Below, in pieces: positions 1 to 64,000 of a stretch of DNA of 64,000 nt. How positions within the stretch are numbered: the stretch's first letter is position 1; each line of letters opens with the position of its first letter. The notes under the pieces were generated by a model. That model did no database searches, was not told the origin of the DNA, and worked only from the letters and a program-made list of their open reading frames with translations. The stretch spans positions 62,001 through 126,000 of the forward strand of contig NZ_SPMX01000003.1 of the NCBI RefSeq assembly GCF_012940005.1, read 5' to 3'. The DNA is from Candidatus Accumulibacter contiguus (GTDB taxonomy: Bacteria > Pseudomonadota > Gammaproteobacteria > Burkholderiales > Rhodocyclaceae). The position numbers were made by a program, and so were the translations under genes.

Positions 1-581
1 GCGGCGAACAAGGGGGCGTTCTTCAGCAGCCGGCCAACGAAATCCTGCGCGGCCCGGTCGTTAGCACCGGCCTGAGTGAGTGCGTAGCCCCACGCGGCAA
101 GATAGGTGTAACGGCCATTGCCGGTATTCTTGGGATGCGGCAGGATCACCTGGACTCCCGGTTTGACGAGATCACCCCAATCCTTCAAGCCTTTCGGGTT
201 ACCCTTGCGAACGATGAACACCATCGTCGACGTGTAGGGTGACGCATTGTTCGGAAATTTCTTCGCGTAGTCCCTGGCCACCAAACCTTTCTCGGCGAGA
301 AAGTCGACATCGGACGCCTGATTCATGGTCACCACGTCGGCTTCCAGGCCGTCGGCGACGGCCCGCACCTGCTTGCTCGATCCCGCGTGCGACTGTTTCA
401 ACTCGATCGACTCACCGGAAAGCGCTTTCCAGTGTTTCTGGAACATCGGGTTGTAGTCTTTGTAAAAATCACGGGCAACGTCATACGAGACGTTGAGCAG
501 GCTGCTGCCTTCGGCCAGAACCAAGGAGGCAGACAAAGTGAGCACAAGGGTCAGGAACAATTGGCGAATCACTCGAAACAT
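1..581 (-). CDS. sbp: sulfate ABC transporter substrate-binding protein, partial
   Basis: Periplasmic binding protein of a sulfate/thiosulfate ABC importer (Sbp/CysP family). The left window edge cuts the gene: about 193 N-terminal residues of a usual ~330 are present. The ATG (complement of 579-581) has GGAG six bases upstream. A signal peptide of about 23 residues begins MFRVIRQLFLTLVLTL and ends in VLA. Family hallmarks follow: LNVSYDVARDFYKDYN, KQSHAGSSKQVRAV, VTMNQASD and GNPKGLKDWGDL. The permease and ATPase genes would be expected further left, outside the window. The 120 bases upstream are AT-rich against the GC-rich surroundings, consistent with a promoter; CysB control is plausible by analogy but no site was identified. 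Confidence 0.93.
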   Translation of the reverse strand, partial: MFRVIRQLFLTLVLTLSASLVLAEGSSLLNVSYDVARDFYKDYNPMFQKHWKALSGESIELKQSHAGSSKQVRAVADGLEADVVTMNQASDVDFLAEKGLVARDYAKKFPNNASPYTSTMVFIVRKGNPKGLKDWGDLVKPGVQVILPHPKNTGNGRYTYLAAWGYALTQAGANDRAAQDFVGRLLKNAPLFA

Positions 582-700
582 ACGCTACTCCATCAAATGC
601 CGGAAAGTGTGATCACTATAGCCAAGGCTGTTAGAACTGTATAGCATCAGTGATTATTTATTTATACTTATTAGAAATATAGCGCATGGAAACCGACAAT

Positions 701-726
701 AAAAAAAGCCACGGCGCAGCGTGGCT
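701..726 (-). terminator. rho-independent terminator of pbpG
   Basis: On the minus strand a 7-bp stem (AGCCACG/CGTGGCT, 720-726 with 707-713) with a 6-base loop is followed by seven T (complement of 701-707). It lies 20 bases after the stop of the PBP7-like gene. Confidence 0.85.
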
Positions 727-745
727 GGTCATCCCTAGAACCGGA

Positions 746-2015
746 TCAAACGCGTGTCGGCAGCCTACCCGTTGCTGATGCACTTTCCATCCAGCGCTTG
801 ATGCGATTGGCGTCACCAATGCGGGTTTGCTTGCCGGCTGAGTCCAGCAGCACGATCACGACCGGTTTGTCTGCAACACGCGCCTGCATCACCAGACATT
901 TACCGGCTTCCTGAATGTAGCCAGTCTTCGACAAGCCGATCTCCCAGGTCGGGCTGCTGACCAACTGATTGGTATTGTGGAAGTCGAGCTCGCGGCCCTT
1001 GACTTCAGCCCGCACACCGGGAGTCGTCGAGAACTCGCGAATCAGGGGGTAATGATGTGCAGCCGCAACCATCCGTGCCAGATCGTGCGCCGTGGAGACG
1101 TTGTTGCTGTTGAGCCCGGTGGGATCCTCAAAATGCGAACTGCTCATCCCGAGCGACGCCGCCTTGCGATTCATCGCCGCCACGAAAGCCGGCAAGCCGC
1201 CAGGGTAATGACGTCCAAGGGCATTGGCTGCACGGTTCTCGGAAGACATCAGAGCCAGCAGCAGGGCCGTCTCGCGCGAGATCACCGTGCCTACCCCGAG
1301 GCGCGAACGGCTGCCGCGCAGGTAGTCGACATCCTCATCGCTGATCGTGATCGGCGACTGTAGATTGGGCATGCTGTCGAGCACGACCATCGCTGTCATC
1401 AGCTTGGTAATCGACGCAATCGGCACAATGGCGTTGGCATTTTTTTTCGTACAGGGGCTCACCACTGTCCTGGGCGATCACCAGTGCCGAGCCCGATTGC
1501 ACGGCCAGACGTCCCGGATCCTGCCAGAAATCGACATTACCGGCGAGAACTCTGGTCAGATTCCTTTTCTGAACCGCATGCGTCAAGCCACCGCTTGTCT
1601 CCAGCGGGGCGTACTTGCTGATCTGCGAGACGCGAGCGGAGCGTACGGAGTGTACGGACTCGGCCTTTGCTACCCGAACCACTGCCTTGTCTTTCCGGTC
1701 CACGGGTGCAGCCATTGCGTGCCGACCTGGCACACTCTTGGCGGCTGTTGGCTCAACCTTGTTCTTGTTCGTCGAAGACTTGGTGGAACTCGTCCGTGCC
1801 AGGGGCTCGACCTTGGCCTTCTGGGCAACCGGCTTGACCATACTCTTCTCGGCCACCGCCTCCTTCTTGCCCTTCTGTACGACCGGCGAGGCCTTGCTCT
1901 TCTGTGACTCAGCCTTGCCTTTGCCCTTCTCCATCGCATGGGCCGCTTCCATCGGCAGCATCGCCGTTCCCAACATTGCGCCCAGCAGCAACGCTGCCCT
2001 TAATTTGATCCGCAT
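746..2015 (-). CDS. pbpG: D-alanyl-D-alanine endopeptidase, PBP7/PbpG-like (frameshifted)
   Basis: Serine peptidase of family S11 that cuts peptidoglycan cross-links in the periplasm. The ATG at 2013-2015 has GGAGG seven bases upstream. A signal peptide (MRIKLRAALLLGAM... to AAHA) is followed by about 100 residues of Lys/Ala/Val/Pro-rich linker, then the catalytic domain with all three penicillin-binding motifs: SITK, SEN (in SSENRAANALG) and KTG (in LSKTGYIQEAG). The reading frame breaks at an 8-base run (1440-1447): the upstream frame reads EPLYEKKCQ and the downstream frame resumes at NANAIVPIASITK. Removing one base restores a continuous ~422-residue protein. PBP7 is usually ~310 residues; the excess is the cationic linker. 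Either an assembly error or a genuinely slipped tract. Confidence 0.85.
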
Positions 2016-2137
2016 CGCAAGCCTCCTGCACGATTCAATTGATTTTACGATTCTACAGCAACCCATTGTCTGATCACTATAGATCATGAAAAAAGAACGG
2101 GATAGACGAATGATATGATAAACCACTTCAGGCGCAT

Positions 2138-3274
2138 TCAGGATTCTTCCAGAAAAGCTTTGACCTCTTCTCGACGCGCCATCGTGTCCTGGTAGCCGAG
2201 ATCGATCAATGCTCCGGTGTAGGGCTTTTCGAAGAGAAGGTAGCTGGTCAAGGCACCGCCGCGCCGATTCATGGCCCCCAAGCCGCGCAGCAGTGTTCTC
2301 ACCGCCAGGGGCAGCGCACCCGCGTGGCGTGCTGCAAGATAATCAATACGTTCGGATGGAGTGATGATCAGGGACTGCACCGAGCGCAGAGCAATGTCGC
2401 CGCTGGCCCGCAACTCCTCGGGGATCTTCGAGAGTGTCTGATTGATTCGCTCCATACGCTCCACGTCAACCGCCAGACTATCCAGAAAGATCGATGACAG
2501 CGCATGCCCGGCAATCTGCGCCAGGGTCGGATAGCTTCGGGAACTCTGCCGTCCCGTCGTGTCGTTCAATTGTGCGACGCCGATGATCAGGATCTTCTCT
2601 GCGCCAAGATGGATCGCGGGCGAGATCGGGGCCAGCTGGCGCATCGACCCATCGCCAAAATATTCGCGATTGAGGTACACCGCGGGAAAGATGAAAGGCA
2701 GCGCGCTCGATGCCATCAGATGTTCAACCGAGAGATGTGCGCGACAGCCGACTCGATGCGTGCGCCGCCACCTCTCCACCTCGGGATGCGCCTGAAAGAA
2801 ACTGACGCCGTGACCCGTCGTGTAACCGGATGCGGTAATGCTTACAGCGTAAAGTGAGCCGTTGGAGAGGCAACGATCGAGGTTGCCGAAATTCAGCCTC
2901 TGTTCGAGAAGCTTGCGCAGCGGCCGATTGTCCAGCAACGAACGCGGGCTGCGCCGGATCATCCAGCCCAGCAGCAGGGCACTAAGCCAGCTGACCCCGG
3001 CAATTCCCATGCCAAAAGGATCGGCGCGATAGATCTGCCCGGCGTGCATGTTGCGCCAGACATCCGCCAGCGCTTCGACGGCAGCGCTGAAGTTGTTGGC
3101 ATAACACGCCAGGGTGGCTGCGTTGACGGCACCGGCCGAGGTGCCGCAAAGAATCGGGAAGGGATTCTCGATAGGGTTGCCAAGCAATTCGCGAATGGCC
3201 AGCAGAGCGCCCACCTGATAAGCAGCCCGCGCGCCACCGCCACCGAGAACCAGGGCAGTTTTGCTGTTCGCCAT
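2138..3274 (-). CDS. patatin-like phospholipase family protein
   Basis: Predicted lipid acyl hydrolase of the patatin family (Ser-Asp dyad). The oxyanion-hole glycine motif GGGGARAAYQVG lies at residues 11-22, the nucleophile elbow GTSAG at 44-48 (Ser46), and the second catalytic element DGS near residue 209. The length, 378 residues, is normal for bacterial single-domain members. No signal peptide is obvious, so cytoplasmic or membrane-associated. It lies between pbpG and maeB on the same strand, 107 bases from maeB, with no sign of operon coupling. The substrate cannot be told from sequence. Confidence 0.9.
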   Translation of the reverse strand: MANSKTALVLGGGGARAAYQVGALLAIRELLGNPIENPFPILCGTSAGAVNAATLACYANNFSAAVEALADVWRNMHAGQIYRADPFGMGIAGVSWLSALLLGWMIRRSPRSLLDNRPLRKLLEQRLNFGNLDRCLSNGSLYAVSITASGYTTGHGVSFFQAHPEVERWRRTHRVGCRAHLSVEHLMASSALPFIFPAVYLNREYFGDGSMRQLAPISPAIHLGAEKILIIGVAQLNDTTGRQSSRSYPTLAQIAGHALSSIFLDSLAVDVERMERINQTLSKIPEELRASGDIALRSVQSLIITPSERIDYLAARHAGALPLAVRTLLRGLGAMNRRGGALTSYLLFEKPYTGALIDLGYQDTMARREEVKAFLEES

Positions 3275-3381
3275 TGTGCTTCAGTGGGGTCCGCTTGCAG
3301 AGTCCGATGCCGTCGTGATCGTCACCGGCGGATCGGCAGCAACCTCGAAAACGGAGACGGCTGCCACTCGAGGAGCAGCAC

Positions 3382-5683
3382 TCAGCGCTCGTTCATCAGT
3401 TTGTCGACCACGGTCAAAGCGGTCATGTTGACAATCCGTCGAACCGTCGCCGTCGAAGTCAGGATATGTACCGGGTGCGCAGCCCCGAGCAGGATCGGGC
3501 CAATCGTCAGGTTGTCGCCAGAGGCAATCTTCAGCAGGTTGAATGAAATATTGGCCGCATCTAGCGTCGGCATGATCAGCAGGTTGGCAGTCCCCTTGAG
3601 ACGCGCATCGCTGGGGAATACCCGCTGCCGGATGTGCTCGTCAAGTGCCGCATCACCGTGCATCTCGCCCTCCAGTTCGAGGCGCGGCGCGCGTTCCTTC
3701 AATAGCTGAAGCGCTGCGCGCATCTTCAGCGCAGTTGGCGTGTTCGCCGAGCCGAAGGACGAGTGCGACAGCAGTGCGACACGCGGTGTCACGCCGAAGC
3801 GGCGAACCTCGTCGGCAGCCAGCAGCGTCATGTCCACCAACTGCTCCGCCGACGGGTCGTAGCTGATGTAGGTATCGGCGATGAACAGCGTGCGATCCGG
3901 CAGCACCAGCAGACTCATCGCATAGAGGTTGCGAACCCCCGGTGCCAGTCCGATGACATTCTCCACATACTCGCGATGCACGTCATGGCGGCCGAAAGTG
4001 CCGCAGATGAGACCGTCTGCGTCACCCATGCGCACCATCATCGCGCCGAACAGCGAAGCGCGACGCCGTACTTCGCGCCGGGCAAATTCGGCCGAAACCC
4101 CTTTGCGCTCCATCAAACGCCGGTATTCCCGCCAGTAAGGTTCGAAGTGCTCGTCGAAAAACTCGTTGTTGTCGGCGTTGACGACGTCGAAGTCACCCCC
4201 CGGAGACACGCGCAGGTTCAGCGCCTCGAGCTTGCGGGCGATGTCGTCCGAGTCACCGATCAAAATCGGCCTCGCGATTCCCTCGTCAACGATCACCTGC
4301 ACGGCACGCAGCACGCGATCGTCTTCCCCTTCAGCGAAAACGATGCGTCTGGGTGCCTGCTTGGCCTGCGAGAAGACCGGTTTCATGATCAGGCCGAAGT
4401 GATAGACGAATTCGTCCAGACTTTCCCGATAGGCTTCGAGATCCTTGATGGGCCTGCTCGCCACCCCGGAGGCCATGGCCGCCTCGGCAACCGCCGGAGC
4501 AATCTTGCCAATCAGACGTGGATCGAAAGGATTCGGAATCAGATACTCCGGTCCAAAGTTGGAGTGCTTTTCGCCATATGCCTTGACCGCAACCTCCGAT
4601 TGCTCGACTCGCGCCAGTTCAGAGATCGCCCGGACTGCGGCGAGCTTCATCGCTTCGGTAATGGTGGTCGCGCCGACATCAAGAGCACCGCGAAAAATGA
4701 AGGGAAAGCACAACACGTTGTTGACCTGGTTCGGGTAATCCGAACGGCCAGTCGCAATGATCGCATCGTTGCGAACCGCCTGCACGTCTTCGGGCCGAAT
4801 TTCCGGATCGGGATTCGCCAATGCCATGATCAGTGGTGCCGGCGCCATCCTCGCCACCATCTCCTGCTTGAGGACACCACCAGCCGACAGCCCGAGGAAG
4901 ACGTCGGCACCCTCGATGACTTCCCCGAGCGTGCGTGCATCGGTGCTCTTGGCATAACGCCCCTTGATTTCGTCCATGTCCTCGACGCGGCCCTCATAGA
5001 CCAGACCCTTGATGTCGGTTACCCAGATGTTCTCGACCGGAATGCCCAGCATCACCAGCAAGTCCAGGCAGGCGAGTGCGGCGGCGCCGGCCCCCGAGGT
5101 GACCAGCTTGACCTGATGCAGTTCCTTGCCCTGCAGGAACAGACCATTGAGAATAGCCGCGCCGACGACGATTGCCGTGCCGTGCTGATCGTCGTGAAAG
5201 ACCGGAATCTTCATTCTTTCGCGCAGTTTCTTCTCGACATGGAAGCACTCCGGCGCCTTGATGTCTTCCAGGTTGATGCCACCAAAAGTCGGTTCCAGGG
5301 AAGCGATGATTTCCACCAGGCGATCAGGATCGCGCTCCTCGATTTCCAGGTCGAAAAACGTCGATATTGGCGAACTTCTTGAACAACACGGCCTTGCCTT
5401 CCATCACCGGCTTGGCGGCCAGCGGGCCGATCGCTCCGAGGCCAAGTACCGCGGTACCATTGGTGATGACGCCGACCAGGTTGGCGCGCGAGGTCAGCGT
5501 GCTCGCTTCGCCCGGTAAAGCAGCAATCTCTTCGCAGGCCGCAGCCACCCCCGGAGAGTAGGCCATCGACAGATCGTACTGGTTGGCCAATTGTTTGGTC
5601 GGCTGTATCGATACCTTGCCCGGCTTGGGATGGCGATGATAGAACAGGGCGGCAATACGTAACTGGTCTTTTTCTTTGTTCAT
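3382..5683 (-). CDS. maeB: NADP-dependent malic enzyme with phosphotransacetylase-like domain (frameshifted)
   Basis: Oxidative decarboxylation of malate to pyruvate with NADP. The N-terminal malic domain ([24 protein letters not shown]) and NAD-binding domain are followed by a C-terminal phosphotransacetylase-like domain from about residue 430 ([33 protein letters not shown]), the usual architecture of the ~760-residue MaeB type. The ATG at 5681-5683 has AGGAG eight bases upstream. The frame breaks at a run of five identical bases (5354-5358): KFANIDVF is followed by out-of-frame RPGNRG, while the next frame gives [21 protein letters not shown]. Deleting one base gives a continuous 766-residue protein. 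With pckG, transcribed divergently, it supports C4-C3 interconversion. Confidence 0.92.
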
Positions 5684-5928
5684 CGTTCACTCTCCTGACG
5701 AGTATCAATTCGGACCTGTGGCATAATTACACAAACTCCGACCTACTTGTAGCACAGACGCCTAGCATGCTGTTATCCGCCCTGCACCAGGCTTGTTTTT
5801 CACCCGCCGCGACCGACGCGCCGCACCCAAATGGGCCGGAAATCCATTCCGCCTTCCGGCCGTTTTTCCCTGCCCGCGCCGCTCCACGGTAACTTCTGCT
5901 TCTCTACCTTCCTTCGAGAGTAATTACC

Positions 5929-7767
<1,839 letters not shown>

Positions 7768-7787
7768 GCATCAGAGAACATCAAGAG

Positions 7788-7810
7788 GCCGCCTCCGGGC
7801 GGCTTTTTTT
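7788..7810 (+). terminator. rho-independent terminator of pckG
   Basis: GCCGCC (7788-7793), loop TCCG, GGCGGC (7798-7803), then seven T (7804-7810), 20 bases after the pckG stop. Confidence 0.92.
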
Positions 7811-7866
7811 GGCCAGCGTCATGTCTTGTGGTTACACTGCCGGCTTTCACCAGACCGATTCCAACC

Positions 7867-9027
7867 ATGCCGACCTTTCCCGCCAGCCGCCTCGCCAACA
7901 TAGCCCCCTTTCATGTCATGGAGTTGATGGCACGCGCCAGGGCACTTGAAGCCGAAGGTCGCGACATCATCCACATGGAAGTCGGCGAACCCGACTTCCC
8001 AACGCCGGAACCGATCATCGCCGCAGCACGAGCAAGTCTCGAGAGCGGCCACGTGTTTTATACACCCGCGCTTGGCCTCCCCGAGTTGCGCCGCGCCATC
8101 GCCGACTTCTACCAGACACGCTACGGCATCAACATCCCCGCCACACGCATAGCAGTCACAGCGGGGGCTTCCGGTGCCCTGCTGCTGACCCTCGCCTGCC
8201 TGGTCGAAGCGGGCAGTGAGTGGCTGCTCAGCGATCCCGGTTATCCGTGCAACCGTCACTTCATCCGCTGCTTTGAAGGCGTGCCGGTCGGCATGCCGGT
8301 CGGCCCGGCGAGCAACTTTCAACCCACCCTGGCCCATCTCGAGGCGCACTGGAACGAACGCTCAGCCGGAGCGCTGCTCGCTTCCCCGGCCAACCCCACC
8401 GGTACCATGCTGGGCGGTGAAGAACTGGCAGCGATGGCCGAATTCGTTCGCCAGCGCCAGGGACAATTGATCGTCGATGAGATCTACCACGGCCTTACCT
8501 ATGCAGGTGACGCTCAGACAGCACTGCAGTTCGGCGAAGACATCTTTGTCGTCCAGAGTTTTTCCAAATATTTCAACATGACCGGCTGGCGTCTTGGTTG
8601 GCTGGTCGTCCCCGAACGCTTCGCCCGCGACATCGAAAAGCTCGCACAGAATCTCTACATCTCGCCATCGACACCGGCGCAGCACGCCGCAATCGCGGCT
8701 TTCGCACCGACGACGATCAGTATCCTCGAAGCACGGCGCGCGGAGTTTCGGCGCCGGCGCGACTTCCTGGCGCCGGCGCTCGCAGACCTCGGTTTCCGAC
8801 TGACGGCCAGACCGGAAGGTGCCTTCTATATCTACGCCGATTGCAGCGCCCTGACCAGCAACAGCGATCGCTTCGCTCGCGACCTGATCGAGTCGGCCGG
8901 TGTTGCTGCCACACCCGGCCTCGACTTCGGCACACATGCGCCGGAGAGGCATTTGCGCTTTGCTTACACGACCAGGCTCGAACGTCTGGCCGAGGCGGTT
9001 GACAGAATCCGTCGCTTTCTGGGCTGA
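7867..9027 (+). CDS. pyridoxal phosphate-dependent aminotransferase (class I/II)
   Basis: Fold-type I aminotransferase of about 386 residues. Visible motifs: MEVGEPDFPTPEP (substrate-binding region), ASPANPTGTMLGGEEL (cofactor-contacting Asn), DEIYHGLTY, and the Schiff-base lysine in VVQSFSKYFNMTGWRLGW. The ATG at 7867 starts the conserved sequence; an in-frame GTG at 7828 would add 13 unconserved residues. The amino-donor specificity (aspartate, alanine or another) cannot be fixed. It lies after the pckG terminator and converges on ampD, so it is probably a single-gene unit. Confidence 0.9.
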   Translation: MPTFPASRLANIAPFHVMELMARARALEAEGRDIIHMEVGEPDFPTPEPIIAAARASLESGHVFYTPALGLPELRRAIADFYQTRYGINIPATRIAVTAGASGALLLTLACLVEAGSEWLLSDPGYPCNRHFIRCFEGVPVGMPVGPASNFQPTLAHLEAHWNERSAGALLASPANPTGTMLGGEELAAMAEFVRQRQGQLIVDEIYHGLTYAGDAQTALQFGEDIFVVQSFSKYFNMTGWRLGWLVVPERFARDIEKLAQNLYISPSTPAQHAAIAAFAPTTISILEARRAEFRRRRDFLAPALADLGFRLTARPEGAFYIYADCSALTSNSDRFARDLIESAGVAATPGLDFGTHAPERHLRFAYTTRLERLAEAVDRIRRFLG

Positions 9028-9049
9028 GGGTCGAGAGTTGACCTTCCCC

Positions 9050-9670
9050 CTATCTGCTCTTGACCTGTCCCTGCTCGATGCGCCATGGCGCTCGGGGCAA
9101 CGTTCCGGGAAAATTCCCGATGGCAGCTAGGCGCTGCCAGTCGAAGCAGGGGCCGGGATCGGTCTTGCGACCTGGAGAGATGTCGCTGTGCCCGACAAGC
9201 GCCGTGATCGGGTAGTGAATGCAGAGCCGCCGCAGCAGTTGCAGAAGACGGAGGTACTGCAGGTCCATGAATGGCAGATCGTCACAACCCTCCAGTTCAA
9301 TCCCCAAGGAAAAGTCGTTGCACCGCGATCGCCCCTGCCAGGAAGAGAGGCCGGCATGCCAGGCACGCTGCCGGCAGGAGACAAACTGGATCAACTCGCC
9401 ATCGCGGCGAACGAGAAAATGTGCCGAAACGCGGAGATGACTAATCTGCGCAAAGTAGGGGTGAGCAGCGGCGTCGAGTCGATTGGTAAATAAGCGCACG
9501 ATATCCTCACTACCGAACTGCGCCGGTGGCAGGCTGATGGCATGGACAACGATCAGCGACACGCTCTCGCCCTCCGGGCGCTCATCACAATTGGGCGATT
9601 CGATATGCCGAGCGCCCTCGAGCCAGCCGTCAGACCGGACCGGACCTGCCGCCCCAGGCAAGGAGATCAC
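9050..9670 (-). CDS. ampD: 1,6-anhydro-N-acetylmuramyl-L-alanine amidase AmpD
   Basis: Zinc amidase that removes the peptide from anhydro-muropeptides in cytoplasmic cell-wall recycling. It is 206 residues, close to the family size. Zinc ligands are recognisable in IVVHAISLPP (first His) and in VGHSDISPGRKTDPGPCF (second His and the Asp); SAHFLVRRDGELIQFV and RAWHAGLSSWQGR are also typical. Its ATG overlaps the pilR stop in an ATGA arrangement (9667-9670), so it is probably translationally coupled to pilSR. Confidence 0.95.
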   Translation of the reverse strand: MISLPGAAGPVRSDGWLEGARHIESPNCDERPEGESVSLIVVHAISLPPAQFGSEDIVRLFTNRLDAAAHPYFAQISHLRVSAHFLVRRDGELIQFVSCRQRAWHAGLSSWQGRSRCNDFSLGIELEGCDDLPFMDLQYLRLLQLLRRLCIHYPITALVGHSDISPGRKTDPGPCFDWQRLAAIGNFPGTLPRAPWRIEQGQVKSR

Positions 9671-11037
9671 TCTTCGATACCGAGGCGCTCGATGCGGTAA
9701 CGCAGCGAACGGAAAGTCACGCCGAGCAGCCTGGCCGCTGCAGTACGGTTGAACGCCGTCTTGGCCAAGGCCTCAAGGATCGCCTGCCTCTCGACACGGT
9801 TGATGTAGTCGTCGAGCGTTTCACCGTCGCGGCCCACGCTATCACTGGCCGTCTTTTCCGGCGCCAGCTGCAGATCGTCGAGAGCCACCGTCCCATCGTT
9901 ACACAGTGCCGTGGCCCGCTCGAGGATGTTTTCGAGCTCCCGCACATTGCCTGGAAAACTGTACGCTTTCAGCGCCGTCAGGGCTTGTGCTTGCAGCCGT
10001 GGCGGTTGTGCCCCGCAGATGCGTACCAGCAGCGCCTCTACCAGTGGCTCGACATCCTCCTCGCGTTCGCGCAAAGGCGGCATCTTGAGTTCGATGACGT
10101 TCACTCGGTAATAGAGATCCTGGCGAAAGGTTCCGGCATCAACGCAGTCACTGAGCAAACGGTGAGTCGCCGAGATGATGCGCACGTCGACGCCTTCTTC
10201 GACTGTGCTGCCAACCTTGCGTATCTTCTTTTCCTGAATGGCTCGCAACAGTTTGACCTGCATCGGCAGCGGCAAATCAGCCAGTTCGTCGAGAAACAGC
10301 GTTCCTCCATGAGCTGCCTGGAAGAAGCCCTCGCGATCGCCGTCCGCACCCGTGAATGCGCCCTTGCGATAACCGAAGAATTCGCTTTCCATCAGATTCT
10401 CGGGAATCGCTCCACAATTCACCGGCACGAAGGGCTCGGCACGACGGGCACTTTGATCGTGTATCAGGCGCGCGGCCAGTTCCTTTCCTGTCCCCGATTC
10501 CCCGGAGATATAGACCGGCGCCTGGGTACGGGCCAGCTTCTCGATCATGTCACGGACATGTTCAATCGCCGCCGAGTGCCCGATCAGTTGGGCGGCAAGA
10601 CCGGGTGCTTCATCCCCGACGACGCCAGCCCGCCGACGCGGCAGACTGAGAGCAGATTTGATCAAGCTGCGCAATTGCTCCAGAGCTACCGGTTTGGCCA
10701 GATAGTCAAAAGCGCCTGCCTTTAACGCAGCCACCGCGTTCTGGGTACTGCCGAAAGCGGTGATCACCGCCACGGGGGTCTCTCCATAGCGCTCACCGAT
10801 CAGCCGCACGATCTCCAGACCCTCTCCGTCCGGGAGACGCATGTCGGTGAGACACAGTTGATAGCGCTGCTGCCCGAGCAGCAGTCGCGCCTCCGCTACG
10901 CTTGCCGCACAGTCTGCGGAGAGTCCCATGCGCGCCAGCGTCAGATCGAGAAGCTCACGAATATCCGCCTCGTCGTCGACCACCAGCACTCTCGCCAACT
11001 CGCCGCGCGGGCGCCTTTCCGTTTTACCTGCTAACAC
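9667..11037 (-). CDS. pilR: sigma-54-dependent response regulator PilR
   Basis: Response regulator that activates sigma-54 promoters, in other species that of pilin. The receiver domain (VLVVDDEADIREL, phospho-acceptor Asp in CLTDMRLPDGEG) is followed by an AAA+ domain with Walker A GESGTGKE and the sigma-54 loop GAFTGA, then a Fis-type helix-turn-helix (NRTAAARLLGVTFRSLRYRI). I chose the GTG at 11037 because GGGGAGG lies eight bases upstream and the overlap with the pilS stop is then only 7 bases; a TTG at 11061 is possible. Order pilS-pilR-ampD on one strand. Confidence 0.93.
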   Translation of the reverse strand: MLAGKTERRPRGELARVLVVDDEADIRELLDLTLARMGLSADCAASVAEARLLLGQQRYQLCLTDMRLPDGEGLEIVRLIGERYGETPVAVITAFGSTQNAVAALKAGAFDYLAKPVALEQLRSLIKSALSLPRRRAGVVGDEAPGLAAQLIGHSAAIEHVRDMIEKLARTQAPVYISGESGTGKELAARLIHDQSARRAEPFVPVNCGAIPENLMESEFFGYRKGAFTGADGDREGFFQAAHGGTLFLDELADLPLPMQVKLLRAIQEKKIRKVGSTVEEGVDVRIISATHRLLSDCVDAGTFRQDLYYRVNVIELKMPPLREREEDVEPLVEALLVRICGAQPPRLQAQALTALKAYSFPGNVRELENILERATALCNDGTVALDDLQLAPEKTASDSVGRDGETLDDYINRVERQAILEALAKTAFNRTAAARLLGVTFRSLRYRIERLGIEE

Positions 11038-12621
11038 CCGACCGCCCTCCCCAAGAGACAAAAATCGGCACCTGGCCCTAGCCCTGGCTTCTGGAGTTCA
11101 AGCTGCGCGCCATTCGCTTCGCACAACTCGCGTGCAATAAAAAAGACCCAGGCCGGTACCACGATGATGTGTGGTAAAGAACGGCTCAAAGATCTGTTCG
11201 CGGCAAGCCTCATCGACGCCCTGACCATCGTCGATCACATGCAGTTCCAACTGATCATCGGCCCGGGCATCACAAACCAGCAGGCGAACGCTACCGGCAG
11301 CACGCTGCGAATGCCGCAACGCGTTGCCCAGAAGATTCCATAACACCTGATGAAAATGCGAACGATCGAAACAAAGAATGGCCCGGCCCGACAACTCCAG
11401 GCGGACCACATCTGCCGGCAAGTTCTCCTTGACCCGGCATTCCTCGATGAACAAAGGCAGCGCCTCGCGCAGGTCGATCCGTTCACGGTAGCTGCGGTCA
11501 CGGCGACCAAGTTCCAGAATATCACTAACGATGCGCTCCAGACGCTGGGCATTGTCAAGAACGATGCGCAGCAGGCGCTCATACAGCTGGCCTCGCCGTT
11601 CTTCACGCAACAACTCGCCGGCATGACTGATCGCCGATAGCGGGTTGCGAATCTCGTGCGCGATGTTGGCGGTCAGCCGCCCGAGTGCAGCCAGTTTGAT
11701 CTGCCGTGCCTGCTCCTGCAGACGGCCGATATCCTCAAGAAAAACAAGCACATCATTTTCAGTGCTGACGGTGCGAATGAAGCGCGCTCGCAATTGTATG
11801 CCACTCGCCGGCACGTTGACCAGCGCCGCCTCTTCGCCGGGGTTCTGGCACCAATTGACGAAACCCTGCGCCAGTTCGGGCGAGCACTCGCTGATCCCCT
11901 TGCCGCCATGCAATGCCAGCAGTTGCCTGGCGCGGGGGTTGCTCTGCCTGACCTGACCATCGCTGCTGAGCACCAGAACACCATCCTGCATCTCCTCGAT
12001 CACGCGCTGGCTGATCACCGTCTGATTATTCAGGTCAACACCGCGCTGCCTTGCCAGCACTTCGTTGGCGATCACCCGACGAGCCAGCAGGCGAGCCGAA
12101 ACGGCTACCGCAAAAAACCCGGCACTGAAGACCCCGGCATGGAAGAATCCGGCCGCATCGAAATCGTTCTGCAGTGCCCGATAAGACTGTTCGAACAGCA
12201 CAGCGAGCGTTGCCATCGCCGCATAGAACAGCACCAGGCGACCCTGCCCGACCAGACCGGCACCGGCCAGTGTCACCAACAGCATCGATCCCAGTCCGCT
12301 ACCCAGCCCGCCGCCAACATGAATCAGCAGCGTCATCACCAGTACATCAACCATGACGCTCGCAGTGAGCTGCATGCTGGCATGCTGACGATGGCGATAC
12401 GCCACGATCACCGTCAGCGCAGTACTCGCCAGGTAGATTCCGGCCAGCATCAGGTGCTGCAAACCCTGATGCGGAGTGAGCACAGGAAAGGCGGACGGGT
12501 ACAGCAGCGCGGAGCAGAAAAGCAGCAAGGCTACCGCAAAGCGGTAGAGGTTGAAATAGCGCAGCGATTTCCAGTGCGTCTCGGAGAAGCGCTCGATGCC
12601 AACCTCTGGCGTGCTCAACAT
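11031..12621 (-). CDS. pilS: two-component sensor histidine kinase PilS (frameshifted)
   Basis: Membrane histidine kinase partner of PilR. The N-terminal ~190 residues hold about six hydrophobic segments, then a PAS-like domain (VIEEMQDGVLVLSSDGQVRQSN), the phospho-acceptor helix (LTANIAHEIRNPLSAISHAG) and an ATPase domain (NLLGNALRHS, DDGQGVD, GTGLGLF). The frame breaks within GTGLGLF at a six-base run (11139-11144): one frame continues FYCTRVVRSEW, the other gives FIARELCEANGAQLEL to the stop at 11031. Removing one base gives about 529 residues. The ATG at 12619-12621 is used; a GTG two codons earlier is possible. It begins directly after the PP0621-type gene. Confidence 0.9.
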
Positions 12622-12627
12622 GACCAC

Positions 12628-12861
12628 TCAGGTGCCGTCGGACTGGGCTTCACGAAGGTGGGCAACGCAGCAGTAGTAACGATCATTGGCCAGAATGCTC
12701 TCGCTGACTGGCTGATTGACACCACAGTGGGCACATTGAACCATGCGCTCGGCTTCGAGTTCTTCGGTCGGCGGTCGAATCGTGCTGCGCGCCGTGCACG
12801 ACTTGCGCCAGGCCCACCAGACAAACCACACCAGCCCGATTAACAGTAAAAATTTTGTCAT
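12628..12861 (-). CDS. PP0621 family small membrane protein
   Basis: 77 residues: an N-terminal hydrophobic segment (KFLLLIGLVWFVWWAWR), a basic stretch, then a cysteine-containing tail (QCAHCGVNQPVSES...YYCCVAHL) resembling a small zinc ribbon. The layout matches the PP0621 family, commonly found just upstream of pilS in beta- and gammaproteobacteria, which is its position here (its stop is followed at once by pilS). Function unknown. Confidence 0.8.
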   Translation of the reverse strand: MTKFLLLIGLVWFVWWAWRKSCTARSTIRPPTEELEAERMVQCAHCGVNQPVSESILANDRYYCCVAHLREAQSDGT

Positions 12862-12998
12862 TGCCAGAGAAGTCCTGCAGAACGCACAAGCATAGCAGAA
12901 CGATGGCGAGCAGAGAGCATCGCCAATCGGATTCGGGCAATCGTCCGGGTTGAAGACCGGTGCAGCGCGTGTGTCGGGAAAGACCGACAGGCAACGGT

Positions 12999-13075
<77 letters not shown>

Positions 13076-13093
13076 ACCGATGCGATTACAGCG

Positions 13094-14056
13094 CTAATAA
13101 CTTCTAGCTACTGCAAAGAGGCATAATTCTAACAAGGAATCCTTGTATTGAGAAGTAGGTACGAGATCCAGCGCAATCGCAGCGCGCTCAGCCTCCGCCT
13201 TGGCCTTCTGTTTTGCGTATTCGAGCGCCCCGGTGGCGCGAATCGCTGCCAACACCTCAGGCAAGTCGTCACGCCCACCACTCTCTATCGCGCGTCGTAC
13301 GCAAGCCGCCTGCGCTGTAGTCCCATTCTGAAGTACGAAAATCAGCGGCAGTGTCGGCTTGCCTTCAGCCAGGTCGTCGCCAAGATGCTTGCCGGTCTCC
13401 TGTTCGGCGCCCGAATAGTCAAGCACATCGTCAATCAACTGAAACGCCGTCCCCAGGTGTATGCCGTAGGTCGCCATCGCCTGCTCGATGGCAGCAGTGG
13501 CACCACCAATGATCGCCCCCAGTTGCGCCGCCGCCTCGAACAGCTTCGCCGTCTTGTAGCGGATGACTTGCAGGTAGCTCGCCTCATCGAGGTCTGCATC
13601 ATGACAGTTCATCAATTGCAGCACTTCGCCCTCGGCAATGACGTTGGTCGCGTCTGACAACACCTGCATGACGCGCATGTCATTGACTGCAACCATCATC
13701 TGAAAGGCTCGCGAATACAGGAAGTCACCCACCAGCACGCTGGCCGAATTACCGAACATCGCGTTGGCGGTTTCACGACCGCGCCGCAGGTCGGAAGCGT
13801 CGACCACATCGTCATGCAGCAAGGTGGCCGTGTGGATGAACTCGATCACCGCCGAGAGTTCGTGATGATATGCACCGCGATAACCCAGCGCGCCAGCCGA
13901 GAGCAGCACCAGCGCCGGACGCAGTCTCTTGCCGCCGCTCTGCACGATGTACTCGGCGACCTGCCGGACCAGCACCACATCGGAATGGAGGCGCTGGCGG
14001 ATCACTGCGTCAACCGCTTCCAGGTCGGACCTGATCAGGTTGTATAACTGCTCCAT
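13094..14056 (-). CDS. ispB: octaprenyl diphosphate synthase (polyprenyl synthetase)
   Basis: Trans-prenyltransferase that makes the side chain of ubiquinone. The first aspartate-rich motif is in HTATLLHDDVVDASDLRRG and the second in FQLIDDVLDYSG; GGKRLRPALVLL is the IPP-binding region. The protein is 320 residues from the ATG at 14054-14056 (MEQLYNLI), which matches known IspB N-termini; an upstream in-frame extension is not conserved in type. Product chain length (C40 versus C45) is inferred from family resemblance only. Confidence 0.94.
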   Translation of the reverse strand: MEQLYNLIRSDLEAVDAVIRQRLHSDVVLVRQVAEYIVQSGGKRLRPALVLLSAGALGYRGAYHHELSAVIEFIHTATLLHDDVVDASDLRRGRETANAMFGNSASVLVGDFLYSRAFQMMVAVNDMRVMQVLSDATNVIAEGEVLQLMNCHDADLDEASYLQVIRYKTAKLFEAAAQLGAIIGGATAAIEQAMATYGIHLGTAFQLIDDVLDYSGAEQETGKHLGDDLAEGKPTLPLIFVLQNGTTAQAACVRRAIESGGRDDLPEVLAAIRATGALEYAKQKAKAEAERAAIALDLVPTSQYKDSLLELCLFAVARSY

Positions 14057-14186
14057 TCTCACCACACAGCACCTTGGCACAAAAAACTCCGCGATCTTAG
14101 GCGCCGACCCGTCCTGCGTCAACTACAGGAACTGCCAAGCAAAATATCCGGTGCTCGCTGCCCGCGCAGAAGGAAGTCCGGGTCCG

Positions 14187-15368
14187 CTAGCCGCTTGACG
14201 AGGCGCCCGCCGTCGAAGAACCCGCCGAGCCGCCGCGGTTGCTGCCCGCCACCATCCGGAATTCATAGAGACGGCATTCCAGCGCCCCATTGAACAGGGG
14301 TGTCTTCCTGCTTGGAGTCAGGCGGAGCATTTTCGGCAGACGAGTGTCGGCGCTGATCAGATAGCAGTTCCAGCCAGCGAAGCGGCGCTTCAACGCACTG
14401 CCGAGCAGAGGGTAGAACTGTGCCAACTCGTCATGGTCGGAGACGCGCTCGCCGTAAGGCGGATTACTGACCATCACGCCATGCTCGGCCGGCGCCTTGA
14501 TTTCGAGCAGGTCGCCGGTGCATAAGGTAAGCGCCGGCAGCAGTCCGGCGCGGTCGAGATTGGCCAGCGCCGCGCGCACGGCGACCGGCGAGATATCGCT
14601 GCCAAAAATTCCCGAATCGGTGGCCAGCGTTTCCCCGGCACGCGCGGCATCGAGCAGCCGCTGCCAGGTCGCCGAATCAAAATGGCGTAACTGCTGAAAG
14701 GCGAAGGAACGCCCGGCCCCGGGCGCCACACCGAGCGCGATCTGTGCGGCTTCGAGCAGAAAGGTACCGCTGCCGCACATCGGGTCAAGCAGAGCGACGC
14801 CGGGCTGCCAGCCGCTGAGGCGCAGAATGCCGGCGGCGAGATTTTCCTTGAGCGGCGCATCGACGGTCTTCTGGCGATAACCGCGCTGGTAGAGCGGCGC
14901 ACCCGAAGTATCGAGATAGAGCGTGCATTCGTCCTTGCTGATGAAGCCGTGTACCCGCAGGTCCGGATGGCGGGTATCGACACTCGGACGCTTGCCGGTC
15001 TCGCGGCGAAAACGATCGCAGATCGCGTCCTTGATTCGCAGGGTCACGAATTCGAGGCTTTTCAGTGGGCTCTTGACGGCGTTGACGTCTACCCGAATGG
15101 TCTGCTCGGGAACGAACCATCTCGGCCAGGGGGTGTCGAGTGCCAGGCGGTAGATATCTTCTTCATTGCCATAAGGCGCCAGCGCCACGCGCCAGAGAAT
15201 GCGCGTGGCAATCCGCGAATACAGATTGGCGCGGTAGCAGACCGGCCAGTCGGCAAGGAAATGCACACCACCGAAGATCGGTTTGAGATCACGCGCACCC
15301 GCCGCCACGAGGTCTTCAAGCAGCAGTTGCTCCAAGCCGCGCGGGCAGCTTGCAAAAAACTTTTCCAC
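14187..15368 (-). CDS. rlmL: 23S rRNA (guanine-N2)-methyltransferase, RlmL/THUMP type
   Basis: SAM-dependent RNA methyltransferase. The N-terminal ferredoxin-like/THUMP region (FASCPRGLEQLLLEDLVAAGA, SVDTRHPDLRVHGFI) is followed by a Rossmann domain with motif I DPMCGSGTFLLEAA and catalytic NPPYGER. At 393 residues it corresponds to the N-terminal half of E. coli RlmKL, the free-standing RlmL form. The last ~15 residues are Ser/Gly/Ala-rich. It most likely methylates G2445 of 23S rRNA; a related YcbY-type target cannot be excluded. Confidence 0.9.
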   Translation of the reverse strand: MEKFFASCPRGLEQLLLEDLVAAGARDLKPIFGGVHFLADWPVCYRANLYSRIATRILWRVALAPYGNEEDIYRLALDTPWPRWFVPEQTIRVDVNAVKSPLKSLEFVTLRIKDAICDRFRRETGKRPSVDTRHPDLRVHGFISKDECTLYLDTSGAPLYQRGYRQKTVDAPLKENLAAGILRLSGWQPGVALLDPMCGSGTFLLEAAQIALGVAPGAGRSFAFQQLRHFDSATWQRLLDAARAGETLATDSGIFGSDISPVAVRAALANLDRAGLLPALTLCTGDLLEIKAPAEHGVMVSNPPYGERVSDHDELAQFYPLLGSALKRRFAGWNCYLISADTRLPKMLRLTPSRKTPLFNGALECRLYEFRMVAGSNRGGSAGSSTAGASSSG

Positions 15369-15394
15369 GATGGTTTGTCTCCCGACAGGCGAAA

Positions 15395-15811
15395 CTAGAA
15401 CGGCTTGACCACGGCCAGGTAAGTCACTGCCAGCAGCAGCAGCACTGGCAATTCGTTGAAATAGCGGTACCAGACGTGGCCGTGGAGCTTACGACCGGCC
15501 TGGAAGTCGCGCAAAAGCCGACCACAATACGCGTGATACGCCAGCAACGCCACCACCAAAGCAGTCTTTGCGTGCAACCAGCCACCCGAGAAACCGAAAC
15601 CAAACCACAGCCAGAGACCCAAGGCGACGGCCAGAACGGCAATCGGGGTCATGAAACGAAAGAGCTTGCCGGCCATCAGCAGCAGGCGATCACGCTCGGC
15701 GGCGCTGTCCGGCGCAACCATCGCCAAATTGACAAAAATCCGTGGCAGGTAGAACAGGCCGGCAAACCAGCTGACCACCATCCAGAGATGCAGAACCTTG
15801 ACGATCAACAT
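15395..15811 (-). CDS. hemJ: CopD/HemJ family membrane protein (protoporphyrinogen IX oxidase)
   Basis: 138 residues with four hydrophobic segments. The conserved HemJ N-terminus is visible (VKVLHLWMVVSWFAGLFYLPRIFV), as are KTALVVALLAYHAYCGRLLRDF and RYFNELPVLLLL. HemJ performs the penultimate haem step in bacteria without HemG or HemY; the assignment rests on family resemblance. Its start overlaps the end of the upstream SDR gene by 7 bases on the same strand. Confidence 0.88.
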   Translation of the reverse strand: MLIVKVLHLWMVVSWFAGLFYLPRIFVNLAMVAPDSAAERDRLLLMAGKLFRFMTPIAVLAVALGLWLWFGFGFSGGWLHAKTALVVALLAYHAYCGRLLRDFQAGRKLHGHVWYRYFNELPVLLLLAVTYLAVVKPF

Positions 15812-16710
15812 CCGTGCTTCCTTTCCGCGCAGGCCGCTGCGACGCCATCCTCGACGCGGGCATAGCGCAGCCTGGCGTGCAGTTCCTTCTTGATCCGCTG
15901 GTTGCTCAGACGGCGTGATTCGCTCATGAAAGACAACTGCAGCGGCGACAGTTGCTGCTCGGCGTCGCGACGCGAAAGGCGAGGTACGCGCGGCAGACCG
16001 AAACGATCGGCAACGAGATCAAAATACTCACCCATCCTGATTTCCGAATCGTCGGTCGCATGATAGATACGGTTGCTGCGCCCGTAACGAAGCGCGGCGC
16101 AGGTCAGCATCGCCAGATCCTCGGCATGAATATGGTTGGTATAGACATCGTCAGCCGCGCACAGCGCCGGCGTACCTTTTTGCAAACGCTCGATCGGCAG
16201 GCGATCCGCAGCATAGATGCCGGGGACACGCAAAATGCTGACGACCACGCCTCGGTGGCCAAAAGCGCGTAACTGGCGCTCGGCATCAACGCGGCGGCAG
16301 GCACGCGCCGTCGTCGGCCGCAAGCTGCGCGTTTCGTCGATCCGTTCCCCCTGGCAATCGCCATAGACGCCGCTGGTGCTTATATACACGATGCGCTGTG
16401 GTAGACTCCTGCCACGAGCCAGCGCGGCGAGCAGGCCACTGGTGCGGGTATCACGCCGACATCCTGGGAGACTTCGTCGGTCAGCATTCGGCGGCGGTGC
16501 CAGATGGACAATGACGTCAGCGAGACCAGCGATGCGTTGCAGGCTGGCTGGCTGATCGAGGTCGGCCACGACGGGTCGGGCACCCTTTTCGCGCCAGAAG
16601 GAACTCTGCCCAGGATCGCGTAACAGCGCGAAAACGCGATAATGGCCAAGCAGACGGGGAAGCAAGCGGCTGGCAATGTCACCGCAGCCGACGATCAATA
16701 GTTTTTGCAC
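15805..16710 (-). CDS. NAD-dependent epimerase/dehydratase (SDR) family protein
   Basis: Extended-SDR-like protein of 301 residues. The Rossmann entry is LLIVGCGDIASRLLPRLLGH; IVYISTSGVYGD carries the catalytic-region tyrosine and DDVYTNHIHAEDLAML follows, all typical of YeeZ-like/SDR_a5 proteins. The C-terminus is NQRIKKELHARLRYARVEDGVAAAC. Around residue 80 the sequence NADRRSLPGCRRDTRT looks less regular than its surroundings and could hide two compensating indels, but the frame is open. Substrate unknown. Divergently transcribed from the 2Fe-2S reductase, 39 bases apart. Confidence 0.82.
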   Translation of the reverse strand: MQKLLIVGCGDIASRLLPRLLGHYRVFALLRDPGQSSFWREKGARPVVADLDQPASLQRIAGLADVIVHLAPPPNADRRSLPGCRRDTRTSGLLAALARGRSLPQRIVYISTSGVYGDCQGERIDETRSLRPTTARACRRVDAERQLRAFGHRGVVVSILRVPGIYAADRLPIERLQKGTPALCAADDVYTNHIHAEDLAMLTCAALRYGRSNRIYHATDDSEIRMGEYFDLVADRFGLPRVPRLSRRDAEQQLSPLQLSFMSESRRLSNQRIKKELHARLRYARVEDGVAAACAERKHGC

Positions 16711-16749
16711 TGTGCAATTTTACCGGATTAGGACATCAGCGGAGAGTCC

Positions 16750-17850
16750 ATGGGTTTTCAGGTCAGTGTTCAGCCGAGCCGGCACACTTTTCACGCCGAA
16801 CCGGAAGAGACCATTCTCGAAGCAGCGCTGCGTCAGGGATTGAGTCTGCCATACGGCTGCCGGGATGGGGTTTGTGGCAGCTGTCGGGGCAAGGTCCTGA
16901 GCGGCGAGCTGGCGCACGGCAAAGCCCAGCTCGAAGTGCTCAGTGAGGCCGACCGCCAGGCCGGCTTTGCCCTCTTTTGCTGCGCCATGGCGAGAAGCGA
17001 CCTGTGCCTGGAGAGCCGGGAAGTCCGCTCGATCGAGGATATTCCGATCAGAACCTTGCCAGCGCGCGTGCACAAGCTCACGCGCGCCGCTCCGGACGTG
17101 ATCATCATTGACCTCAAACTGCCCGCCAACGAGCGCCTGCAGTTTCTCGCCGGCCAATACGTGGACATTCTGCTCAAGGAAGGCCGGCGCCGCTCGTTCT
17201 CGCTGGCCAACGCACCGCACGCGGACGACTTTCTTCAACTGCATGTTCGGCAGGTGCCGGGTGGCCAGTTCACCGGGCAGGTCTTCGACACCATGAAGGA
17301 ACGCGACCTCCTGCGTCTGCGCGGACCATACGGCAGTTTCTTCATGCGCGAGGACGCCGGCAAACCGATGCTGCTGGTTGCTGGCGGCACCGGCTTTGCG
17401 CCGATCAAGGCGATCGTCGAACACGCCATCGCGGAAGAATGCACCAGGCCAATGCACATCTATTGGGGTGGTCGCTGTCGCGCCGACCTTTACCTGCTGG
17501 CCCTGGCCGAATCGTGGTCTGTGCAGCATCCCCATATTGATTTCACGCCGGTCCTGTCCGACTCGCCGGAAGCGGAACACTGGCCGGGTCGACGCGGCCT
17601 GGTGCATGCAGTGGCCATGGCCGATCACCCCAGGCTTGCTGACTACCAGGCCTATGTCTGTGGTTCACCGGCGATGGTGACTGCCGCCAGGCAGGACTTC
17701 CTGACTCACTGCCAGTTGCCGCCAGAGGAATTCTTCGCTGACTCCTTCGACTTTTCTGCCGATACCCTGGAGGCGATGAGCGCGAAGCGTGCGCTTCATG
17801 CACCGAATACGAGTGGTTCTTCCGATACCAGGGTTACTCCAGATGAATGA
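16750..17850 (+). CDS. CDP-6-deoxy-delta-3,4-glucoseen reductase-like 2Fe-2S flavin oxidoreductase
   Basis: Three-domain electron-transfer protein of 366 residues. A plant-type ferredoxin domain has Cys37, Cys42 and Cys45 (GCRDGVCGSCRGKV) with the fourth ligand at Cys77 or 78. An FAD-binding barrel (RSFSLANAPH) and an NAD-binding domain (LLVAGGTGFAPIKAI) follow. This order matches AscD/phenol hydroxylase reductase-type enzymes; betaproteobacterial copies are often annotated as above although no deoxysugar genes occur here. The electron acceptor is unknown. GGAGAG precedes the ATG. The stop overlaps the start of the EAL-HDOD gene by 8 bases. Confidence 0.85.
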   Translation: MGFQVSVQPSRHTFHAEPEETILEAALRQGLSLPYGCRDGVCGSCRGKVLSGELAHGKAQLEVLSEADRQAGFALFCCAMARSDLCLESREVRSIEDIPIRTLPARVHKLTRAAPDVIIIDLKLPANERLQFLAGQYVDILLKEGRRRSFSLANAPHADDFLQLHVRQVPGGQFTGQVFDTMKERDLLRLRGPYGSFFMREDAGKPMLLVAGGTGFAPIKAIVEHAIAEECTRPMHIYWGGRCRADLYLLALAESWSVQHPHIDFTPVLSDSPEAEHWPGRRGLVHAVAMADHPRLADYQAYVCGSPAMVTAARQDFLTHCQLPPEEFFADSFDFSADTLEAMSAKRALHAPNTSGSSDTRVTPDE

Positions 17851-19015
17851 AGTTTTCATGTCCCGCCAGGCGCTGGTCAATCGCCAGTGCCGGATCATCG
17901 CCACCCGTCTGACACTGCACCTGAGCAACGGCGATGGCATGGAGGACGCAGTGAGCACCCTCAGCGCGCTGGCCGGGGTCTGGCCACCTGGAGGGAAGCC
18001 GGTGTTCATCAGTTGCGGCAGCAGCAGTGATGCCCGCCTGCTCGACTGGTCGACTCCGGAAAACGCGACCATCGAATTCTCGGCGGCAACGCTGCTCAGC
18101 CCGCAGGGACCGGACCTGATCGCCGCGCTGGAAACCTGGCAGCCGACGGTGTGCCTGCATTTTGATCCGCAGGCAGCGCAAGCCCTGACGATCGGCGTGC
18201 CATACCGCTTTATCGGCTTCGACGCACAGCGCTTCACGCTGTCCCAACTCAAGCTGCTCGCAGCCCGGACACGCTCGATCGGCATCGGCATCGCGTTCAA
18301 TGTCGAAACACCCGAGGATTTCCGGGCCTGCATCGATGCGGGAATGACTGCCGCTGCCGGCTGGTTTTTCACCTCGCCAAGTGGCGTACCGGCAAAGAAG
18401 CTCAATGCCGGGCAGGCGAACATCGTGCGGGTGCTCAATCTGGTCCGCAAGAACGCCGACGTCCGGGAAATCGAAGAAGCGCTCAAGCTCGATGTCGCGA
18501 TTTCGTACAAGTTGCTGCGCTACATCAATTCAGCCGGTTTCGGCCTGTCCTGTGAAATCCAGTCGTTCCGGCACGCCGTCAGCATGCTCGGCTACGACAA
18601 GCTCAACCGCTGGTTGTCACTGCTGCTATCAACGGCAAGCAAGGACCCGATGGCGCCCGCATTGATGTACACCGCCCTGCTCAGAGCGCGCCTGATGGAG
18701 CTGCTCGCCAGCGATCTGGTCGACAAGTCGGAGTACGACAACCTCTTCATCACCGGCGCTTTCTCTTTGCTCGACGCCCTGCTCGGGGTCGGTATGGAGC
18801 AGGTGCTCGAGGCGATGCGCCTGCCTGATCCGATCTGCGATGCCCTGCTCGGCAGGGGTGGTCGCTATCAACCCTTTCTCGATCTGGCGCTGGCCAGCGA
18901 GCGCCAGGATGGCGCGGTGATCGCCGGCCAGGCGGCCATGCTCGGACTGACCGCCACGCAATTCAACCGCGCCCAGGTGCAGGCGCTGGCTTTCGCCGAT
19001 GCGATGGAGTTCTAG
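17843..19015 (+). CDS. EAL and HDOD domain-containing signalling protein (degenerate EAL)
   Basis: 390 residues from the ATG at 17843. The N-terminal half has the start typical of EAL-HDOD proteins (MSRQALVNRQCRIIATRLTL), but the catalytic Glu-x-Leu is replaced by TRLTL and other metal ligands are not evident, so c-di-GMP hydrolysis is unlikely. The C-terminal HDOD domain (VRKNADVREIEEALKLDVAISYKLLRYINSA, HAVSMLGYDKLNRWLSLLL) is intact. Probably a c-di-GMP-related adaptor; the partner is unknown. It is co-oriented and overlaps the preceding reductase gene by 8 bases. Confidence 0.88.
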   Translation: MNEVFMSRQALVNRQCRIIATRLTLHLSNGDGMEDAVSTLSALAGVWPPGGKPVFISCGSSSDARLLDWSTPENATIEFSAATLLSPQGPDLIAALETWQPTVCLHFDPQAAQALTIGVPYRFIGFDAQRFTLSQLKLLAARTRSIGIGIAFNVETPEDFRACIDAGMTAAAGWFFTSPSGVPAKKLNAGQANIVRVLNLVRKNADVREIEEALKLDVAISYKLLRYINSAGFGLSCEIQSFRHAVSMLGYDKLNRWLSLLLSTASKDPMAPALMYTALLRARLMELLASDLVDKSEYDNLFITGAFSLLDALLGVGMEQVLEAMRLPDPICDALLGRGGRYQPFLDLALASERQDGAVIAGQAAMLGLTATQFNRAQVQALAFADAMEF

Positions 19016-19047
19016 GGCCAGCGCTGTGGCAAGTGCCCGCAAGCGCC

Positions 19048-19752
19048 CTATTCGCCCAGATAGCAGGCGCGCACTTTCGGGTCGGTGAGCAACTTCTTCG
19101 ACTCGTCGGTCAGCGTGATCTCGCCGCTCTCCATGACGTAGCCACGCTGACTGACTTCCAGCGCCAGCTTGGCATTCTGCTCGACGAGCAGGATGGTCAT
19201 GCCTGCGCTGGCCACCGCACGAATCACCTCGAAGATTTTCTGCACCATGATCGGCGCGAGTCCCATCGACGGTTCATCGAGCAACAGCAGCCGCGGTTTG
19301 CTCATCAGCGCCCGGCCAATCGCCAGCATCTGCTGTTCACCACCCGAGAGCGTTCCTGCCAGTTGCTGCGCTCTTTCCTTGAGGCGGGGAAAGTGCCCGA
19401 GCACCTGTTCGAGGTCGCCCTCGATCTCCGTCTTGTTGTTGCGGGCATAGGCACCCATACGCAGGTTCTCGAGGCTGCTCATGCGCGGGAAGACCCCCCT
19501 GCCCTCCGGAACCAGAGCAATCCCTTCACCGACCAGGCGGTGTGGCGGCAAAGCCAGCAGTTCCTTGCCACGATAGCGGACGCTGCCACCGGCGGGGTCC
19601 AGCAGTCTGGACAGCGCTCGCAAGGTGCTGCTCTTGCCGGCACCGTTGGCACCGATCAGCGCCACCATCTCGCCTTCATTGACATGAAAGGTGATGCCAC
19701 GAACCGCCTGGATACCACCATAGGAAACGCGTAATCCGTTAACTTCAAGCAT
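19048..19752 (-). CDS. livF: branched-chain amino acid ABC transporter ATPase LivF
   Basis: Cytoplasmic ATPase of the LivKHMGF importer, 234 residues. Walker A GANGAGKSS, signature LSGGEQQML, Walker B LLLLDEPSMGLAP, and the LivF-type C-terminus (VMESGEITLTDESKKLL). Last gene of the liv operon, 15 bases after livG. Confidence 0.96.
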   Translation of the reverse strand: MLEVNGLRVSYGGIQAVRGITFHVNEGEMVALIGANGAGKSSTLRALSRLLDPAGGSVRYRGKELLALPPHRLVGEGIALVPEGRGVFPRMSSLENLRMGAYARNNKTEIEGDLEQVLGHFPRLKERAQQLAGTLSGGEQQMLAIGRALMSKPRLLLLDEPSMGLAPIMVQKIFEVIRAVASAGMTILLVEQNAKLALEVSQRGYVMESGEITLTDESKKLLTDPKVRACYLGE

Positions 19753-19767
19753 GATTCATCGTTCCCT

Positions 19768-20544
19768 TCAGGCCACCGACCCACCAAGGTAGGCCTCGAT
19801 CACGCGCGGATCCTTCTGCACCACTACTGGCACGTCCTCACAGATTTTCTCGCCGTAGTCGAGTACCGCCACCCGCCCACACAGCCCCATCACCAGTTTG
19901 ACATCATGTTCGATCAGCAGAACCGTCACACCATCCCGGCAGATGCCCTCGACCAGCACGCGCAAAGCCTCGGTCTCGGTGCCGTTCATTCCGGCAGCCG
20001 GTTCGTCGAGCGCGAGCAGCTTGGGTTCTGTGGCCAGGGCACGGGCAATCTCGAGGCGCCGCTGATCGCCGTAGGACAGATGCTTGGCGTAGTCATGTGC
20101 CCGCTCATGAATTCCCACGTAGTGCAACAGTTCTTCGGCGCGACGAGCAATCGCCGCCTCTTCGGCACGGGTGGTCGGGTTGCGGGTGATCGCGCCAAAG
20201 ACGCCGGCGTGTGTGCGCAAATGGCGTCCAACCATGACGTTCTCGATCGCCGTCATGTTCCCGAACAGGCGAATGTTCTGAAAAGTGCGGGCGATTCCGA
20301 CGGCGGCGGCCTTGTGCGGCGCATCGGCTTCGAGTTTGACACCGTCAAAGATGAAATGGCCGCTCTCGTTCTTGTACAGGCCGGTCAGGCAATTGAAGAA
20401 AGTGGTCTTGCCGGCGCCGTTCGGCCCGATCAGGCCATAGATCTCGCCTCGGCGAATGGTCAGCGAAACGTCATGCAAAGCCTTGACACCGCCGAAATGT
20501 TTCGCGACCTCATGGGCCTCGAGGAGAAGTGGTACTTGGTTCAT
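19768..20544 (-). CDS. livG: branched-chain amino acid ABC transporter ATPase LivG
   Basis: Second ATPase of the importer, 258 residues. Walker A GPNGAGKTT, LSYGDQRRLEIARAL in place of the classic signature (normal for LivG), and LLALDEPAAGMNGTET. The ATG at 20542-20544 lies two bases after the livM stop and starts the conserved sequence MNQVPLLLEAHEVAKHFGG; earlier in-frame codons lie inside livM. Confidence 0.95.
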   Translation of the reverse strand: MNQVPLLLEAHEVAKHFGGVKALHDVSLTIRRGEIYGLIGPNGAGKTTFFNCLTGLYKNESGHFIFDGVKLEADAPHKAAAVGIARTFQNIRLFGNMTAIENVMVGRHLRTHAGVFGAITRNPTTRAEEAAIARRAEELLHYVGIHERAHDYAKHLSYGDQRRLEIARALATEPKLLALDEPAAGMNGTETEALRVLVEGICRDGVTVLLIEHDVKLVMGLCGRVAVLDYGEKICEDVPVVVQKDPRVIEAYLGGSVA

Positions 20545-20546
20545 GG

Positions 20547-21629
20547 TCAGTCCGCACTCTCGGCCAGTTCGCGGCGACGCTGTGACGATGGCCACAGACC
20601 AGCCGGTCGGAAGCGCATCACGAGTACCAGAGCGAGGCCGAAGACCAGCATCCGCAAGCTCTCCGGATCAATGATCATGCGCCCGAAGAGCGCGCGTTGC
20701 AGCGGCTCGATGCCATAGCGCAAGGCTTCGGGAAGACCAGTCAACAACACCGCACCGAGTATGACCCCGGGGATATGGCCCATGCCACCGAGAACGACCA
20801 TCGCCAGAATGGTGATCGATTCCATCAGCGAGAAGCTCTCGGGACTGACGAATCCCTGCATCGCTGAAAAGATGCCGCCGGCGATACCGCCGAACGAGGC
20901 GCCCATGGCGAAAGCCAGCAACTTGATGTTCCGGGTATTGATCCCGCAGGCCTTGGCAGCAACCTCGTCCTCGCGAATGGCCTGCCAGGCGCGACCGATG
21001 CGCGAATCCTGCAAGCGGATATTGACGACGATCACCAGCAGCGCCAGGGCAACCAGCAGAAAGTAGTACTTCTGTGGACCGGAAAGCGTCACGCCAAGGA
21101 AGGTACTGGTCTGGGCGAACGAAAAATCGCCAATCCGGATCGGATCGATCAGGGTAATTCCCTGCGCGCCGTTGGTGACGTTGATTGGCGCGTTCAGGTT
21201 GTTCATGAAGATGCGGACGATCTCACCAAAACCGAGCGTCACGATCGCCAGATAGTCGCCACGCAACTTCAGGGTCGGTGCGCCGAGCAGAACTCCAAAT
21301 ACACACGCCAGTCCGGCGCCCAGCGGCAGAATCACCCAGAATGGCAGGTGAATACCGAAATGCGGCGATGCCAGGAGTGCGTAGGTATAGGCGCCGACCG
21401 CGTAGAAGGCGACGTAACCGAGGTCAAGCAAACCGGCATAGCCGACGACGATATTCAGACCCAGTGCCAGGAACATGTAGAGAATCGCGAAGTTGGCAAT
21501 ACGCACCCAGGCCTGGCCACCCAGTGCGGCAACGAAAGGCACGGCCAGCAGGACGACAGCGAGCAACAACAGACCCAGCCAATGTCGCTGCCAGGAAACC
21601 GAGACGGAGCTCCGGATGCGGCCGTTCAT
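20547..21629 (-). CDS. livM: branched-chain amino acid ABC transporter permease LivM
   Basis: Inner-membrane permease of 360 residues, rich in hydrophobic segments, with NIVVGYAGLLDLGYVAFYAVGAY and the coupling region IREDEVAAKACGINTRNIKLLAFAMGA. It overlaps livH by 4 bases (ATGA), showing translational coupling. Confidence 0.95.
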   Translation of the reverse strand: MNGRIRSSVSVSWQRHWLGLLLLAVVLLAVPFVAALGGQAWVRIANFAILYMFLALGLNIVVGYAGLLDLGYVAFYAVGAYTYALLASPHFGIHLPFWVILPLGAGLACVFGVLLGAPTLKLRGDYLAIVTLGFGEIVRIFMNNLNAPINVTNGAQGITLIDPIRIGDFSFAQTSTFLGVTLSGPQKYYFLLVALALLVIVVNIRLQDSRIGRAWQAIREDEVAAKACGINTRNIKLLAFAMGASFGGIAGGIFSAMQGFVSPESFSLMESITILAMVVLGGMGHIPGVILGAVLLTGLPEALRYGIEPLQRALFGRMIIDPESLRMLVFGLALVLVMRFRPAGLWPSSQRRRELAESAD

Positions 21630-22549
21630 GCGCGATCTCCAGTACGTTCACCAAACAGGCCCGAAGGGCGAAACATCAGGACGATGATCAGCACAATGAA
21701 AGCAAAGATGTCCTGGTAGTGGCTGCCCAGAAAGTCACCGGTCAGATCCCCGATGTAGCCGGCACCCAGGGCCTCGATGAGGCCGAGCAACAGGCCGCCG
21801 GCCATGGCGCCCGCGAGATTGCCGATGCCACCGAGAACGGCCGCCGTGAAGGCCTTCAGGCCGAGCATGAAACCCATCTGGTAATGCGCAATCTCGTAAT
21901 ATGAACCGACCATGCAACCCGCCACCGCTCCCAGTGCCGAGCCGATGATGAAGGCCATGGCGATCACGCGATTGATATCGACCCCCATCAGCGAGGCCAC
22001 GTGCGGGTTTTGCGCCGTCGCCCGCATGGCCATGCCGATGCGCGTGCGGTGCACCAGATAGATCAGCCCCAGCATCACCAATGCCGCAAGAGAAACGATC
22101 GCAACCTGTACGTTGGTGAAACTGGCGCCGCCAATCTCGTAAATCTGCTTGTTGATCATTGGTGGGAAAGTAATGTAATTGCGGCCCCAGATGATCATCG
22201 CCACATTCTGCAGGACGATCGACATGCCGATCGCGGTGATCAAGGGGGTCAGTCTCGGCGCATGCCGCAATGGGCGATAGGCAACCCGTTCGAGAGCCCA
22301 GCCGAGCACCATGCAGACCACCACCGAAACCAGCAAACCAACGCCGAGAATCAGCAGCGGCGACATGCCGGAAGAAGCGAGAGAAACGATCACGGTGAAA
22401 GCGACCATCGTCCCGATCATCACCACCTCACCATGAGCGAAGTTGATCAGACCGATGATGCCGTACACCATCGTGTAGCCGAGAGCGACCAGCGCATAGA
22501 CGGCGCCCAGAGTGAGGCCGTTGATCAACTGCTGGAGAAGTGTGTCCAT
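21626..22549 (-). CDS. livH: branched-chain amino acid ABC transporter permease LivH
   Basis: Inner-membrane permease of 307 residues starting MDTLLQQLINGLTLGAVYAL, with GYTMVYGIIGLINFAHGEV and the coupling-helix region RATAQNPHVASLMGVDINRVI. It lies 160 bases downstream of livK, separated by a hairpin. Confidence 0.95.
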   Translation of the reverse strand: MDTLLQQLINGLTLGAVYALVALGYTMVYGIIGLINFAHGEVVMIGTMVAFTVIVSLASSGMSPLLILGVGLLVSVVVCMVLGWALERVAYRPLRHAPRLTPLITAIGMSIVLQNVAMIIWGRNYITFPPMINKQIYEIGGASFTNVQVAIVSLAALVMLGLIYLVHRTRIGMAMRATAQNPHVASLMGVDINRVIAMAFIIGSALGAVAGCMVGSYYEIAHYQMGFMLGLKAFTAAVLGGIGNLAGAMAGGLLLGLIEALGAGYIGDLTGDFLGSHYQDIFAFIVLIIVLMFRPSGLFGERTGDRA

Positions 22550-22670
22550 GGTCAGGCTTTCCGCAACAAGATGCTGATGGCGAACCGTCGGTTCCGACTC
22601 ATGCCACCAGGGTTGTGGGGAGGTGCGGAAGCAAGGCGCGGTTGATGCTGAGCGGATGCGGATGTCGGTG

Positions 22671-22692
22671 GGGAATGGCCGCAGCCATTCCC
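22671..22692 (-). promoter_or_regulatory. intercistronic hairpin between livK and livH
   Basis: Perfect 9-bp stem GGGAATGGC/GCCATTCCC with a 4-base loop and no T-run. Placed 17 bases after the livK stop, it could stabilise the upstream message or lower read-through, giving more binding protein than permease. Role inferred. Confidence 0.6.
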
Positions 22693-22708
22693 TCTCTAGC
22701 GGATGCCC

Positions 22709-23929
22709 TTACTTCGCGGGGGCACTACCACCTTCAGACTTCAGGGTGACGAGTTTGCCATCCTTGATCTCGAAAACCGTAATCGCGCCGTTCTTGATGT
22801 CGCCCTTCTCGTCGAACTCGATCTTGCCGGTCACGCCATCATAGGAGGTCTTGCCAACTTCCGGCAGATACTTGACCGGATCAGCCGAATTGGCGCGCTT
22901 CATGGCGTCGATCAGGACCATCACCGCATCATAGCTGTACGGCGAATAGATCTGGATCTGGCCATACTTCTTGGTGAAGTCTTCGAGGAACTTCTGGCCA
23001 TTCGGGAGCTTTTCGGGGGGCAGACCGGCTTGTGAGCAGATCACGCCTTCGGAGGCCGGACCTGCGAGTTTGATCAGCTCGGGCGAGCAACCGCCATCGC
23101 CAGTGGTGAACTTGGCCTTGATGCCCAGTTCCTTCATCTGTTTGAGCATCGGACCACCGACCGCATCCATGCCGCCGAGGAAGACCACGTCGGGATTCTT
23201 GGCCTTGATCTTGGTCAGAATGGCCTTGAAGTCAGTCGCCTTGTCGTTGGTGAACTCGCGGGCGACAATGGTCGCACCGGCCGCCTTGGCGGCCTTCTCG
23301 ACCTCATCCGCCAAACCCTGACCATAGGCCGTACGGTCGTCAATGATCGCCACCTTCTTGGCGCCCATGTCCTTGACCGCATAGGTACCGACCACCGAGC
23401 CCTGCTGGATGTCGTTGGCCATCACCCGGAAAGCAGTATTGAAGCCCTGCTGGGTGTACTTCGGATTGGTTGCCGACGGCGAAATCTGTGGCAGGCCGGC
23501 CTGGTTGTAGATGGCCGATGCCGGAATGGTGGTACCCGAGTTCAGGTGACCGACGACGCCGGCGACCTTGGCATCCACCAGTTTCTGGGCCACGACGGCA
23601 CCGGTTTTCGGATCCGCCTGATCGTCCTCGCCGAGCAGTTCGAACTTGATGACCTTGCCATCGATCTCGACCTTTTTGGCATTGGCATCGTCGACGGCCA
23701 TCCGGGCACCGTTTTCGTTGTCCTTGCCGAGGTGCGCAATCGGGCCGGTCAGCGGCGCGACGTGACCGATTTTCACGACCATCTCCGGCTTCGGTGCCGG
23801 CGCAGGGGCTGCAGCAGCCGGGGCTGGGGCAGGCGCAGCGGCCTTGGGCTCTTCCTTTTTCCCGCAACCAATGATCGCCATAGAGGCGGCCAGAACGACG
23901 AGTACACCAGGTATACGTACATGGTTCAT
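22709..23929 (-). CDS. livK: branched-chain amino acid ABC transporter substrate-binding lipoprotein
   Basis: Periplasmic binding protein of the liv system, 406 residues. The ATG at 23927-23929 has GGAG nine bases upstream. The N-terminus VLAASMAIIGC is a lipoprotein signal with lipobox IIGC, followed by an Ala/Pro-rich linker (residues ~30-50). Periplasmic-binding fold type I sequences follow: VKIGHVAPLTGPIAHLGKDN, GVVGHLNSGTTIPASAIYN, YSPYSYDAVMVLIDAM. First gene of livKHMGF. The lipid anchor is less usual for a Gram-negative LivK, which is normally soluble. Confidence 0.94.
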   Translation of the reverse strand: MNHVRIPGVLVVLAASMAIIGCGKKEEPKAAAPAPAPAAAAPAPAPKPEMVVKIGHVAPLTGPIAHLGKDNENGARMAVDDANAKKVEIDGKVIKFELLGEDDQADPKTGAVVAQKLVDAKVAGVVGHLNSGTTIPASAIYNQAGLPQISPSATNPKYTQQGFNTAFRVMANDIQQGSVVGTYAVKDMGAKKVAIIDDRTAYGQGLADEVEKAAKAAGATIVAREFTNDKATDFKAILTKIKAKNPDVVFLGGMDAVGGPMLKQMKELGIKAKFTTGDGGCSPELIKLAGPASEGVICSQAGLPPEKLPNGQKFLEDFTKKYGQIQIYSPYSYDAVMVLIDAMKRANSADPVKYLPEVGKTSYDGVTGKIEFDEKGDIKNGAITVFEIKDGKLVTLKSEGGSAPAK

Positions 23930-24056
23930 AAATTTGATCTCCAATATTGTGTGCTTACCGGGCTAACGAACGGGCGATTGTCCAAGCACATCAGGACCTT
24001 GTCAACCGGCATATGATTTTTCGGCCGGCACGCCCTGCTCCCAAAGTGGGTCATCA

Positions 24057-24084
24057 AAACAAAAAACCGGCACGCCGCCGGTTT
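24057..24084 (-). terminator. rho-independent terminator of the cytochrome c gene
   Basis: On the minus strand AAACCGGC/GCCGGTTT (24077-24084 with 24064-24071), loop of 5, runs into TTTTTTGTTTTG. It lies 17 bases after the cytochrome stop. Confidence 0.85.
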
Positions 24085-24100
24085 CTTCTTCATTCAACCA

Positions 24101-24412
24101 TCACTTCTGGCTGAGGATCCACTTCACGAGTTTGGTCGCCTCATCGGGCGTGACGGACGGATTCGGCGGCATCGGTATCTCACCCCAGGCGCCCTTGCCG
24201 CCCTTGATGACTTTCGCAGCCAGCATCGCTTCATCCTTGGCCGTGTACTTCTTGGCCACGTCCTTGTATGACGGACCGACGACCTTCTTGTCGACCGCGT
24301 GACACGATAGACAGTTCTTCGACTTGGCTAGGGCTTCGGCGTCCTGAGCCTGGACAGCACCTGCAGACATCACGCCGGCAGCAGCCAGCAGGCACACGTA
24401 GATCGTTTTCAT
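24101..24412 (-). CDS. periplasmic class I c-type cytochrome (c551/c552-like)
   Basis: 103-residue electron carrier. A signal peptide (MKTIYVCLLAAAGVMSAGAVQA) precedes the haem site CLSCH; the axial Met is in IPMPPNPSV and the C-terminal helix is TKLVKWILSQ. Length and motif spacing match bacterial cytochrome c551/c8. The ATG has GGAG seven bases upstream. It is monocistronic by its own terminator. The redox partner is unknown. Confidence 0.94.
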   Translation of the reverse strand: MKTIYVCLLAAAGVMSAGAVQAQDAEALAKSKNCLSCHAVDKKVVGPSYKDVAKKYTAKDEAMLAAKVIKGGKGAWGEIPMPPNPSVTPDEATKLVKWILSQK

Positions 24413-24595
24413 GCTTTTACTCCGTTCAGATAAAGGGTTTGCAACATTCCGATGATATTTCAGTTTGACCGGCTTGGAAAGCTTCTTGATCGGCCTATCG
24501 GCCTTTCCGATACCGTCAGCCAGCCTTACCCTCCATCAACGCATCGACAGCGCCAATCGTTGACCCTGCAAGAATCTGCCGTCGTGCACGCCTGC

Positions 24596-26453
24596 TCAGA
24601 TCCGCTTCAACTGCCTCAGGTCGCGCACCGCTCCGGTCGCCGCCGAGGTGGCCATCAGCGCATAGGCCTGCAATGCCTGTGAAACGACCCGCCCGCGCTT
24701 GCACTGCGGGCGCCAGGCAGAATCGGCCCTGGCGTCCATCGCCGCGCGCCGCCTGGCCAGTTCGAAATCGGCAATGGCCAGATGAATGCAACGCCCGGGA
24801 ATATCGATTTCGATCACGTCGCCTTCTTCAACCAGGCCGATCGCGCCACCTTCAGCGGCTTCCGGTGAAACATGCCCGATCGACAGCCCCGAGGTTCCTC
24901 CTGAAAAGCGGCCGTCGGTGAGCAACGCGCAGACCTTGCCCAAGCCTTTCGACTTCAGGTAAGACGTGGGGTAGAGCATTTCCTGCATACCCGGTCCGCC
25001 TTTCGGCCCTTCGTAGCGAATCACCACCACCTCGCCTGCCTTGATCTGGTCGCCGAGAATCGCCTGCACGGCATCGTCCTGACTCTCGAACACCCGCGCC
25101 TTGCCGGCAAACACCCAGATACTCTCATCCACACCGGCGGTTTTCACGATACAGCCGTCACTCGCGATATTGCCGTAGAGCACGGCCAGTCCGCCGTCCC
25201 GCGAATAGGCGTTGGCCTGGTTGCGAATGCAGCCGCGCGCGCGATCGAGATCGAGATCTGGATACCTCCGGTTCTGCGAGAAAGCCTTCTGCGTCGGAAT
25301 GCCGCCCGGTGCCGCCTGGTAGAACTCGAACACCTGTGGGTCTTCTGTACGGATCACATCCCAGCGGTCGATCGCTTCCCCGAGTGTTCTTGCATGCACG
25401 GTCGGCACACCGCGATGCAGCAGACCGGCACGGTCGAGTTCGCCGAGAATCGCAAATATGCCGCCGGCTCGATGCACATCCTCCATATGATAATCGGGTG
25501 TCGCCGGAGCGACCTTGGCCAGACAGGGAACCTTGCGCGAGATACGGTCGATGTCGTCCATCGTGAAGTTCACACCCCCCTCCTGCGCAGCCGCCAGAAT
25601 GTGCAACACGGTATTCGTCGAACCGCCCATCGACACATCCAGCGTCATCGCGTTCTCGAAGGCTGCGAAACTGCCGATGGCGCGCGGCAGCACCGAGACG
25701 TCGTCCTGCTCGTAATAGCGGCGGCAGAGTTCGACGATCTGGCGTCCCGCCTGCAGAAACAGCCCTCGACGGTCCGCATGGGTAGCCAGAAGACTGCCGT
25801 TGCCGGGCAGGGAAAAGCCGAGCGCCTCGGTCAGGCAGTTCATCGAGTTGGCGGTAAACATCCCCGAACACGAACCACAGGTCGGGCATGCCGAGCGTTC
25901 GAAGGTATCGACTTCCTCGTCTGAACAATTGCTGTCGCCGCCCTTGACCATCGCATCGACGAGGTCAACCGCAATCACCTTGCCACCCCATTTCACCTTG
26001 CCGGCTTCCATTGGACCACCGGAAACAAAGATCGTCGGAATGTTCACCCGCATCGCCGCCATCAGCATGCCGGGTGTGATCTTGTCGCAATTCGAGATGC
26101 ACACCATCGCGTCGGCACAGTGCGCATTGACCATGTATTCGACGGAGTCGGCGATCAGATCGCGCGAGGGCAATGAATACAGCATGCCATCATGCCCCAT
26201 GGCAATCCCCGTCGTCGATGGCGATGGTGTTGAACTCCTTGGCTACGCCACCGGCAGCCTCGATCTCGCGCGCCACCAACTGACCCAGATCCTTGAGGTG
26301 CACATGTCCGGGAACGAACTGCGTGAAGGAATTGACGACGGCGATGATCGGCTTGCCGAAATCGCCGTCCTGCATGCCAGTGGCACGCCAAAGGGCGCGC
26401 GCGCCAGCCATGTTGCGACCGTGCGTCGAAGTACGGGAACGATAGTGTGGCAT
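24596..26453 (-). CDS. ilvD: dihydroxy-acid dehydratase (frameshifted)
   Basis: Fe-S enzyme of isoleucine/valine synthesis that dehydrates dihydroxy-acids to 2-keto acids. The start [27 protein letters not shown] is typical and has GGAG seven bases upstream. Cluster-binding cysteines appear in [14 protein letters not shown] and [19 protein letters not shown]. The frame breaks at four identical bases (26207-26210): FNTIAIDDG is followed by DCHGA, while the next frame gives [25 protein letters not shown]. Removing one base yields 618 residues, the normal IlvD length. The gene must be functional in a prototroph, which argues for a sequence error. Confidence 0.94.
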
Positions 26454-26493
26454 TGCTGATCTCCAATCCGGAACACGCCCGAGGGTGGCGCGA

Positions 26494-26499
26494 TATAAT
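26494..26499 (+). promoter_or_regulatory. putative -10 element of lgt
   Basis: Perfect TATAAT between the divergent ilvD and lgt starts. No good -35 is visible 17 bases upstream. If used, transcription starts near 26506, excluding the ATG at 26498 as start codon and favouring the GTG at 26537. Confidence 0.5.
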
Positions 26500-26536
26500 G
26501 CGAATTCTATCCGAAAGCCCCTGGGGTGTTCGTTCC

Positions 26537-27334
26537 GTGTTGATTCATCCGCAGTTCAACCCTGTCGCGCTTTCGCTCGGCCCGCTGAGTGTGCACTGGT
26601 ACGGACTGATGTACCTCCTTGCCTTTCTCCAGTTCTGGGGGCTTGGCCGGCAGCGAATCCTCACCCATCCGCAACTTTCGCAAGCCGGCTGGACGGTACA
26701 ACAACTCGATGACCTGCTGTTCTACGGCGTCCTTGGTGTGATCGCCGGTGGCCGTCTGGGCCAGGTTCTGTTCTACGAGCCGGGCTACTATCTCACGCAG
26801 CCACTGCAGATCTTCGCCATCTGGCGAGGAGGTATGTCGTTTCACGGTGGTTTTCTCGGTGTACTGCTCGCGATGTGGCTGTACGCGCGCAAAACTGGCA
26901 GGACGTGGCTCGAAATCACCGACTTCATCGCGCCGCTGGTGCCGCTCGGCCTGGCTGCCGGGCGAATCGGCAACTTTATCAACGGAGAGCTGTGGGGGCG
27001 TGCGGCTGATCCTTCCTTGCCATGGGCGATGGTTTTCCCCTGGGTGGACGATTTGCCGCGCCACCCCTCGCAGCTCTACCAGGCTGGACTCGAAGGCCTC
27101 GCCCTGTTTGTGGTCCTGTGGCTGTATTCAGGTCAGACGCGGGCACGCGGCGCCGTTTCCGGGGTCTTTCTCATCGGCTACGGGGTCCTGCGTTGGATCG
27201 CTGAGTATTTCCGGTCGCCGGATGAGGGAATCTTCGGATTTTCGTACACCGTCAGCATGGGGCAGTGGTTGTCGCTGCCGATGATTGTTGTCGGGATCAT
27301 TTTTATCGTCATCGCGAATCGTCAGCACATCTGA
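26537..27334 (+). CDS. lgt: prolipoprotein diacylglyceryl transferase
   Basis: Inner-membrane enzyme that transfers diacylglycerol from phosphatidylglycerol to the lipobox cysteine of prolipoproteins. About seven hydrophobic segments, with [25 protein letters not shown] (catalytic His region) and the Lgt signature [15 protein letters not shown] chose the GTG at 26537, which gives [22 protein letters not shown] as in other Lgt proteins (265 residues). An ATG at 26498 is in frame but lies inside the TATAAT box. Confidence 0.93.
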
Positions 27335-27372
27335 GTTGACGCGTCGCTGACCGCGAGACGGAGGAGAAAGAA

Positions 27373-28758
27373 ATGGCAGAAGGGATGGTAGTGCGGGGGC
27401 TGCGCCGCGTGCGTACGCTACTCGCTGACGGTGGTGCTGCGCGCAGCCTGGATGGCAAACAACTGGTACGCATTCGTGGTCTGCTTCATGAATGCGCCAG
27501 CGGCATCGGTGGTGAGGTTTCGGCAAGGCAGCGTGCCGGCCGTCTCGCGGAAACCTATTTGCGTCTCAACGACGAGGGGCGCGCCAGCTTTCTGAGAATC
27601 GTTGCGACCGAATTCGGTCCCGACCCGCAGCTGGTCGCCAAGGCGCATGCGGACTATCAGGCGGCAATTGGCAGCGACGCACAGTGGACTGCCGAGTCCG
27701 CCCTGCGCAACGCCATGCGCTCGTCTCGCCTGCGCATCCTGACGCAATTCAACACCCTCTCACACGGCGTCAAGTTCCTGGTCGACCTGCGTGCCGATCT
27801 GCTGCGCTTTGTCGAAAAGGATGTCGCCCTGCGTTCGCTGGATCGCGAACTCGAATCCCGGCTGGGTGCCTGGTTTGACGTCGGCTTCCTGGAACTGCAG
27901 CGCATCACCTGGAGTTCACCGGCAGCACTGCTCGAAAAACTGATCGAGTATGAGGCGGTACACCAGATCCGTTCCTGGAGTGATCTCAAGAACCGCCTCG
28001 ATTCCGACCGTCGCTGCTACGCCTTCTTTCATCCACGCATGCCGATGGAGCCGCTGATCTTCGTCGAGGTGGCGCTGACCGAACATCTCGCCGACAATGT
28101 GCAAACACTCCTCGACGAACATGCACCGGTATTCGATGCGCACAGGGCAAACACAGCGATCTTCTATTCGATTTCGAACACCCAGGTCGGCCTGCGTGGC
28201 GTTTCGTTCGGTAATTTCCTGCTCAAGCGGGTTGTGGACGATCTGAAACGCGATTACCCGCGCCTCGTCAACTTTGCCACCCTCTCTCCCCTGCCCTCGT
28301 TCCGGCACTGGGCCGAGAAGAACCCGGAGTCCTGGCCGCATGCTTTCAGCGCCGCCGACCTCGAACGGATCAAACGCCATTTGACGCCGGAAATGCCGCA
28401 ACCGGCCAACGCCAGCGAGCTTGCAAAGCTGCTTGCCGACGCACGCTGGATGAATGACGCGCGCCTGGCACGTGCCCTGCAACATGGCCTGCTGCGCCTG
28501 GCCGCACGCTACCTGCTGACCACCGGCAAGGGCGGGCGGCCTTACGACCCGGTTGCACGCTTTCACCTGGGCAATGGCGCGCGCATCGAACGTCTCAACT
28601 ATCTGGCCGATACCTCGGCACGCGGCCAGCAGCAGTCGTATGGTCTGATGGTGAATTATCTTTACGACCCTGATACTATCGAAGCGAACGTCGAAGCCTT
28701 TTCGCGTAGCGGCGAGATTGCTGCCGCTGCTGCCATACGTCGTTCTGCCCGCGACTGA
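27373..28758 (+). CDS. mcd: malonyl-CoA decarboxylase
   Basis: Converts malonyl-CoA to acetyl-CoA and CO2. 461 residues with an N-terminal helical domain and a C-terminal acyltransferase-like domain: HPRMPMEPLIFVEVALT, FYSISNTQVGLRGVSFGNFLLK, TLSPLPSF (region of the catalytic serine in characterised homologues) and FHLGNGARIERLNYLAD (catalytic histidine). AGGAG lies seven bases before the ATG. It may play a part in fatty-acid or storage-polymer carbon flow; no malonate-use operon (mdc) is present. It is 38 bases after lgt and may be co-transcribed. Confidence 0.95.
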   Translation: MAEGMVVRGLRRVRTLLADGGAARSLDGKQLVRIRGLLHECASGIGGEVSARQRAGRLAETYLRLNDEGRASFLRIVATEFGPDPQLVAKAHADYQAAIGSDAQWTAESALRNAMRSSRLRILTQFNTLSHGVKFLVDLRADLLRFVEKDVALRSLDRELESRLGAWFDVGFLELQRITWSSPAALLEKLIEYEAVHQIRSWSDLKNRLDSDRRCYAFFHPRMPMEPLIFVEVALTEHLADNVQTLLDEHAPVFDAHRANTAIFYSISNTQVGLRGVSFGNFLLKRVVDDLKRDYPRLVNFATLSPLPSFRHWAEKNPESWPHAFSAADLERIKRHLTPEMPQPANASELAKLLADARWMNDARLARALQHGLLRLAARYLLTTGKGGRPYDPVARFHLGNGARIERLNYLADTSARGQQQSYGLMVNYLYDPDTIEANVEAFSRSGEIAAAAAIRRSARD

Positions 28759-28812
28759 GATTGCACATCAGAAATATCCCCTTTTTTCATCCTGCCAAGA
28801 GAAAGAACATCC

Positions 28813-29286
28813 ATGAATCCACGTCCCTTCAAAGTCCTCGGTATCCAGCAAATCGCCATCGGCGGCCCCGACAAGCTCAAGCTGCGTCAACTCTGGGTTG
28901 ACATGCTCGGTCTCGAAATCACCGGCAACTTCGTCAGCGAGCGCGAAAACGTTGATGAAGACATTGTCGCAATGGGCAAAGGACCGTTCAAGGTCGAAGT
29001 TGATCTGATGCAACCGGTCGACCCTGACAAGAAACCGGCCGTGCATGCCACGCCGCTGAATCACGTCGGTCTCTGGATCGACGACCTGCCAAAGGCGGTT
29101 GAATGGCTTGCTGCCAACGGCGTTCGCTTCGCGCCGGGCGGAATCCGCAAGGGTGCCGCCGGCTTCGACATCACCTTTCTGCATCCGAAGGCGAGTGCCG
29201 AGTTTCCGATCGCCGGTGAAGGCGTGCTGATCGAAATGGTACAGGCACCGCCAGAAGTGATCGAAGCCTTCGCCAAACTCGGCTGA
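28813..29286 (+). CDS. VOC family protein (glyoxalase/bleomycin-resistance fold)
   Basis: 157-residue vicinal-oxygen-chelate protein. [26 protein letters not shown] is the first half-module, and [29 protein letters not shown] the second with a candidate metal-ligand His; [10 protein letters not shown] supplies a Glu. It resembles the lactoylglutathione lyase and methylmalonyl-CoA epimerase branches, but the reaction cannot be assigned. It lies 54 bases after malonyl-CoA decarboxylase, suggesting a CoA-thioester context (inference). Confidence 0.85.
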
Positions 29287-29657
29287 GAACAGGCACACTG
29301 CCCGGAACCGGCAGCCCTCGGCAAGGGGCCTGACCGACCATTCGCTCGCGCAGATACTTCATTGGACGGGCAGTCAGGCGCTGCCCGTCCGCTTGGCGCA
29401 TTCTGCTCAAATTGCCACTGCATAGATCCCGCACTCCTGGCTCTGGCTTACGCCATGACGCCACCGACAGGCGCCTGCATCACAAGCGTTCGGCACGACG
29501 CTCGCTTGCCGCAAGCCATGTGCGCCAAACACCGCTGCCAGTTTGCCTGATGAGCCTCGATGGATTGCACGTTTTGTGCACCGGATTGTTCTTTTTTGCG
29601 CAGAAAAGAACGATAATTGTCGGCCCGGGAAACTCCCGCGCAACGAGGAGTAGAACC
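29287..29657. other. intergenic region upstream of ppk2 with inverted repeats
   Basis: No convincing gene. It holds a perfect 10-bp inverted repeat with 7-base loop (29364-29390, GGACGGGCAG/CTGCCCGTCC), possibly ending the VOC transcript although no T-run follows, and two further inverted repeats listed separately. Confidence 0.6.
29566..29611. promoter_or_regulatory. tandem inverted repeats in the ppk2 leader
   Basis: TGCAC-GTTTT-GTGCA (29566-29580) is followed eight bases later by GTTCTTTT-(8)-AAAAGAAC (29588-29611). Both are perfect palindromic arms. They could be operator sites or mRNA hairpins ahead of ppk2. Neither resembles a Pho box. The second could be mistaken for a terminator but lacks a G+C stem. 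Confidence 0.45.
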
Positions 29658-29834
29658 ATGCCAACAATTCGAGTCCACAGTAGAACTCGGCTCGTTCGTT
29701 CACCGAGCCCTGATCCGGCTGGGCAAGCCGTGGGCGGCCTGCGCCGTGGGACGTCGTCCGTGACCGCATCCCCGGCCACGAGACGTTTCATCCCTTACCA
29801 GTTTTCGCCACACCAAGGAGGCACCAATGAGTGA
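29658..29834 (+). CDS. possible small leader ORF overlapping the ppk2 start
   Basis: ATG at 29658 with a very good ribosome-binding site (AGGAG, seven bases upstream) opens a 58-codon frame (MPTIRVHSRTRLVRSP...) that ends at 29834, 8 bases inside ppk2, so translational coupling is possible. The product is Arg/Ser/Pro-rich and unrecognised. If one base near 29661 is an extra insertion, as elsewhere in the window, the frame would read MQQFESTVELGSFVHRALIR and stop after 34 residues. Either way the ribosome-binding site is the main evidence. Confidence 0.3.
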   Translation: MPTIRVHSRTRLVRSPSPDPAGQAVGGLRRGTSSVTASPATRRFIPYQFSPHQGGTNE

Positions 29835-30888
29835 AGTCAAAACCGCACAAGAAGAAGTCGAACCCGAAGCCACCAATACGGAACATGGGACCACGGAGCA
29901 GGCAGCCTCTCCGCCAGCCGCTGCAGTCAAAATAGTGGCGCCCAAGGCGCCTGCGAAAACAGAAGCAAAGAGCGTCGAACCGAAGACGGTGGCAAAACCC
30001 GTCAAAATCAAGAATCAAAAGGCGCCAAGAGGGAAAGCGGTAGAACCGAAGGTGGTAAGTACCCCCCCAGGCAAGGTCAATCTGAACGAAAGCGCGCACA
30101 ACACTCGCAAGCCGGCGCTCAGGACCAAGGATTACGAAGAAACGCTGTCGAAGCTGCAGATCGAACTCGTCAAACTGCAGGAGTGGATCAAGTTCAAGAA
30201 ACTGAAAGTCGTCGTCCTTTTTGAAGGGCGCGATGCAGCCGGCAAGGGCGGTACGATCAAGCGTATCACCGAGAGCCTCAGTCCGCGCGTCACCCGCGTT
30301 GCCGCATTGCCTGCACCGACCGACCGTGAGCAGACGCAGTGGTATTTCCAGCGCTACGTACAGCACCTTCCCGCCGGCGGCGAAATGGTCCTGTTCGATC
30401 GCAGCTGGTACAACCGTGCCGGTGTCGAACGGGTCATGGGCTTTTGTACCGAAGAAGAATACCGGGAGTTTCTGCGTACCTGCCCCGAATTCGAGCGGAT
30501 GCTCGTCCGCAGCGGCATCATCCTGATCAAGTACTGGTTCTCGGTCAGTAACGAAGAGCAGGAACGCCGATTCCAGAAGCGCATCTTTCATCCGGAAAAG
30601 CACTGGAAGCTCAGCCCGATGGATCTCGAGTCGCGTGCGCGCTGGGTCGAATACTCCAAAGCCAAGGACGCCATGTTCGCGCACACCGACATCAAACAGG
30701 CACCCTGGTATGTTGTCGACGGCGACGACAAGAAACGCGCCCGTTTGAACGTCATCACGCATCTGCTGAACATGATCGACTACGAGGACCTCACGCCAGA
30801 GCCGATCGTCCTGCCGCCCCGTCAGGACGAGGGTGGCTATGTGCGCCCGCCGATCTCCGACCAGACCTTCATTCCGGAAGTGTACTGA
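29827..30888 (+). CDS. ppk2: polyphosphate kinase 2, class I
   Basis: Transfers phosphate between polyphosphate and nucleoside diphosphates. Walker A EGRDAAGKGG spans residues 133-142 and Walker B FDRSWYNRAG has Asp191; the lid region (SVSNEEQERRFQKR) and KLSPMDLESRARWVEY complete the class I pattern. Residues 1-100 form an Ala/Lys/Pro/Glu-rich, probably disordered extension absent from compact PPK2 proteins. AAGGAGG lies just before the ATG. Expected in an organism that stores polyphosphate; whether it mainly makes ATP or GTP cannot be decided from sequence. Confidence 0.95.
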   Translation: MSEVKTAQEEVEPEATNTEHGTTEQAASPPAAAVKIVAPKAPAKTEAKSVEPKTVAKPVKIKNQKAPRGKAVEPKVVSTPPGKVNLNESAHNTRKPALRTKDYEETLSKLQIELVKLQEWIKFKKLKVVVLFEGRDAAGKGGTIKRITESLSPRVTRVAALPAPTDREQTQWYFQRYVQHLPAGGEMVLFDRSWYNRAGVERVMGFCTEEEYREFLRTCPEFERMLVRSGIILIKYWFSVSNEEQERRFQKRIFHPEKHWKLSPMDLESRARWVEYSKAKDAMFAHTDIKQAPWYVVDGDDKKRARLNVITHLLNMIDYEDLTPEPIVLPPRQDEGGYVRPPISDQTFIPEVY

Positions 30889-30906
30889 GGTACTGAGACA
30901 CCGAAA

Positions 30907-30924
30907 ACCCCGCGCTCGCGGGGT
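30907..30924 (+). terminator. G+C hairpin after ppk2
   Basis: ACCCCGCG-CT-CGCGGGGT 18 bases after the ppk2 stop, followed by TCTTGACTTTG rather than a clean T-run. A weak terminator or mRNA-stabilising hairpin. Confidence 0.6.
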
Positions 30925-31331
30925 CTTGACTTTGAACGAGCCTCTGTTCCATCGCCGAACCAGCGCCCTGCCGCTAGGCCAGCCCTCTGGTAGTAAGCGA
31001 CCGCATATCCCTGCTCATTGACCCTGGTCACGCCGACCCCTTCGCCACAGGATCGTTCTGGCCGGGGGCGTGGCCACCTGCTCGACAGCCCCCAAACCGA
31101 TCCGTCCTTGGCCGAAGCGCAGACTTCCTCACCCGGAGTCATCGGCGCGATGTATTTCGAGCATCGCGCAACTCCTTTCAGAATCGGAATACAATTCGTT
31201 GCCGCTTGGCTGCACCACACCCCTTGCCGCAAAGTACGCCGTGGCATGGACTGGAACCTGAGGACGACTGCACGGGTCAACTGGCAGGTTTGGTCGTCGT
31301 CGGCGGCACAATATGAATTGGACAAGTCAAG
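30925..31331. other. 407-base region without a recognised gene
   Basis: Nothing firmly supported. On the minus strand AAAGGAG precedes an ATG at about 31159 (MLEIHRADDSG then stop); removing one G would join it to SGEEVCASAKDGSVWGLSSRW... and run on towards ppk2, but its tail would overlap the ppk2 end. On the plus strand an unrecognised frame ends in an ATGA overlap with the start of the CheB-CheR gene at 31332. Neither resembles a known family. Confidence 0.4.
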
Positions 31332-34300
31332 ATGAGTACCGTCAACGCAGAAGAACCCGAAAAAAAAACGCTCGGTCTCTAGAAAGCCTCTTGCCACAGC
31401 AAAACCGATTGGCGACGCAGTGTATCCCTTCAGGTCCGACGAGCGGCCGTTCATCGTCGGGATCGGAGCCTCGGCCGGTGGCCTGGAAGCGCTGAGTCTG
31501 CTCTTGCCGAGCCTGCCAAAGAATCTTGGGCTGACTTACGTCGTCGTGCAACACCTGTCGCCGACCTACCGCAGCATGATGGCGCAGTTGCTGGGTCGCG
31601 AAACGACGATGCCGGTCCGGGACATCGAGGACGGAATGTTGCCCGAAGCAAATACGGTCTATATCACGCCACCGAATCGCAATCTGACGCTGCTAGCGGG
31701 TCACTTCCGGCTCGTCGAACCCACCAAGGAATCAATGCCCAAGCCATCGGTCAACCGTTTCTTCGCCTCACTGGCCGAGGAAGTCGGCGAATCAACGATC
31801 GGCATCATCCTGTCCGGCACCGGCTCTGACGGTGCGGCGGGAATCCACGCGATCAAGGCGGCGGGCGGTTTCACCTTTTCCCAGGATCCCGAAACCGCCA
31901 AGTATAACGGCATGCCCCAGTCAGCAATCGATACCGGCAGCGTGGATTGGATTCTACCGCCCGAGACGATGGGCGCCGAGATCAGTCTGATTGTCCTCAA
32001 CCGCGGACTGATCCCGGTGGCCACGCAGGCGGCAAGTGCCCCGGCAACGCTCAAGACACTGCTCGGCAAGGTACGCAGCCGCACCAAGGTCGATTTCTCG
32101 CAGTACAAGGAACCGACCTTGTGGCGACGGATCGAGCGGCGAATGGCGGCAAACCATGTCAGTACGCTACAGGATTACCTGCAGGTGGTCGACGACACGC
32201 CGGTCGAACTCGACCGGCTGTGCAAGGACATCCTGATCTCGGTCACCGCCTTCTTTCGGGACAGCGATGCCTTTGCCCGCCTCGACAAGGTGGTTGGCGA
32301 CATTCTCGCCAACAAACAGCCCGGTGACGACATCCGCGTCTGGACCGCGGGCTGCGCCACCGGCGAGGAAGCGTATTCGCTGGCCATCCTGTTTTCCGAA
32401 CGTCTGGGAGCTTCCTTCGATCAGTACCGACTGCAGATCTTCGCCACCGACATCGACCTCGACGCGATGGCTCTGGCACGGCGCGGCGTCTTTGCTGCCG
32501 CCAGTCTGGCACACATGGATCGCAGTCGCATCCGCGCCCATTTCACGCCACACGGTGACCGCTACGAGATCAACAAGAACCTGCGTGACGTGGTCATCTT
32601 TGCCCGTCAGGATCTGGTGCAGGATCCGCCATTCTTACGCCTCGACCTGATCAGTTGCCGTAATGTGCTGATTTATTTCCAGAGTGAGTTGCAGGCCCGG
32701 CTGCTGTCGGTGTTCCATTACGCGCTCAATCCGGGCGCCTACCTGTTCCTCGGCAAGTCCGAGGGGATTTTCCAGCAGGAGGCGCTGTTCGGCGTGGTTG
32801 ACAAGGAAGGGCGCCTGTACCGCCGGCACGGGGTCGCTGCCCGACTGCCGCTGCTACGTTCCGAGATGGCCATTCCGGCCGCCGGTCTGAACCAGCATCT
32901 GAGGCCGGCCAAACCTACCACCCCGCTGGGTTTCGAGAACATCCTGCTCGAGGCGGCTGGGCGGTATTTCATCCCGACCAGCATCCTGATCAACGGCAAG
33001 TTCGAAATTCGCCACATTCACGGTGACGCCAGCCGGCTGCTCAATGTTTCGCCCGGCAAACCGGCTTTTGACCTGATCTCGCTGATCCGTCGCGAGCTGC
33101 GCACCGAGGTGCAGGTGCTGATGCGACAGGCACAGGTCAAGCAGACTGTGGCGCACGGGCGGCCACGGCACATCAAGGCGCTCGACCCGAATCGTGGCGT
33201 CCGTCTTTCGGTGCACCCGGTTCTGGCTCCCGGCAACGAAACGCTGTTCATGGTCTGTATCGAGTGGATTCCGGCGCGGCCGGCAAGAATACCATCGAGG
33301 ACAGCAACAACGTCACGGACAAGGAACTCGAAGACGAACTGGCAGCAACGCGCGAACATCTGCAGACGCTGGTCGAGGAACTCGAGACCTCGAACGAGGA
33401 AATGCAGGCGCTCAATGAGGAGATCCAGGCCTCGAATGAGGAAATGCAGGCATCGAACGAAGAACTCGAGGCGTCGAACGAGGAACTGCAATCGACCAAC
33501 GAAGAGCTGGCGACGGTCAATGAGGAATTGCAGATCAAGACCGCGGAAACACAGGAACTCAATATCGAACTGGAATGTATCCAGAACAGCGTTGACTACC
33601 CCTTGCTGGTGCTTGATCAGAAATCCGCCCTGCAGCGCTTCAACAGCGCAGCCGCACGGCTGTTCAGGCTCGGCGCAGCGCAAATTGGTCGGCATCTGCG
33701 CGATCTGGCGCTGCCGGACATGCCCGATCTGGTCACCGATAGTCAGCAGGTAATCGACACGCAGAACGCCCTCGACCGCCAGATCGTCAACGCCAACCGG
33801 CGTCACTATGCGCTGCACATCGCACCGCTGTTGCGCGACGCGCAGCGCAGCGCCGGCGTGATCCTGCTGTTTGCCGACAATACCAGCCTCTACGAAATCG
33901 AACGTTCGGCACGCGAAACACAGGTCAGGTTGCTCGCGGTGATGAACAACTCGGTCTCGCTGATGGCGGTCAAGGACGCCACTGGTCGCTACCAGTTTGC
34001 CAACCCCAGGTTCGAACAGACTTTCGGCTTCGCCACCGGGCAGGCCATCGGCAAGACCGATCTGCAGCTCTTTCCCGACGCTGTATCGAAGATCTTCCGC
34101 GAGAGCGAACTCGAAGCGATGCGTCTGCGCAAGGAGATCGAACGTGAAGAAACCCTGCCTCTGGCTGGTGGCGATCACCACTTCCTGGCGGTTCGCTTTC
34201 CGCTCTTCGACAACGACGGGGCGATCACCGGACTCTGCTTCCAGGCCACCGACATCACCGCCCGCAAGCGCGCGGAGGAAAGTTTGCGGCTGGCAGCGAT

Positions 34301-35942
34301 GGTCTTCGATCGCGCTTCCGAAGGCGTCATGGTGACCGATACCGAGCAATGTATCCTGACCGTCAATGACGCCTTCACGACCCTCACCGGGTTCACCCGC
34401 CAGGAGGTCGTCGGCAGGAAGCCCAGCCTTCTGCGATCCGAAAAGACGCCGCCCGAGCTCTACGTCGAAATGTGGGAGCGGGTCAATCGTCTAGGCGTCT
34501 GGCAGGGCGAGATCTGGAATCGCCGCAAGAACGGCGAGGCTTTCCTTGAATGGTTGTCGATCAATACCGTCAAGGACAAAAGCGGCAAGGTGGTCAACTA
34601 CGTCGGCATGTTCAGCGACATTACCACGGTGCGCGAGTCGCAGCAGCGCGTCGAGTATCTGGCAACCCACGATGAACTGACCGGACTGCCCAACCGGGCA
34701 TTGTTCAATGACCGCCTGCATCTCGCTCTGGCACGTGCCGAGCGATCACGCGAGAGTATCGGCGTGGTGTTCATCGATCTCGACAACTTCAAGGTGGTCA
34801 ACGACACCCTCGGTCATGCCACCGGCGACAAATTGCTCAAGCAGGCGGCGCTGCGCCTGCTCGACTGCGTGCGCGCAGAAGACACGGTGGCACGCCTGGG
34901 CGGCGACGAGTTCGTGGTCCTGCTCGAAACCGCCGATCGCCACGAAGCGACGCTGACCGCTGAGCGTTTGCTGAGCACCTTGAGTGCCAGCTATCAGTTC
35001 GACGAGCACGAATGCTTCATCAGTGCCAGCATCGGGCTGAGCATGTTCCCGGAAGATGCTACCGATGCCAGTGCCTTGATGCGCAATGCCGACTCGGCGA
35101 TGTATCGCGCCAAGGATCACGGCAAGAATGCCTTTCGCTTTTTCACCGCCGACCTGGCCCATCTGGCGACACGGCGCCTGGCGCTGGAAACGGGATTGCG
35201 CCGCGCCATCGAAAACGCCGAGCTGCTCATTCATTACCAGCCGCAGGTCAACCTCGAAAGCTATCGCGTCGTTGGTGCCGAAGCACTGTTGCGCTGGCAA
35301 TACAACGGTGAAGTCGTGGATCCGGTGGTATTCATTCCGGTCGCCGAACAAAGCAACCTGATCGTGGCCATCGACGAATGGGTGCTTGGCGAGGCTTGTC
35401 GTCAGATCGCCGAGTGGGACCAGGCAGGGCTGCCGGCAGTACGCATCAGTGTCAACATCTCGGCTCGGCATTTCCGCAAGGAAGGCATGGCTGCCGACCT
35501 GATGCGGATCGTCAATGCACATGGCGTCTCACCGCAACGGCTGTGCATCGAGATCACTGAAGGGGTGTTGATGGACTTCGAGCGTGCCCAGCGCATGCTG
35601 GCCGAACTCGTGGCTTTCGGTCTGATGATCAGCATCGATGACTTTGGTACCGGCTTTTCCTCCTTGTCGTACCTCAAGCGCTTCCCGATCCACGAACTCA
35701 AGATCGCGCGCGGCTTCGTCGACGGCATATCGAGCAATGCCGATGACCGCGCAATTGGTTCGGCGATCATTGCGTTGGCGCGCCACCTCGGGATGAGCGT
35801 TGTCGCCGAGGGCGTCGAAATGGCCGATCAGCATGCCCAACTCGACGCTTCCGGCTGCCACAGCGGCCAGGGTTATCTCTATGCCCGACCGCTGTCGCCA
35901 GAAGACTTTGCCGAGTGGCTGCGCGCACGCAACACGCCCTGA
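31332..35942 (+). CDS. CheB-CheR-PAS-GGDEF-EAL hybrid signalling protein (two frameshifts)
   Basis: About 1,536 residues when corrected. Order: CheB methylesterase (GIGASAGGLEAL, VVQHLSPTYRSMMAQLL, LSGTGSDGAAGI); CheR methyltransferase (RIERRMAANH, WTAGCATGEEAYSLAIL, LISCRNVLIYF); seven heptads of the type SNEEMQA (33390-33536) forming a coiled coil; about three PAS domains; diguanylate cyclase with intact GGDEF (34899-34913); phosphodiesterase with EALLRW and DDFGTGFSSLSYLKRF. The start MSTVNAEEPEKK is separated from RSVSRKPLATAKPIGD by an extra base in a nine-A run (31360-31368). A second break, equivalent to one missing base, lies near 33262-33300 between MVCIE and DSGAAGKNT. Likely couples chemosensory-type methylation to c-di-GMP. 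Confidence 0.9.
33390..33536 (+). repeat. seven 21-bp coding repeats (NEE heptads)
   Basis: Seven consecutive heptads (SNEEMQA, LNEEIQA, SNEEMQA, SNEELEA, SNEELQS, TNEELAT, VNEELQI) form the signalling helix of the CheB-CheR protein. This is a protein-level repeat typical of such fusions, not a mobile or CRISPR repeat. Confidence 0.9.
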
Positions 35943-35947
35943 TTCAT

Positions 35948-36481
35948 TCAGTTCGTGCCGTTACCTTGGGCGGACTCATCTCTATCCTCAACACCTGGAT
36001 TGTCCTCATCCATGAGTCGCTGCTCAAGGCTTTCGAGCAGCCCACTGGCGGCATCCTCGATCATGTCGAGCACCAGGTCGAAGCCATGCCCAAGACCATA
36101 GTAGGGATCAGGAACTTCATCGTCGTCGAAGTTCTTTGAATAGCTCATCAGCAATCCCAAACGGTCATGTTTGTCCGGGGGACAGATGCGTTTCAGCACC
36201 GCGAGGTTGTTGTGGTCCATCGCCAGAATCAGGTCAAAGTACTCGAGATCCTGCGCCGCCACCTTGCGCGCGCGCATGTCGGACAGATTGTACTGACGAA
36301 CCGCCGCGGCACGCTGCGTCCGTTGATCCGGTGCCTCACCCGCGTGATAGCCGTGCGTCCCTGCCGAATCGACCTCGATCCTGTCTTCGAGGTTCCGTTG
36401 ACGAAGAAGGTGGCGGAAAACGCCCTCGGCCGTTGGCGAGCGACAAATGTTCCCCATGCAAACAAATAAGACCTTGATCAC
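35948..36481 (-). CDS. low molecular weight protein-tyrosine phosphatase
   Basis: 177 residues. The P-loop VLFVCMGNICRSPTAEG places the nucleophile at Cys8 and the general acid is in VPDPYYGLGHGFDLVLD. The catalytic domain ends near residue 155; an acidic tail (MDEDNPGVEDRDESAQ) makes it slightly longer than the usual ~155. It begins with GTG (36479-36481). It may act on tyrosine-phosphorylated proteins such as polysaccharide kinases, but none is encoded nearby. It converges on the CheB-CheR gene with 5 bases between. Confidence 0.93.
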   Translation of the reverse strand: MIKVLFVCMGNICRSPTAEGVFRHLLRQRNLEDRIEVDSAGTHGYHAGEAPDQRTQRAAAVRQYNLSDMRARKVAAQDLEYFDLILAMDHNNLAVLKRICPPDKHDRLGLLMSYSKNFDDDEVPDPYYGLGHGFDLVLDMIEDAASGLLESLEQRLMDEDNPGVEDRDESAQGNGTN

Positions 36482-36765
36482 CGTCCTTTTTCCAAATTCC
36501 AGATACGTTTGTTCCCAGCCTCAGATCGACTCGTCCAGAACCGGCAGCCACAGGTCTGTCGCGCAGATCACTGCTCCCTGCAGCAAACAACGATCATCGC
36601 CCGCTACCCGACCCATTGGCTTGCGCCGGTGGCATGCTGCCGACGCGGTCGAGGCCTTCATCATCCGTCGAAAAGGCCACCATTGCAACCTTGTGCCAGC
36701 ATTTCAGGGGATTTGGCGGATGCCGCCGCTTCCCGACACGCGGCTTGTCTCTTCGCAGCCTCCCA

Positions 36766-38220
36766 TCAATGGGGCCGGGATGGCGGCTTCGATCCGGCTT
36801 TCCGGCCAGGTACTGGGCGTGTTTCTTTTCTGGCCGCAGTACTTCTGGGCGCCGGCATCTCGGTCGGCTTGGGCTTGCGCCGGTTCTGTTCGGGAGCTGG
36901 CTTGTCGGCATAAGGGTTAGTCGAGACATTGAACTGGATTTGCAGCGGTGTCCCCTGCAACTGGAAAACCTCCCGGAAGGTATGCTCGAGGTAGCGTCGA
37001 TAGGAATCCGGGATCTTGTCGAGGGCATTGCCGTGAATCACGATCAGCGGCGGGTTCCTGCCACCCTGGTGCGCATAGCGCAGCTTCGGCCGGAACAGGC
37101 CGCTGCGCGGCGGCGCCTGTCGAGCCACCGCATCGATCAGCGCACGCGTCAGTTTGGGTGTCGGCAGATCGGCAGTAGCCGCCTGGTAGGCGGCATCCAC
37201 TGAGCGGAAAAGCGCTTCGAGACCCTGCGCCTTGAGCGCCGATACGTAGTGGAAGCGGGCGAAATCGATGAACGACAACTGGCTTTCGAGAGCACTCTTG
37301 ATCTGCTCGCGAACGTAGGCATCGAGTCCATCCCATTTGTTCACGGCAACCACCAGCGCACGCCCGGATTCGCGGATAAAGCCGCCGATGTGCGCATCCT
37401 GGTCGGAGATGTCCTGACGTGCGTCTACCACCAGAATCACTACCTGCGCGTCCTCGATCGCCTGCAGCGTCTTGATCACCGAAAACTTCTCGATGGCCTC
37501 GAAAACCTTGCCGCGGCGGCGCAGGCCAGCGGTGTCGATGAGCGTATACCGGCGGCCACCGCGCTCGAAATCGACTTCGATGGCGTCGCGAGTCGTTCCT
37601 GGCTGATCGAAGGCGATGACCCTTTCTTCGCCGAGCAGCGCGTTGATCATCGTGCTCTTGCCGACATTCGGGCGGCCGACGATGGCGACCTTGACCACAT
37701 CACTGTCGATGTAGCCTTCCGGCGGCTCCTCATACGGGGCGAGCGCCTCCTCGATCAGCGTCCTTACCCCCTCGCCATGCGCCGCCGAGATCGCAAAAGG
37801 TTCACCGAGACCGAGTTCGTGGAAATCTGCGACGACGAGCCCGTGGCTCATGCCTTCGGCCTTGTTCACGGCGACCAGTACCGAACGGCCGGATTTGCGC
37901 AGGCGGTTGGCAATTTCCCTGTCGAGGAGGGTGATTCCGCTACGACCGTCGACCACGAAAACCACGACGTCGGCCTCAAAGATCGCCTGCTCGGTCTGGC
38001 GCGCCATCTGGTACATGATGCCATCTTTGGCGAGCGGCTCGAAACCGCCGGTGTCGATCACCAGATAGGGTTTGTTTCCGAGTCGGCCATGACCGTAATG
38101 ACGGTCACGCGTGAGACCGGGGAGATCGGCAACCAGGGCGTCGCGAGTCCTGGTCAGGCGGTTGAAAAGCGTTGATTTGCCGACATTGGGTCGCCCGACG
38201 AGAACCACGCTCGGCTTCAT
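36766..38220 (-). CDS. der: ribosome assembly GTPase Der (EngA)
   Basis: 484 residues with two tandem GTPase domains. Each starts with a P-loop [10 protein letters not shown]3 motifs are DTGGF and DTAGL and G4 motifs are VNKAEG and VNKWDG. A KH-like domain follows and then a basic tail rich in Lys, Arg and Pro. Needed for 50S maturation. The ATG overlaps the bamB stop (ATGA at 38217-38220). The order yfgM-bamB-der is conserved in beta- and gammaproteobacteria; here hfq does not follow. Confidence 0.97.
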
Positions 38221-39363
38221 TGGATCTCGATCGCCAGCACGCGCCCGCTGGCTGTTTGCACGACCAGGTGGATCCCCTGTCGCTGCAGGGGCGAACGCAC
38301 CGCGCTGCCATCGGTCTGCTGGCGCGCCGCGAATGAACCATCGTCGCGATTCAGAAAATGGACGACACCCTTGACATCCGCCACGGCGATCAGATTGCGC
38401 ATCGGAAACGGCGCCGTCAGCCGTCGCAGGAAGAGCTTGTCCTGCTTCCAGAGGCTGGCACCGCTGGCCTTGTCGAGCGCATGCACGGCACCCTTGTCGT
38501 CGGAAACGTACACGTAACGGCTGTCGATCGCCACGCCGGCAGCGCTCGAAATATCGCGTGACCAGATCAGGTTGCCGGTCCCCAGGTCGAAACAAGCAAC
38601 GCGCCCCTGGAAAGCAGCCGCACAGATCATGCGTCCATCAATGACCGGGACACTGGTGACATCGGCAACACGGTCGAGTTCGGTGGCCCCTTTCGGCAAG
38701 GCGACCGTCCCCTCCCACAGCGGCGCGCCGTTTTCTGCGCTCACCGCAATCAGCTTGCCGCCGGGAAATCCGGCAAAGACATACTTATCGATCAGCACCG
38801 GGCCGGCCGCCACACGCAAGGACAGCGGCGTGCTGGGACGTTGATAGACCCATTTACGCCTGCCGTCGAACGAGTCATAGGCAGCCAGGCGATGGTCGCC
38901 ACTGCGCACGATCACCAGGCCCGAGCCCACCGCCGGCGGCGCAACGATCTCGCTGCTGGCGCGGGCTTTCCACAACAGGCTGCCGTCGGCTGTGGCAAAA
39001 GCGAACAACTCGCCCTTGGCGGTGCCGACCACGAGCATCCGCTGATCTGCGCCGACCCCCCCCCGAGAGCGGCTTCCCGGCATTGATTTTCCAGACCTGC
39101 TGGCCCTCGTCGAGGCGAACGACCGTACCGTCCATGGCCGCCGCGTAGACCGAGGAATCGACCACAGCGGGAACGAAAGTATGGTCGCCGGCCTTGCCGA
39201 CATCTGCCGACCACAGCACTTGCAGCGCATCAGTCGGCTCGATCGCCTGTAGTTCAGCCATCTTCGGCCCACTCGGGCCCGAAAAGGGATTCAAGGCATC
39301 GAGCGTCGAACAAGCGCCCAGGAACAGCGACAGCCCTGCCGCCACGAGCAGGGGGTATCTCAT
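38217..39363 (-). CDS. bamB: outer membrane assembly lipoprotein BamB (frameshifted)
   Basis: Beta-propeller lipoprotein of the BAM complex that inserts outer-membrane proteins. The N-terminus [20 protein letters not shown] has lipobox LGAC. PQQ-like blades are visible ([58 protein letters not shown]). The frame breaks at a nine-base G run (complement of 39056-39064): [11 protein letters not shown] is followed by GRRRSAD in one frame and [20 protein letters not shown] in the other. One base fewer gives about 381 residues, the normal size. Its start overlaps the yfgM stop by one base. Confidence 0.93.
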
Positions 39364-40046
39364 CAGCTCGACTCCCCAAGTGCATCCAGCTTCTGCTGCA
39401 GCGCTTCACGATAGGCGGCATTGGCCTGGCGGTCCTGCAGCGTATTTTTTCCCTTGCCGCTCGGGTCGGTCTCATCCAGCTTGGCCAGCGCGGTCCGATA
39501 AGCCGCACGCGCCTCGGCGGTCTTGCCCTGAGCGTCGAGAATGTCGCCGCGCGTATCCTGGAAACGGACTGTGAAGCCGGCACTCGGCGCGCCATCAAGC
39601 TGCTTGAGCGCCTCATCGTAGGCCTGCTCGTCGAGCAGCACGCTGGCCAGACGCAAACGCGCGAGATCCCGCAGTTCATCCTTGCCGTGTTCCACCACCC
39701 AGAGCAACTGCAGCTTGGCGGTTTTTGCATCGCCGGCAGCAAACGTCGCCTTGGCGGCCATCAAGGCGGCCAGGGGCGCGTACGCGGTTCCCGGGAATTT
39801 CTCGAGCAATTCTCCACTCGCCGCCTTGATGCGCTGCGCGTCGTTTTCGAGAACGGCCTTCTGCATGACGCTGTAAACCAGCGAAGCCTGTGCCGCCTGA
39901 TTGCGCTGATACCAGTTCCAGCCCTGCCAGCCGACCACGCAGATCGAGGCAGCGGTCACGATGCCGGCCAGCAGATTACCGTACTGCTGCCACCACGCCT
40001 TCATTTCGGCGATTTGTTCCTGCTCTTCGAGATCGTAAGTTGCCAT
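39363..40046 (-). CDS. yfgM: YfgM family tetratricopeptide protein (ancillary SecYEG translocon subunit)
   Basis: 227 residues: a short cytoplasmic N-terminus ([19 protein letters not shown]), one membrane helix (LLAGIVTAASICVVGW) and a periplasmic TPR domain. In E. coli YfgM associates with SecYEG and PpiD. Its ATG shares one base with the hisS stop, and its stop shares one with the bamB start, so the run is tightly coupled. Confidence 0.93.
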   Translation of the reverse strand: MATYDLEEQEQIAEMKAWWQQYGNLLAGIVTAASICVVGWQGWNWYQRNQAAQASLVYSVMQKAVLENDAQRIKAASGELLEKFPGTAYAPLAALMAAKATFAAGDAKTAKLQLLWVVEHGKDELRDLARLRLASVLLDEQAYDEALKQLDGAPSAGFTVRFQDTRGDILDAQGKTAEARAAYRTALAKLDETDPSGKGKNTLQDRQANAAYREALQQKLDALGESS

Positions 40047-41344
40047 TACGAGTCTTCCCCATTCAAAATGGAAGCCATGATCGTGTCGGCGAGGTCGTCG
40101 ACACGCACCCGCGTCTGTTCATTCGGCTGCTCGCCAAGCGGGCGCAGCGGCTTGAGAGTCACCTCGCCGACCCTGGCCTCGTCATCGCCGATGATCACGG
40201 CAAAGGCCGCGCCCGAAGCGTCGGCTTTCTTCATCTGCGTCTTGAAGCTGCCGCCGCCACAATGGAAAAGGACATCGATGCCGCGGTCGCGCAGTCTCTC
40301 GGCGACGCGCGCCGCGAGACGCGAAGCGGCACTGCCCTGATGCACGACATAGACATCGACGGCCGCAGCCCTGGCTTCGCCACCGGCTTCACGAATCAGC
40401 GCCAACAGCCGCTCGACACCCATTGCAAAACCGCAGGCCGGTGCCGGCTTGCCGCCGAGCTGCTGCACCAGACCGTCGTAACGACCACCGGCACAGACAG
40501 TCCCTTGCGCGCCGAGGCGGTCAGTGATCCACTCGAAAACCGTCAGATTGTAATAGTCGAGACCGCGCACCAGGCGCGGATTGATCTGGAACGGCAAACC
40601 GGCGTCGCGCAGCACCTGCTGTACGCCCTCGAAATGCGCCAGCGACTCGGCACCCAGGTGATCGATCAGTTGTGGTGCCCCGATGATGAGGTCGTGCAAA
40701 GCCGGGTTCTTGCTGTCGAGGATGCGTAGCGGATTGCTGTGCAGGCGCCGCCGGCCATCGTCATCAAGCGCTTCGCTGTGCCGCTCGAAGTAGCTGATCA
40801 ACTCGGCGCGATGACTGGCTCGTTCCGAGGATTGGCCAAGCGTGTTGAGCTGCAGGGTGATGCCATCGAGACCGAGGTCGTCCCAGAGGCGGGCACCCAT
40901 CAGGATCTGTTCGGCATCGATATCCGGACCGGGGAAACCCAGCGCTTCGACACCGACCTGGTGAAACTGGCGGTAGCGTCCTTTCTGTGGCCGCTCGTGC
41001 CGGAACATCTGGCCCAGATAGTAAAGCCGCTGCGGTTGCTGCGCGATCAGGTTGTGCTGGATGACGGCACGCACGCAGCCAGCGGTACCTTCGGGACGCA
41101 GCGTCAGAGGCTCGCCATTGAGACTATCGACAAAGGAGTACATCTCCTTCTCGACGATGTCGGTCACTTCACCGATGGCGCGCTTGAACAGCGGTGTCGG
41201 TTCGACGATCGGCAGGCGTAACGGGCGGTAGCCGTAACTCTTGAGCCACGAGCGGATGGTTTCCTCGAACAGGTCCCAGAATTCGGCCTCGTCCGGCAGG
41301 ATGTCGTTCATCCCGCGTACCGACTGGATCTTTGCAATCATCAT
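40046..41344 (-). CDS. hisS: histidyl-tRNA synthetase
   Basis: Class II aminoacyl-tRNA synthetase of 432 residues. Motif 2 is in [20 protein letters not shown] and motif 3 in [27 protein letters not shown] is the histidine-binding signature. The start is ATG at 41342-41344, overlapping the ispG stop in ATGA; a second ATG follows immediately. Confidence 0.97.
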
Positions 41345-42606
41345 TGGCCTGCGGACTTTCTCTGATACGTGCGAGCCACATAAGCATCGACGATATGGGT
41401 GAATTCCTCGGCGATATGCTCGCCGCGCAGGGTGACGGTCTTGGTACCGTCCTCGAACACCGGCGCTGCCGGCACTTCGCCGGTACCCGGCAGGCTGATG
41501 CCGATGTTGGCATGCTTGCTCTCGCCCGGCCCGTTGACCACGCAACCCATCACTGCCAGGGTCATATTCTCGACGCCGTCATAGTCGGTCCGCCACTGCG
41601 GCATGCGTTGGCGAACGTGCTCCTGAATCGACTGCGCGAGTTCCTGAAAAAAGGTACTGGTCGTCCGCCCACAACCCGGACAGGCGACGACCATCGGGGT
41701 GAACGCCCGCAAGCCCATGGTCTGCAACAGTTCCTGCGCGACGATCACTTCCTGGGTGCGTTTGCCGCCGGGTTCAGGGGTCAGCGAGACGCGGATGGTA
41801 TCACCGATGCCTTCCTGAAGCAGCACCGCCATCGCCGCCGTCGACGCGACGATGCCTTTGGAGCCCATACCGGCTTCGGTCAGGCCGAGGTGCAGAGGAT
41901 AGTCACAACGGCGCGACAACTCGCGATAGATGGCAACCAAATCCTGCACGCCGGAAACCTTGCAAGAGAGGATGATGCGTTCCCCCGGCAGACCGATGGC
42001 TTCAGCGCGTGCGGCTGATTCGAGCGCCGAGGCAACCATTGCTTCGCGCATCACTTCGACTGCATCGCGCGGGTCGGGGCGACGGGCGTTCTCGTCCATG
42101 ATGCGCGCCAGCAGATCCTGATCGAGGCTTCCCCAGTTCACCCCGATACGCACCGGTTTGTCATACCGGCAGGCAATCTCGATCATCTGCGCGAATTGCT
42201 CATCGCGCTTGCGGCCGTGTCCGACATTGCCCGGGTTGATGCGATATTTGGCCAGCACTTCGGCACACGCCGGATGTTCGGCGAGCAGGCGATGACCGTT
42301 ATAGTGAAAATCGCCGATCAACGGTACGTCGACACCCATGCGGTCGAGGTGGGCGCGGATCGCCGCCACGGCTGCCGCAGCTTCGGGGGTATTGACGGTG
42401 ATGCGCACCAGTTCCGAGCCGGCGCGCGCCAGTTCTGCGCATTGAATCGCCGTCCTGACGACGTCGACGGTATCGGTGTTGGTCATCGACTGGACGACCA
42501 CCGGCGACTCACCTCCCACCGTGATCTGGCCAACCCTGACCGGACGCGTGCGCCGACGTACTGTACCAGGCAATGGATGGCTCACGGCTCGTGCCCTGGC
42601 CGGCAC
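41341..42606 (-). CDS. ispG: 4-hydroxy-3-methylbut-2-enyl diphosphate synthase
   Basis: Fe4S4 enzyme of the MEP isoprenoid pathway, 421 residues. The N-terminal barrel has [26 protein letters not shown] and YRINPGNVG; cluster cysteines are in ACPGCGRTT and GCVVNGPGE. Start uncertain: GTG at 42606 (used) or GTG at 42585. It follows rodZ by 4 bases, the usual betaproteobacterial arrangement. Confidence 0.96.
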
Positions 42607-42610
42607 CGGC

Positions 42611-43492
42611 TCATTCGACGGTCAGCCGGGCGACGTCGCCCTTGCTGCGCGGTGAGAGCTCGATCATCCGGCCCTGGTACTCGACCGTCACCTGCGTTGC
42701 GTTGCCCACCACCAACGAGTACGGCGGCTGCCCCACGACCTCCCGCTTACTACCGGCCGGGCTCAACTCGGCAAAGATGATCTGGTTGCGGCCATCGCGA
42801 ACCTCGACCCAGGCGGGTTGCGCGAAACTCAGCCGCAGACCAAGGCCGCTGCCCGGCGCGTCTGCAAGCACCGTCGCATTCGGTGTCGACAGTACCGTCA
42901 CCGATTCGCCGGCCGCGGCGGGCGGTGGAGCAAGCGTTGTGGCAGCCGGCTGTTGGACAGGCGCATCACGGGCGAGCAGCGCCGTCAGTTTTCCCTGCCA
43001 GAAGTCCGCCGGGGCATAGAAATAGGCCAACACCGCCAGCCCCAACAGCAACAAGCCAGCCAATACGGCAAGATAATCGCGGCGCTGCACGCGCCGGCTG
43101 CTGGTATTCGGCAGGCTGGCGGTGGTTCCGGCTGACACCTCAAGCTGCGCTTTTTGCTGCAGCTGTGCGGCATCCAGCCCGTGCATCAGGACATCGGCGT
43201 CGAGATTGAGCAGGCGCGCATAGTTACGGACGAAGCCGCGGATCATCGTGTTGCCGGGCAATGACGCCCAATCCTCGGCCTCGATCGCTGCCACCTGCCG
43301 AGGACCCAGCTTGAGCGACTGCGCCACCTCGGCCAGGCTCATGTTTCTGGCCTCGCGGGCGGAACGTAATTGCTGGCCGACGCTACCGCTCACGGGTGCC
43401 AGCACTTCGCCGCTCTCCCCCTGCTCGCGGGACGGTTCCGCCACTGGCAGCTCGGGCGCTGCCGGCGTTGGGAATCGGGAAGGTTCACTCAT
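42611..43492 (-). CDS. rodZ: RodZ-like helix-turn-helix membrane protein
   Basis: 293 residues. A cytoplasmic helix-turn-helix ([23 protein letters not shown]...[13 protein letters not shown]) is followed by a basic segment, one membrane helix ([20 protein letters not shown]), a Pro/Ala/Thr-rich linker and a C-terminal DUF4115 beta domain ([18 protein letters not shown]). RodZ links MreB to the membrane and keeps rod shape. It lies between pilF and ispG. Confidence 0.93.
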
Positions 43493-43499
43493 TCTTCAC

Positions 43500-44303
43500 T
43501 CATTCGAAGTTGCCTCTCAGCAGTTCCTGCGCCTCGGGCGAGAGCGGAAATTTTCGCCGCAACTGACTGCCGTACCTGGCTTCAGCGACACGCTCACCGA
43601 GTCGGCGCTCGACTCGCACGCCCAGCCACAATGCCTCGGCACTTGGCTCGGTCCTGCGCAACAGATCCGAGAGCTGCTGCTTGGCCAGCTCCAGATAACC
43701 GCGTTGGTAATTGATTCTGGCCAGTTGCAGCAAGGCCTGCGGGTTATTCGGCGCGATGTGCAGGCTCTGCTGAATATAGTTCTCGGCAACCGCAAGGTCT
43801 CCAAGTTTGGCGTAACAGGCGCCAGCGTTCAGATAAGCCTTCTCGGGGGTCTCATAGAGCGGGTTCTTGATCGCTTGCTGAAAGAACGTGATCGCTTCCT
43901 TCTCCCGCCCCACCTGGCACAGGAACCAGCCGTAATTATTGTTGATCTCGGGGTCGTTGGCGTCGATGCTCAAGGCTCGACGAAAGTCCTGGTCGGCAGC
44001 CTGCATCTCGCGTATCCGGAAGCCCGCCAGGCCGCGTGTCGCATAAGCCTTGGCATAGTCGGGGTCGATGTCGATGGCAATGGTCAGCTCTTCAAGAGCC
44101 ACCGCCAGATTGCCATCCTGGAGATAGAGCGAACCCAGCTCGGTATGCAGTTTGGCGCGCGTGCGAGCGTCGCGAGGCTTGGTCGGGGTACGCGAGTCGG
44201 CCGCCTCTTCGGCCTCCTTCTGCCTGGTCGCCTGCGAGACGCCTGTCGATGAACAGGCAGCGAGGCACAGACAGGCAACAATCGCCAAGGCCGTCTTCCT
44301 CAA
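43500..44303 (-). CDS. pilF: type IV pilus biogenesis/stability lipoprotein PilF (PilW)
   Basis: 267 residues. Lipoprotein signal ([14 protein letters not shown], lipobox LAAC) and about six TPR repeats ([57 protein letters not shown]). It is the pilotin for the PilQ secretin. The start is the rare codon TTG at 44303, supported by AGGAGG seven bases upstream and by a 4-base overlap with the rlmN stop. With PilS/PilR it is the only pilus gene in the window. Confidence 0.93.
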
Positions 44304-45419
44304 CTGCAGACCTCCTGACGATCGAGGTGGATAGCGAAGCTTCGCCGACCCGTCCGCTGCGTTCTGTCGAGAACCTGCCCGGCCAGTTGACCACAGGCGG
44401 CATCAATGTCGTCACCGCGCGTCTTGCGGGTGGTGGTCACGACTCCGGCGTCGATCAGCAACTCGGCAAAACGCCGAATGCGTGTCGCTGGCGAACGCCG
44501 ATAGGGCGAGCCCGGAAAGGGATTGAAGGGAATCAGGTTGAATTTGCACGGTACGTCGCGCGTCAGGGTCAGCAACTCACGCGCCTGCGCATCGGCGTCA
44601 TTGATCCCGTCGAGCATGACATACTCGAAGGTCACAAAGTCACGCGGTGCTTTCTCGAGGTAGCGCCGACAGGCGGCCAGCAGCTCACGCAGGGGGTATT
44701 TCCGGTTGATCGGCACCAGTTCATCGCGCAGGCGATCATTCGGTGCGTGCAGGGAGACCGCCAGCGCTACCGCGCATTCGTCGCGCAGACGATCCATCGC
44801 CGGCACCAGACCCGAGGTGGATACCGTGACCCGGCGGCGCGACAGGCCATAGGCATGGTCATCAAGCATCAGGCGCAGTGCTGTCACCGTATTGTCGAGG
44901 TTGGCCAGCGGCTCGCCCATGCCCATCAGTACGACATTGCTGATCACCCGCTCGGACAGCCCCTCCTGCTCCTGGCAAGCACCCAGCACCTGCCTGGCCT
45001 GCCATAACTGACCAATGATCTCGGCCACCGTCAGATTGCGATTGAAACCCTGTTTGCCGGTCGAGCAGAACGAACAGTCGAGCGCGCAGCCGGCCTGCGT
45101 TGAAATGCACAGCGTTCCCCGATCAAGCTCGGGGATATAGACGGATTCGACGGCGTTCCCGCCACCGACATCAAACAGGAACTTGCGCGTTCCGTCGCCC
45201 GCGACCCGGTCGGCAATGAGCACGGGCGGCACCACCACCGCCAGGGTCTTCAGTTTCTCGCGCAGACTCTTGGCAATGTCGGTCATGGCGTCGAAATCAC
45301 GCTGCCCGAAGCGATGCAGCCAGCGCAGCAGCTGCCTGGCGCGAAACGGCTTTTCACCATTCTCGGCGAAAAAAAGCCGTCAGGCTGGCGGCATCAAGAT
45401 CGAGAAGATTGACCGTCAT
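44300..45419 (-). CDS. rlmN: 23S rRNA/tRNA adenine-C2 methyltransferase RlmN (frameshifted)
   Basis: Radical-SAM enzyme methylating A2503 of 23S rRNA and A37 of some tRNAs. The cluster motif is in [29 protein letters not shown] and [19 protein letters not shown] are typical. From the ATG at 45417-45419 ([15 protein letters not shown]) the frame runs AFF then breaks at a seven-base run (45369-45375). The next frame gives [33 protein letters not shown] and joins the rest. Corrected length is about 372. Without the correction the protein would start at 45286 and lack its N-terminal domain. Confidence 0.93.
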
Positions 45420-45444
45420 CTGAGCGTGTTGCCCCGCCCCCGCC

Positions 45445-45873
45445 CTAGCGGCCGGAATAGACGTTCATCGCCGGGAAGAAGAAGGCGATTTCCACCTTCG
45501 CCGTATCCTCGCCGTCGGAACCATGAACGGCGTTGGCGTCGATCGACTCGGCGAAATCGGCGCGGATCGTTCCCGGATCGGCCTTTTTCGGATCCGTCGC
45601 CCCCATCAGTTCGCGGTTCTTGGTGATCGCATTCTCGCCCTCAAGAACCTGGATCATCACCGGGCCGGAAATCATGAAGGAAACCAGATCGTTGAAGAAA
45701 GGACGCTCCTTATGGACGGCGTAGAAGGCGCCAGCTTCCTGCGGCGACAGCCAGACCAGTTTGGCAGCGATGACCTTCAGGCCATTCGTCTCAAAACGGG
45801 AGTAGATCTTGCCGATCACATTCTTCGCAACGGCGTCGGGTTTGATGATGGAAAGGGTACGTTCGATGGCCAT
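45445..45873 (-). CDS. ndk: nucleoside diphosphate kinase
   Basis: 142 residues. [20 protein letters not shown] at the N-terminus and the phospho-histidine in NAVHGSDG mark Ndk, which balances NTP pools. GGAG lies eight bases before the ATG. First gene of the ndk-rlmN-pilF-rodZ-ispG-hisS-yfgM-bamB-der run, all on one strand with overlaps or short gaps. Confidence 0.98.
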
Positions 45874-45946
45874 GAGTCATTCTCCAAAGGCAGGTAAATC
45901 AACAAAAACAACGACAAATCATATCGGTAGACACATAACCTTACAT

Positions 45947-45952
45947 TATACT
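45947..45952 (+). promoter_or_regulatory. putative -10 element of ggt
   Basis: TATACT lies 7 bases before the ggt ATG at 45959. No ribosome-binding site is visible and no clear -35. If real, transcription would start at or next to the A of the start codon. Confidence 0.35.
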
Positions 45953-45958
45953 CTGACC

Positions 45959-47525
45959 ATGAGCATTCGTGGAGTGATCGCGGCTTCCGAGCCGCATACG
46001 GCACTGGCCGGAGCGCGTCTACTGCGCCGCGGCGGCAACGCGGTCGACGCGATCGTCGCCGCCAAGTTCGCCGCCACCGTCACCGAGTTGCCTCTGACCT
46101 CGCTCGGCGGCGGCGGTGCCTGTATCTGGGGAGACGCCAGGGACGGCTACGAAGTCCTCGATTTTTTTTGCTGTCGCGCCGGGGCGTGGCCTCGAAGCGT
46201 TTCCAGAACTGGACTTTGCGCCGGTGACCATCGATTTCGGCCAGACCAAGCAGGTCTTTCACATCGGCAGAGCGGCGGCAGCGGTTCCCGGTGAACTGGT
46301 CGGCCTGCTTGAATTGCACCGGCGCGCCGGCCGCCTGCCCTTGCGTGAGGTCGTAGCGCCGGCAGCAGCCTGGGCGCGCGATGGATTCCTGGTCAGCCCG
46401 CAGATCGCGATGATTATCGGCCTGATCGCGCCGATCGCCAAATCGTCGCCATCGGCAGCATCTCTGTTCCTCGCTGGCGGACGCCTGCCGCAAGCCGGGG
46501 ATCGCCTGGCCAACCCCGACCTCGGCGATTTTCTGCAGGCACTTGGCGAAGGCGATCCGGAAACCCTGGTCGCCACATATTGGGCTTCGCTGGTCGAACA
46601 CTTCGGCCCTGCACATGGCGGGCTGATGACCACGCAGGATGTTGCCGCCTACTCGCCAGTCGTGCGCGAACCGCTGCGTGTCCCCTATGGCCCCTACAGT
46701 GTGTTGACCAACCCGCCGCCGGCCGCCGGCGGTGGCCTGATCGGCGCCGGGCTACGCATCGCCGAGAGCCTTGGCATCGGCCACGAGGCGTTTCTCTCAC
46801 GCGATCATCAACTCGCAGTGGCGGCGATACTGGCAACCGTATCGCAGATTCGCCAGTCGGGTTACGACCACCGACTGCATGCCGACCCGGCGTCGATCCG
46901 TGCCCTGGTTGCCGGCGACGGCATCCCGGCCTGGGTCGAGTGGGCACGAGCGCGCGCTGACGAGAACCCGCTCGGCGCGACCACGCATATCTCGGTGATC
47001 GACGCCGAGGGCATGGCCGCGGCAATGACCACCAGCAACGGCGAAGGTTGCGGCCACGTCCTACCGGGACTGGGAATCCACGTCAACAATTTCCTCGGCG
47101 AAGACGACATCAACCCGGTCGGCTTCCATCGACTGGCAGCGGGAAGCTGGATGAGCACGATGATGTCACCAACGATCGTCGTCGCCGGCGATCGGCCGTG
47201 TTTTGCCCTCGGCAGCGGTGGGTCGAACCGGATTCGCAGCGCCATCCTGCAGGCGCTGCTCAATCTGCTGGCCTATCGACGCCCGCTCGACGAAGCGCTG
47301 AACGCCGCCCGCCTGCATGTCGAAGGCAGCAAGCTGTGGTTCGAGAACGTCGGCCTCGCAACGGCTACGGCTGACGCCCTGCAGCAGGCCTGGCCGGCAG
47401 CGACCCGTTTCGACTCGACGAGCATGTTTTTCGGCGGGGTCAACGGCGTCGCCAGCGCCAACGGTCGTCTGTCTGGCGCCGGTGACCGCAGACGTGGCGG
47501 CGTCGTGGTGGTCGCCGAGGCATAG
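45959..47525 (+). CDS. ggt: gamma-glutamyltransferase family protein (frameshifted)
   Basis: N-terminal nucleophile hydrolase that acts on gamma-glutamyl compounds such as glutathione. The N-terminus (IRGVIAASEPHTALAGARLLRRGGNAVDAIVAA) lacks a signal peptide, so it is probably cytoplasmic. The presumed catalytic Thr at the self-cleavage site is in GATTHISVIDAEG; LGSGGSNRIRSAILQAL is the C-terminal glycine motif. The frame breaks at an eight-T run (46162-46169): GYEVLDFF is followed by CCRAGAW in one frame and AVAPGRGLEAFPELDFAPV in the other. One base fewer gives 521 residues. The last codons lie in a direct repeat shared with the potD end. Confidence 0.88.
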
Positions 47526-47550
47526 CCGGATTCAGCGGACCTTGATCTCG
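47487..47550. repeat. direct repeat, left copy (ggt/potD junction duplication)
   Basis: 64 bp covering the last codons of ggt and a second copy of the potD 3' end. It matches 48420-48480 except for one extra TGG triplet and one A/G change that turns the ggt stop TAG into TGG in the right copy. Confidence 0.92.
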
Positions 47551-47586
47551 AAGACCGGACGCGTTTTCCACGTAGTAAAGTCATCG

Positions 47587-48201
47587 TCAAGGGTGCTGAT
47601 CGACCGGCGCGGCGGAGTGATCCGGTAGCTTGTCCAGAACCGCCTGCCAACGAATGACGATTTCAGGGAAGATGGCCGGCGACCGTTCTCCGGCCATCTC
47701 GACGATTTCCGGGCCGCCGTAGAGTCCGTCCTTCAGCGTGTAGAGGGTAATGACGCGGTCGACCGGGTGAACGAGCCAGTATTCGCGGACACCGGCGCGT
47801 TCGTACAGGGAGCGTTTGGTCAGGTGGTCGTGGCGGGCGGTGGCCGGGGAGAGAACCTCGATGATCCAGTCCGGGGCGCCGCGGATATGGTTTTCGGTGA
47901 CCTTGGCCGGGTCGCAGACCACCAGAATATCGGGCTGGACGACGGTCGTCACCTGCTCGTCAGCTTCGTTCGCTGCCGGCAACAGGACGTCGACCGGAGC
48001 GATCAGGGCGCGGCAGGGGGTGCCATCCAGGGCTTGATCGATCTGTCGGAAAAGCTGACCAGTCAGAATTTGGTGGCTGATCGTCGGTGCCGGCGCCATC
48101 GCGTAAGCTACGCCGTCGATCAGTTCCCAGCGTTCATCATCGGGCCACTGCCGGTAGTCGGCATAGGTAAAGCGGTGTCCCGTGGCTCTCGGCAAAGCCA
48201 T
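47587..48201 (-). CDS. Uma2 family endonuclease (DUF820)
   Basis: 204 residues with the PD-(D/E)XK-like Uma2 pattern: RFTYADYRQWPDDERWELIDGVAYAM, VQPDILVVCDPAK, GAPDWIIEVLSPATARHD and YERAGVREYWLVHP. The Glu of WELIDG, the Asp of QPDI and the Glu of IIEVLS are candidate active-site residues. Natural substrates of the family are unknown, and it is abundant in cyanobacteria and spread sporadically elsewhere. It lies alone inside an ~870-bp segment bounded by direct repeats, a sign of recent insertion. Confidence 0.9.
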   Translation of the reverse strand: MALPRATGHRFTYADYRQWPDDERWELIDGVAYAMAPAPTISHQILTGQLFRQIDQALDGTPCRALIAPVDVLLPAANEADEQVTTVVQPDILVVCDPAKVTENHIRGAPDWIIEVLSPATARHDHLTKRSLYERAGVREYWLVHPVDRVITLYTLKDGLYGGPEIVEMAGERSPAIFPEIVIRWQAVLDKLPDHSAAPVDQHP

Positions 48202-48419
48202 GCTATTGACTCCGGCAGTGCACACCTTGGCATTGTGCCTTGAGGTCTGCCCGCAAGGCAAGCGAAAGAGGGAGAGCCTTGTCCAACGTGGTATGAGCCT
48301 GAACGAGGACTGCATTTTCATCCAGCATACTGTCGCGTCCGGTTCGATAGATCAAGCTGGTCGACCACCTCCACGATGAATCACGCCAAGCGATCCTGGT
48401 TCAGCCAATCGCCGCTGGG

Positions 48420-48480
48420 CGCAGACGTGGCGGCGTCGTGGTCGCCGAGGCATGGCCGGATTCAGCGGACCTTGATCTCG
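48420..48480. repeat. direct repeat, right copy (ggt/potD junction duplication)
   Basis: 61 bp nearly identical to 47487-47550. It supplies the real C-terminal codons and stop of potD (48462-48464, minus strand) and a vestige of the ggt end without its stop. Confidence 0.92.
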
Positions 48481-49532
48481 GTCCACATCCGCGACAGTGA
48501 ACGGCGCGTTTTCGGGTCGAAATCACGCAACATTTCGAGTCGCAAGAGCTCGTCCGGCGGCGGGAAGATACCAGGATTGCCGGCAATCTCGGGAAGAATG
48601 AACGGCGTCGCTGCCGCGTTCGGGTTGCCGGCGCCGATCAGGTTGGAAACATCGGCGGCGTTGGCGCCTTCGAGCATGAAATCGATAAACTGGTGCGCGA
48701 GGTCGGGGCGGCCGCCGGATTTGTGCAGGACCAAGCTGTCGACCGCCAGCACCGCACCTTCCTTCGGCATCCGGAAGTCGATGGTGAATGGGCGCTTCGC
48801 TTCCAGCGCGTCCTGCTGGGCCCGATACATGTCGCTCGAGTAGCCGTGCGCGACCCAGATGTTGCCGATCGCCAGATCCTTGATGTAGGTGCTGTTGGAA
48901 AAAGTCGCCCAGTACGGCTTGGCGCGCAGGATCAGGCGCTTGGCTTCATCCCAGCGAGCCGGATCACTCTCCTGAACCGAGTAGCCGAGGTATTTCATCG
49001 CCGCGGCCATCAGTTCACGCTGGCTGTTGAGGACCGTCACCTTGCCTTTCAGTTTCTCCAGGTAACGCGGCTCGAAGATCAGCGCCCAACTATCGGTCGG
49101 CAGGCCAAGTTCGGCCAGCCGGCTGGCGTTGTAACCGAGCAGTGTCACCGTGGTCGCATAGGGCACCGCGTAGTGCATGCCGGGATCGTACCAGGGGTTG
49201 CGAAACTCGGCCTTGACGTTCTGCAGATTGGGCAGTTTGCTCTTGTCGAGCGGACGCAGCGCGTTCTTGCGGAGCAGCGTTTCGACGGCGTTACCCGTGG
49301 GAACGATCAGATCGTAACCGATCGCACCGGCCTCGAGCTTGGCCAGCATTTCCTCGTTGTCGGAGTAGAAGTCCTGTTTCAGCCGACAGCGACATTGCGC
49401 CTCGAACCGATGCACGGTGTCGTCCGAGAGGTAGGTATTCCAGATGTAGAGATAGAGAACGTCTTCAGCATGCGCCAGCATCGCGAGGACGGCGAGCAGC
49501 ACTGCAACGACGCTGGCGCGCAGCGCTTTCAT
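48462..49532 (-). CDS. potD: spermidine/putrescine ABC transporter substrate-binding protein
   Basis: Periplasmic polyamine-binding protein, 356 residues. A signal peptide (MKALRASVVAVLLAVLAMLAHA) is followed by VLYLYIWNTYLSDDTVHRFEAQ, YDLIVPTGNAVETLLRKNAL, YAVPYATTVTLLGYN and ANAADVSNLIGAGNPNAAA, as in PotD/PotF. Last gene of potABCD, overlapping potC by 4 bases. Confidence 0.95.
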   Translation of the reverse strand: MKALRASVVAVLLAVLAMLAHAEDVLYLYIWNTYLSDDTVHRFEAQCRCRLKQDFYSDNEEMLAKLEAGAIGYDLIVPTGNAVETLLRKNALRPLDKSKLPNLQNVKAEFRNPWYDPGMHYAVPYATTVTLLGYNASRLAELGLPTDSWALIFEPRYLEKLKGKVTVLNSQRELMAAAMKYLGYSVQESDPARWDEAKRLILRAKPYWATFSNSTYIKDLAIGNIWVAHGYSSDMYRAQQDALEAKRPFTIDFRMPKEGAVLAVDSLVLHKSGGRPDLAHQFIDFMLEGANAADVSNLIGAGNPNAAATPFILPEIAGNPGIFPPPDELLRLEMLRDFDPKTRRSLSRMWTEIKVR

Positions 49533-50323
49533 GCCCTGCCCTGCAGCGTGTCAGGTGCAAGTTTCGACGCCAGCGCGATCAAGGTCAGCGTCAGCGCCAT
49601 CAGCAGCGTAGACACGGCGTTGACTTCGGGACTCACGGCCACCTTGATCATCGAGTAGATCTGCAGCGGCAGCGTCGTGACGCCAACGCCGGCGACAAAG
49701 ACAGTGATCACGAAGTCGTCGATCGAGAGCGTGAAGCTCATCAGAAAACCGGCCAGGATGCCCGGCAGGATCAAGGGCAGGGTGACGCGCCGGAAAGTCT
49801 GCCACGGGCTGGCGCCGAGATCCCGGGCGGCTTCGAAAATGCTCTCGTCCATCCCGGCCAGACGAACACGGACGATGATCGCGACGAAGCCGATCGAGAA
49901 AGTGATATGCGCGATCAGGATCGAGATCAGCCCGAGCGTCAGGTCGAGCACCTGCCGGAAGAATAGCAGGAGCGAGACCCCGAGCAGAATCTCGGGCATC
50001 GCCACCGGCGTCAGCACCAGAAAAGGCAGACCGCGCAGAACACCCGCTCGCCAGCGCTGCATGGCAATACCGGCCATGGTACCGAGCACGGTCGCCACGC
50101 TGGCCGCAGTGATGGCGATGAACAGCGAGTTGGCTGCGGCATTCAGCATCTCGGTATCGTCGAAGAGCGTGCCATACCAGCGGGTCGTGAAACCGACCCA
50201 CTCGGCATTGAGCAGCGAATCGTTGAAAGAGAAGATCACCACCACCGCCAGCGGCAGGTAAAGAAAGGCGTAGACGGCCAGGGCCGCAGCCCAAAGCCAG
50301 AGCGACTGGCGAGGACGCGCCAT
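49529..50323 (-). CDS. potC: spermidine/putrescine ABC transporter permease PotC
   Basis: Inner-membrane permease of 264 residues, about six hydrophobic segments. FLYLPLAVVVIFSFNDS at the start and the coupling motif EAARDLGASPWQTFRRVTLPLILPGI are typical. It overlaps potB by one base and potD by four. Confidence 0.96.
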   Translation of the reverse strand: MARPRQSLWLWAAALAVYAFLYLPLAVVVIFSFNDSLLNAEWVGFTTRWYGTLFDDTEMLNAAANSLFIAITAASVATVLGTMAGIAMQRWRAGVLRGLPFLVLTPVAMPEILLGVSLLLFFRQVLDLTLGLISILIAHITFSIGFVAIIVRVRLAGMDESIFEAARDLGASPWQTFRRVTLPLILPGILAGFLMSFTLSIDDFVITVFVAGVGVTTLPLQIYSMIKVAVSPEVNAVSTLLMALTLTLIALASKLAPDTLQGRA

Positions 50324-51129
50324 CAGGCACTCCCCCGGCGTGGCCGCCCGGCCCAGGCCGACAGTCCCGCCAGCGCCAGCACCGCGGCGGTCAGCAGCAG
50401 CGACAAGGTCGAGCCGAGAGGCCAGTCGCGGTTGTCGAGGAACTGTTCCTTGATCAGGTTGCCGACCAGCAGGTCGCGCGTGCCGCCGAGCAACTCGGGA
50501 ATGGCGAACATGCCGAGGACCGGAATGAAGACCAGTGCCGAGCCCGCCCAGATACCGGGTAGCGAGAGCGGCAGGGTGATTCGCCAGAAGCGCGTCCAGG
50601 TGCCGGCACCGAGATCCTGGGCCGCTTCGAGCAGTGCCGGGTCGTGCTGCTCCAGGTTGTTGTACAGTGGCAGAACCATGAATGGCAGGTGTACATAGAC
50701 CATTCCGGCGATTACTGCGAAAGGCGTATAGAGTAGATTGGCCGGGCCAAGAAGAATGATCCAGGCGTAAATACGGATCAGGAAGTTGCTGGCCAGAGGC
50801 AGGATCACCAGCAGCACCAGCAGATCGCGATGACGCCTGTCGCTGCGGGCGATCAGCAAGGCCAGCGGATAGGCCATCAGCAGGCTGATCAGGGTGGTGG
50901 TCACGGCGACCAGGAAGGAACGGCCGAAGATCTCGGCATAGATCCAGTCGCCGAAGAAGAACTGGTAGGTTTCCAGTGACAGGGTCAACTGGCCATTCTG
51001 TAGAGCCGGTACCAGTCCACCGAAGTCACCCGGCTGCTGGAACGAGGCACCGACCATCAGCAAGGCCGGGGCAAGGAAAAAAACCACCAGAAACAGGGTT
51101 GGCGGCAGGCTGACCAGCCATTTGGTCAA
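50323..51129 (-). CDS. potB: spermidine/putrescine ABC transporter permease PotB
   Basis: Inner-membrane permease. PPTLFLVVFFLAPALLMVGASF starts the first helix and EAAQDLGAGTWTRFWRITLP is the coupling motif. Start uncertain: TTG at 51129 has GGAG five bases upstream and gives 268 residues; GTG at 51171, overlapping the potA stop by 8 bases, would add 14 hydrophilic residues without a visible ribosome-binding site. Confidence 0.94.
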   Translation of the reverse strand: MTKWLVSLPPTLFLVVFFLAPALLMVGASFQQPGDFGGLVPALQNGQLTLSLETYQFFFGDWIYAEIFGRSFLVAVTTTLISLLMAYPLALLIARSDRRHRDLLVLLVILPLASNFLIRIYAWIILLGPANLLYTPFAVIAGMVYVHLPFMVLPLYNNLEQHDPALLEAAQDLGAGTWTRFWRITLPLSLPGIWAGSALVFIPVLGMFAIPELLGGTRDLLVGNLIKEQFLDNRDWPLGSTLSLLLTAAVLALAGLSAWAGRPRRGSA

Positions 51130-51163
51130 CGACTCTCCTCGGCCGACCGGGCGGCTGGCTGTT

Positions 51164-52249
51164 TCAGTCACGCAGGTAGACCCCTGCATCACGTTGCCAG
51201 CCGACTGCGACCGGGGCGCCGCGTTCGAGGAACCTGGCGCGTCCGGGAACCGCGTTGGTGAGCATCGCCTCGAGCACCACCCCATTTTCCAGAGCAATCT
51301 TGTAAACGGTGACGTCGCCGAGGTAAAGGTGGTCGCGCACGCGGCCATGGAAGTGGTTGTCCAGCTCGGTCAGGTCCCCGGCGGTGACGATGCGCAGTTG
51401 TTCCGGACGGACGGCAAAGGCCCCATGCTCGCCGGTGCTGGGCCCGACTACCGGCGTGCCGATAATCTCTCCGAGTCCAGCGGCGAACAGGCGCAGTCCA
51501 TCTTGACCGGCCGCTCGCACTTCGACCGGCAGCAGGTTGATGGTCCCGATGAAATCAGCAACAAAGCGGTTGCGCGGATAGCCATAGATCTGCTCGGGAG
51601 CACCGACCTGTTCGATCCGCCCATTATTCATGACTGCGATGCGGTGCGACACCGCCAGCGCCTCCTGCTGCGAATGGGTGACGAAGACGAAGGTGATGCC
51701 GACCTCGCGCTGCAACGCGATCAGCTCCCCTGTGATCTGCTCGCGCAGTTTGGCGTCGAGTGCCGCCAGCGGTTCGTCGAGCAACAGCAGGCGCGGCTTG
51801 TTGATCAGCGCACGCGCCAGAGCGACGCGCTGCCTTTGTCCGCCGGACAATTCGCGGGGAAACTGGCGAGCCTTGTTGGCCAGGTGCACCAGTTCCAGCG
51901 CCTCCTTGAGACGGCTACTGATCTCGTTCTGAGACTTGCCCGCCATCTGCAAGGGAAAAGCGACGTTCTGCGCCACGGTCATGTGCGGAAACAGCGCATA
52001 GCTCTGGAAAACCGTGTGCACCGGTCTTTTCTCGGGCGGAATGCCGGCCAGCCGTTGCGCGTCGAGCAGCAACTCGCCGGTGTCCGGCTGATCGAATCCG
52101 GCGATCAGGCGCAGCAAGGTGGTCTTGCCACAGCCCGAGGGACCAACCAGGGTAAAGAACTCGCCGGCCTCGATCGACAGGGAAACGTCGTCGACGGCCT
52201 GGAGTTCGCCAAAACGGCGGCTGACATTGCGGATCTCGAGTAGCGCCAT
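51164..52249 (-). CDS. potA: spermidine/putrescine ABC transporter ATPase PotA
   Basis: 361 residues. Walker A GPSGCGKTT, signature LSGGQRQRVALARAL, Walker B LLLLDEPLAALDAKLR, then a C-terminal TOBE domain (FAVRPEQLRIV). First gene of potABCD, so polyamine import is fully encoded here. Confidence 0.96.
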   Translation of the reverse strand: MALLEIRNVSRRFGELQAVDDVSLSIEAGEFFTLVGPSGCGKTTLLRLIAGFDQPDTGELLLDAQRLAGIPPEKRPVHTVFQSYALFPHMTVAQNVAFPLQMAGKSQNEISSRLKEALELVHLANKARQFPRELSGGQRQRVALARALINKPRLLLLDEPLAALDAKLREQITGELIALQREVGITFVFVTHSQQEALAVSHRIAVMNNGRIEQVGAPEQIYGYPRNRFVADFIGTINLLPVEVRAAGQDGLRLFAAGLGEIIGTPVVGPSTGEHGAFAVRPEQLRIVTAGDLTELDNHFHGRVRDHLYLGDVTVYKIALENGVVLEAMLTNAVPGRARFLERGAPVAVGWQRDAGVYLRD

Positions 52250-52283
52250 GGTCTGCGTAGTTTAGCTCAGAAGATCCTGATCA

Positions 52284-52301
52284 GTAAAACCCTTGTTTTA
52301 C
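52284..52301. promoter_or_regulatory. inverted repeat in the potA/adh divergent region
   Basis: GTAAAAC-CCTT-GTTTTAC, perfect 7-bp arms, 35 bases before potA and 95 before the alcohol dehydrogenase gene. Candidate operator; no regulator is encoded beside it. Confidence 0.45.
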
Positions 52302-52320
52302 CCGTACAATCACCGGTGAC

Positions 52321-52352
52321 GCTGCTGGGCTGCTGGGCTGCTGGGCTGCTTG
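52321..52352. repeat. octamer tandem repeat (GCTGCTGG)x4
   Basis: Three perfect copies of GCTGCTGG (52321-52344) and a fourth with one mismatch (52345-52352), in the noncoding space between divergent potA and the alcohol dehydrogenase gene. Slippage would change spacing by 8 bases per unit. Confidence 0.9.
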
Positions 52353-52395
52353 GCGCTTGACTTAGGAAGACCCTGTATTACTGCTGGAGATGCGC

Positions 52396-53382
52396 ATGAA
52401 AGCCATGCTTCTGGACGCCCAAGGCCAGCCGTTGCGGCTGGCCGAGGTGCCTCGGCCGAAACCCGAGGCTGATCAGGTTCTGCTCGAAGTACGGGCCTGC
52501 GGAGTCTGCCGCACTGATCTGCACGTCATGGACGGCGATCTGCAGCACCCCAGGCTGCCGCTCGTCCTCGGCCATGAAATCGTCGGTGTCGTCGTCGAGA
52601 AAGGCGCCAGAGTGGAACGTTTTGCGCTTGGCCAACGCCTTGGCGTACCCTGGCTGGGGCATACCTGTGGCCATTGCCGCTACTGCGCAAGCGCTTCCGA
52701 AAACCTTTGCGATGCGGCCGAGTTCACCGGCTACACGCTGAATGGCGGTTACGCCGAGTTCGCGCTGGCCGATCAGCGCTACTGCTTTTCACTGCCGAAC
52801 GAATACCCGGACGCCGAAGCAGCACCGCTGCTCTGTGCTGGACTGATCGGTTATCGCTCACTGATCGCTGCCGGCGATGCGCGGCGTCTGGGCATCTACG
52901 GTTTCGGCGCGGCCGCGCACATCATTGCGCAAGTGGCTCGCTGGCAGGGCCGCGAAATATTCGCCTTCACCAAGCCCGGCGATACCGATGGCCAGCAATT
53001 CGCGCGCCAGTTGGGGGCCGCCTGGGCCGGCGATGCCGGCAGCGCGCCGCCGCAGGAAATGGACGCCGCGATTCTCTTTGCGCCGGTCGGAGAGCTGGTT
53101 CCGCAGGCGCTTCGTCACACGGTCAAGGGCGGAACGGTGGTTTGCGCAGGCATCCACATGAGCAACATTCCCGAGTTCCCTTACGCCATTCTCTGGGGAG
53201 AGCGCTGCGTGCGCTCGGTGGCCAATCTGACCCGACGCGACGGCGAAGAGTTCTTTGCCATCGCGCCCAAGGCCGGCGTCCGCACCGAAGTGACACGATT
53301 TCCCCTGGAATCGGCCAATGATGCGCTGCAGCAATTGCGGGCGGGCCAGATTCGCGGTGCTGCAGTTCTCGTCACCGGCTAA
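52396..53382 (+). CDS. zinc-binding alcohol dehydrogenase family protein
   Basis: Medium-chain dehydrogenase of 328 residues. Catalytic zinc ligands are in CGVCRTDLHVMDGD and LGHEIVG, structural zinc cysteines in CGHCRYCASASENLC, and the Rossmann turn in GIYGFGAAAHIIAQVA. The second of two close ATGs (52396) is used because GGAG lies six bases upstream. Resembles the AdhA-like branch; the substrate is probably a simple alcohol (inference). Confidence 0.93.
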   Translation: MKAMLLDAQGQPLRLAEVPRPKPEADQVLLEVRACGVCRTDLHVMDGDLQHPRLPLVLGHEIVGVVVEKGARVERFALGQRLGVPWLGHTCGHCRYCASASENLCDAAEFTGYTLNGGYAEFALADQRYCFSLPNEYPDAEAAPLLCAGLIGYRSLIAAGDARRLGIYGFGAAAHIIAQVARWQGREIFAFTKPGDTDGQQFARQLGAAWAGDAGSAPPQEMDAAILFAPVGELVPQALRHTVKGGTVVCAGIHMSNIPEFPYAILWGERCVRSVANLTRRDGEEFFAIAPKAGVRTEVTRFPLESANDALQQLRAGQIRGAAVLVTG

Positions 53383-53384
53383 CG

Positions 53385-53431
53385 GTCATGACCTTTTCCA
53401 GGCACCCCGATCATAGTCATGACCGTTTCCC
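53385..53431. repeat. short direct repeat GTCATGACC-TTTCC
   Basis: GTCATGACC followed by C-less TTTTCC or GTTTCC occurs at 53385 and again at 53416, just after the alcohol dehydrogenase stop and before the hairpin element. Meaning unknown. Confidence 0.5.
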
Positions 53432-53441
53432 TCTCCCCCGA

Positions 53442-53498
53442 CCCCTCTCCAGCGAGTGGAGAGGGGAGATTCGTGAGTCGCTGACGCGACTTTCACAT
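53442..53498 (+). repeat. two-hairpin dispersed repeat element, copy 1
   Basis: Hairpin 1 is CCCCTCTCC-(7)-GGAGAGGGG (53442-53466). Hairpin 2 is GTGAGTCGC-TGAC-GCGACTTTCAC (53474-53497) with a small bulge. The second part recurs in inverted orientation at 61191-61215 with one mismatch, next to another G+C hairpin. REP/BIME-like in layout. Confidence 0.8.
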
Positions 53499-53533
53499 GA
53501 ACATCACCAGGATCTGGCGGCGATCTCGACTCG

Positions 53534-55090
53534 TCAGAAGTTGTAAAGGATCTCGGTATACACGCGGTCCTTGGCGTCGTAGCGACCGAAATACCCTTCA
53601 GGTGACCCCTTGAAGATATCGACACCCACCGCCAGGCCCCAGTTCTTTTCGAAATTCCAGTTCACCCGGGGGCGCAGCATCCAGTCGGTTCGGTTCAGGC
53701 TGGCGATCCACAGCGCCTGTGCCTCGACCTTGTCGCTGAACTTGTGGTTGAGCAACAGGCTATAACCATATTCCTTGCCCAAGGGAATGATATCCGGATC
53801 ATGGTTGAAGAAATGGTTCTGGAAGATCTGCATGTTGATCCGGGTATCGGCGAACTGGTTGAAGTCCAGGCCAAGCACCCAGAGCAGCGTGTTCTGCGGC
53901 ACCACCCCGTTAACATCGGTCGCATTGGTGACCTCATAGTTGCGACCGCGCGTATACACCATCTCGCCCTTCAGGACCAGCGAACCGAAATCCTTGCCCA
54001 GCGTGCCGCCCAACTGATTGATGCGATCATGCCTGGCCTGATAAATCACGGTCGGCAGTGGATCGGTAACGATTGCCCGGTAGAAGGTCGGCGCGACGCT
54101 CATGCTGCTGTAGGCAAAGCCAGCCACATCCCAGCCATCGCGCAGCATCGACAGCCGCAGACCATAGTTGGTATTGTCCAGACTGCGCGCCGGAATTTTT
54201 TCGTTGCGGAACATGCTGGCGACACCCGGAGGTGGCGGCGGCGTGTAGGCGAAAAACTCGGAGCCCGGCTTGCCGATGTTATCGTAGCTGGCGACCGGGA
54301 TCCAGACCAGCTCGGCGTGGAAATCGTTCTTGAAATACTCGGCCCTGGCCGCCCATTGTGGGATACGCAGGATATCGAAGGTCGGCAGGATGAACTGCCG
54401 CATGTCCTTGGCGGAGACGACGTCGCCGAACAGCAGCCCGACCATTTCACCCCAGACGATCTGCTGCCGGCCGAGGCGGAAGTCCCAATCCCCGGCGCCA
54501 ACATCAAGATAGTTTTCGCGCAGCAGGACATTGAAGCGTTGATTATCCGCCACCGCCTGCGGATAGAAATCGGTGAAGGTATAGGTCGCGTCATAGTCGA
54601 CACGCGCGCCCAGTTTCCATTTGACATGGTTGCCGAGATCGCCCTGCGTGCTCAGATCGACGCGGGTCATCATTTCCGACCAGTGTCGTGGCTTGGGCCA
54701 GTCATAGGCCATCACGTTCTGGATGAACCCCTTGAAAGCCGCTGCACGTGCCGACGATTGCTCGTCAATGGCTGCGGCCTGCGGAGGCGAAGGCCGATCA
54801 TCGCCGAACAAGGATTCCCGACTGGCAGGCTGCTGGTCTGCAGCCGCCTCGGGCTCGTTGTCGCCAAACAGGCTATCCCTGCTCGTCGGCAAGGCGTCGG
54901 CCGACTTGGCGGCGAGCAGAACGCGCGTTGACCTGCTCGCCCAGCGGTCGGACACGTCGACCTCGGAGCGGCCGGCGCTGCCCGTGGGGTCACTCGCCAC
55001 GGCCATCGGCGAACTCAGCAGAGCCGCGACGGCGAGGCCAACGCAATGCCGGCTAATTCTTCTGATCTGCATCGCGGTCTTCATCGTCAT
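53534..55090 (-). CDS. DUF1302-like outer membrane beta-barrel protein
   Basis: 518 residues. A signal peptide (LAVAALLSSPMAVA) is followed by a linker containing two copies of SR(D/E)SLFGD, then a beta-rich C-terminal domain with alternating hydrophobic strands (WKLGARVDYDATYTFTDF, WDFRLGRQQIVWGEMVGLLFGD, GYSLLLNHKFSDKVEAQALW) ending in a Phe-terminated strand (VYTEILYNF), the usual outer-membrane sorting signal. Function unknown; similar proteins often occur with LolA-like proteins and exporters. It overlaps the ATPase gene upstream by 38 bases; later ATGs at 55084 and 55072 are possible starts. Confidence 0.78.
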   Translation of the reverse strand: MTMKTAMQIRRISRHCVGLAVAALLSSPMAVASDPTGSAGRSEVDVSDRWASRSTRVLLAAKSADALPTSRDSLFGDNEPEAAADQQPASRESLFGDDRPSPPQAAAIDEQSSARAAAFKGFIQNVMAYDWPKPRHWSEMMTRVDLSTQGDLGNHVKWKLGARVDYDATYTFTDFYPQAVADNQRFNVLLRENYLDVGAGDWDFRLGRQQIVWGEMVGLLFGDVVSAKDMRQFILPTFDILRIPQWAARAEYFKNDFHAELVWIPVASYDNIGKPGSEFFAYTPPPPPGVASMFRNEKIPARSLDNTNYGLRLSMLRDGWDVAGFAYSSMSVAPTFYRAIVTDPLPTVIYQARHDRINQLGGTLGKDFGSLVLKGEMVYTRGRNYEVTNATDVNGVVPQNTLLWVLGLDFNQFADTRINMQIFQNHFFNHDPDIIPLGKEYGYSLLLNHKFSDKVEAQALWIASLNRTDWMLRPRVNWNFEKNWGLAVGVDIFKGSPEGYFGRYDAKDRVYTEILYNF

Positions 55091-55898
55091 CTTCCATGGA
55101 GGTATTCAACAGGTCGGCAGATTGGCTGAACCATTCATCGTTGTCATTGTTGAGAGGGCTCTCGGGCTTGCGAGCGGGCAAGAAAATCCACTTCCCGCCG
55201 GAAGGACGCTTGCCGAGCGTGATGACTTCGCCATCCTCGATGCGGATCTGACGGCGAGCATTGTTGATCACCCGATCATCGTGGGTCGAGAATATGAAAG
55301 CCGTGCCCTGCGAGCGATTGATTTCTTTCATCAGGAAAAGGATTTCCTTGCTGGTCTGACGATCGAGATTCGCCGTCGGTTCGTCCGCCAGCACAATCGC
55401 CGGATGGATTGCCAACGCTCTGGCAATCGCCACCCGCTGGCGCTGACCACCACTCAACTGATTCGGGCGATTCGCCGCGTATTTCGACAAACCGACGACA
55501 TCCAGGAAATATGCGACGCGTTTCCGACGCTCGGTGCTCGAAAGATCCTTGCGGTGCAGCAGAGGATATTCGACATTCTCGGCGGCTGACAACACCGGCA
55601 ACAGATTGAAGGTCTGAAAGATGAAACCGATCTTGCGCGCCCGAAGATCGGCCAACTGATCAGGCGTCCGCCCACTCACATCCTCACCATGGATGTAGAT
55701 CTTGCCGCGGCTCGGCGTGTCGATACAACCGATCAGGTTCAACAGGGTGGTCTTGCCACTGCCCGAAGGACCTGCAATCGCGAGGAAGACACCAGGCTCG
55801 ATACTCAAATGAATGTCCTTCAGGGCTTGGACTTTCTGTTCGCCAAGTAGATAATCCTTGTATACATGTTCTATGCGGACAATGGGTTCGAGCATGCT
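55053..55898 (-). CDS. ABC transporter ATPase, LolD/MacB type
   Basis: 281 residues. Walker A GPSGSGKTTLLN, signature LSGGQRQRVAIARALA, Walker B IVLADEPTANLD and H-loop STHDD match the LolD/FtsE/MacB class of ATPases that drive FtsX-like permeases. About 55 extra residues at the C-terminus are polar and very acidic (SMEDDDEDRDADQ). No permease gene is next to it. Start taken as ATG at 55898; ATG 55892 is possible. Divergent from the LolA-like gene. Confidence 0.88.
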   Translation of the reverse strand, partial: SMLEPIVRIEHVYKDYLLGEQKVQALKDIHLSIEPGVFLAIAGPSGSGKTTLLNLIGCIDTPSRGKIYIHGEDVSGRTPDQLADLRARKIGFIFQTFNLLPVLSAAENVEYPLLHRKDLSSTERRKRVAYFLDVVGLSKYAANRPNQLSGGQRQRVAIARALAIHPAIVLADEPTANLDRQTSKEILFLMKEINRSQGTAFIFSTHDDRVINNARRQIRIEDGEVITLGKRPSGGKWIFLPARKPESPLNNDNDEWFSQSADLLNTSMEDDDEDRDADQKN

Positions 55899-55954
55899 CA
55901 TCGGTGGCACTTCCTGCCAACCGCGTCGACGGTCAGCACAATGGGTTGAATACT

Positions 55955-56752
55955 ATGGAAATCATGATCATCCGCCATCTTGGTGTCAACACTGCCTTGG
56001 CACTCCTGTTTGCCATTGTCCTGGCCTGTGCTGTGCCGGCCCGGGCGGCGGAGTCCGTTTCGCAAACCGCGGGCGACGATGCCGAGGCCCGGCAGATCGT
56101 TGAAAAGGCCGACCAGGTTCGCTTCCCTGCGGATGGTTTTCAGGTGGACGTCAGCATCACGACGACCGGCAGCGGGCAGGATGCCGAGGTGCGCAAGTAC
56201 CGCGTGCTTTCCAAGGGCAACACCAACAGTGTCGTGATGGTCACCGAACCGGCTTCCGAACGTGGCCAGATCCTGCTGATGAAAGGTCGTGACCTGTGGG
56301 TTTTCATGCCCGACGTTTCGCAGCCGATTCGGCTCTCCCTCTCGCAACGGCTGACCGGCCAGGTCGCCAACGGCGATCTGGCGCGCGCCAACTTTGCTGC
56401 CGACTACAACCCCAGGCTGCTACGGAGTGAAAAAATCGGCAACGAAGAATATCACGTCCTCGAACTGATCGGCGTCGACCGCGGCGTCACCTACCAGCGG
56501 GTACTCTACTGGGTCCGGACCAAGGACTTCTGGCCTTTCAGAGCGGAGTTCTATTCACTCTCCAACCGCCTGCTGAAGACCTGCAAATACGAGAACTTCA
56601 AGACCATGGAGGGAAAAAAGCGGCCGACGCGACTGGTCATGGAAGACGCCCTGCGTGGTGGCGAACAGTCCGTCCTCGAGTATGGGGGCATGAAGTTGCG
56701 GGATCTGCCGGACAAGGTGTTCACCAAGGACTATCTCAAGAAGCTCGATTAG
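55955..56752 (+). CDS. outer membrane lipoprotein-sorting protein (LolA-like)
   Basis: 265 residues. A signal peptide (VNTALALLFAIVLACAVPARA) is followed by a LolA/LolB-like beta fold: EARQIVEKADQVRFPADGFQVDVSI, GQILLMKGRDLWVFMPDVSQPIRLS, YHVLELIGVDRGVTYQRVLYWV. Annotated in other genomes as 'outer membrane lipoprotein-sorting protein', a family distinct from classical LolA. With the ATPase and the barrel protein it suggests an envelope transport pathway. Confidence 0.88.
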   Translation: MEIMIIRHLGVNTALALLFAIVLACAVPARAAESVSQTAGDDAEARQIVEKADQVRFPADGFQVDVSITTTGSGQDAEVRKYRVLSKGNTNSVVMVTEPASERGQILLMKGRDLWVFMPDVSQPIRLSLSQRLTGQVANGDLARANFAADYNPRLLRSEKIGNEEYHVLELIGVDRGVTYQRVLYWVRTKDFWPFRAEFYSLSNRLLKTCKYENFKTMEGKKRPTRLVMEDALRGGEQSVLEYGGMKLRDLPDKVFTKDYLKKLD

Positions 56753-56773
56753 CGATCCCCTGCCGTCATCGCG

Positions 56774-58993
56774 ATGTATAGTTTGCCGGAACCGATACGC
56801 CAGGCCATGGAGTCGGGACGCGCGCCATCGCCGCCGCAGATACTGCTGCGACTCCTGCAGATGGTGGACGATGACGGCACGACCATGGCCGAACTCGCCA
56901 GGCTGGTCGAGCAGGATCCCGGCTTGTGCACCCGGATTCTGACTGCTGCCAACTCATCCGCTCTCCGACGAGGCAATCCCCTGCGCAGTATCGAGAGTTG
57001 CCTGCTGGCGCTCGGCACCCGCCTGGTTCGTTCGATCGCGACCTGCCTGTCGGTTCAGAGCCTGTTTGACGAAAGGACAGCCACGCGGGCGGTCGACCTG
57101 TCGGCGTTCTGGACCCACTCGCTGCTGGTTGCCGAGTTGTCCCGCAGCCTGGCGGCAGCAACCGGTTATCAGCGACCCGACGAGGCCTATCTGGCTGGAC
57201 TGCTGCATGATGTCGGAGAACTCATTCTGCTTTCGGCTCTGGGCGAACCCTATCTGCAAATCCTCGCCGCGTGTCCCGACGAAAGTGCGCTGTCGGCAAT
57301 GGAAACGGAACAGCTCGGCGTTCACCATGGCGAGATCGGCAGCTGGCTCGCAGATCAGTGGCATCTTGATTCACTGCTTGCCGATGGCATTCTTTTCCAC
57401 CACTTGCCGGCCGAACAGATCGTGACCGGCACGCAGCTGATCCAGGTGGTGTGGCTGGCGCACGCACTGGCCTGCGACGACGAGGTACCCGAGAAATTCG
57501 GGAAGCTCGCAGAGCAGATGTTCGGCAATACCGGCGATGGTCTACTGGGTGGAATGCGTGCTGAGGCAGCGCAGAGAATGTGCATGATTGCCGACGCCAT
57601 CGGCATTACGCCCCAGGACTACCCGGCGTGCAGCAGCGCCGGCGGCCTGCCGCGAGTGCTCGGCATGGGCACCCGCTCCATACCCGATACCCATGGCCAG
57701 ATCGCCCACATCATCGGCAACAAGGCTCTGATGCAACCTCTGCAGGATGATCTCTTCGCGCTCGATACCGCTGCCGAGGTATTTCTCGGCCTGCGTGAGT
57801 CCGCACGCATCCTGTTTGATCTGAATCACCTCGCTTTCCTGCTGTGCGACCCGCCGGATGGCCGGCTGACGGGCATGGGCATCGCCGGACAAGCTGCTGT
57901 TTTCAGTCAGGTCAGCATTCTTCCCGAGGCACAGCGAAGCCTGGTGGCAGCAGCGGCACTCAGCAAGCAGATCCGGTCTTCCTACGACCGTGATCCCTTA
58001 CCCGCAAAGTCCCTGATGGACCTGCAGTTTGCCCGGGCTTTTTCGAGCAACGGCCTGTTGTGCATTCCGATGATCGGGCACGGACGAACGGTCGGGGTCA
58101 TCGTCGCCGGTCTGAGTGCTGGCCAGTACGCTCGCCTTGGTCGCCGCCTGCCGGGACTGGCCAACTTCGGACGAATTGCCGGCGGCAGTCTGGAAAGTTG
58201 GCGCGCAGCCCAGGAAGTCCGCGCACAGACCGAGGACGCGGTCGTGGCGCGCTTCACTCGCCAGTCCAGACGCATCGTGCACGAAGCGGGAAACCCACTG
58301 AGCATCATCAAGAGCTACCTCAGGATTCTGGGCGCAAAGCTGCCACAGGCAACCGATGTTCGCCACGAGCTGAACATTCTGACGGAAGAAATCGAACGGG
58401 TGGCCAGCATTGTGCAGCGCATGAGCGATACTCCCGAGGCACAGGCCGATGAGCACACGCTTGACCTCGGCAAGCTGCTGCGCGAACTGCTGCTGCTCTA
58501 TCGCGAGGTGCTTTTCGATTCGCGCGGCATTACCGTCGAAACGGTCCTGCCGGCGCAGACCGTGCGCATCGCTTGTGATCGTGACAGCATCAAACAGATC
58601 CTCCTGAATCTGTGGAAAAATGTCTCCGAAGCGCTTTCCAGAGGGCAACGCTGCAAGATCTCGCTGACCGACGGCATTCTGCATCAAGGGCAGCACTTCG
58701 CCGAACTGAAGATCGAAGACAACGGGCCTGGCATCAGTGAAGAAGCCATGCGTGTACTGTATCGCCCGGCCGAAGTGCGCAGCGCAGGAAACCGCGGCAT
58801 CGGGCTGTCGATCGTCGGCGCACTGATACAGCGCCTGGGAATCCTGGTGAGCTGCCGCAGCAAGCCAGGTTTGGGAACCATGATCGCCTTGCTGGTGCCC
58901 ATACCGGAGCGGACGCCGTCCCTGGGCAGCGGCGAAAGCCAGCCACAGCAGAAGACCATCCCGTCGCCGGACACCGCTCAGGAGCAACCATGA
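56774..58993 (+). CDS. HDOD domain histidine kinase
   Basis: 739 residues. The N-terminal HDOD domain is at about 15-270 (LARLVEQDPGLCTRILTAANSSALR, YLAGLLHDVGELILLSALG). A GAF-like middle follows (about 330-480), then a histidine kinase with phospho-acceptor His near residue 502 (RIVHEAGNPLSIIKSYLRIL) and ATPase boxes NLWKNVSEAL, EDNGPGIS and NRGIGLSIVGALI. No membrane segment is seen, so a cytoplasmic sensor. It overlaps the next gene by 4 bases and is surely its partner. Confidence 0.92.
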   Translation: MYSLPEPIRQAMESGRAPSPPQILLRLLQMVDDDGTTMAELARLVEQDPGLCTRILTAANSSALRRGNPLRSIESCLLALGTRLVRSIATCLSVQSLFDERTATRAVDLSAFWTHSLLVAELSRSLAAATGYQRPDEAYLAGLLHDVGELILLSALGEPYLQILAACPDESALSAMETEQLGVHHGEIGSWLADQWHLDSLLADGILFHHLPAEQIVTGTQLIQVVWLAHALACDDEVPEKFGKLAEQMFGNTGDGLLGGMRAEAAQRMCMIADAIGITPQDYPACSSAGGLPRVLGMGTRSIPDTHGQIAHIIGNKALMQPLQDDLFALDTAAEVFLGLRESARILFDLNHLAFLLCDPPDGRLTGMGIAGQAAVFSQVSILPEAQRSLVAAAALSKQIRSSYDRDPLPAKSLMDLQFARAFSSNGLLCIPMIGHGRTVGVIVAGLSAGQYARLGRRLPGLANFGRIAGGSLESWRAAQEVRAQTEDAVVARFTRQSRRIVHEAGNPLSIIKSYLRILGAKLPQATDVRHELNILTEEIERVASIVQRMSDTPEAQADEHTLDLGKLLRELLLLYREVLFDSRGITVETVLPAQTVRIACDRDSIKQILLNLWKNVSEALSRGQRCKISLTDGILHQGQHFAELKIEDNGPGISEEAMRVLYRPAEVRSAGNRGIGLSIVGALIQRLGILVSCRSKPGLGTMIALLVPIPERTPSLGSGESQPQQKTIPSPDTAQEQP

Positions 58994-61191
58994 AGGCCAT
59001 CGCGAATTTTGATTTTTCGCCGCAAAGCCCGGACATCCAGGAGACCCCCTGCAATATCCTGATCGTCGACGACGAGGAGCGGATCCGGGAGGCCTATCGT
59101 CACCTGCTGGCTGGCGAGGGACGCATTATCGAGGAATGCGGCAGCGGCAACGAAGCCCTTCGTCGGCTTGACCATCGCGACATCGATGTTCTGATCCTCG
59201 ATCTCATGCTGCCCGACATCAATGGGCTGGAAATCATGGAATGGATGCTGCACCAGCATGTGCCGACGGCGGTGGTCGTCTTCAGTGGCGACGAGTCAAT
59301 CGACTCGGCAATCCGTGCCCTGCGCCACGGCGCCTTTGAATTCATTCGCAAGCATGGCGATCCCCAGGAACTCATCGACACCGTAGACCGCGTCCTGCGT
59401 CGCCGCCGCGTCGAACGGGAACACGCCCTGATGACGGTTCGCCTGGAGCAATCCGAACGTTTGCATCGCTTTCTGGTGGAACAGTCACCGGACATCATCT
59501 ATACGCTCGACAAGGATGGTGCCTTCATTTTCGTCAACGGCCGTGTGCAGGCATTGCTCGGTTACACCCGTGAAGAACTCCTGGGCAAGCATTACTCGAT
59601 GATCGTTTATCCGGACGATCTGGAACATGCCCGCTTTGCCTTCAACGAACGGCGAATCGGTGACCGGGCAAGCACCAACGTCGAAATCCGGCTGCAGACG
59701 AAAAACCAGGGGGTGCGCCACTTCGAAAACCGGACCATCGTCGCCATCCTCAGTGCACAGGGCATCTATGCCACCAATGAGGAGCCGGCCAGCCGGCATT
59801 TCATGGGCACCTCCGGCGTTGCGCGGGACATCACCGACCGCAAGAAGGCCGAGGAAACGATCGCTTTCCAGGCCTTTCACGACCTGCTAACCGGTCTTCC
59901 CAACCGGATCCTGTTCAAGGACCGACTGGGAGTTGCCCTGAAGCAGGCGAAAAGGAAAAACAAGCGAGTGGGTGTGATGTTCATCGACATCGACCGCTTC
60001 AAGCTGGTCAATGACACCTATGGCCATCACGAAGGAGACGAGTTGCTCAAGTGTTTTGCCCAGCGCAGCCGTAGTTGCCTGCGCTCGGGAGACACCCTGG
60101 CGCGCCAGGGGGGCGATGAATTCACCGTTTTGCTGCCCGATCTGGGTGACGGCGAAGATGCCTCGGTAATCGCAGCCAAGATGCTGGCCGAACTCAGGCA
60201 ACCCTTCAAGATCGCCGGTGTGGATTTCTTCACCACCGTCAGCATCGGCATCGCGCTCTACCCCGACAACGGCAAAACTCCAGAGATGCTTCTGCGCAAC
60301 GCGGATATTGCGATGTATCAGATCAAGGGACGCGGCAAGAACGGCTACCTGCATTATGCGCCAGAGATGCACAGCGGCCAAAGCATGCGCCTCACGCTGG
60401 AGGGCGATCTGCGGCAGGCACTGGAAAGCGGCGACCAGTTCGAACTCTATTATCAGCCACAGATCAGCTTCAGCCAGCGACGAACGATCGGGATGGAAGC
60501 GTTGATCCGCTGGCACCACCCACGGCATGGCCTGATGATGCCGGACACCTTCATTCCCCTGGCCGAAGATACCGGAATGATCGTCGCCCTTGGGGAATGG
60601 GTCGTCGACCGGGCACTTTGCCAGCTGGCTTCCTGGCGCAGCAGGGGGTTCACCAGCCTGCAACTGGCGATCAACCTCTCGCCGAAAGAATTGGAACGTG
60701 GCGACCTGCCCGAGCGAATCCTGCAGCGTCTCGATGCCTACGCCATTCCGGCGGCGGCGCTCGACATCGAGATTACCGAGAACCTGCTGATGAATGATGC
60801 CGAGAAAAACATCAGCATGGTGAAACAACTGCGCAACTGTGGGCTGCGGGTTTCCATCGATGATTTCGGAACCCGCTACTCGTCGCTCAACTATCTGCGC
60901 CGTTTCCCGATCCACAGCATCAAGATCGACCAGTCCTTCGTCCGCGACCTGAACCCCGACAAGCACAGTTCGACCTCGATCATTCACGCCATTGCCTGCA
61001 TCGCCCGCAGCTTCGACTTGCGCATCCTCGCCGAAGGCGTCGAAACCGAAGCCCAGAGGCAAATGCTCAGCGGCCTGGCCTGCGATGAAATGCAGGGTTT
61101 CCTGTTCAGCCGGCCGCTCGCCGCCGAAGCGTTCGAGGGCTTCCTGACCGGCGGGTGCTTCCCGGCACTCGACCGAGAGCAGATACTTTAA
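58990..61191 (+). CDS. response regulator with PAS, GGDEF and EAL domains
   Basis: 733 residues. Receiver domain (NILIVDDEERIREAYRHLL, phospho-acceptor Asp71 in LILDLMLPDINGLEI), PAS (LVEQSPDIIYTLDKDGAFIFVNG), GGDEF with intact RQGGDEFTVLL, and EAL with MEALIRWHHP and DDFGTRYSSLNYLRRF. It can in principle both make and degrade c-di-GMP under control of the overlapping HDOD kinase. The stop at 61191 abuts a dispersed repeat. Confidence 0.94.
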   Translation: MKAIANFDFSPQSPDIQETPCNILIVDDEERIREAYRHLLAGEGRIIEECGSGNEALRRLDHRDIDVLILDLMLPDINGLEIMEWMLHQHVPTAVVVFSGDESIDSAIRALRHGAFEFIRKHGDPQELIDTVDRVLRRRRVEREHALMTVRLEQSERLHRFLVEQSPDIIYTLDKDGAFIFVNGRVQALLGYTREELLGKHYSMIVYPDDLEHARFAFNERRIGDRASTNVEIRLQTKNQGVRHFENRTIVAILSAQGIYATNEEPASRHFMGTSGVARDITDRKKAEETIAFQAFHDLLTGLPNRILFKDRLGVALKQAKRKNKRVGVMFIDIDRFKLVNDTYGHHEGDELLKCFAQRSRSCLRSGDTLARQGGDEFTVLLPDLGDGEDASVIAAKMLAELRQPFKIAGVDFFTTVSIGIALYPDNGKTPEMLLRNADIAMYQIKGRGKNGYLHYAPEMHSGQSMRLTLEGDLRQALESGDQFELYYQPQISFSQRRTIGMEALIRWHHPRHGLMMPDTFIPLAEDTGMIVALGEWVVDRALCQLASWRSRGFTSLQLAINLSPKELERGDLPERILQRLDAYAIPAAALDIEITENLLMNDAEKNISMVKQLRNCGLRVSIDDFGTRYSSLNYLRRFPIHSIKIDQSFVRDLNPDKHSSTSIIHAIACIARSFDLRILAEGVETEAQRQMLSGLACDEMQGFLFSRPLAAEAFEGFLTGGCFPALDREQIL

Positions 61192-61242
61192 TGTGAAAGT
61201 CGTGTCAGCGACTCACCCCTTCCTCCGCAAGCGGCGGAGGGG
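61191..61242 (-). repeat. two-hairpin dispersed repeat element, copy 2
   Basis: Inverted copy of the element at 53442-53498: GTGAAAGTCG-TGTCA-GCGACTCAC (61194-61215) followed by CCTCCGC-(5)-GCGGAGG (61222-61240). The 25-base core differs from copy 1 at one position; the companion hairpin keeps its shape but not its sequence. It lies between the GGDEF-EAL stop and the next ATG. Confidence 0.8.
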
Positions 61243-61279
61243 CCGATACTTTTGCATCCATCCTGGAGAGAAGTCCTAC

Positions 61280-63640
61280 ATGCAAGCATCCTACCTTGCG
61301 CATGCCGCAGCTTCGCTCGACGATCCGATCATGATCGATTGGGCCCTCCGCCATTACGATGCACTGCCAGCGCATTCGGAACTGCGGGATACCCTAGGAA
61401 CACTCTGGTTTCATGACCCCACGATCGAATACTGGATCAAGGGGAACGACCTCGATACCCTCAAACTCCTCTTCGTATACCTTCCGAAGGAGCGCTTCGC
61501 GGCCTTTGCCCCGATCATTGCCGCACGCTGGAGCGAGTGGCCACCAACGATGGCCCATTCAGGGGCGCACATCCTGGCGCGCATAGCACCGGAACTGGCC
61601 GCCGAAACCTTCTCTCGCTACCTGGAAAGCTCCCAGACATGGTCGATTGAGCGAGCAGCCGCCATTCTGAGTTGCCTTGTCAAGCTGCCGCTGAACGCTG
61701 CGCTCCGTCTGGCGGAGAGACTCATCCCTCTGGCCTGGAGCAAGGATGAGATGTGCGGTTTGATCCTGCGCGAGGAGGCTTTTGCGGCGGCGCTCATGCT
61801 CAAGCAGCTTGAGACTCTGCCACGTCTGCTTGACGAAATATTCTCTGGAACAGAATCCAGGGTACAAGGCGCCGTCAACTCGTTAGCCACTTGCCTCTTC
61901 GGCCACGATTCGTATGCCGACCTGTTCTTCTGGCGTCGTAAGGCTTACAGCAGTACATCTTTCCAGCAACTGGCCTGCCTGTTCGCTACCGACACGCCGA
62001 TTGCCGCGATGGACGAAGTGCTGGAGTCGGCAGATCCTTTGGCGCCTGCTCTGAGCTTGTTGGCAAGCTGTTACGACCGGTCGCCAGAATCGACCTTGGC
62101 CTGGAATTTGATTCAGCAAAGCAAAACTTGCCAGAACGGGCAGCACCCCGTGCATCTGGCGGCGCTTGCCCTCGCCGCGGTCGCCGCTTCCGGCGAGCGC
62201 AAGAACATCGACACGGCGAGCATGCCGCTTGCCGAAGTGATCGGCCTGCTGGCGCTCGATGTCCACACCAACATCCACTATGCACCACTGCTCGAGCGTT
62301 TGAGAAGTTTCCCCAGGGCAGAGACCATTCCCGCGATGACGCGTCAACTCGCGGACAGCATCGACACCTACGGCGGAGTCACGCTGGCCCGGGCGATGGG
62401 CGATCTCGCGTGGCCGGAATTCACCGAGGCGCTGCTGGCCTGCATGCTGGATGACCATGGCGATTTCGTCTGCGTAGCAGCCCAGAAGGCCTTGATCGCC
62501 ATCGGCGAAAGTGCACGCGACGCCTTGATCGCACAATGGGAAACCCTCGATACCTCACAACAAATCTTTGGCGAGTCGGTGATCACCACTGTGGGTGGCC
62601 AGCCAGTCACCGAGTTCGCCTTGCACCATTCAGACGCGCTGCTCCGCGAAAATCTCGAGTTCTGGTGCGCGCTCGCGCTGGCCGCGCCGGATCAACGCCT
62701 ACTCGCACTTCTTCGCCACGAATTGCCCCACGATGAGTCGTTGATCAACGAAACCTATTATCGTCTATGCCGCCTGCTGGACGCGAGTTGCCCGGAGCTC
62801 GACGAGCTGCGCGCAAAAATCATGCAGCGGCGAAGCCGGCAACAGGAGCGCAAGGCAATTTTCGACAGTGGAACTTTTCCGGAACCGAGCCACAGCTTGT
62901 CTCTATCTTTGCGCTGCCCTGCCTGTGGCACGGTTCGCAGCTATGATGTCAAGGGCGTCGTGATCGGAGACACCGACAAGGATCAAATGCTGGTTGCCGA
63001 CGAGATTGCCTGCCTCGGCTGTGGCGCGTTTCCGGAGTTCGAGTTCGAACCCGAAGCGAAAATGGCACTGATCGCTGAAATCTTTCTGGCCCAGGCTGCT
63101 ACTCGCTCCGGCAAGAACAATGCCCCGCAACGGCTGATCCTTGACCGAGTGCAACTACCGGATGGCTCAAGGAAAACATTTCCGAGTTACTACGTGAGCC
63201 TGCAGGAAAAGGTGCGGCGAAATCCGGAAGACTGGCGCTCATGGTTTCTCCTGGGCAAACTCCTGCGGCGCATCAATCGCCCCAATGCCGCCCTGCCGTG
63301 TCTGAGAAAGGCGCACAGCATCAACCCGCTTTCCCTCGACACGATCATCGACCTGGCAGAATTGCTGCTCAACTCCGGACACCTGAACGATGCCTTCGAC
63401 CTGCTCGATGGAGCCCAGAAAGACAGCCGCCGCTGGCAAACGATGTCCGAACGGCCCATCGAAAGGCGCGGCGAATTCGCGCTGCTTTTCAGGCATGTGC
63501 GACAACTATTGGGAATTGCGGAGACTGCCGCCGCCGTGACCGGCGCGCCCGGATTCGTCGACAAGGCGCCCAGGACCGGCCGAAACGAACCCTGTCCATG
63601 CGGTAGCGGCAAGAAATTCAAGAAATGCTGCATGAGCTGA
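61280..63640 (+). CDS. HEAT-like/zinc-ribbon/TPR protein with C-terminal SEC-C motif
   Basis: 786 residues, not assignable to a known function. Residues ~1-530 are helical repeats of HEAT type (ALAAPDQRLLALLRHELPHD, LDDHGDFVCVAAQKALIAIG). Two CxxC pairs (CPACG ~546, CLGCG ~578) form a likely zinc ribbon; ~640-720 are TPR-like (WFLLGKLLRRINRPNAALPCLRKAHSI). The end is a SEC-C motif (RNEPCPCGSGKKFKKCC), which binds zinc and in SecA contacts SecB or ribosomes. Start is ATG 61280, as the upstream extension lies in the repeat element. A docking or quality-control role is inferred. Confidence 0.75.
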   Translation: MQASYLAHAAASLDDPIMIDWALRHYDALPAHSELRDTLGTLWFHDPTIEYWIKGNDLDTLKLLFVYLPKERFAAFAPIIAARWSEWPPTMAHSGAHILARIAPELAAETFSRYLESSQTWSIERAAAILSCLVKLPLNAALRLAERLIPLAWSKDEMCGLILREEAFAAALMLKQLETLPRLLDEIFSGTESRVQGAVNSLATCLFGHDSYADLFFWRRKAYSSTSFQQLACLFATDTPIAAMDEVLESADPLAPALSLLASCYDRSPESTLAWNLIQQSKTCQNGQHPVHLAALALAAVAASGERKNIDTASMPLAEVIGLLALDVHTNIHYAPLLERLRSFPRAETIPAMTRQLADSIDTYGGVTLARAMGDLAWPEFTEALLACMLDDHGDFVCVAAQKALIAIGESARDALIAQWETLDTSQQIFGESVITTVGGQPVTEFALHHSDALLRENLEFWCALALAAPDQRLLALLRHELPHDESLINETYYRLCRLLDASCPELDELRAKIMQRRSRQQERKAIFDSGTFPEPSHSLSLSLRCPACGTVRSYDVKGVVIGDTDKDQMLVADEIACLGCGAFPEFEFEPEAKMALIAEIFLAQAATRSGKNNAPQRLILDRVQLPDGSRKTFPSYYVSLQEKVRRNPEDWRSWFLLGKLLRRINRPNAALPCLRKAHSINPLSLDTIIDLAELLLNSGHLNDAFDLLDGAQKDSRRWQTMSERPIERRGEFALLFRHVRQLLGIAETAAAVTGAPGFVDKAPRTGRNEPCPCGSGKKFKKCCMS

Positions 63641-63643
63641 TGG

Positions 63644-64000
63644 TTAGCGAACTGGCGTGCCCTGGTCGGGCGCGAGTTCGGTCGCAGCCGCGGCAGAGAG
63701 CGATGCGCCGGCGAGGTAATGACTGTTGCGCAACAGGAAACGTTTTTCGACCAGGTGCCACATGGCCAGGGCACCAATGCCCGTCAGCAGAATCAGGGTC
63801 GCCAGGAAACGCCCAGGGTGATCACGAAACCAGCCGCTGTGCACCAGCAGCTGAATCACCGGAAAATGGATGATGTAGACGCCATACGAGAAATCACCGT
63901 ACTTTGCGAAGTTCCCGACGTACAGGAACAACGCGAAGAAAACGACCACCGTGGCGATCGCCAGGGGTTCAAGGAAGGGCAAGGGAAAAATCGTATTGAC
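63644..64000 (-). CDS. acyltransferase family membrane protein, C-terminal part
   Basis: The right window edge cuts the gene; about 118 C-terminal residues are visible. Hydrophobic segments and the signature GDFSYGVYIIHFPVIQLLV match the acyltransferase-3 (OafA/YrhL) family, which O-acylates sugars of surface polysaccharides. It converges on the SEC-C gene with 3 bases between stops. Confidence 0.85.
   Translation of the reverse strand, partial: VNTIFPLPFLEPLAIATVVVFFALFLYVGNFAKYGDFSYGVYIIHFPVIQLLVHSGWFRDHPGRFLATLILLTGIGALAMWHLVEKRFLLRNSHYLAGASLSAAAATELAPDQGTPVR

Follow-up and report, generated by a model that had tools for sequence, protein, structure and literature searches.

Comparison of a 64-kb window (the whole stretch of DNA analysed) with related genomes showed that its uma2 gene lies between two copies of the ggt-potD junction, and confirmed that the ancestral state of the site was a single junction with adjacent stops and no insert. 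The comparison suggests that such a duplication is an occasional accident of accessory genes and not a trick of the uma2 family, and the event is apparently one visible outcome of recombinase-free insertion, common to other accessory genes. The locus provides a clean example of a gene gained in a 6-bp gap without a recombinase of its own, with the empty sites present in relatives.

The duplicated ggt-potD junction and its insert

The uma2 gene is flanked by a direct repeat of 74/71 bp (Table 1), the copies of which share 90.5% identity over 74 columns (E about 1e-24 in a comparison within the 1.3-kb flanks) and differ by a 3-bp deletion and four substitutions. The original prediction, made from the letters of the window, had described a junction duplication of 61-64 bp; the duplication is real and its length is revised here. 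Alignment of the copies bore out the accompanying reading that the left repeat carries the true end of ggt with a ghost of the potD end, and the right repeat the true end of potD with a ghost of the ggt end, where one of the four substitutions has altered the stop codon. Both host genes are intact, as had been proposed, with whole open reading frames (ORFs) matching PF01019 and PF13416, respectively. In a scan of the 64-kb window for direct repeats (length 45-400 bp, score of 50 bits or more, spacing 0.4-3.5 kb), no other was found. The repeat does not belong to a dispersed family in the window's own genome (G000), where positions 46900-49000 matched only themselves and one other uma2 gene among the candidates scored (7 of 132), and a genome-wide family of the repeat without the insert was likewise not seen there.

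In order to establish the state of the site before insertion, the junction was compared in related genomes, and was found in a single, insert-free copy in two of the same genus, G010 (contig C1, where the ggt and potD matches overlap at 2942441-2942514) and G043 (contig C54, overlap at 45558-45630). The ggt and potD stops are 6 bp apart in both empty sites (positions 560 and 567 of L041 for G010; by sequence for G043), exactly the spacing that had been predicted for the ancestor. Relative to G043, there are eight differences in the left copy, and nine plus the 3-bp deletion in the right copy. Six of these differences are common to both copies, and five of the six are also absent from G010; since both copies share lineage-specific positions, one was copied from the other within its own lineage and neither came from a diverged source. 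The duplication therefore arose after the split from G043, with the lineage's own sequence as its source. At position 47482 the right copy matches both G043 and G010, indicating that it retains the older base there.

Table 1 Features of the ggt-uma2-potD locus, in positions of the window
Feature	Position	Strand	Basis
ggt (gamma-glutamyltranspeptidase), intact left neighbour; true start may lie elsewhere	46116-47525	+	ORF; PF01019, E 5e-66
Left junction copy: real ggt end and ghost potD end	47477-47550	.	Repeat alignment
Stretch between left repeat and uma2 unit, 28 bp; inner ~11 bp may still be uma2 tail	47551-47578	.	Ends compared
uma2 unit, occurring in different surroundings in G013, G041 and Dechloromonas SSD3	47579-48272	-	DNA comparison
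uma2 gene, 204 aa, intact	47587-48201	-	PF05685; alignment; solved relatives 9y1l, 6okh
Element A: outer end of multicopy IS-like element, truncated	48275-48325	+	Copies in G013, G004 and others
Piece B: internal part of DDE transposase gene, antisense, N-terminal coding	48321-48411	-	79-91% to copies in many relatives
Right junction copy: ghost ggt end (TAG now TGG, 3-bp deletion) and real potD end	48410-48480	.	Repeat alignment
potD-like periplasmic binding protein (SBP), intact right neighbour	48462-49532	-	ORF; PF13416

Three recognisable pieces make up the mosaic insert: a uma2 unit, an outer end from a multicopy IS-like element (A) and a 90-bp internal piece of a DDE transposase gene (B). 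The original prediction of ~870 bp entering between the junction copies is thus upheld as to the insertion and not as to a lone Uma2 gene. Similarly, the view that no transposase or terminal inverted repeat is visible holds in that there is no whole IS, and fails in that transposase-derived DNA is present at 48321-48411: the insert has no whole transposase and no terminal inverted repeats at its ends, only the transposase piece and one IS-like end. The best inverted pair in the insert region is 23 nt at 78%, with one arm partly within the repeat, and no IS-like sequence was recognised to the left of uma2.

The encoded protein matches the Uma2 profile over positions 2-168 of 172 (E 1.4e-32) and presumably adopts the predicted PD-(D/E)XK-type fold; residues D91, E115 and K129, which we take to have a putative role in nuclease activity, are invariant in all eight aligned sequences. 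At the DNA level, the uma2 unit (47579 to about 48272) is 87% identical to that of G013, 86% to G041 and 81% to Dechloromonas SSD3. In the three copies of element A that were read, the differing flanks stop at the same base to within one position. Piece B has five equal-scoring copies in G010, and the corresponding full-length gene (L044 613-1968) matches PF01609 and PF05598. The joint between A and B has an overlap of CCAG and that between B and the ggt ghost an overlap of CG, as judged by eye against donor families and not the actual donor. The three pieces each occur apart from one another in relatives, and no donor with uma2, A and B in the order of the window was found. No relative of the 28-bp stretch 47551-47578 was found in the 1.9 Mb of loci compared. 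Among 40 of 59 candidates scored in the 167 contigs of the window's own genome, no insert piece had another close copy; the pieces would thus have an outside origin, unless their sources have been lost or are missing from the assembly.

The uma2 unit ends ~8 bp past the stop codon, an end that varies by no more than 2 bp among four unrelated contexts, one of them Dechloromonas (window position 47579; L246, L247, L248); its upstream end differs between contexts. A fixed cassette end may exist: the downstream boundary is shared, but the upstream boundary is not. A 10-base similarity between the end of element A and the G013 flank was judged to be due to chance.

Repeats at other uma2 and accessory loci

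The same layout was found at a second uma2 locus for which empty sites exist. There, in G041 and G003, two junction copies of ~94 bp (76% alike) enclose a different uma2 gene, which separates cbiA (a gene with a CobB/CobQ-like domain) from the cobalamin riboswitch that follows it. The junction is single-copy in G021, G042 and G016, which represent empty sites; in G021 (L236) a 36-bp gap lies between the cbiA stop (640) and the start of the riboswitch (677), and both sides survive at the occupied locus. The cbi site is a hot spot with changing cargo: G023 carries other cargo with one recognisable junction copy, and in G014 ~29 kb lie between two partial junction copies (L242-L243, G014 C93:27505-56392). 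By eye, the ORFs of the G014 stretch resemble a cluster for lipid/aryl-polyene-like biosynthesis, a uma2 gene paired with a nucleotidyltransferase and an operon for transport; the stretch also contains a third cbi-end ghost, and its last part is flanked by a 187-column repeat at 90%. A third uma2 locus lies at the end of a zinc-ribbon gene in G006 (L117), with a 260-bp repeat. Searches of L117 and of L104 found no clean empty site for either. In G023, a PIN gene sits between the real cas2 3′ end and its ghost (366 and 407 bp; L379), as read from the occupied locus.

In order to determine how frequently uma2 genes are flanked in this way, the 87 uma2 places in the 28 genomes of the genus (Accumulibacter) were collected, and 81 of these were read with their flanks, corresponding to 42 independent loci (five fragments and one second gene within a fetched locus were dropped). 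Flanks were short of full length at some loci near contig ends, and one of the 81 had too little flank for the 1-kb scan. Direct repeats of at least 40 bp within 1 kb were present at 6 of 80 uma2 loci, or four independent loci (the window; L104; L100 with L122; L101 with L105), and 1.3-kb flanks add L117 as a fifth. As a control, non-overlapping anchors placed at random in 400 kb from G010 and G016 had flanking repeats in 2 of 160 cases, one of them in a repetitive gene region, whereas PIN-domain genes had them at 7 of 70 loci (6 of 49 independent loci; the 70 were taken from 312 tallied places and are mostly the best-scoring). Relative to the random anchors, the Fisher p values were 0.004 for PIN and 0.018 for uma2, and PIN did not differ from uma2 (p 0.77). 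Accessory loci therefore appear enriched for flanking repeats, with uma2 not special among them; several of the repeat matches at accessory loci are dispersed or IS repeats. Across genera, repeats of at least 30 bp spanned uma2 at 6 of 75 loci, compared with 10 of 134 displaced anchors, and repeats of at least 40 bp at 5 of 75 compared with 4 of 134 (Fisher p 0.29); 75 loci were scanned out of a set of 80, nine of them from Accumulibacter, that were the best of at least 584 relatives. An unclear 75-bp pair 3.2 kb apart was also seen within the 400-kb control (L178).

Several candidates were set aside on inspection. L104 (G014 C93, 124-bp repeats at 90%) was rejected as a clean case, as its repeat is partly a dispersed family and its insert holds a second cbi-end ghost; the dispersed repeat, ~60-78 bp at L104:787-932, occurs in both orientations in many relatives and at nine places in the window's own genome among the candidates scored. 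L101 and L105 (98 bp at 71% and 53 bp at 74%) were too weak to count, L259, L290 and L294 look like dispersed repeats, and the L246 pair lies within IS-like sequence. L273 was rejected as an insertion duplication, being a tandem duplication of uma2 with its flanks (L273:2438-3906) that includes parts of both neighbours (the plsY end and rng start, named by eye); its two uma2 copies differ in a short N-terminal stretch. Among the PIN matches, L379 is a gene-end duplication, L344, L350 and L368 look dispersed or IS-derived, L371 and L372 are short, and L407 sits among regulator-like genes.

Further uma2 loci, picked without regard to repeats, were compared with sister genomes. Flanks were searched for seven of nine prepared loci and, in a second round, for nine loci, and usable pairs were obtained for L132, L139, L103, L126, L102 and L137; L126 was not counted, being occupied in all four genomes compared. 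None of the five remaining loci had a long duplication, indicating that insertion duplicates the site only occasionally. Because the window and cbi loci had been chosen for their repeats, a rate of "two of seven" would be too high. At L139, 857 bp entered and 26 bp were lost relative to G041 (flanks 94-95% identical); elsewhere this site holds 172 bp (G016) or ~1.9 kb of other sequence (G042 and G023). At L103, 970 bp with an overlap of ~5 bp distinguish the locus from G014, which may equally reflect a loss in G014. At L132, 154-218 bp were replaced relative to G003, G016 and G014, and G021 carries ~3.1 kb of other sequence. Replacements of 37-97 bp were found at L137 (relative to G010, G043 and G006) and of 86-106 bp at L102 (relative to G010 and G043; a weak comparison at 75% identity). 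By ORF lists, the gaps between neighbouring genes are about 330 bp at L103, about 290 bp at L132 and about 11 bp at L102.

The duplication had been proposed to show how Uma2 genes move. With none of five unselected loci duplicated, an equal frequency at PIN genes and no excess across genera, this proposal was abandoned. The related expectation, that other uma2 genes would be flanked by repeats of their insertion site, held at the cbiA locus with its empty sites and, without a clean empty site, in G006, and did not hold at the five loci chosen otherwise.

At the L137 site, a uma2 remnant with an inner stop was observed in the window's own genome (L416, G000 C24:146316-146498) and the whole gene in G004, and no uma2 sequence was seen in G010, G043 and G006. 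The L126 site has uma2 in G041 and different inserts of ~2.4-5.3 kb in G003, G014, G016 and G042 (L334-L337).

Routes to the duplication

The evidence leans, by somewhat better than an even chance, towards an illegitimate capture of mosaic DNA by a template-switch-like route, in which the chromosome would be re-entered backwards and the outcome tolerated at tight junctions. Replication or repair would depart the chromosome at the potD side of the junction, the foreign pieces (the uma2 unit, the end of element A and the scrap of DDE transposase gene) would be copied or joined, and the chromosome would be re-entered ~74 bp behind the departure point, inside the ggt end; the junction would be duplicated because of this backward re-entry, and no recombinase carried by the insert would be required. 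The arrangement would survive because both gene ends are whole, whereas a non-duplicating insertion in the 6-bp gap would risk cutting one of them. We infer the template-switch route, the entry of the mosaic in one step and the selective filter alike, and the IS scraps could be later arrivals or leftovers of a larger insert.

Outcomes at uma2 loci range from duplications of 74 bp (window) and about 94 bp (cbi), through the ~5-bp overlap of L103, to replacements of 26 bp (L139), 37-97 bp (L137) and 154-218 bp (L132), a variation expected for recombination without fixed ends. Of the 28 genomes of the genus, 27 gave no match to Ku (PF02735), among them the window's own genome, which is 98.7% complete; classical end joining is accordingly an unlikely route. 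Taken together, the variable outcomes, the mosaic insert, the short overlaps read by eye at two of its joints and the lack of a Ku match in 27 of 28 genomes fit template-switch-like capture better than a transposon, an integrase or classical end joining; with lengths of 2 and 4 bp, however, the joint microhomologies prove no route. The two duplicated loci with empty sites have gaps of 6 bp (ggt/potD) and 36 bp (cbiA/riboswitch), and the non-duplicated L103 and L132 lie in wide gaps. From these few loci, with gaps taken from ORF lists, we infer that selection retains duplicative outcomes at tight junctions, where they spare both neighbours. L102, which is not duplicated despite its ~11-bp gap, runs counter to this pattern, in a comparison made at 75% identity. 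The sole Ku-like match in the genus is a partial one in G021 (C23:52909-53160, L369), covering profile positions 2-86 of 190.

The strongest rival, although an unlikely one, is a Campbell-type single crossover, in which a circle carrying uma2, the IS scraps and one ggt-potD junction recombined with the chromosome by RecA. A single crossover yields exactly the order repeat-insert-repeat, its repeat length equals the homology and so is free to vary by site (74, 94, 260, 366-407 bp), and a cassette, once formed, could leave and re-enter the same site. However, homologous integration of a circle explains the form of the locus and not the first joining, since it presupposes a molecule in which junction and uma2 are already joined and shifts the origin elsewhere; no such molecule was found in the plasmid collection (one unrelated 56-bp match), and both junction copies bear their own lineage's substitutions. 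These substitutions also tell against the remnant of a site-specific island, in which a tyrosine recombinase would have used the ggt 3′ end as att, the 74-bp repeats would be attL and attR, and the island would since have been mostly lost: imported att copies should diverge from the host copy, whereas both copies share host-lineage states. Islands are classically recognised by direct repeats at gene 3′ ends, and the ggt-potD locus resembles attL/attR islands in that its repeats hold a gene 3′ end and the neighbour stays whole; the ~29 kb between the partial cbi junction copies in G014 would also suit an island. Unlike such islands, the insert is smaller than 1 kb and its repeats are in-lineage copies with the ends of both neighbours. 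The ORFs of the insert include no integrase, an inspection by eye of the ORFs listed for the G014 stretch likewise showed none, and visual comparison suggests no relation between the sites duplicated at different loci. An island remnant is improbable.

Little credence is likewise given to an IS-driven event, in which a composite of uma2 and a neighbouring element A or DDE element would have inserted at this site and then been reduced to scraps by deletion. The outer end of element A abuts the uma2 unit and the transposase scrap abuts the right repeat, as this would require, and the insert lies, as in transposition, between two direct target copies and is absent from the empty site. However, IS target duplications are a few bp, far shorter than the 74 bp here or the 94-407 bp at other loci, and unlike them the duplications at uma2 inserts vary in length by locus (74, about 94, about 5 and 0 bp), with other uma2 loci lacking one. 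Moreover, piece B comes from the interior of a transposase gene and not from an IS end, the left side showed no recognisable IS-like sequence, and, unlike a transposon, the insert has no whole transposase of its own. A Uma2-driven event, in which widely staggered nicks by the nuclease would be followed by copying in of its own gene and by fill-in giving a long target duplication, is highly improbable. The Uma2 protein is intact, with its predicted PD-(D/E)XK-type fold, and repeats flank 4 of the 42 independent loci when flanks of 1 kb are read and a fifth when they are extended to 1.3 kb, but the duplicated sites look unrelated, and Uma2-specific mobility as the main reading was ruled out by the PIN control (flanked by repeats as often), the sister-genome comparison (0 of 5 loci duplicated) and the cross-genus scan (uma2 loci not above control anchors).

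The preferred template-switch-like capture has a close parallel in microhomology-mediated template switching, or short-patch illegitimate recombination, with which the ggt-potD locus shares a mosaic from unlinked sources, a flanking duplication of arbitrary length and, as far as judged by eye, tiny overlaps at the joints. Template switching of this kind has been described mainly in eukaryotes and in experimental transformation, whereas here it is proposed on the basis of a natural genome. The locus leads to a testable rule, that surviving insertions at tight junctions should be those that duplicate the junction, and to a caution, that long repeats around a lone gene are not to be taken as att sites or as a trait of the gene family. 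A general form, in which lone accessory genes (uma2, PIN toxins, nucleotidyltransferases) would dock without a recombinase at tight junctions, with 70-400 bp copied, the neighbours spared and repeats left for removal or exchange by RecA, is doubtful; if true, gene junctions would be natural, reversible docking sites.

A comparable arrangement was observed outside the genus in Methylomonas fluvii (L274, known from the occupied locus alone), where the end of a gene named by eye as uvrA is followed by uma2 and one more gene. Unlike at the ggt-potD locus, the insert there holds other genes and the ghost is only 78% identical; as at that locus, the insert is bounded on its far side by a decayed ghost of a gene 3′ end, here the 3′ region of uvrA.
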